DNA of 24,420 bases, taken from positions 1-24,420 of IMG/VR virus record IMGVR_UViG_3300044615_000902. One strand, 5' to 3'. This stretch comes from a virus. The first letter of the stretch is position 1; every line of letters starts with the position of its first letter. A model generated the notes under the pieces. It was not told the origin of the DNA. It worked only from the letters and a program-made list of their open reading frames with translations, and searched no databases. This document shows positions 1 through 24,420 of the stretch, piece by piece. The translations under genes were made by a program, and so were the position numbers.

Positions 1-180
1 TTTGTTGCTGAGAGTCTGGAACGCTATGGCGCATTGTATAATTGGGTAGATCAACGAAACACCAAGTCCATAAGGTATCTTACGTGGCTTGGTTTCATCT
101 TCGGGGAACCTGTAGATCATGCAGGTTACCCCTTCATCCCATTCTGGATGAGTAAGCAAAAGGAGTCAGAGCATGTGTAG
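1..180 (+). CDS. T7 gp13-like internal virion protein, C-terminal end (partial)
   Basis: This frame is open from the window edge and gives 59 residues before a TAG stop. The ending, with RYLTWLGFIFGEPV followed by a GYPFIPFW stretch, resembles the C-terminus of T7 gp13 and its GNAT-fold relatives (DUF2833 type), small proteins needed for assembly of the internal core. The position directly before gp14-, gp15- and gp16-like genes supports this strongly. Its last 8 bases overlap the start of the next gene, so the two are probably translationally coupled. The N-terminal acetyltransferase core lies outside the window, so activity cannot be judged. Confidence 0.7.
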   Translation, partial: FVAESLERYGALYNWVDQRNTKSIRYLTWLGFIFGEPVDHAGYPFIPFWMSKQKESEHV

Positions 181-883
181 CCCTAGCGGTGTGAACCCAG
201 GACAAACAGCAGTTGTAGGAGCAGATGCAGGCGTAGGGCCAAGCGTGATGAACGCCAATGGAACCCCTGCGCCTCCCATGCCTGTCTCAGGAGCAGAGGG
301 GACAGGGATAACCCCTAACGCTAGTCCTTTGTTTGCTGCCCTCTTTGCTCTCCAAGCAGCCCAGGTGGTAGGTGGAGTGTATGGAAACAGGCAGAACTCC
401 AAAGCGCAACGCTATGTGGACAATGTTCACCGTGAGATAACTCAGAAGAACGCTGATCTATCTTTGAAAGCAGCCTCAGAGCAGCAATCCCAAGCTGAGA
501 TAGTAGACAGGCAGGCTGAGTCTGTAGATATCCTCACTTCTAAAGTTAATGCACTCAAGACCCGCTCAGCTATGAAGGTAGCTGCTGGGGAGTCTGGTGT
601 CACTGGAACAACTCCAAGCGACATCTTAGCAGATGCAGACCGTATCCAGGCTACCCGTGAGGGCATCCTAGAAATGAACTACCGGAGTCGAGCTAAGGAA
701 CGCTTGGCCCAACGTCGGGGGATCTCCGTGGCATACCAGAACAATAGGGCAGGTGGAAACACACCGTACCGTCCTAACCCAACAAATTATATGGCTGCTG
801 GGATGGAGATAGCAGGAGAAGGATTGAGTACCTACATGGATTACCAAGCAGCTAGCCGGGAAGGCGCACGGGGAGCACAATAA
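173..883 (+). CDS. Internal virion protein B (T7 gp14-like)
   Basis: The 236-residue protein occupies the gp14 slot, between the gp13-like and gp15-like genes. T7 gp14 has 196 residues, forms part of the internal core and is ejected into the host outer membrane. The N-terminal 50 residues are Gly/Pro/Ala-rich and low in complexity. A hydrophobic Ala-rich stretch (about residues 50-70, LFAALFALQAAQVVGG) is the best candidate for a membrane-interacting segment. The middle (about 80-190) is Gln/Ala/Glu/Arg-rich and probably helical. The ATG overlaps the upstream gene and follows an AAAAGGAG-type ribosome binding site. The assignment rests mainly on gene order and character. Confidence 0.75.
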   Translation: MCSPSGVNPGQTAVVGADAGVGPSVMNANGTPAPPMPVSGAEGTGITPNASPLFAALFALQAAQVVGGVYGNRQNSKAQRYVDNVHREITQKNADLSLKAASEQQSQAEIVDRQAESVDILTSKVNALKTRSAMKVAAGESGVTGTTPSDILADADRIQATREGILEMNYRSRAKERLAQRRGISVAYQNNRAGGNTPYRPNPTNYMAAGMEIAGEGLSTYMDYQAASREGARGAQ

Positions 884-3067
884 ATGGCTAAAGATTTCGA
901 CATAGGACAGGTCCAGCCCCTCCAAGGTGGCTCCTATCAAGGCCAGGATGCCCACATAACGAATCCTGGTCAATCAAACAGCATGCAGCAGCTAGTGAAT
1001 GCTGTTGGGACATTCTCTGAGGGTGTCCGACGTTATGCTGTCAATGAACAGATAGAGATTAGCGAGGAACAGACTCAGCAAGTCTTAGCGAATCTCCATG
1101 CTGAGGAAGCCAAGGGGCAAGCCACAGCAGCAGACATGGTACGTAATGGTCAGCTAGCACTTGGGGCTAACCCATATGCTGCCAAAGCTGCCCGTCGCTT
1201 GTTCATGCAGGGGATTGCCAAGAGGGCTGGGGATGAGATAGCCCAAGAGTATGAGTCCAGCCCTGTCCGTAACCTTGGGCCGGATGAAGTAGCACAGTGG
1301 ACCCGGGAGCAGTTCGCTAAGCGGACTAAGGCCATGGGCTTCACTGACCCCCACGACGCTGAGTTCCTAGACGGCTTCCTGCCTATCCAGGAACGGGCTG
1401 TGGAGGGTCTGGTTGGCTACCATACCAAGGTTGCAGCCCAGAGAACAGAGCGCGACCTGAAGGAAGGCATAGCCCAGAATGCTGGGGACGTTGCCTCAGC
1501 TAACCTCTTGCTCCCCGATGTGGCAGCCAGGGATGTAGCTGATAATACCCTCCGTGCTGCTCTTATGACGGGCATGGCTCCACGGGATGCCTATGAGAAC
1601 GTCCTAGATGGTCTTATCTCTAAGGCCATGGCAGAAGGGGACGTTGGTTACCTGGATGTCGCTGAGCAGGTTCCTACGCTCAACGATAAGAGCCAGGAAG
1701 TACCTATGGGCTCACGGATTTGGGCTCAGGAGAAGATAGCAGCAGCTAGGGCCAGCCTGGAATCCCAGAAGGCCAGGGAAGCGAAAGCAGCAGCAGATAA
1801 CCAAAAGCTTGTCCTAGAACAAAACAAGGAGGCTTCTCTAGCTGAAGCTGTGGATATCCTCCATGGTGGCAGGTCCCTACCTGAAACAGCCGAGGTCTAT
1901 GAGCAATTCAAGCGAAAGGCTGTGGAGCTAACCCGTAAGGGGCTCCTGGATCCTAAGCTAGTCCCAGAGCTAGACCGGATGCGAGAGGAAGCTGTAGCTG
2001 CCAACCTCAAGGCAAGTGAGCGTGGCGAAGTTATTGGAGATTATGGCTCAGTAGCCCACGAGGAGGCTACACAGTTCATCCTGGGTGGTCAGGTGGCTAC
2101 ACTATCCAAGGTAGCTGAGATGTACGCAGCCCCAAGCATGGCTCCATTCCGTGGTGCTGCCTTCAAGACCTGGAATGATTGGAAGAAGGCTCAGGAAGTA
2201 GAATCAGATTACAACCTGAAGGGGATGAAGCTTGGTATCCTCAATGACCCAAACATAAAGATGCTAGGTGCAGAGAAGATTGCCAGCATAGAAAGCTATT
2301 GGAATGGGTCCATTGCTGCCTTCAAGAAAGAGCGGGATAAGGCTGGGCAAGCCATAACAGTAATAGAGATGAATGAGTTTGCTAGCAACCTAGCTGACCA
2401 AGTTATAGCCCGGTACAGCAATAAGCCTGACAAGAATGGCGACAAGCTAGCACCAGCGAAAGACTATGTGGAAAGCTATGGGGATACCGTCCGTAGTGCT
2501 TTGCAGAATGCTAAGGACAAGGAAGAACAGAATCTTATCTATAATCGTGAGATAGATGCTAAGGTTCCCACGTTCACCAAGGATATCATAGACCTCCCGA
2601 AGAACCTCAAGGATCTAGGCTTTGATACCTGGGGTGATGAGGCAGCTAAGCGGTATGAGCGGCATGTAGCTGCTATAACTGGTGTAGCTGAGAATAGTGG
2701 ATCAGCAGATGCCATAGCGGCAGCTAAGGTCCTCAATGAAATGGTCCGAAATAAGATTGTGTTTGAGCGTCAACAGGCAGGAACAGACCAGGAGAGAGCC
2801 AGGATGGGCCAAGCCTCTCTAGCAGCCTATCCACGTGTGGAGGCTTTGATGCCTATGCCAGACGGAATGCCAATCAATGTTATCTCCAAGCTCGTCAAGA
2901 ATGGCGATGCCGTAATCGTCAGAGCCGATGGTAAGGTCCGTGGCTATGCACAAGGCATCTACCTGAAGAACCCAGAAGCAGGTATGCAGGCTGCCCTAGA
3001 ACTCGTACAGACTGAACTCAAGGCTACTCGTAGGCCAGACCCAAAGCCTGACACACCAAATAAGTAA
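884..3067 (+). CDS. Internal virion protein C (T7 gp15-like)
   Basis: The 727-residue protein is close in length to T7 gp15 (747) and sits in the same place in the gene order. gp15 forms a ring in the internal core and, after ejection with gp14 and gp16, builds the periplasmic channel through which DNA enters the cell. The sequence is strongly helical in character: long stretches rich in Ala, Glu, Lys and Gln, few Cys, no signal peptide and no clear transmembrane helix. No enzymatic motif is visible. The ATG follows the upstream TAA directly, with a GGGGAG site about 9 bases before it. Leucine codons include many CTA, as elsewhere in the late region. Confidence 0.85.
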   Translation: MAKDFDIGQVQPLQGGSYQGQDAHITNPGQSNSMQQLVNAVGTFSEGVRRYAVNEQIEISEEQTQQVLANLHAEEAKGQATAADMVRNGQLALGANPYAAKAARRLFMQGIAKRAGDEIAQEYESSPVRNLGPDEVAQWTREQFAKRTKAMGFTDPHDAEFLDGFLPIQERAVEGLVGYHTKVAAQRTERDLKEGIAQNAGDVASANLLLPDVAARDVADNTLRAALMTGMAPRDAYENVLDGLISKAMAEGDVGYLDVAEQVPTLNDKSQEVPMGSRIWAQEKIAAARASLESQKAREAKAAADNQKLVLEQNKEASLAEAVDILHGGRSLPETAEVYEQFKRKAVELTRKGLLDPKLVPELDRMREEAVAANLKASERGEVIGDYGSVAHEEATQFILGGQVATLSKVAEMYAAPSMAPFRGAAFKTWNDWKKAQEVESDYNLKGMKLGILNDPNIKMLGAEKIASIESYWNGSIAAFKKERDKAGQAITVIEMNEFASNLADQVIARYSNKPDKNGDKLAPAKDYVESYGDTVRSALQNAKDKEEQNLIYNREIDAKVPTFTKDIIDLPKNLKDLGFDTWGDEAAKRYERHVAAITGVAENSGSADAIAAAKVLNEMVRNKIVFERQQAGTDQERARMGQASLAAYPRVEALMPMPDGMPINVISKLVKNGDAVIVRADGKVRGYAQGIYLKNPEAGMQAALELVQTELKATRRPDPKPDTPNK

Positions 3068-3074
3068 GGAAGTT

Positions 3075-6000
3075 ATGCCAACTGATTTTAACCCGCCAGA
3101 TATCCCTGTTAAGCAGCCTGAGCCTGTGCCGGAACTTGGAGGGGATACCCTAGAGATAGTCAGGCGTGGTCAGATAGTAGCACCAGAGCAACCACAGACA
3201 CCCGAGACTGACCCAGGGCTCCTTGCTGAATCAGCTACAGGGCTTTGGCTCGGGCTCCTCAATACAGGCGATGCTGCCTTTGGCTGGGCCTTCCCCCGTG
3301 AGTATGAGACTGTTCCACACCTGGATGAGAGTGGTAAGCTACGGGTTGTTAAGACCAATGATTTTGCTAAGCAACTCCCACAATCGAAAACCATAACAGG
3401 TGGTTTGGTCCGTGGTGTATCTGAGTTTGCTATAGGTGCTGCCTCAGTTGGCGGTGCAGTTAGCTCTGTGACCAAAGCCGGTGGATTGGCAATGTCCATA
3501 GCCAAGGGTGCTGCCGCTGACTATGTTGCCTTTGGTGCTCATGAGGAACGCCTTAGTAACGTTGTGGCAGACCTAGGCGTACCCATTGCTTCTACCATAG
3601 CTGAACATTTGAAAGCTGAAGAATCAGACGGGGAAGTGGCTGGGCGTCTTAAGAACGTCATAGAAGGAGGTATCCTGGGCATCACCCTGGAAGCTGGCTT
3701 TAAGCTCATCGGAGGGGTAGCCAAACTCCGTAAGGCAAAGCAGATTACAGGATCAGACCCAGATAAAGCAAAGGAACTCATAGCTGAAGCCACAGCGGAT
3801 CTAGCTGAAGTGAAGCCACACGGCATGGTCCTGGCTCCAACCAAGCCCATCCAGGCTACCGCTAAAGATCGTATCATAGCTAAGACCCTGGAAGTAGATC
3901 CGGCTCTGACTCATAGCGAGGCAGATGCCCTAGCGGATATCCAGATTAGCCTAGCTCGCTATGTGAATCCTGCTCAAGAGGCAGATGTTACCCTAGCGTC
4001 TATCATGGACGTTACCAAGGTACGTGCTGAGGACCTAGCCTTGCGGCAGGTGGCTGAGCGCATCGTTGCCCAGGATCCCAGCAAGAGCCTAGACGAAGCC
4101 ATGGAGCTAGCCAAGGCTCAGGCTGCGGCTGTCCCTCCGACAGTGAAGCCAGGAGGCCCACGAGGCAAGACTACCTTTGCCTCCAATGGTAAAGCCCTGG
4201 TTGAACTCTTTGATAAGGCAGACCTGACAACTCACCTTCACGAAACAGCCCATGTATTCCGTCGTTACCTGCGTCCAGATGACAAGGCTGTCTTTGAGTC
4301 CTGGCTAGGGGTCAAGGATGGAAAGTGGACACGGGCAGCAGAGGAACGCTTTGCTGTAGGCTTTGAAGAGTACATGAGGCGTGGTGAGGCTCCTACGGAA
4401 CAACTGAAGGGAGCCTTTGAACGAATCAAAGCTGTAGTTGTCGATGTGTATAAGAAGCTTCGTGGCCATGGTAAGGGCCTAGCTCGTCTCAGCCCTGAAG
4501 TAAAGCAAGCCTATGATCGGCTGCTAAGTAATACGGAACGTGAAGGCATCTTTGATACTCGGGTCAACATGGCTGCAAAACAGCTATCCAATGACCTGGG
4601 TATCACTGTGAGGCCGACCCATGTACGGGGCTTGGCTGAAGCTGTGAAGAAGGGCGGGAAGATAGACTATAAGCTCCTAGAGATTCCCCACTTCACACGT
4701 ATCCTAAGGGCTGCCCATGAGTCCCAAGGTTCCGCTGAGTTGGCACAGCAGGTATTCAAGGAAGTTAATGACCTGAACCCAACTGGTGTCCAATCTCTGG
4801 TTGACACCGCACGGATCGCACAGTCTATAGGACAGGACAAAGAGGCTTTGGTTTCAACCATGCGCCAATTTGTTCAGAACAATCAGCAACTCAATTCAGT
4901 CCTAGCTGCATATGATTGGCATGTGCAAATGCAGACAGCAGAAGTTGCTAAGTTGGCTGCTGAAGTTAAGAAGTACGGTGCTGGGGACCTCCCAGAGCGT
5001 CTATCGGCACAGTTCCTACAAAGACACTCAGAACTAACTGAGCTAGTAGAACTGCAACTATATGGCCAAACTATTGTTAGTCGCTCAATGGGTGCCTATC
5101 GTCTCCGTGGTCAACCCATAGACGCTGTACACAAACTGTTCCAGGACGGGGACAAGCAAATAGATGAGCTATTCCAATCTGAAGGGGCTAAAGTCTCTGA
5201 TATGGTTGGCGGTCCTAAGTCAGTCCTGGACCTAGCTGATAAGGTACTGGAAGCCAAGGGAGCCGAGGATGCAGCCAAGCGGATGAAGGATGCAGGGAAG
5301 ACCATGCATGCAGCCATGAATAAAATCATGGAGTGGTACATGAATGCTATCCTGTCTGGCCCCAAGACACACCTAGTCAACATGGTGTCCAACACGGTTA
5401 TGACTGTGATGGTTCCATTGGAGCGGATCATTGGTGGCAAGGTACTCTCAGCATTTGGCAAGAAGCAGGGTGTACTAGAAGCTAAGAAGGGTGTGAGCCA
5501 ACTCATGGGGCTTCAAATGGCTTTCCGTGAAGCACTCCAAGCAGGCAAGGAATCCTGGTCAAGCGGTTCCAGCTTCATGGAGAAGGCTACAGCAATGGAT
5601 GTGGTCAAGGGGACACAAAGTAAATTCTTGAAGTCCTATGTCTACGTTGCTGGTCGAGCACTCCAAGCGGAAGATAGTTTCTTCAAGGTGTTAAGCTTTA
5701 GGGCTCACGCTTATGCAGAGCTAGTCGAGAAGGCGGGCAAGGAAGCAAATCCAGAAGCCTTCATTAAGACTGAGTTGGATAAGATGATGAAGGATCCTCT
5801 GGCTTATGGGTCCTCAGCGAATGCAGCTAAGACTGCTACGTTCACTCATGACCTCAAGCCAGGAACAAGCTTCCATAGTCTAAGCTCATTTGTTAATCGT
5901 CATCCTTGGGCTAGAATCATAGTCCCATTCGTGAAGACTCCTAGCAACATCCTCCTAGAGTTTGGTCGGCACGTTCCTGGCCTTCCTCTGCTCCGTAAGG

Positions 6001-7049
6001 GCATCCGTGAGGCTATTGTAGGAAAGATGGGTGCAGAGGCACAAGCGTCCTTCATAGGTAAGCAAGTGGTAGGCTTTGGCCTCGCTACAACTGCCTTTGG
6101 CCTCTACCAAGCTGGCTTCCTTACTGGCTCAGGTCCAACAGACCCAGAAGAACGTAAGGCGTGGTTGGCTGCTGGGAATCGTGAGTATGCTATTAATGTA
6201 GGTGGACGTTGGTGGGATTATAAGCGCATGGATCCATGGGCTACCCTCCTAGGCACCATGGCGGATACCTCAAAGGCTTGTACCAAACTTGGGAAGCCAG
6301 AGGAAGCCGTCAATATCATGTTCAAGGGAATCAAGCAAGGTGTCGTAGATAAGACCTATTTCAAAGGTATCTCAGATATCGTTAAGGCTCTCGATAACCC
6401 AGAAGTCTTTGGCGTCATGTGGGCTTCCAACGTTAGCTCAGGCATGCTCCCGTATTCAGGAGCCATGAGCCAAGCCAGCCGAGCCATAACCAGCCATAGT
6501 TACCGCATGAATGGCTTCCTAGATGCCTTCAGGGCTAAATCCATGGGCATCTGGGAGCCTGAGAAACGTTACGACCTCTATGGCAACCCCATAGATACTG
6601 GCATTGATGAGGCTGTGTCTCCTTTTGCTAGTACAGCAGATGGGGATAGCCCAGCCCTAGCAGAGCTAGCGAGCATTAAAGGAGGCATAGACATGGAGCC
6701 TCCTAAGGTTATCGGAAATGTGCAGCTAACGAAGGAACAACGGGAATTCATAGCTGAACAAACAGGCAAGGTGAAGATCGGTGGTCAGACGTTGATGGAG
6801 CGTTTGGAGAGCATTGTTGCCTCTGAGTCATATCAGAAGCTTCCAAGTAACGACCTGACTCCCGATGATTATACCAAGGTGCCACGAGCAATGGCACTCA
6901 AGCGTCCCTTTGATGCTGCCCAAGCGGCTGCCATTCGTATGGCCAAAGAGAAGTTCCCAGAGTTGAAGCAAGCAATTAACCAAGATCGACTTAATAAGGC
7001 TCTAGTTAGGGCTGGGGAGTTTGATCGTGTCATGGAGATAAGCAAGTAA
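3075..7049 (+). CDS. Internal virion protein D (T7 gp16-like) with HExxH motif
   Basis: The 1324-residue protein is almost the length of T7 gp16 (1318) and is the last of the internal core genes. gp16 is ejected and spans the inner membrane. T7 gp16 begins with a lytic transglycosylase domain, but here I see no transglycosylase signature; residues 1-100 are Pro-rich and acidic. Instead HETAH at residues 389-393, followed about 30 residues later by E423/E424 in AEERFAVGFEEY, has the form of a zinc metallopeptidase site as found in large polyvalent phage proteins. Hydrophobic stretches lie at about 109-155 and 993-1015. The region around 940-1040 (NRHPWARIIVPFVKTPSN and following) resembles domains shared by large ejected phage proteins. 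The start has an AAGGAAG site. Confidence 0.85.
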   Translation: MPTDFNPPDIPVKQPEPVPELGGDTLEIVRRGQIVAPEQPQTPETDPGLLAESATGLWLGLLNTGDAAFGWAFPREYETVPHLDESGKLRVVKTNDFAKQLPQSKTITGGLVRGVSEFAIGAASVGGAVSSVTKAGGLAMSIAKGAAADYVAFGAHEERLSNVVADLGVPIASTIAEHLKAEESDGEVAGRLKNVIEGGILGITLEAGFKLIGGVAKLRKAKQITGSDPDKAKELIAEATADLAEVKPHGMVLAPTKPIQATAKDRIIAKTLEVDPALTHSEADALADIQISLARYVNPAQEADVTLASIMDVTKVRAEDLALRQVAERIVAQDPSKSLDEAMELAKAQAAAVPPTVKPGGPRGKTTFASNGKALVELFDKADLTTHLHETAHVFRRYLRPDDKAVFESWLGVKDGKWTRAAEERFAVGFEEYMRRGEAPTEQLKGAFERIKAVVVDVYKKLRGHGKGLARLSPEVKQAYDRLLSNTEREGIFDTRVNMAAKQLSNDLGITVRPTHVRGLAEAVKKGGKIDYKLLEIPHFTRILRAAHESQGSAELAQQVFKEVNDLNPTGVQSLVDTARIAQSIGQDKEALVSTMRQFVQNNQQLNSVLAAYDWHVQMQTAEVAKLAAEVKKYGAGDLPERLSAQFLQRHSELTELVELQLYGQTIVSRSMGAYRLRGQPIDAVHKLFQDGDKQIDELFQSEGAKVSDMVGGPKSVLDLADKVLEAKGAEDAAKRMKDAGKTMHAAMNKIMEWYMNAILSGPKTHLVNMVSNTVMTVMVPLERIIGGKVLSAFGKKQGVLEAKKGVSQLMGLQMAFREALQAGKESWSSGSSFMEKATAMDVVKGTQSKFLKSYVYVAGRALQAEDSFFKVLSFRAHAYAELVEKAGKEANPEAFIKTELDKMMKDPLAYGSSANAAKTATFTHDLKPGTSFHSLSSFVNRHPWARIIVPFVKTPSNILLEFGRHVPGLPLLRKGIREAIVGKMGAEAQASFIGKQVVGFGLATTAFGLYQAGFLTGSGPTDPEERKAWLAAGNREYAINVGGRWWDYKRMDPWATLLGTMADTSKACTKLGKPEEAVNIMFKGIKQGVVDKTYFKGISDIVKALDNPEVFGVMWASNVSSGMLPYSGAMSQASRAITSHSYRMNGFLDAFRAKSMGIWEPEKRYDLYGNPIDTGIDEAVSPFASTADGDSPALAELASIKGGIDMEPPKVIGNVQLTKEQREFIAEQTGKVKIGGQTLMERLESIVASESYQKLPSNDLTPDDYTKVPRAMALKRPFDAAQAAAIRMAKEKFPELKQAINQDRLNKALVRAGEFDRVMEISK

Positions 7050-7759
7050 TGGCTTATAGTTATGATACATACTTTGGAAACGGTACAAATAAGGTTTGGT
7101 CAGTAACCTTTGGGTATATCAAGAAAGCCCATGTACAGGTGTTGGTGGATGGTGTGTCAGTAAGCTTTTCGTGGCTTACCGATACCAGCATAGAAACTAC
7201 CGTTGCTGCTCCCATGTCTGCTGAGGTTGTCATAAAAAGAGTGACACCAAAGGATCCTATGGTTTCCTACTCCAATGGAGCCATTGTAAAGGCTGCGGAT
7301 CTAAACCTTGCTAACCTCCAAGCAATCTATCTGGCTCAAGAAGCAGCAGACCAGACACGGGGAGAGCAAGGCCCTCCAGGTCCTCCTGGTTCAGGTGGAA
7401 GTGGGGGAGCATCGTCCATTACCTATCCTGCTGGTATTATACTCAGTGGCCAACGGGTAGTGTTGTATGCACCAGGAGTTGGATGGATTTATGCTGACTC
7501 ATCCATAGTAGCGCATGGGCAAGCACAGGTGGCTGTAACCAAAACAGCAGCAAACTTGGGTGTTGATTGTGAAGCTGTTACAAGCGGGGTCATGGATGAA
7601 CCTTCGTGGTCCTGGCCCGCTCCTTGTGTCCTGTTTCTAGGGACCAGTGGGCAACTAACCATTACCCCACCAACGTCAGGATTTGTCAGAGAGATTGCTA
7701 GAGCCGTGTCGGCTACTCGCATAGTCATTGAACCAGAACAAGCCATCAACCTACTATAG
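7049..7759 (+). CDS. Tail fibre adaptor, T7 gp17 N-terminal type, collagen-like linker
   Basis: Residues 1-105 match the T7 gp17 N-terminal domain in pattern: a start around MAYSYDTYFGNGTNKVWSVTF, then AEVVIKR and the NGAIVKAADLNLANLQAIYLAQEA segment. This domain attaches fibres to the tail. A short collagen-like linker (GPPGPPGSGG, about residues 110-120) leads into a C-terminal beta-rich domain of about 110 residues. At 236 residues it is far shorter than T7 gp17 (553), so it is more likely an adaptor or short fibre than the full receptor binder. The ATG overlaps the upstream stop by one base with a GGAG site in front. A paralogous N-terminal domain occurs in the gene at 10586-11839. Confidence 0.85.
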   Translation: MAYSYDTYFGNGTNKVWSVTFGYIKKAHVQVLVDGVSVSFSWLTDTSIETTVAAPMSAEVVIKRVTPKDPMVSYSNGAIVKAADLNLANLQAIYLAQEAADQTRGEQGPPGPPGSGGSGGASSITYPAGIILSGQRVVLYAPGVGWIYADSSIVAHGQAQVAVTKTAANLGVDCEAVTSGVMDEPSWSWPAPCVLFLGTSGQLTITPPTSGFVREIARAVSATRIVIEPEQAINLL

Positions 7760-7767
7760 GAGTTATC

Positions 7768-8280
7768 ATGGCAGCTAAGAAGTTTATTCGTCTTATTTCA
7801 GGTGTCCTCACAGAAATTGCAGGAGTTGTTACTAGTGCCGGTGCTGGCAATGATGGTGATATCCCAGCCCTAGACGCTACTGGTAAACTTGATGTCAGTG
7901 TCATGCCTGTTGGCATTGGTCCTGAAGTACAAGTAATGATTGCTAGTGAAGCCCTCTCAGCCGGGGATCTAGTAAACATTTGGTTAGATGTAGGTGTTGT
8001 GAAGTGCCGTAAGGCTGACAACAGCACAGCAGGCAAAGAAGCTCATGGGTTCGTCCTATCAGCTTACTCCCTAGGTAATAGCGCAACTGTCTATGGCCCA
8101 TCACAGATGAACACAGCTAAAACCGGGCTTACTTTGGCTGCCACCTACTGGCTAGGAACTGCTGGTGGTATTGTTACAGCATCTCCTTCGGGTTCTGGTG
8201 TTGTATCCCAGGTGGTTGGTAAGAGTGTTTCAGCTACTACTTTGATGTTTAATCCATTACACCCAATTACTCAGGTTTAA
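7768..8280 (+). CDS. Small beta-rich tail or fibre-associated protein
   Basis: The 170-residue protein lies between the fibre adaptor and the large receptor-binding protein. The start is MAAKKFIRLISGVLTEIAG, followed by DGDIPALDATGKLDVSVMP and a Gly/Thr/Val-rich remainder (residues 55-170: AGDLVNIW, HGFVLSAY, ATVYGPSQMN, TYWLGTAGGIVTASP). This resembles small beta-structured proteins found beside fibre genes in many phages, and the second half resembles decoration or DUF2190-like folds. I infer a structural, tail-associated role; the exact role is unknown. It has a strong AGGAG site 7 bases before the ATG. No catalytic motif or membrane segment is visible. Confidence 0.7.
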   Translation: MAAKKFIRLISGVLTEIAGVVTSAGAGNDGDIPALDATGKLDVSVMPVGIGPEVQVMIASEALSAGDLVNIWLDVGVVKCRKADNSTAGKEAHGFVLSAYSLGNSATVYGPSQMNTAKTGLTLAATYWLGTAGGIVTASPSGSGVVSQVVGKSVSATTLMFNPLHPITQV

Positions 8281-8283
8281 TAC

Positions 8284-10299
8284 ATGGTAGCTAGGAATGC
8301 ACTTGTACTGCTCAACGGGCAGCCTGCTGAGCTTCCCGTTGGTGATACTTTGGTTGGCGGGAGTGGGACCCTAGCTACCAATGGGGAAGTCTCAGCAGGA
8401 AAGGCAGTAGAGAGTACAGACAGTAGGTTGCGTACCATATTCTCCATAAACCATTTACAGGACGGGGACGGGGAAACAGATAATGGTGGATGGAGTACAT
8501 ATAAAGATACTGCCGGGACCTCCCCGGTAGATGGAACAGGAGGAGTTTCCAGTATTACATGGACTCGATACACCGTCAGTGCTCCTAGGGGTACAGGGTG
8601 TTGGAGACTTACTAAACCGGCGAGCAACACACAAGGTGAAGGCGCTGCAATCGCCTTTACTATACCAGATGCAGACTGTAACCGGCCTAACACAATTTAC
8701 TTTGGTGTTTGCCAATATAGCGGAAACCCATTCCCGAGTGGGGCTATATCGGTCCATGTTTACGATACTGCCAACGGGAGATTAACACCAATTAACTCAG
8801 GGAACATCATTACGAGTGTTAGAAACGGTAATGACGGTGTGGCACCGTTTTCAGTGCAGTTTCATGCGTCTAATAGTAATCAATACCGATTGATTTTCCA
8901 TTGTACACTAACTGAGACAACTGCATGGTCACTGTGGTTTGATGATCTGTACATCGGCCCCGCCTACCTGCCGTCCTCGCCAGCGATGAGCGATTGGCAG
9001 GACGGTGGCGCGATCACGATCACCGCGACCACGACGAACCCCACGAAGGGGACAACCACGCAAGACAAGGTGTGGTGGCGCAGGGTCGGTGATTCAGCAG
9101 AAATCCGCTTTGAGTATGCGCAGGGCGCGGGGTCCGCTGGTTCTGGTGAGTACCTGTTCCATCTACCGGCTGGACTGTCAATCGACACGACGAAGATGAA
9201 GGTCGATTCGGGTGCAAACCCCTACAATGGTGGGGCTGGTTCTGTTTCCGCAGCAATCGTCGGGACAACGGCTGGGTCTGGTGAGGTCATTCCGTATGAT
9301 GCAACGCGGGTGCGCCTCGCCGTGTACGATTCAGCCACGGATTCATACCAGCGCATAGGAAGCGGTTATTTCGCTCTGTCGAATGCCAGTCTTCAGATTT
9401 ACGCCGTGCTGACTGTCCCTATCGTCGGCTGGTCCGGTTCCACCGCCTTCCAGCCCGGCAGCCGCTACCTGTGGGCGCAGCGGTTCGCAGCCAATGCGAC
9501 ACGCGTCACCACGACGCCGAGCAAGCCGGGGGAGTATCGGGCGCGGAGGCTGGGGACGGACACGGCGCCGACAACGGCACCGAGCACGGCAGATGGGTTC
9601 CGAATCGACGCCGGGTCAGGCATCGCTGCTGGTCGAATCAACCTCTACGATATCTACATCGGACCTGGGAAGATCATTCAGCTTACGGCCCATCTTTCAG
9701 CAGGCCGCACCGGGAAGCTGTGCACGGACCTGTATTACAATACTGCATATCGTGGACTGGTTGTCAGCTACGATCCGGCAACTGGTGTTGCAACCGTCTA
9801 CGCCGCGGCATCAGCAGCCGGTGACGGGGTTGGTGTCGATGACATTCTGAGCGCAGCACAGGCAACCGGATATTTCGATTTCCTTGTTGCCGACGATCCG
9901 GTCCCCGTTGCCCTGGCCCCGGCGGTGCATGTCGAGGCGAGCAGCGACGCGGGGCAGGTGGTCACAGCGAACACCACCGACCTCCAATATGAGGACGAAC
10001 AGACCGACACGCACGGTGCGTGGAGCGGGACGGTGTTCACCGCTCCGGTTGCTGGCGTGTACGATTTCTGCGGGGCCTACTACTGCAACGCGGCAGGGTC
10101 AAACATCGTCCTCTATGTCAACGGAAGTGCCGCAGAGATCATCGGCCATGTCCGTGACAACGGCACGGCATGGCTGTTCCATGGTCGGCGGAAGCTGGCC
10201 GCTGGCGATACGGTCAAGTTCCGCGCCTCCGTCAGTTCGACCCGCGACAACTCGGGCCTGACCAACTGGCTCCGCATCACCCGCATCGGAGACGCCTAA
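8284..10299 (+). CDS. Receptor-binding tail protein with C1q-like C-terminal domain (mosaic)
   Basis: The 671-residue protein begins with a short domain (MVARNALVLLNGQPAELPVG), followed by a beta-rich region ending in LWFDDLYIGPAY near residue 225. From about residue 235 to 385 comes a module (WQDGG, NPTKGTTTQDKVWWRRVGDS, AGSGEY, PIVGWSG) that recurs in the second fibre protein. A further beta region contains NLYDIYIGPG. The last 125 residues (VHVEASSDAGQ, TVFTAPVAGVYDF, YVNGSAAE, LAAGDTVKFRA) have the pattern of a C1q/TNF-like jelly roll, typical of trimeric receptor-binding tips. GC content rises sharply at about 8945 and stays high to the end, with no CTAG and only one CTA leucine codon noticed in this part. 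I infer a host-range determinant whose C-terminal part was acquired by recombination. Confidence 0.8.
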   Translation: MVARNALVLLNGQPAELPVGDTLVGGSGTLATNGEVSAGKAVESTDSRLRTIFSINHLQDGDGETDNGGWSTYKDTAGTSPVDGTGGVSSITWTRYTVSAPRGTGCWRLTKPASNTQGEGAAIAFTIPDADCNRPNTIYFGVCQYSGNPFPSGAISVHVYDTANGRLTPINSGNIITSVRNGNDGVAPFSVQFHASNSNQYRLIFHCTLTETTAWSLWFDDLYIGPAYLPSSPAMSDWQDGGAITITATTTNPTKGTTTQDKVWWRRVGDSAEIRFEYAQGAGSAGSGEYLFHLPAGLSIDTTKMKVDSGANPYNGGAGSVSAAIVGTTAGSGEVIPYDATRVRLAVYDSATDSYQRIGSGYFALSNASLQIYAVLTVPIVGWSGSTAFQPGSRYLWAQRFAANATRVTTTPSKPGEYRARRLGTDTAPTTAPSTADGFRIDAGSGIAAGRINLYDIYIGPGKIIQLTAHLSAGRTGKLCTDLYYNTAYRGLVVSYDPATGVATVYAAASAAGDGVGVDDILSAAQATGYFDFLVADDPVPVALAPAVHVEASSDAGQVVTANTTDLQYEDEQTDTHGAWSGTVFTAPVAGVYDFCGAYYCNAAGSNIVLYVNGSAAEIIGHVRDNGTAWLFHGRRKLAAGDTVKFRASVSSTRDNSGLTNWLRITRIGDA

Positions 10300-10583
10300 T
10301 GCTGCGCTGCAACGTGCACAACCTCGTCACCGGCCAGCGGTACGAATTCACCGCCGCCGACCAAGCCGAAATCGACGCCCGCCTGGAGCGCAAGGCGGGC
10401 GTCTACGGCATTAACCCTGAAGTATCTATTACTAATATAGACGCTGAGTTGGAAACTGAGGCACGAGGTAAAGCCAACATACAGGAGGCCAAAGAATACT
10501 TCGCAACTCTTGATTGGTCCCTTATAGAAGACACAGAAGCACGCAAGGCAATCCGGCATTTGTGGCGTCTGATAAAACAATAA
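10299..10583 (+). CDS. Small protein downstream of receptor-binding protein; possible fibre chaperone
   Basis: The 94-residue protein starts at an ATG that overlaps the upstream TAA by one base, so translation is probably coupled. I do not recognise the family with confidence. The N-terminus (MLRCNVHNLVTGQRYEFTAADQAE) is GC-rich at DNA level, while from about residue 38 (GINPEVSITNIDAELE) codon use reverts to the AT-richer phage style, so the gene itself is a recombination junction. The C-terminus (EAKEYFATLDWSLIEDTEARKAIRHLWRL) looks helical. Its size and place directly after a receptor-binding protein suggest a fibre assembly chaperone, but that is inference only. Confidence 0.6.
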   Translation: MLRCNVHNLVTGQRYEFTAADQAEIDARLERKAGVYGINPEVSITNIDAELETEARGKANIQEAKEYFATLDWSLIEDTEARKAIRHLWRLIKQ

Positions 10584-10585
10584 AC

Positions 10586-11839
10586 ATGGCATTCCTTAGT
10601 AAAATAACCTATCCTGGCGACGGCATAGTGTCCTCGTTCAGTGTTCCATTTAATTACATCATAAAGGAGCATGTGAAAGTCTATGTAGCTGGTGTGTTGA
10701 ATACCACGTTTACATGGACTACACCTAGCACCATCCAATTGGCATCGGTTCCTGGCATCGGGATAGAAGTCCTCATCAAGCGGGAAACACCACAAACCCC
10801 TCTGGTGGCTTGGCAAGACGGTGCTACCCTCCGTGCTGCTGACCTGAATAAGCAAGCCCTGCAAACCATCTATATCTGCCAGGAGACTATAGACAACTCA
10901 GCAGCAGCCGCAGAAGTAGGAGAGACTGTTACCCTCGCTGCTGCTCAGGCTGCACAGTCCGTCCTGGATGCAGAAGCGGCCGTAACAGCAGCAGAGATAG
11001 CTAAGACGGCTGCTCAGGCTGCCCAAGCTGCAACCGAGTCCCTACCAAAGGATGCTTCGTGGATCACCACAGGCGTCTTTGACCCATCTCGGGTTCCCTT
11101 GGCTGGCTTTGGTGGAGCTATTGTGGACCAATCAACAGGGTTCACAGCGGCAGCCAACCGAGTCTATAACCTCTCTGGTAGCTCCTTCACCATTACACTT
11201 CCTGTGGCTCCTGCCGCTGGAACCATGGTTGGTTTCATTGTTGGTCGCTATGCCTCTGCTTCTGGTGAGTATCAACTTGATGCAGGCGCAGGGGCGTACA
11301 TTGCTGGTCGCTCACGGTATCTGAAACTCATCCATACCAACTGTGCTGTCCTGCGATGGAACGGTAGCAATGAATGGGTTCCAGTGCATCTTAGTCTGGA
11401 CACTCGTTGGCTAGACGCTGGTGCTGTGAGCATCACTGGTGCTGTCACTAACCCAGCAAAAGGGACTGTTCTCCAAGACAAAGTTTATTGGCGTCGAGTA
11501 GGTGACAGTATAGAACAGCAGATTAGTTTCTATCAATCTGTAGCAGGCACAGCCGGTAGTGGTGAATATAGTTTCCGCTGTGCAAATAACTATGACATAG
11601 ACACAAGCAGGTGTGCAAGTGCTGGTCCTGCTGGCTCTGGATGCATTGGTTCCGCCATGGTAAGCAACTTTACAACCAGCACAGCCGTTGGTGTTGTTCA
11701 TGCTGGAGGGGATCCAGGAGTCCGCGTATCCATTGTCAATGGTGTCAGCGGAGTGAATCTTAGTAGTAGCCAAGCCTACAACCTGGGTGTCCCTGTGGCG
11801 TTTGGCATCCACTTTACTGCGCCGATATCGGGGTGGTAA
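10586..11839 (+). CDS. Second tail fibre protein with T7 gp17-type N-terminus
   Basis: I take the ATG at 10586 as the start because the protein then begins MAFLSKITYPGDGIVSSFSV, in line with T7 gp17 N-terminal domains, although the frame is open further upstream. The product has 417 residues. Residues 1-105 parallel the adaptor encoded at 7049-7759 (FNYIIKEHVKVYVAGV, EVLIKRETP, DGATLRAADLNKQALQTIYI). Residues about 108-155 are Ala/Glu-rich and probably form a trimeric coiled coil. A beta domain follows, then from about residue 273 a module homologous to one in the upstream receptor-binding protein (NPAKGT, DKVYWRRVGDS, AGSGEY), ending in APISGW. Composition is that of the rest of the phage. 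Confidence 0.85.
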   Translation: MAFLSKITYPGDGIVSSFSVPFNYIIKEHVKVYVAGVLNTTFTWTTPSTIQLASVPGIGIEVLIKRETPQTPLVAWQDGATLRAADLNKQALQTIYICQETIDNSAAAAEVGETVTLAAAQAAQSVLDAEAAVTAAEIAKTAAQAAQAATESLPKDASWITTGVFDPSRVPLAGFGGAIVDQSTGFTAAANRVYNLSGSSFTITLPVAPAAGTMVGFIVGRYASASGEYQLDAGAGAYIAGRSRYLKLIHTNCAVLRWNGSNEWVPVHLSLDTRWLDAGAVSITGAVTNPAKGTVLQDKVYWRRVGDSIEQQISFYQSVAGTAGSGEYSFRCANNYDIDTSRCASAGPAGSGCIGSAMVSNFTTSTAVGVVHAGGDPGVRVSIVNGVSGVNLSSSQAYNLGVPVAFGIHFTAPISGW

Positions 11840-12093
11840 TGGTTATAGATGATACCGTAGCCATTGCAGCCATAACTGTCCTAGGTGGTGCAATAGCCGC
11901 CATGTGGGTCTACTATAACAAGCGTATAGCAGCCATGGAAGCCCGCATTGCAAAGCTAGAAACTGAGCGTCTAGCAGAATACAAAGCTCACGTAGCAACA
12001 GCCAATAAACTCACCGAGCGGTGCATAGCAGCCATAGAGCACTCTGCTACCGCTATGGAAGAGTTAACGGTCAAAGTGAAAGGAAATAAATAA
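11839..12093 (+). CDS. Putative holin or small membrane protein
   Basis: I choose the ATG at 11839, which overlaps the preceding TAA, giving 84 residues; an in-frame GTG at 11833 is possible. The N-terminus has one hydrophobic helix (about residues 6-26, VAIAAITVLGGAIAAMWVYY). A charged, helical coiled-coil-like tail follows (RIAAMEARIAKLETERLAEYK). In T7 the gene between the fibre and terminase small subunit is holin 17.5, so a holin is the best guess from position. With a single membrane helix and a long cytoplasmic or periplasmic helix it could instead be an inner-membrane spanin of the 18.5 type. No endolysin is in the window. Confidence 0.6.
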   Translation: MVIDDTVAIAAITVLGGAIAAMWVYYNKRIAAMEARIAKLETERLAEYKAHVATANKLTERCIAAIEHSATAMEELTVKVKGNK

Positions 12094-12329
12094 TGGCAGA
12101 TAAAGATTTGCTGGCTACACTCCATGATTCCATAGCTGATCTATTTATTAAGAAGCTAGAGGGCAAGGGGCGTAATGACCTGACAGCAGCAGAACTAGGC
12201 GTCATCATTAAATTCCTCAAGGATAATGATATCACAGCCGCCCCTGTTCCTGCTGCCAAGACAACTAAGATAGCTCAGATTCTACCGTTCCCGAGCGGTG
12301 AAGATGAACTAGCACTTGCGGAAGGCTAA
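12093..12329 (+). CDS. terS: Terminase small subunit (T7 gp18-like DNA maturase A)
   Basis: The 78-residue protein is close in size to T7 gp18 (89) and immediately precedes the large subunit. The N-terminal half is helical (DLLATLHDSIADLFIKKLEG), followed by an LTAAELGVIIKFLKDNDI helix. The C-terminus carries the ILPFPSGEDEL segment characteristic of this family. The small subunit recognises concatemeric DNA and recruits the large subunit to the packaging site. The ATG overlaps the upstream stop by one base and has an AAAGGA site. Its 3' end overlaps the large-subunit gene by 14 bases. Confidence 0.85.
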   Translation: MADKDLLATLHDSIADLFIKKLEGKGRNDLTAAELGVIIKFLKDNDITAAPVPAAKTTKIAQILPFPSGEDELALAEG

Positions 12330-14055
12330 GGACAAGGCTCCGGTAGTCCAAGGTGATATCCAGTTACAAGACTTTAGGAATTTCCTATATGTAACCTGGA
12401 AGCATCTTGGGCTACCTGAGCCGACTCCTGTACAATATGACATAGCTCACTACCTCCAAACCGGAGGGAAGCGTATTATCGTTGAAGGGTTCCGTGGCGT
12501 CGGGAAGTCATGGATCACAGCAGCATTTGTATGTCACCAGTTGTACCTAGATCCGCAAAAGAAGATTCTGGTTATCTCAGCCTCAAAGGCATTGGCAGAT
12601 AACTTCAGTACATTCGTTCTACAACTCATCCATGGAATGCCAGAATTAGAGCATCTGATTCCAGAGGACAATCAGCGTAATAGTAAGATTCAATTTGATG
12701 TGAAGCCAGCTACAGCCGCCAAGGATCCCTCTGTGAGGTCTGTAGGTATCACAGGTCAGATTACGGGCTCCCGTGCTGACCTCATTGTAGCTGATGACGT
12801 AGAGGTTCCTGGGAACGCTATGACCCAGATGCTACGGGATAAGCTCTCAGAGGCAGTCAAAGAGTTTGATGCTATTCTGACGCCTAAAGAGGACTCACGT
12901 ATCGTCTTCCTAGGTACTCCTCAGTGTGAGCAAAGCCTCTACAATGCTCTCCCAGGTCGAGGCTTCCAGGTTCGTGTATGGCCAGCTAGGTATCCCAATG
13001 TAACCAAGGTGGCAGGCTATAACGGAACCCTGGCACCATTCATTGCGAATGCTTTGGCGAAGTCTGAGGCCCTAGCGGGAAAGCCTACGGATCCCAAGCG
13101 GTTCTCTGAAGAGGACCTATTGGAACGCGAGGCTAGCTATGGTCGCTCTGGGTTCTCTCTCCAATTCATGTTGGATACCAGACTCTCAGACCTGGACCGC
13201 TATCCCCTACGGGTCAATGATCTTATCGTCATGGACCTAGATGAGGAAGAAGGACCTGAAAAGGTCACATGGTCTGGAACCTACGAGTTTGAATACAAGG
13301 ATCTACCCAGCCTAGGCTTCAATGGAGATAGATTCCATAGACCACAAACACTATCCCAACGCTCTGCCCCATACACGGGTGGAGTCATGTTCATAGACCC
13401 TGCTGGTAGAGGCAAGGATGAGGTAGGCTATGCAGTTGTTAAGATGCTCCATGGTCAATTATTCGTGTTGGCCTGTGGGGGTATTCAAGGAGGCTACCAG
13501 GATAGTAACTTGGAATTTCTAAGTAACATCGCAAAGGTTACACTAGTGAACCATGTTATCATCGAGAAGAACTTTGGTGATGGCATGTTCTCCAAGCTGC
13601 TCACTCCGTTCCTTGCCAAGGTGCATCCTTGTCGGATTGAAGAGGTCCATAGCTCCATCCAGAAGGAAAAGAGGATCATAGATACCCTTGAGCCTGTGAT
13701 GAATCGTCACAAGCTGATCTTCAATCGGAAGGTAATCCAGGATGACTATGAGGGTGTCCAGAAGGATCTAACAGAGCGAGCCCCGCAACGATCCTTGATC
13801 TACCAGCTAACCAGGATCACCAGGGAGAAGGGTGCTCTCCTCCTAGATGACAGACTGGATGCCCTAGCTGGTGCTGTAGCCTACTGGGTTGAATCCATGG
13901 CCAGGGACACTGATCTAGCTGTTCAGGAGAGAAGTGCCGAACTCCTAGACCAGGAACTCAATGGCTTCCTAGAACATGCTACCGGCATAGAAGGCTTTGG
14001 GGTCAGCTTAGGAGGGGACAGGGATGGCTGGGGAGGAACATGGTCTATACGCTAG
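12316..14055 (+). CDS. terL: Terminase large subunit (T7 gp19-like DNA maturase B)
   Basis: The 579-residue protein matches T7 gp19 (586) in length and order. It has a Walker A motif, FRGVGKS at residues 59-65 (K64, S65), a Walker B motif, LIVADD at 156-161, and a C-terminal RNase H-like nuclease domain beginning MFIDPAGRGKDE with D361 as the first metal ligand. The enzyme translocates DNA into the prohead and cuts concatemers at genome ends. The only start upstream of the conserved region is a TTG at 12316 inside the small-subunit gene, with no strong ribosome binding site, so coupled translation is likely. It is the last late gene before the 1.3-kb repeat region. Confidence 0.93.
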   Translation: MRKAKDKAPVVQGDIQLQDFRNFLYVTWKHLGLPEPTPVQYDIAHYLQTGGKRIIVEGFRGVGKSWITAAFVCHQLYLDPQKKILVISASKALADNFSTFVLQLIHGMPELEHLIPEDNQRNSKIQFDVKPATAAKDPSVRSVGITGQITGSRADLIVADDVEVPGNAMTQMLRDKLSEAVKEFDAILTPKEDSRIVFLGTPQCEQSLYNALPGRGFQVRVWPARYPNVTKVAGYNGTLAPFIANALAKSEALAGKPTDPKRFSEEDLLEREASYGRSGFSLQFMLDTRLSDLDRYPLRVNDLIVMDLDEEEGPEKVTWSGTYEFEYKDLPSLGFNGDRFHRPQTLSQRSAPYTGGVMFIDPAGRGKDEVGYAVVKMLHGQLFVLACGGIQGGYQDSNLEFLSNIAKVTLVNHVIIEKNFGDGMFSKLLTPFLAKVHPCRIEEVHSSIQKEKRIIDTLEPVMNRHKLIFNRKVIQDDYEGVQKDLTERAPQRSLIYQLTRITREKGALLLDDRLDALAGAVAYWVESMARDTDLAVQERSAELLDQELNGFLEHATGIEGFGVSLGGDRDGWGGTWSIR

Positions 14056-14069
14056 TTTCTCCTTTGACC

Positions 14070-14232
14070 CTACTCAGGATACCCCTAAGCCAGAATAATG
14101 GCTAGGATTGACTCCTAGGCCATCTGCTGAGCCTCTAGAATCAACGCTAAGGCCATTTGCTGTTCATTCCTGCCATTATTATTCCTTAGGGCTACTCAGA
14201 TTACCCTTAGAATAATAATGGCTAGGATTGAC
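14070..14232 (+). repeat. Pair of ~42-bp imperfect direct repeats with inverted copy
   Basis: The segments 14070-14112 and 14192-14232 both begin ctactcag and end with the identical 19-mer aataatggctaggattgac; the middle differs by a few bases. Between them, 14172-14184 (gccattattattc) is an exact inverted copy of 14210-14222, giving a possible 13-bp stem. A further 13-bp direct repeat with one mismatch (aggccatctgctg / aggccatttgctg) lies at 14117-14129 and 14150-14162. They begin just 15 bases after the terminase stop, as expected for recognition sequences at the right genome end. Confidence 0.8.
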
Positions 14233-14424
14233 AGGAAACAGGATCTAGGACAGTCTGGTTGTGGTAATGACTAGGATGGGTTCTTAGAGACTCCAACAAA
14301 TCATAAGTCACACTTTGAAAAATCTATCAAAATTAGAGTTCTTGCACAAGTTGTAACTGATTGTTGTTATTGCTGGTTATAAAACAAAAAAAGTCGATCT
14401 TCCCAACTGTAGGGGTGAAGGATA

Positions 14425-14577
14425 TACTTAGTTTATACTTAGATAACTTAGAGATTAACGTAGAGTATCTAGGTTGATACTTGGTGAATACTAGGTAGCC
14501 TCCTTGAATGCAGTTCATTGTGAGTACCTGGATAATGCTTGGTTAGCCTAGATCGCAGTTCATTGCGGGTTACTAGG
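14425..14577 (+). repeat. Iterated 7-bp TACYTRG-like motifs phased at ~11 bp
   Basis: Copies or near copies of TACTTAG/TACTTGG/TACTAGG/TACCTGG begin at 14425, 14436, 14445, 14466, 14478, 14489, 14525, 14536 and 14571. Most steps are 9-12 bases or about two to three times that, so many copies face the same side of the helix. A larger imperfect unit of about 45 bp is overlaid, shown by gcagttcattg at 14510-14520 and 14555-14565. Short iterated heptamers flank the terminal repeat in T7, so a terminase or processing role is plausible; replication initiator binding is the alternative. Confidence 0.6.
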
Positions 14578-14728
14578 AATGAACCAAGCTGCTACCAGGG
14601 TGCTACAATGCATCCACTTGGGTAGGGAGCAATAGAAATAACCTATTCCTGTAGCTTTGTAGCTCTCTGGTGGGACTCGGTTTATACGGTGATAGCTCTT
14701 TGAAAAGCCGGTGTGGAAAGCCAGAAGT

Positions 14729-14799
14729 GTAAACACAGATGTAACACAGATGCTAACCCTGATGTAATCTATGGAAATACTGTGTTGGACTGTGTTTAC
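14729..14799. repeat. Symmetric array: two AACACAG direct and two CTGTGTT inverted copies
   Basis: AACACAG occurs at 14732-14738 and 14743-14749; its reverse complement CTGTGTT occurs at 14780-14786 and 14790-14796. The outer pair extends to a perfect 10-bp inverted repeat (gtaaacacag 14729-14738, ctgtgtttac 14790-14799). Spacing within each half is 10-11 bases, one helical turn. Two-fold symmetric, helically phased sites of this kind suit a dimeric DNA-binding protein such as a repressor or terminase small subunit. GATG-containing partial repeats also recur at 14738, 14749 and 14761. Confidence 0.65.
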
Positions 14800-14826
14800 G
14801 CTTTGGTGAGGTAAAAATGGTGGAAA

Positions 14827-14865
14827 AATCTGAGCGGTCTACCCATAGCCTGCCCCGCTGAGATT
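14827..14865. repeat. 11-bp interrupted inverted repeat
   Basis: aatctgagcgg at 14827-14837 pairs with ccgctgagatt at 14855-14865 except for a single central G-G mismatch, with a 17-base spacer. It could be a protein-binding site or an RNA hairpin at the leader of the early transcript. No T-tract follows, so it is not a typical terminator. Confidence 0.5.
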
Positions 14866-15064
14866 ACCCCCATGGCCTACCCCCTTGGAATTTCCAGGGC
14901 CAATCCATGCTTATCAATAGCGCACCCAGGTAACTCCTGGCGTAACAGTCACGCTAAGTCATTGGTATTACTAGGATCACAACGGATAGTGTATCCTGTG
15001 CATGGCCTGGATGTGGTCCTAGTTGATAGTTGATTGATCGTTAGCATACATTCGACCTTGTGAA

Positions 15065-15136
15065 GTACTAATAAGTATATATCATGCACCCAATAATAGG
15101 GTGTGTGCTATATGCTTTATTTTTTTTTATTAGTAC
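15065..15136 (+). terminator. Long hairpin with T-tract, candidate terminator
   Basis: gtactaataa (15065-15074) and ttattagtac (15127-15136) form a perfect 10-bp outer inverted repeat. Within it CACCC (15087-15091) can pair with GGGTG (15099-15103), and imperfect pairing of TATAT/ATATA extends this. A run of nine T residues (15120-15128) precedes the outer right arm. It could stop late transcription from crossing the genome-end junction, or form a cruciform. The T-run is 16 bases from the inner stem, so it is not a canonical Rho-independent terminator. Confidence 0.4.
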
Positions 15137-15158
15137 TCATAATACCCAAACAAAGCGC

Positions 15159-15191
15159 AACCATGCTCCAACCATGCTCCAACCATGCTCC
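15159..15191 (+). repeat. Three perfect tandem 11-bp repeats
   Basis: The unit aaccatgctcc occurs three times without change, followed by a partial fourth (aacc). The 11-bp period again equals one helical turn, as for iterons. An inverted relative (ggttgagcatgg) lies at about 15314-15325. Copy number is too low and units too short for a CRISPR array. Confidence 0.85.
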
Positions 15192-15402
15192 AACCTAGCG
15201 TCCACATAGTCAACACCAAGCTGATGCATTGCACCACATACGCCAAACACATAGCAACTAAGGGGAGTTTTACAAGACTCACAATGCCAAACTAAGTTTT
15301 CTAGCTTAACCATGGTTGAGCATGGGGTAACCTGGATTGTGCCAGGAATCGACTAGGAATGGCCTTGCTGTGAATTATCATTTATTGAAGGCTATTGATA
15401 GC

Positions 15403-15729
15403 ATGGACAGACCTACGCTTGCCATTGTGTCGCTTGGTTTGCTCTCTGTTGGCTTTCTGGTTGTGTTCTACACAGATGCAGCACCAGAGCCACCACAGCG
15501 GCAGCTAGGAGCAACTAGGACGCAGCCAGGAGCCACACAACAGGACACAAGGCCAACATGGCTTGTCATCACGAAGTCAGGGCAAAGGCACAGGGGCAGG
15601 CTAGTGGATGATGGGTGGACTGAGGTTGTCCTAGAGGTCAGCTATGGTGGCCAAGTGACCATTAGGAAAAGCGAGATTGAAAGTACCCAAGTAGAAAATA
15701 GCACGGATAAAACAGGGGTATTGTACTAG
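15403..15729 (+). CDS. Membrane-anchored small beta-domain protein, first early gene
   Basis: I choose the ATG at 15403 (108 residues), which has a GAAGG 11 bases upstream; TTG at 15337 or GTG at 15370 would add residues without improving the protein. Residues 5-23 (TLAIVSLGLLSVGFLVVFY) form one membrane helix or signal anchor. A Pro/Gln/Thr-rich linker (about 26-46) follows. The C-terminal part (TWLVITKSGQRHRGRLVDDG, then VVLEVSYGGQVTIRKSEIES) has the alternating pattern of a small SH3- or Sm-like beta barrel. I do not recognise the family. As the first gene after the genome junction it is likely among the first to be expressed, but a host-takeover or exclusion role is only a guess. Confidence 0.6.
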   Translation: MDRPTLAIVSLGLLSVGFLVVFYTDAAPEPPQRQLGATRTQPGATQQDTRPTWLVITKSGQRHRGRLVDDGWTEVVLEVSYGGQVTIRKSEIESTQVENSTDKTGVLY

Positions 15730-15842
15730 TCAGGAGATGTCAAGGAGAAACTAGACAGGGTGGCTTTAAAATTCATGCTTGACCTAAGCTAAGCCTTGGC
15801 TATGGTTCAGTCACCACGCCAGAGCAAGAAAGAGAGAAAGCC

Positions 15843-16106
15843 ATGGCCAGCAACACCAGCACCCCCAAAGCCCGCACCCTGAGCATTCGATGCAACGGGG
15901 AAACCTGCGTCCTGCATTGGACACCAAGCCACTATGAATCCGCCTCAGGTGGCAGCAAGGTAGGCAGCAAGGTCAAGTGGGACAATGTAGAACAGTGCGA
16001 AGATTGCGGACAGACCATAAGCGAAGACTCAGCTTGCACCGGTAGCTTTGTGGTCTGTGGCTGTGGTGCCAGCTATGCCTGCCGTCCCTTTGCCTACTCG
16101 GAGTGA
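15843..16106 (+). CDS. Cys-rich putative zinc-binding small protein
   Basis: The 87-residue protein has eight cysteines at residues 17, 22, 52, 55, 65, 72, 74 and 80. The arrangement CEDC near residue 52 followed by CGC and a last Cys at 80 suggests a zinc ribbon or two small zinc knuckles. No family is recognised. The ATG has a GAGAAAG site and CCATGG context. The next micro-gene starts 4 bases after the stop. Small zinc-binding early proteins often bind nucleic acid or host polymerase, but nothing here proves that. Confidence 0.65.
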   Translation: MASNTSTPKARTLSIRCNGETCVLHWTPSHYESASGGSKVGSKVKWDNVEQCEDCGQTISEDSACTGSFVVCGCGASYACRPFAYSE

Positions 16107-16109
16107 ACC

Positions 16110-16193
16110 ATGTTGCTAATCCCTCTCGACGCTCCCGTGTCCCTCATCGCTTCCCTTCGTGCCTCCTCAATCCCCTTTGCATTCAAGGTCTAA
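16110..16193 (+). CDS. 27-residue micro-protein filling the gap between early genes
   Basis: The frame (MLLIPLDAPVSLIASLRASS and seven more residues) fits the space between the Cys-rich gene and the next gene almost exactly, with stop-AACC-ATG or stop-AACC-like spacing on both sides. A GGAG site lies 7 bases before the ATG. The sequence is hydrophobic and Ser/Ala-rich and could associate with membranes. It could instead be a leader peptide controlling the downstream gene. Coding status is inferred only from packing and the ribosome binding site. Confidence 0.4.
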   Translation: MLLIPLDAPVSLIASLRASSIPFAFKV

Positions 16194-16196
16194 ACC

Positions 16197-16820
16197 ATGC
16201 TCTCCTCCCGCTACTTCCCCGTCATCATCCCTGTCTCCCTTTCGGCAAAGAAGGGGGACACCCAGCCTTTCTGGCTTGGGATCCGCCATGATATCCCCTG
16301 CGTGTCCATTGCCTCAGAATACGGCCAGCCGTGGCAAGGCTTGGAATCTTTGGAACCAAACAAGTACCGGAACAGTGGAGGCGTCCGGCTTGATCCGGTC
16401 TATTCTGGAAACCTGCTCTGGCGTGGTGACAACCTGGAAGGCAACCGGCTGGACAATGCAGGATATAGTACCTGGGAAGGCTCAGGGGCAGACCGTAAGC
16501 AGGTTGTCATGCCTTCCCCGGTCTATCGTGGGGAAGCTATCGGTGAATGTGGGTTCACTGTGAACCTTGCCCCCCATTACAATAATTTCATTCGCTGGTC
16601 AGACTGCAAGGCAACGGATGGTGCTCGTAAGTGGCTCCATGCTGAGCTGGATTTAACGATCCTGGCGACCATCCAGGAGCACAAAGACACACTCAGGCAG
16701 GCAGCCCTGGCTAATCTCCGGTTCCGCTTTGCTGAGGGCGTTGCTTCCCTCCGTAAGGCTGCTCAGGAACGCGAGGAAGAGGCACAGCGGATCATGGAAG
16801 CCATTAGCCTTCCCTCCTGA
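16197..16820 (+). CDS. Hypothetical early protein with helical C-terminal tail
   Basis: The 207-residue protein is not recognised. Residues 1-50 are beta-like (YFPVIIPVSL, FWLGIRHDIPCVSI). Residues 50-135 are Gly/Asn/Trp-rich and beta-like (NLLWRGDNLEG, FTVNLAPHYNNFIRWSD). Residues about 145-205 form a long charged helix with coiled-coil character (TLRQAALANLRFRFAEGVASLRKAAQ and EREEEAQ). There are no transmembrane segments and no catalytic signature. The ATG follows AAGG at 9 bases, and its aaccatgctc context equals the first 10 bases of the repeats at 15159. Confidence 0.65.
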   Translation: MLSSRYFPVIIPVSLSAKKGDTQPFWLGIRHDIPCVSIASEYGQPWQGLESLEPNKYRNSGGVRLDPVYSGNLLWRGDNLEGNRLDNAGYSTWEGSGADRKQVVMPSPVYRGEAIGECGFTVNLAPHYNNFIRWSDCKATDGARKWLHAELDLTILATIQEHKDTLRQAALANLRFRFAEGVASLRKAAQEREEEAQRIMEAISLPS

Positions 16821-16850
16821 ATAAACATAACCCTTACCAAAGTATAAACC

Positions 16851-17195
16851 ATGGACCCCAAAGATATCCTCCCTCATTACCTGGAATGTTGCGCCTGGGC
16901 AGAGTCAGGAGACGAGCAAAGCCCATTGAGTCGCTATGCTCCTGAGTTTTCCTTAGATGCTCAGGCGGTTGCACTAGAGCGTTGTACATCATTCCTCCAT
17001 GACAATCCAGACGTCGCCCTTAGCGGTTTAACTGCGGAACAGGTTGGACACGATTTGTGGCTAACCTCCCAGGGTCACGGTTCGGGATTCTGGGACCGTG
17101 GCTTAGGAGAGCTTGGCCAGCGCCTCAGCAAAAGGGCAAAGCTGGAACACTGTGAAGCATACATAGGTGATTCTGGCTTAGTGGAGCTTCAGTAA
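16851..17195 (+). CDS. Conserved phage protein of unknown function (QxGHDxWLT...HGxGFWDR type)
   Basis: The 114-residue protein carries the segment EQVGHDLWLTSQGHGSGFWD and the following RGLGELGQRL, a pattern I recall from small hypothetical proteins widespread in phages and plasmids, whose function is unknown to me. The N-terminal part (PHYLECCAWAESGDE) is probably helical. Near-invariant His, Asp, Trp and Arg in the motif suggest a fold-defining or catalytic cluster, but no activity is established. The ATG has the AAACCATGG context typical of this region and no strong Shine-Dalgarno sequence. Confidence 0.7.
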   Translation: MDPKDILPHYLECCAWAESGDEQSPLSRYAPEFSLDAQAVALERCTSFLHDNPDVALSGLTAEQVGHDLWLTSQGHGSGFWDRGLGELGQRLSKRAKLEHCEAYIGDSGLVELQ

Positions 17196-17271
17196 TGATT
17201 CCCCTCCTAGCCTTCCTCGCTTAACCTAACCACACTCTCAACCATTCCCATCCCACTCCAAAGGAAACCCC

Positions 17272-17952
17272 ATGGACTCATCCATTAACCTTCCTGAAAT
17301 CCTTAACCTACACTCGCTCTGGCTTGGTAACAAACCAGGGGGCAGCCGTGCGAACCTCAGCGGTGCGGACCTCATCGGTGCGGACCTCAGCCGTGCGAAC
17401 CTCAGCGGTGCGGACCTCAGCCGTGCGGGCCTCAGCGGTGCGGACCTCAGCCGTGCGAACCTCAGCGGTGCGAACCTCATCGGTGCGGGCCTCAGCGGTG
17501 CGGACCTCAGCGGTGCGGACCTCAGCGGTGCGGACCTCATCGGTGCGGACCTCAGCCGTGCGAACCTCAGCGGTGCGGACCTCAGCGGTGCGGACCTCAT
17601 CGGTGCGGACCTCAGCGGTGCGAAGGGCGCAGCCCTGGTTATCGCCAGAACCCGTATACTCCCGCAAGGCTCCCTCATTGGCTGGAAGAAATGCAAGTAT
17701 AACGTCATTATTAAACTTCGCATCCCCGAGGAAGCCAAGCGTTCCCATGCCTTTGGCCGCAAGTGCCGGGCTGAATACGTGGAGGTCCTGGAAGTCTTTG
17801 GCTCAGATGAAGGGATAAGCCAGCACGATGGAGTGACAAAGTATATCAAAGGTGCAACCGTGCACCCCGACAAGTGGAGCGATGATTGGCAGGAGGAATG
17901 CGATAGTGGAATTCACTTCTTCATCACCCGTGAGGAAGCGGAGGCATACTGA
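17272..17952 (+). CDS. Pentapeptide-repeat protein with DUF5758-like C-terminal domain
   Basis: The 226-residue protein has 18 consecutive pentapeptides (A-D/N/G-L-S/I-G/R) at residues 27-116, predicting a right-handed quadrilateral beta-helix of about four and a half coils. The C-terminal 105 residues ([54 protein letters not shown]) resemble the domain that often follows pentapeptide repeats in phage proteins (DUF5758, from memory). Some pentapeptide proteins mimic DNA and bind gyrase, and several T7-family early proteins are DNA mimics, but no target can be assigned here. An AAAGGA site precedes the ATG. The 15-bp DNA repeats produce long false frames on both strands. Confidence 0.85.
17350..17619 (+). 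repeat. 18 tandem 15-bp units encoding pentapeptides
   Basis: The unit is close to gcggacctcagcggt, repeated 18 times in frame. Units differ mainly at a few positions (gac/aac, agc/atc, ggt/cgt), so many are identical at DNA level. Such low synonymous divergence points to recent expansion by slippage or unequal recombination, and predicts copy-number differences among relatives. Confidence 0.95.
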
Positions 17953-17953
17953 T

Positions 17954-18064
17954 ATGGCCTTAGCCTTCCTCTTGCTCTCTATCCTGGTCATTTGCGTATT
18001 CATTGCGCTACAGGATAGGAAGCACAGACAATCCTATGATTATGACAAGGAGACGGAACCATGA
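17954..18064 (+). CDS. 36-residue single-span membrane protein
   Basis: Starting at the ATG one base after the pentapeptide gene stop, the frame encodes MALAFLLLSILVICVFIALQ followed by a basic and then acidic tail (DRKHRQSYDYDKETEP). It is a clear single transmembrane helix with a charged cytoplasmic-type tail. A GGAGG site lies 9 bases upstream. Its stop overlaps the next ATG (ATGA), so it sits in a tight translational cluster. Possible roles include lysis modulation or superinfection exclusion, but this is not demonstrable here. Confidence 0.6.
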   Translation: MALAFLLLSILVICVFIALQDRKHRQSYDYDKETEP

Positions 18065-18315
18065 TTACCGCAAACAATATAGACACCAGTGATGCAACTT
18101 ACCAATTACTTAGTGAGCTATTCTCAAGCATCACTAAAGAGTTTTATGGGTTAGAGAATGGAGGCGGATGGGTGTTAAGGAAGGAAGCGGTTTGTCCAAA
18201 GACAGACAGCCACATTGTGGAATATGAACACTTGGAGAGTGGCTGTTTCGTTCGGTTTGAACGGCAAGGAGATAACGTGGAGTATGCCTATATTCCAGCA
18301 GGGGAAAGGGAGTAA
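18061..18315 (+). CDS. Hypothetical small early protein
   Basis: The 84-residue acidic protein is unrecognised. The N-terminal half is helical (ATYQLLSELFSSITKEFYGL). The C-terminal half is probably a beta-sheet (GGWVLRKEAV, HIVEYEHLESGCFVRFER, NVEYAYIPAG). The ATG overlaps the previous stop as ATGA and has an AAGGAG site. No metal-binding or membrane motif is visible. Confidence 0.6.
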   Translation: MITANNIDTSDATYQLLSELFSSITKEFYGLENGGGWVLRKEAVCPKTDSHIVEYEHLESGCFVRFERQGDNVEYAYIPAGERE

Positions 18316-18318
18316 GCC

Positions 18319-18510
18319 ATGAGCAACGGAGAGCCAAACAAGCCAACCCCTGAGGAATGCCTCAAAGCCCTACAAGGTATGATTAATGCCTTTTCATGCA
18401 CCAAGCTTGAGACTCAGGCTCAATGCACAGCCTACGAAGAGGCATGCAAGGTAGCCAACAAGCTGTGGAGGCGTGACCTGTGGGAAAGGATCCACCATGC
18501 GCCCCTCTAG
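18319..18510 (+). CDS. Hypothetical 63-residue helical protein
   Basis: The protein (MSNGEPNKPTPEECLKALQG and following) appears wholly helical, with three cysteines (residues 14, 27, 35) not in a zinc-like order. It starts 3 bases after the upstream stop with a GGGAG site 6 bases before the ATG. Its end overlaps the deaminase-like gene by 14 bases. No family is recognised. Confidence 0.55.
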   Translation: MSNGEPNKPTPEECLKALQGMINAFSCTKLETQAQCTAYEEACKVANKLWRRDLWERIHHAPL

Positions 18511-18910
18511 CCTAGCCAAGCGTGCATCCCAGATGCTCCCTGAGGTAATCCGCAAGCATGATCCAGGCCATGCATTGTTTGCCTTCATGGTGCAACGCAA
18601 TGCAGTCCTGGCAGCATCCCACAACCTCACAGGGCGCATCAGTTGCCTCCCCCGTACAACTAGCCCGTGCTCTAGGTTTGGCTATAAGCGTGACTCTGTT
18701 CATGCCGAGGTTGCAGCAGTCAAGAAAGGCATGGGCAAAGTGGATCGGCGGAAGCCCTGGCATATCGTGGTCATGCGTTTAGCTCCGGGTGGACAACTCA
18801 GGCTAGCCAAGCCCTGTCCTATCTGCCAAGCGTATTTGAAGGCTCAGGGATGCTCTCATGCCATCTATAGCGATTCAGAGGGAGACATGGTGCAGCTATG
18901 CCTATCCTAA
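18497..18910 (+). CDS. Zinc-dependent deaminase-like protein (HAE...PCxxC)
   Basis: From the ATG at 18497 (137 residues) the protein has HAEVAAVKKG with H69 and E71, and PCPIC with C107 and C110. This is the zinc ligand and proton-shuttle signature of the cytidine/deoxycytidylate deaminase superfamily. The 36-residue spacing between HAE and PCxxC and the downstream beta strand (HAIYSDSEGD) fit the fold. The substrate is not clear: a free nucleotide (dCMP or cytidine) is the common case for phages, but nucleic acid or another base is possible. An AAAGGA site precedes the chosen start, and the upstream in-frame start at 18473 lacks one. Confidence 0.75.
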   Translation: MRPSSLAKRASQMLPEVIRKHDPGHALFAFMVQRNAVLAASHNLTGRISCLPRTTSPCSRFGYKRDSVHAEVAAVKKGMGKVDRRKPWHIVVMRLAPGGQLRLAKPCPICQAYLKAQGCSHAIYSDSEGDMVQLCLS

Positions 18911-18912
18911 TC

Positions 18913-19038
18913 ATGCCCTCAGAGTTAAAACAGCCTTCCCCTCCGAAATTCCTAGAGCCAGGAAAGCTTGCAAAGCTTGTGAAACAAAGGGAGTACATGA
19001 GGGAGTACAGACAACGAAAGCGAAACCTTGCTATCTAG
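18913..19038 (+). CDS. 41-residue basic peptide coupled to the deaminase-like gene
   Basis: The ATG lies 2 bases after the deaminase-like stop, suggesting reinitiation. The product ends in a strongly basic, aromatic stretch (KQREYMREYRQRKRNLA) like the YMREYR-type helices at the ends of small phage DNA-binding proteins. The frame is short and has no Shine-Dalgarno sequence of its own, so coding status is uncertain. The start of the frame contains one copy of the dispersed agccttcccc repeat. Confidence 0.4.
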   Translation: MPSELKQPSPPKFLEPGKLAKLVKQREYMREYRQRKRNLAI

Positions 19039-19061
19039 CTTTCTACTGTCATAGTAGAAGC

Positions 19062-19442
19062 ATGAACCTAAGCCCTGATGACCTGGATAGATTCCGACGT
19101 ATGGATGCAGCCCTAGCACGATTCCAAAAACTCAGCCCAACCATTGGGGTTGGTCAGATGAGGGCCGTGCTGTGGGCTGCTCTGTCGGATAATAAAGGCT
19201 ATCAAGGGGAATTTGTAAAGCGTCTGAACCTCAGCGAAACAGCCGCCAGTGGTAACCTGGATTTCTGGACCCGCTATTGCAAGAATAAAGTAAAGCCTCC
19301 AGAGCTATTAGTCAAAGAGCAGGCATTGGAAGATAGAACACAGAATAGAATATTTATGACGCAACTGGGCGAACGATTCATTGCAGAAATCAAAACCATC
19401 CTAGATCCAACCCAGCCTTCCCCCGCAGATAAGGACAATTAA
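19062..19442 (+). CDS. MarR-like winged-helix regulator (putative)
   Basis: I start at the ATG at 19062 (126 residues), since the upstream open frame overlaps two other genes. A helix (DDLDRFRRMDAALARFQKLS) is followed by a winged-helix pattern: VGQMRAVLWAALSDNKGYQG, a recognition-helix-like FVKRLNLSETAASGNLDFW, and a wing with DRTQNRIFMTQLGERFIAEI, which parallels the DRR...LT..G signature of MarR proteins. The segment between helix and wing is atypical. It ends just before the integrase gene, so it may be the repressor or an integration regulator. The AGAAG site is weak. Confidence 0.6.
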   Translation: MNLSPDDLDRFRRMDAALARFQKLSPTIGVGQMRAVLWAALSDNKGYQGEFVKRLNLSETAASGNLDFWTRYCKNKVKPPELLVKEQALEDRTQNRIFMTQLGERFIAEIKTILDPTQPSPADKDN

Positions 19443-19444
19443 CC

Positions 19445-20479
19445 ATGGCTATCAGAAAGCGTGGTGATTCGTGGCAAGTCGATGTGACCGTAAAGGGAAC
19501 GCGTAGGTCCTGCACCTGTGCGACACCTGAGGAGGCACAAAAGGTTGAGGCTCAGCTACGGGCTGAGTTGTTCAATGGTGCTCCTGTAGAGCAAGGCAAG
19601 GGCTGGACTCTGAAGGATACCTATGATCGGTGTATGCTCCAGGTGTGGCGTGGTAAGGCTCATGCAAACAACGTGGAAAAGATATATGCGAAACTAGAGA
19701 AACACTTTGGAGCAGACACCCCCATGGCTGCAATCTCTGCGCTGGATGTGGACGCATATTTTGCATCCATGATGTCCCGTGGTCTGGCTAATGGGACTAT
19801 CAACAGGCATCGGGCTGTCCTTACCCGTATGTTTAGCTTTGCCATAGAGCGCAAGGAAGTCTCCCAAGTGACCAGCCAGCCACACATGGAGCACTTCAAG
19901 GAGTCTATTGGCCGCATGAAGTATTTCACTATTGAGGAGGAGAAAGCCATTACCTCTACCATGCGTCACTTTGGTTACACGGAGCAGGCAGACTTTGTTG
20001 AATTTCTGCTAGACACTGGTGCACGTGTGCAATCCGATGGATTCGCTTTGACATGGGACAAGGTAAACTTTGATACCAATGTCCTGGTGTTCCATGGTCG
20101 AAAGTGTGGCAAGACCACAGGTATCCCCATGACTAAGCGGGTTGCTGCCATGCTGAAGGCAAGGAAGGCAGCTAGGCCCGACTCCACCCACGTTTGGCCT
20201 TATCAGCATTGGTGGCTGAGGAGCCCTTGGGATCGGGTTAAAGAACACCTGAAGCAAGGGCATGATCCTGAGTGGATCCCACACACATGCAGGCACACCA
20301 CGGCTTCACGCTTGGTACAGGCTGGGGTGCCATTGATGGCTGTTAAGGAGTTTCTGGGGCATAGCTCCATCACGGTCACCATGCGCTACAGTCACCTAGC
20401 CCCTACTGCCTTGCTTCCCTGTGTGGCAGCCCTAGAGCCCACAACAGACACCAAACCACCGTCTCAGGCGGCCGGGTAA
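19445..20479 (+). CDS. int: Tyrosine recombinase / phage integrase
   Basis: The 344-residue protein has the full catalytic set: R194 in TGARVQSDGFALTW, K223 in the beta-hairpin, H280 and R283 in PHTCRHTTASRL, H306 in FLGHSS, and the nucleophile Y315 in MRYSHL. Residues 1-50 form the arm-binding domain (RKRGDSWQVDVTVKGTRRSC, a three-stranded sheet). Residues about 55-150 form the SAM-like core-binding domain (HANNVEKIYAKLEKHFG, GTINRHRAVLTRMF). It would integrate the phage at a host attachment site. AAGGA precedes the ATG at 9 bases, and the start lies 2 bases after the upstream stop. The tRNA-like sequence begins 31 bases downstream. Confidence 0.95.
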   Translation: MAIRKRGDSWQVDVTVKGTRRSCTCATPEEAQKVEAQLRAELFNGAPVEQGKGWTLKDTYDRCMLQVWRGKAHANNVEKIYAKLEKHFGADTPMAAISALDVDAYFASMMSRGLANGTINRHRAVLTRMFSFAIERKEVSQVTSQPHMEHFKESIGRMKYFTIEEEKAITSTMRHFGYTEQADFVEFLLDTGARVQSDGFALTWDKVNFDTNVLVFHGRKCGKTTGIPMTKRVAAMLKARKAARPDSTHVWPYQHWWLRSPWDRVKEHLKQGHDPEWIPHTCRHTTASRLVQAGVPLMAVKEFLGHSSITVTMRYSHLAPTALLPCVAALEPTTDTKPPSQAAG

Positions 20480-20510
20480 CGAGTGTTGCGTAACGGTCAC
20501 AGCCTTCCCC

Positions 20511-20593
20511 GCGAGGGTGGCGAAACAGCAAACGCGCAGGTCTTAGAAGCCTGTACCTTCAACGGTTTACGGGTGCAAGTCCCGTCCCTCGCA
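20511..20593 (+). tRNA. tRNA-Leu (anticodon UAG), class II, no encoded CCA
   Basis: The acceptor stem gcgaggg/ccctcgc pairs perfectly, with discriminator A at 20593 and no CCA after it. The D stem is GCG/CGC (20520-20522, 20533-20535). The anticodon stem (20537-20541 with 20549-20553) closes the loop CTTAGAA, giving anticodon UAG, which reads CUA. A long variable arm with an ACC/GGT stem (20555-20566) and a perfect T stem acggg/cccgt follow. Departures are A at position 18, G at position 55 and A at 37. The leucine codon CTA is very common in this phage. It may be functional, or a relic forming attP. Confidence 0.8.
20549..20593 (+). other. Candidate attP core in the 3' half of the tRNA-like gene
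   Basis: Tyrosine integrases commonly recombine within tRNA genes, and phage attP then carries a copy of the tRNA 3' half so that the host gene is restored. This tRNA-like gene lies 31 bases downstream of an intact integrase, which makes its 3' half the best core candidate. Unusually, the whole tRNA is present, not just the 3' half. The exact crossover cannot be fixed without a host sequence. Confidence 0.4.
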
Positions 20594-20727
20594 TTCTTCC
20601 CTTAGGACTTAGAAACCTTCGTGACTATTAGCCTTAGCCTTAATCTCAGCTATCTATTTATCCTAAATCGAGTTGTGGCAATTGTTCAGCCACCGGGTTT
20701 AGGCTCAACCTAACCAACAGACTCGTT

Positions 20728-20763
20728 TGTTGCGGAGCCATTCACCGCAACACCAGGGTTTTT
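20728..20763 (+). terminator. Hairpin with T-tract between tRNA and RNA polymerase gene
   Basis: tgttgcgg (20728-20735) pairs perfectly over 8 bases with ccgcaaca (20745-20752) around a 9-base loop, and TTTTT follows at 20759-20763 after a 6-base gap. It may terminate transcripts from the integrase/tRNA side and so limit polymerase expression. The gap weakens this reading; an operator or integrase arm site is possible. The rest of 20594-20848 holds a second imperfect stem (ggtttagg/cctaacc, 20696-20715) and no gene. Confidence 0.45.
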
Positions 20764-20775
20764 CGTTCAAGTCTA

Positions 20776-20788
20776 AACCTAGGCTGAA
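20776..20788 (+). promoter_or_regulatory. Motif aacctaggctgaa upstream of RNA polymerase
   Basis: This 13-mer recurs with one mismatch (aacctaagctgaa) at 23361-23373, just after the polymerase gene, and more loosely at 15781-15793 upstream of the Cys-rich gene. The positions, each before a gene, would suit promoters of the phage polymerase or regulator sites. It does not look like the T7 consensus, and function is inferred only from recurrence. Confidence 0.25.
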
Positions 20789-20848
20789 CTTAAAGCCCAA
20801 CGTCCCAACCATCGAATAGCCACCTAGGCACCACCGGAGCCTTCCCCG

Positions 20849-23356
20849 ATGACTACTCAAGACGTTCCCTCCACTCAACTAGAGGACATCCCTCCATGCC
20901 CCAAAGGCATCCCCCAAGAGGCATGGATAGCTCAGTACCACAAGGAGATGAAATCCCTGGATGACGGGGTGGAACGCTTTGAAGCTAGCTGCAAGAAGGC
21001 CAAGGAGTACGGGGCTGAGACTCGGACCATTCCTGGCCAAGCCCTCTTGTCCCGCATGGTGCAGCCTGTAGCGGATGCACTGGACGCCTGGATTAAGACT
21101 GCCAACAGTGGTAAGCCAGGACCCCGCCATGAGGTCCTTCCTCTCTTCCAGGCGCTACCAAGCACAACCGTTGCTAGCTACCTAGCATGCAAAGCCGTGG
21201 TCGATGAGTTGACCATGGAGACTCGCACAGCGAACCGCTTGGCGTTTGTGATTGCGGAGCGTTTGGAGACAGAGATTCGGGTGAGGACCATGATGGAGGC
21301 CCCGCACGCCCGTAGGGCTACCAAAGCCATCATGCAGAAAACCAAGAGGCAGGCTCAAGGGTACAAGACTACCCGTGCCATCCTTATTCGGGCTGCAAAC
21401 AAGGGTCTAGCGGTGAAGCTGCCCAAGTTTAACATGCGGGCTCGGGCTCTCCTGGGTGGCTGCCTTATCCAGCTTATCATGGATACAACCGGAGTGATTG
21501 AGTTTAGAGAGGACTTCGTTAACGGTTCAACCTCCACGAAGATGGTTGTTCCCTCTGCTGAAACCAAGCGTTGGCTTGCGGGACGCATGGAAGCCCTCAA
21601 AGAATCCAGCCCCTATTATACGCCTCTGGTATGTTCCCCGCGTCCCTGGGATAACCCCTATGAGGGTGGATACTGGCATCTGCCTGTGCCTCTTGTTCGT
21701 CGGGCCAAGCCTGCCTATCTGGAAGAGTTAGCAAACTCAGTGAACATCCAGAATGTTTACGAGGCTGTTAATGCTCTCCAGGCAACAGCATGGGAAGTCA
21801 ATCCGGTAGTCCAATATGTCCTGGCTCAACTCTGGGAATCCCAGGACTACCCGGCGTCATTCATGGTAAAGGCTGAGGATGAGCACTTGCCCCACTGTGA
21901 TAAAGCTACCATGTCTAACGAGGAGTTTAAGAAGGCTGTCATGCGTCTTCAGCAGCTACGGGCCAAGCACAAGGAGGACGCCAGCAAGCGTAAGGCTCTC
22001 ATGCAGACCATACAGGCTGCTGGGGAATACCTGGGCTCTCCGCTATGGTTCGCATACAATCTGGATTTCAGGGGGCGTATCTATCCCATTGCTACCCATC
22101 TAACCCCACAGGGTGACGATGTACAGCGTGGGTTGCTCTGCTTTGCCAAGTCTAAACTCGTAGAAACCCAAGAGCAAGTGGACTGCCTAGCTATCCATGG
22201 TGCCAACTGTTGGGGCAATAAGGTGGACAAGCAGGGATTCAAGGCTCGCATAGCCTGGATCACGGAGCATGAGGACCTTATCATTGCTTCTGCTGCTGAT
22301 CCCCTGAGCAATCGGGAATGGATGAAAGCTGATGAGCCGTTCCAATTCCTAGCATTCTGCTTGGAGTGGACAACGTTTCTAGGGGAAGGCTTGGGCGTAT
22401 TCCGCACCAAACTCCCGGTAGCTGTCGATGGTACATGCTCTGGCCTTCAACATTTCTCCGCTCTACTGCGTGATCCAATCGGAGCCTCAGCTACCAACCT
22501 GACTCCAAGTGAGATACCAAGCGACATCTATGCTGTAGTCGCACATAAGACCATGGAGAAGGTAAAGGCAATCCTGGCAGTAGAGCCAGAGAACATCATG
22601 GCTAAAGGCTGGGTTGATTTCGGAATTGACCGTGGCTGCGCTAAGCGACCCGTCATGACTCTTCCCTATGGCGCTACTGCCTACTCAGCCCGTGAGTATG
22701 TACAGGATTGGCTAGACGAAAAGATGCTTGGAGGAAAGGCCAGCACCTTTGGAGAACATGGCACCTTCAAAGCTAGCCTTTGGTTGACTCCACACCTATG
22801 GGCAGCCATTGGAGAGACGGTAGTGGCAGCACGGCAGGCCATGGATTGGCTCCAGGATGTGGCCAGGATTGTAGCCAAGTCTGGTAATCCGGTATGGTGG
22901 ACAACGCCAACAGGGTTCCAGGTGTTCCAAGGTTATCCCAATACCAAGCAACGCCGGGTAGACACAGCCCTACAAGGGAGCAAGGTCTTTGTATCCTACC
23001 GTGAGGAAACCAAAGGGTATGATTCTGGTAAGGCTGCATCTGGCCTTGCTCCAAACTTCGTACACAGCATGGATGCCTCAGCCTTAACACTGACCGTCAA
23101 TGGTTGCATGGCTGAAGGCATTGACGCCTTTGGAATGATCCATGACTCCTTTGCTACACACTGCACTGATATGCCAAAGATGAACAGGATTCTTCGGGAT
23201 GTCTTTGTGGACATGTACACCAAACATGATGTGCTGGCTGAGTTTGAATCAGCAGTACGCGAAGTGCTGCCTAAGGACGCTAAGCTACCTCCACGTCCAA
23301 CCATGGGCAGTCTGGATATTAACCAAGTCAGGGATAGTCTGTACTTTTTCTCATGA
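20849..23356 (+). CDS. T7-type single-subunit DNA-directed RNA polymerase
   Basis: The 835-residue protein is slightly shorter than T7 gp1 (883). It has the conserved blocks in order: NLDFRGRIYPIATHLTPQGD; motif A with DGTCSGLQHFSALLRDP (catalytic D527); motif B KRPVMTLPYGATAYS with K599 and Y607; and motif C MIHDSFATH (catalytic D766). The region between about 690 and 745 (WWTTPTGFQVFQGY to SGLAPNFVHSMD) includes the specificity loop that reads the promoter, and it differs from T7, so promoters should differ too. It would transcribe middle and late phage genes. The ATG has GGAG at 11 bases. A hairpin and the tRNA separate it from the integrase. Confidence 0.97.
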   Translation: MTTQDVPSTQLEDIPPCPKGIPQEAWIAQYHKEMKSLDDGVERFEASCKKAKEYGAETRTIPGQALLSRMVQPVADALDAWIKTANSGKPGPRHEVLPLFQALPSTTVASYLACKAVVDELTMETRTANRLAFVIAERLETEIRVRTMMEAPHARRATKAIMQKTKRQAQGYKTTRAILIRAANKGLAVKLPKFNMRARALLGGCLIQLIMDTTGVIEFREDFVNGSTSTKMVVPSAETKRWLAGRMEALKESSPYYTPLVCSPRPWDNPYEGGYWHLPVPLVRRAKPAYLEELANSVNIQNVYEAVNALQATAWEVNPVVQYVLAQLWESQDYPASFMVKAEDEHLPHCDKATMSNEEFKKAVMRLQQLRAKHKEDASKRKALMQTIQAAGEYLGSPLWFAYNLDFRGRIYPIATHLTPQGDDVQRGLLCFAKSKLVETQEQVDCLAIHGANCWGNKVDKQGFKARIAWITEHEDLIIASAADPLSNREWMKADEPFQFLAFCLEWTTFLGEGLGVFRTKLPVAVDGTCSGLQHFSALLRDPIGASATNLTPSEIPSDIYAVVAHKTMEKVKAILAVEPENIMAKGWVDFGIDRGCAKRPVMTLPYGATAYSAREYVQDWLDEKMLGGKASTFGEHGTFKASLWLTPHLWAAIGETVVAARQAMDWLQDVARIVAKSGNPVWWTTPTGFQVFQGYPNTKQRRVDTALQGSKVFVSYREETKGYDSGKAASGLAPNFVHSMDASALTLTVNGCMAEGIDAFGMIHDSFATHCTDMPKMNRILRDVFVDMYTKHDVLAEFESAVREVLPKDAKLPPRPTMGSLDINQVRDSLYFFS

Positions 23357-23360
23357 CGTC

Positions 23361-23373
23361 AACCTAAGCTGAA
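23361..23373 (+). promoter_or_regulatory. Motif aacctaagctgaa after RNA polymerase gene
   Basis: It differs by one base from the copy at 20776-20788. It lies in the 27-base gap before the next gene and overlaps the bases just upstream of that gene's ribosome binding site (AAAGGA). It may be a phage promoter or a translational element; evidence is recurrence only. Confidence 0.25.
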
Positions 23374-23383
23374 AGGAAACCTA

Positions 23384-23653
23384 TTGGTAGACCTCCGCCA
23401 AAAGATGGCCAATGAGCATTCCAGGAATGTAGCTAAGGCTACCCATGGAGTCATCACAGCCATACAATCATTTCCACCACACATGCAAATCATGGCTGCC
23501 TTTGTGGCTGCCCATGTTCTGCTTCGTCATCATGGTATGGGCATTCGTGACATTCACGATATCTCAACCAACTACATCGACGGATGGATCAATACCCATC
23601 CTGAGAACCAAGCAATAACAGATACAATCAAGGATATTTCCTCCAATGGCTAA
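23384..23653 (+). CDS. Hypothetical protein, TTG start
   Basis: The 89-residue protein is unrecognised. I choose the TTG at 23384 because AAAGGA lies 8 bases before it, whereas the first in-frame ATG (23405) has no ribosome binding site. The sequence is helical, with a moderately hydrophobic middle (about residues 34-50, QIMAAFVAAHVLLRHHG) not long enough to be a sure membrane span. Its end overlaps the ssDNA-binding protein gene by 8 bases. It lies between polymerase and gp2.5 equivalents, where T7-like phages carry small inhibitors of host enzymes; any such role is speculative. Confidence 0.6.
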   Translation: MVDLRQKMANEHSRNVAKATHGVITAIQSFPPHMQIMAAFVAAHVLLRHHGMGIRDIHDISTNYIDGWINTHPENQAITDTIKDISSNG

Positions 23654-24302
23654 GACCGTTCTCGTTTCTCCTCGTGGCATCGCTGTCTATCCTAAGCTTG
23701 TCGGGAAGCCCGATGAGTACCAGGGCAAGAAGTTCTGGTGCACTAAGCTCCGTCTGACTGCTGAACAGGTTGCCCCAATCCAGACGGTAGTTGCTACTGC
23801 CCTGGCTGAGCACCGTGCTCGTATTGCAGCAGATATCAATATGAAGCCCCTGGATAAGAAGAAGAAGCTAGAGTATGCAGACGCTAGCCCAATCTCCAAG
23901 GAGCTAGACAAGGAAGGCAATGAAACTGGCTTCTATGTTGTGGCGTTCAAGACCAACTATGAATTCAAGGATAAGCTAGGTCAACTCAAGACCACTACGG
24001 TTCCTATCTTTGATGCCAAGGGGACTCCGATTCGCCCTGCTAGCATCTGGGGTGGCTCAGAAATCAAGGTGAGCTATGAGCCCTGGCCCTACGATTCAGG
24101 CAGCAGCAAGAATATTGGTGTCTCCCTACGTATCCATGCTGTTCAAATCCTGAAGCTAGTGAGTGGCAATGGTGGCTCCGCTGATGGCTTTGGATTCCAG
24201 GCTGAGGAAGGCTATGTGGCTCCTGAGCAGACCGCAGAGGCACCAGCAGAGCAGCCTGTGGACGGTGCTCCAGTTGATCCAGCAAAGCCCGGTGACTACT
24301 AA
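23646..24302 (+). CDS. Single-stranded DNA-binding protein (T7 gp2.5-like)
   Basis: The 218-residue protein is near T7 gp2.5 (232) in length. The OB-fold-like body spans residues 1-175 (KTVLVSPRGIAVYPKLVGKP, KFWCTKLRLTAEQ, FYVVAFKTNYEFKD, IFDAKGTPIRP, GGSEIKVSYEPWPY, GVSLRIHAVQILKL). An acidic, Pro/Ala-rich tail ends in PGDY; the acidic tail with a terminal aromatic residue is the feature of gp2.5 that contacts polymerase and helicase-primase. It coats ssDNA in replication and recombination. The start overlaps the upstream gene, and the stop overlaps the next start. Confidence 0.85.
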   Translation: MAKTVLVSPRGIAVYPKLVGKPDEYQGKKFWCTKLRLTAEQVAPIQTVVATALAEHRARIAADINMKPLDKKKKLEYADASPISKELDKEGNETGFYVVAFKTNYEFKDKLGQLKTTTVPIFDAKGTPIRPASIWGGSEIKVSYEPWPYDSGSSKNIGVSLRIHAVQILKLVSGNGGSADGFGFQAEEGYVAPEQTAEAPAEQPVDGAPVDPAKPGDY

Positions 24303-24420
24303 TGCCCTTTGCTCGACACTGGACTCAAGCAGCCGGTATCAAGCGTGATGGTCAATACCGCTGCAAGATGGAGCGTGAGGTTGTAGAAGCTGCAAAGCAA
24401 CTCGACCGTAACCTTCAATA
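24302..24420 (+). CDS. Start of a gene in the T7 endonuclease I position (partial)
   Basis: The ATG overlaps the preceding TAA by one base. The 39 visible residues (MPFARHWTQAAGIKRDGQYR, then CKMEREVVEAAKQLDRNLQ) run off the window. In T7, gene 3 (Holliday-junction resolving endonuclease I) follows gene 2.5, and its N-terminus likewise has an FRSGLE..V..L helix, which the YRCKMEREVVEAAKQL segment recalls. The catalytic Asp, Glu and Lys residues lie beyond the window, so the call rests on position and slight similarity. Confidence 0.45.
   Translation, partial: MPFARHWTQAAGIKRDGQYRCKMEREVVEAAKQLDRNLQ

Follow-up and report, generated by a model that had tools for sequence, protein, structure and literature searches.

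A tRNA-Leu(UAG) gene and a separate copy of its anticodon loop point to probable tRNA-dependent lysogeny in a T7-like phage

tRNA-dependent lysogeny was defined in the actinobacteriophages Fionnbharth, LeBron and Gaia (PMC10865867). Like the two integrated relatives described below, these viruses encode a tyrosine integrase, use an attB located in a host tRNA gene and do not rebuild the host tRNA, their core being 8-17 bp long, and Gaia uses a tRNA-Leu whose gene lies downstream of int (PMC10865867). The actinophage system was established by deletion and plasmid tests in Actinobacteria hosts (PMC10865867), whereas the T7-like phages considered here have other hosts, are interpreted from sequence and, unlike the actinophages, have as putative core a copy of the anticodon loop placed next to the tRNA. 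The Fonsibacter prophage uv-Fonsiphage-EPL and the pelagiphages HTVC011P and HTVC025P are, like the two integrated relatives below, T7-like prophages in a host tRNA-Leu(UAG) gene, and the tRNA-Leu of uv-Fonsiphage-EPL is said to replace the lost host gene (PMC6811365); the part of that source considered here presents single cases in SAR11 hosts, and gives neither a family-wide rule nor a tracking of the anticodon by the core.

LUZ100 and Mesorhizobium phage Lo5R7ANS share with the window (the whole stretch of DNA analysed, 24,420 bases, IMG/VR virus fragment IMGVR_UViG_3300044615_000902) a T7-like character, an integrase, a complete tRNA-Leu nearby and a loop copy downstream of int, but their tRNAs are canonical and carry an encoded CCA, whereas the window tRNA has neither property. 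The mechanism was seen by the authors of PMC12429752 in prophages similar to Lo5R7ANS, while the LUZ100 tRNA was interpreted as an excision remnant (PMC10134795). The cyanophages P-SSP7 and S-TIP37 are also T7-like phages with tRNA-Leu integration and an attP downstream of int (PMC8776855). In these cyanophages the attP matches the first half of the tRNA gene over 39 bp (PMC8776855), a design that recurs in 11 of the loci collected here, without a complete tRNA-Leu.

The gene content of the window is T7-like and includes an RNA polymerase, a gp2.5-like SSB, internal virion proteins, a T7-type tail fibre and a terminase (Table 1); a single-subunit phage RNA polymerase combined with a T7-like gene order places it, at the level of gene content, in the Autographiviridae. 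The polymerase is 36% identical to polymerases from T7-like phages with an integrase, and returned zero relatives when used as query against viral contigs; a BLASTn search of the region against phages gave nothing beyond a 76-nt polymerase match. The integrase, the enzyme type on which tRNA-dependent lysogeny relies, is phage-encoded and intact, with the invariant R194, K220, H280-x-x-R283, H306 and Y315 all kept. The MarR-like regulator is probably co-transcribed with it, taking LUZ100 as a model; the order MarR-int is present in LUZ100, HTVC200P and CRP-113.

Table 1. Coordinates of the window features and the basis of each assignment.
Feature	Position	Strand	Basis
Large terminase subunit	12316..14055	+	PHROG 38, E 5.6e-111; query for relatives
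MarR-like regulator	18858..19442	+	PHROG 9665 transcriptional regulator, E 7.6e-08
Tyrosine integrase	19445..20479	+	Pfam PF00589, E 1.2e-22; PHROG 1; alignment, in which the catalytic residues do not vary
Candidate integrase arm-type site GTTGCGTAAC	20485..20494	+	Inference; motif position
Complete tRNA-Leu(UAG) gene, without encoded CCA	20511..20593	+	ARAGORN and Rfam
Proposed attP core, an isolated mimic of the anticodon arm, AGGACTTAGAAACCT	20604..20618	+	Repeat; position and loop identity as in 36 other phages
Direct repeats TAGGCTCAACCTAA / TAGGCTGAACTTAA	20700-20713, 20780-20793	+	Repeat search; function inferred
T7-like single-subunit RNA polymerase	20849..23356	+	PHROG 414, E 7.2e-230

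Some further features of the window were recorded. The N-terminal domain of a T7-type tail fibre starts two distinct genes (7049-7756 and 10556-11836), and a pentapeptide-repeat protein gene lies among the early genes at 17272-17952, similar proteins occurring at comparable positions in two relatives (L060 and L070). Between the terminase and the first early gene, a stretch of about 1.28 kb (14056-15336), with a GC content down to 35%, has no ORF of at least 100 aa; this is the expected place of T7-like genome ends, so that a terminal-repeat or circular junction may be contained in the record. An Rfam match to MIR7696 at 12336-12422 was dismissed, its score being far under the cut-off of that family.

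The preliminary description had placed a complete tRNA-Leu(UAG) gene 31 nt after an intact integrase, and this anatomy was confirmed. Rfam RF00005 (full model, 53.8 bits, E 3.5e-09) and ARAGORN agreed on the exact ends of the gene, which follows the integrase ORF after a gap of that length and has the polymerase further downstream. The encoded RNA shows a full cloverleaf, a long variable arm, U33, A73 and the anticodon loop CTTAGAA (20542-20548), and manual alignment to host genes indicated that A14 and A15-U48 are kept as well. In the same alignment, the conserved elbow pairs G18-U55 and G19-C56 are only partly present, as the window tRNA has A18 and G55 and keeps 19-56. The D-loop sequence is AAACAGCAAA, against AA..GG.A in relatives, and the T-loop opens with TGC, not TTC. 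Each of these two traits, the absent G18G19 motif and the TGC opening, is unique to the window tRNA among 47 phage tRNA-Leu next to integrases, 46 of which keep the GG motif in the D-loop. The RNA folds better than shuffled sequences (z -2.55), and its minimum-energy fold differs from the cloverleaf. Since the tRNA lacks G18, has G55 for U55 and has no CCA, its function is uncertain and this odd molecule may be impaired. An exact search with a 20-mer of the anticodon arm of about 85,000 genomes gave 39 matches, mostly in Acidobacteria, and all 39 fell within tRNA-Leu(UAG) genes; A37 and the loop are therefore natural, and the arm is genuine tRNA-Leu(UAG) sequence.

When the intergenic region was searched for repeats, it emerged that the segment 20538-20552 (AGGTCTTAGAAGCCT) recurs just downstream of the tRNA as the proposed attP core. 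The copy contains the whole 7-nt anticodon loop CTTAGAA at 20608-20614, 15 nt past the tRNA. A loop copy would arise by chance with a probability of 0.031 in the 255-nt gap and of 0.0034 at a distance of 8-30 nt. The 15-nt repeat, which has two mismatches, is by itself modest, indeed weak, evidence for a core. The intergenic region holds no separate tRNA 5' or 3' half of the kind by which other phages restore the host gene.

Relatives were gathered through the terminase (47 contigs), an integrase profile (80 contigs) and isolate phages, and integrase, polymerase and tRNAs were mapped in each; as these were chosen by similarity to the window integrase, the terminase and known isolates, the frequencies given below describe this collection and not T7-like phages at large. 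An exact copy of the phage's own 7-nt anticodon loop was found nearby in 48 of the 54 loci with a tRNA-Leu close to the integrase. After dropping near-duplicates and requiring both a complete tRNA-Leu and a downstream polymerase, 40 loci were left, and in 37 of them a plus-strand copy of the loop lay in the interval from integrase to polymerase, against 1.75 expected from Markov shuffles of the same sequences; three had no copy. When the tRNA lies between integrase and polymerase, the copy usually begins 11-15 nt beyond its 3' end. In LUZ100, HTVC200P and three further loci (L172, L178 and L180), the tRNA precedes the integrase and is on the opposite strand, yet the copy again follows the integrase, so it is no by-product of tRNA position.

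The copy also tracks the anticodon (UAA, UAG and CAA). CTTAAAA is copied in 27 of 29 UAA phages and in none of the seven phages whose loop is TTTAGGT, and TTTAGGT is copied in all seven of the latter and in 0/29 UAA phages. The stem flanks of the copy differ from the phage tRNA stem in each of the 47 loci compared, so that plain duplication of the phage tRNA gene does not account for the copy. An equivalent layout with another amino acid was observed in one T7-like phage, in which a tRNA-Ser(GCU) follows the integrase (L173:2827-2913) and the loop copy TTGCTAA lies at 3023.

The 11 loci of the cyanophage design carry, right after the integrase, a tRNA-Leu 5' half that ends at the anticodon loop and serves as attP. 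None of them has a complete tRNA-Leu, and none of the 40 loci with a complete tRNA-Leu has a 5' half (Fisher p 5e-05), these sites having been called by a custom pattern that may have missed some among the 22 loci with neither design; phage ProddE has a tRNA 3' half rather than a 5' half. The two designs are thus alternatives: phages restoring the host gene carry no tRNA, and those carrying a tRNA do not restore it.

Two integrated relatives revealed where the crossover takes place. In a bacterial genome found through its T7-like polymerase (G1083), a host tRNA-Leu(UAG) gene is split into a 5' half at C7:119,965 and a 3' half at C7:162,662, with the prophage between them. The split falls in the anticodon loop, and the junctions share a 13-bp core, CTGGATTTAGGTT. 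ARAGORN detected no tRNA at the left or right junction, and joining the flanks gave back a normal tRNA-Leu(UAG). Of the 57 tRNAs found in this genome, the long-arm set comprises Ser, Leu CAA, UAA, CAG (three), GAG and one UAG, and the sole intact tRNA-Leu(UAG) found is the prophage copy beside the integrase, although a second UAG gene could be missed in this multi-contig assembly. A second provirus (G1361, L070/L205) splits the host tRNA-Leu(UAG) likewise, with a 12-13 bp core, no tRNA at the junctions and no rebuilding. Both prophages carry a complete phage tRNA of the same isotype as attB, intact and outside the crossover, which takes place at the site equivalent to the proposed core of the window. 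These phage tRNAs share 67/85 and 71/87 identical positions with the respective host genes, the differences being spread throughout.

Three further proviruses (L109, L112 and L176) are represented by the right junction only, at which a complete phage tRNA is followed by the loop copy, and this runs directly into the 3' half of a foreign tRNA-Leu. No split tRNA-Leu was seen beside the T7-like polymerases of other genomes (L104, L105 and L191-L195). A separate case, initially considered as a host junction, was rejected, as it proved to be a 1.28-kb insert that interrupts a T7-like phage precisely at the attP core and is flanked by two GATTTAGGT copies (L085:18983-20275, IMGVR_UViG_3300046665_000193). 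The insert encodes a tRNA-Leu(UAG) of its own, contains an ORF in which a serine-protease-like GNSGG motif occurs, lacks an integrase and is possibly a small element borrowing the phage integrase.

As for integrase binding, the candidate arm-type motif GTTGCGTAAC is also present in one relative (L057) at the equivalent place ahead of its tRNA, and related motifs occur in the window (GTTGCG, 20729-20734; CGCAAC, 20746-20751). The direct repeats may represent right arm-type sites or the polymerase promoter region. In five other loci (L070, L072, L073, L075 and L100), repeated GGTGACAA(A)-like motifs were observed by the tRNA and core, upstream of the tRNA, and these are possible arm-type sites; the surroundings of the window core have no such motifs and present the GTTGCG motifs instead.

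The preliminary description had suggested a possible dual role for the tRNA, as codon support and as attachment site. Were the tRNA gene itself the attP, recombination inside it would exchange halves with a host tRNA-Leu, and both resulting chimeric tRNA genes would be complete. tRNA genes are common targets of integrases, and the exact occurrence of the anticodon arm in 39 bacterial genes agrees with such a view, but the phage tRNA stayed whole outside the crossover in both integrated relatives, the D-loop and T-loop of the window tRNA are unlike those of every host tRNA seen, and its acceptor stem would pair poorly with tRNA halves such as those of Granulicella. We consider this explanation very unlikely: the relatives cross over at a separate short anticodon-loop copy just downstream, and the window tRNA-Leu is probably not the attachment site. 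The idea that a full tRNA gene is brought along at integration, by contrast, was borne out. The match to the tRNA 3' half predicted for a bacterial host did not materialise: an exact search for the last 25 nt in viral contigs gave none, and among about 690 genomes of Acidobacteriota and Planctomycetota the best match to the tRNA was 84% over the first 73 nt, with no close full-length match. A host tRNA with the left half of the core (GGA left arm) was sought in 247 Acidobacteriota and 193 Myxococcota genomes, and none was found. Acidobacteria were therefore not retained as the host; the anticodon arm is merely suggestive, its 20-mer also occurring in Myxococcales, Planctomycetes, Verrucomicrobia and others, and the negative searches for a full-length match and for a GGA-left-arm tRNA weaken the assignment further.

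The tRNA might otherwise act in lytic growth, supporting CTA decoding or replacing host tRNAs cut by anticodon nucleases, its proximity to the integrase being incidental. CTA is indeed used freely in the window, as had been claimed, making up 24% of leucine codons in annotated genes (141/576), 31-36% in several structural genes and 22% in integrase plus polymerase, and tRNA-cutting defences can be countered by phage tRNAs (literature cited in PMC10865867). However, in seven other UAG-tRNA phages CTA accounts for only 0-4% of leucines in the integrase and polymerase genes, so codon support is not the general reason for the tRNA, and a lytic role leaves three things unexplained: the loop copy that matches the tRNA, the lack of complete tRNAs in half-tRNA attP loci, and the split host genes. 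A lytic explanation is thus unlikely, codon support being possible as an extra role of the window tRNA because CTA use in this phage far exceeds that of those seven. The suggestion made for LUZ100 and pelagiphages, that the tRNA is left over from imprecise prophage excision (PMC10134795), fits the frequency of tRNA genes as integration sites and the partly eroded appearance of the window tRNA. A leftover, however, should resemble the host gene and decay, whereas the two prophage tRNAs differ from their host genes throughout, nearly all phage tRNAs keep the D-loop GG motif and the phage tRNAs track the core; this origin seems extremely improbable.

In our judgement the window phage quite probably uses tRNA-dependent lysogeny, the link of the tRNA with integration being a part of the preliminary description that stands. 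Its integrase would recombine the attP core with the anticodon loop of a host tRNA-Leu(UAG) gene. The core would be too short to rebuild that gene, which would be split and lost, and the complete tRNA-Leu(UAG), carried within the integrase-to-attP cassette, would substitute for it and allow the lysogen to survive. This reading draws on the anatomy of the locus, the identity of the two loops, the family-wide pattern and the split, unrebuilt host gene of the two integrated relatives; from the sequence we infer that the window phage behaves likewise in its own host and that its tRNA works despite its unusual features. The mechanism is already known, and what is added here is its rule across T7-like temperate phages and the covariation of loop and anticodon, neither of which was found stated in the related literature, although this is no proof of absence.

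A wider interpretation, whose three parts taken jointly we judge evenly balanced between right and wrong, regards the tRNA and its anticodon-loop attP as a cassette of matched parts, which changes from one isoacceptor to another (UAA, UAG, CAA, perhaps Ser-GCU) and alternates with the tRNA-free half-tRNA attP. The stems of the phage tRNA would be held unlike the core so that the phage spares its own copy, and the replacement tRNA of the window would be starting to drift from the universal elbow pairs.

With tRNA-dependent lysogeny, the presence of exactly one leucine tRNA in so many temperate T7-like phages gains an explanation that can be tested; in LUZ100 and pelagiphages that gene has been taken for a leftover. 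For uncultured phages, the attachment site in the bacterium would become predictable from sequence alone, as the anticodon loop of the tRNA carried by the phage, and the loss of a single tRNA should abolish lysogen formation in such phages.
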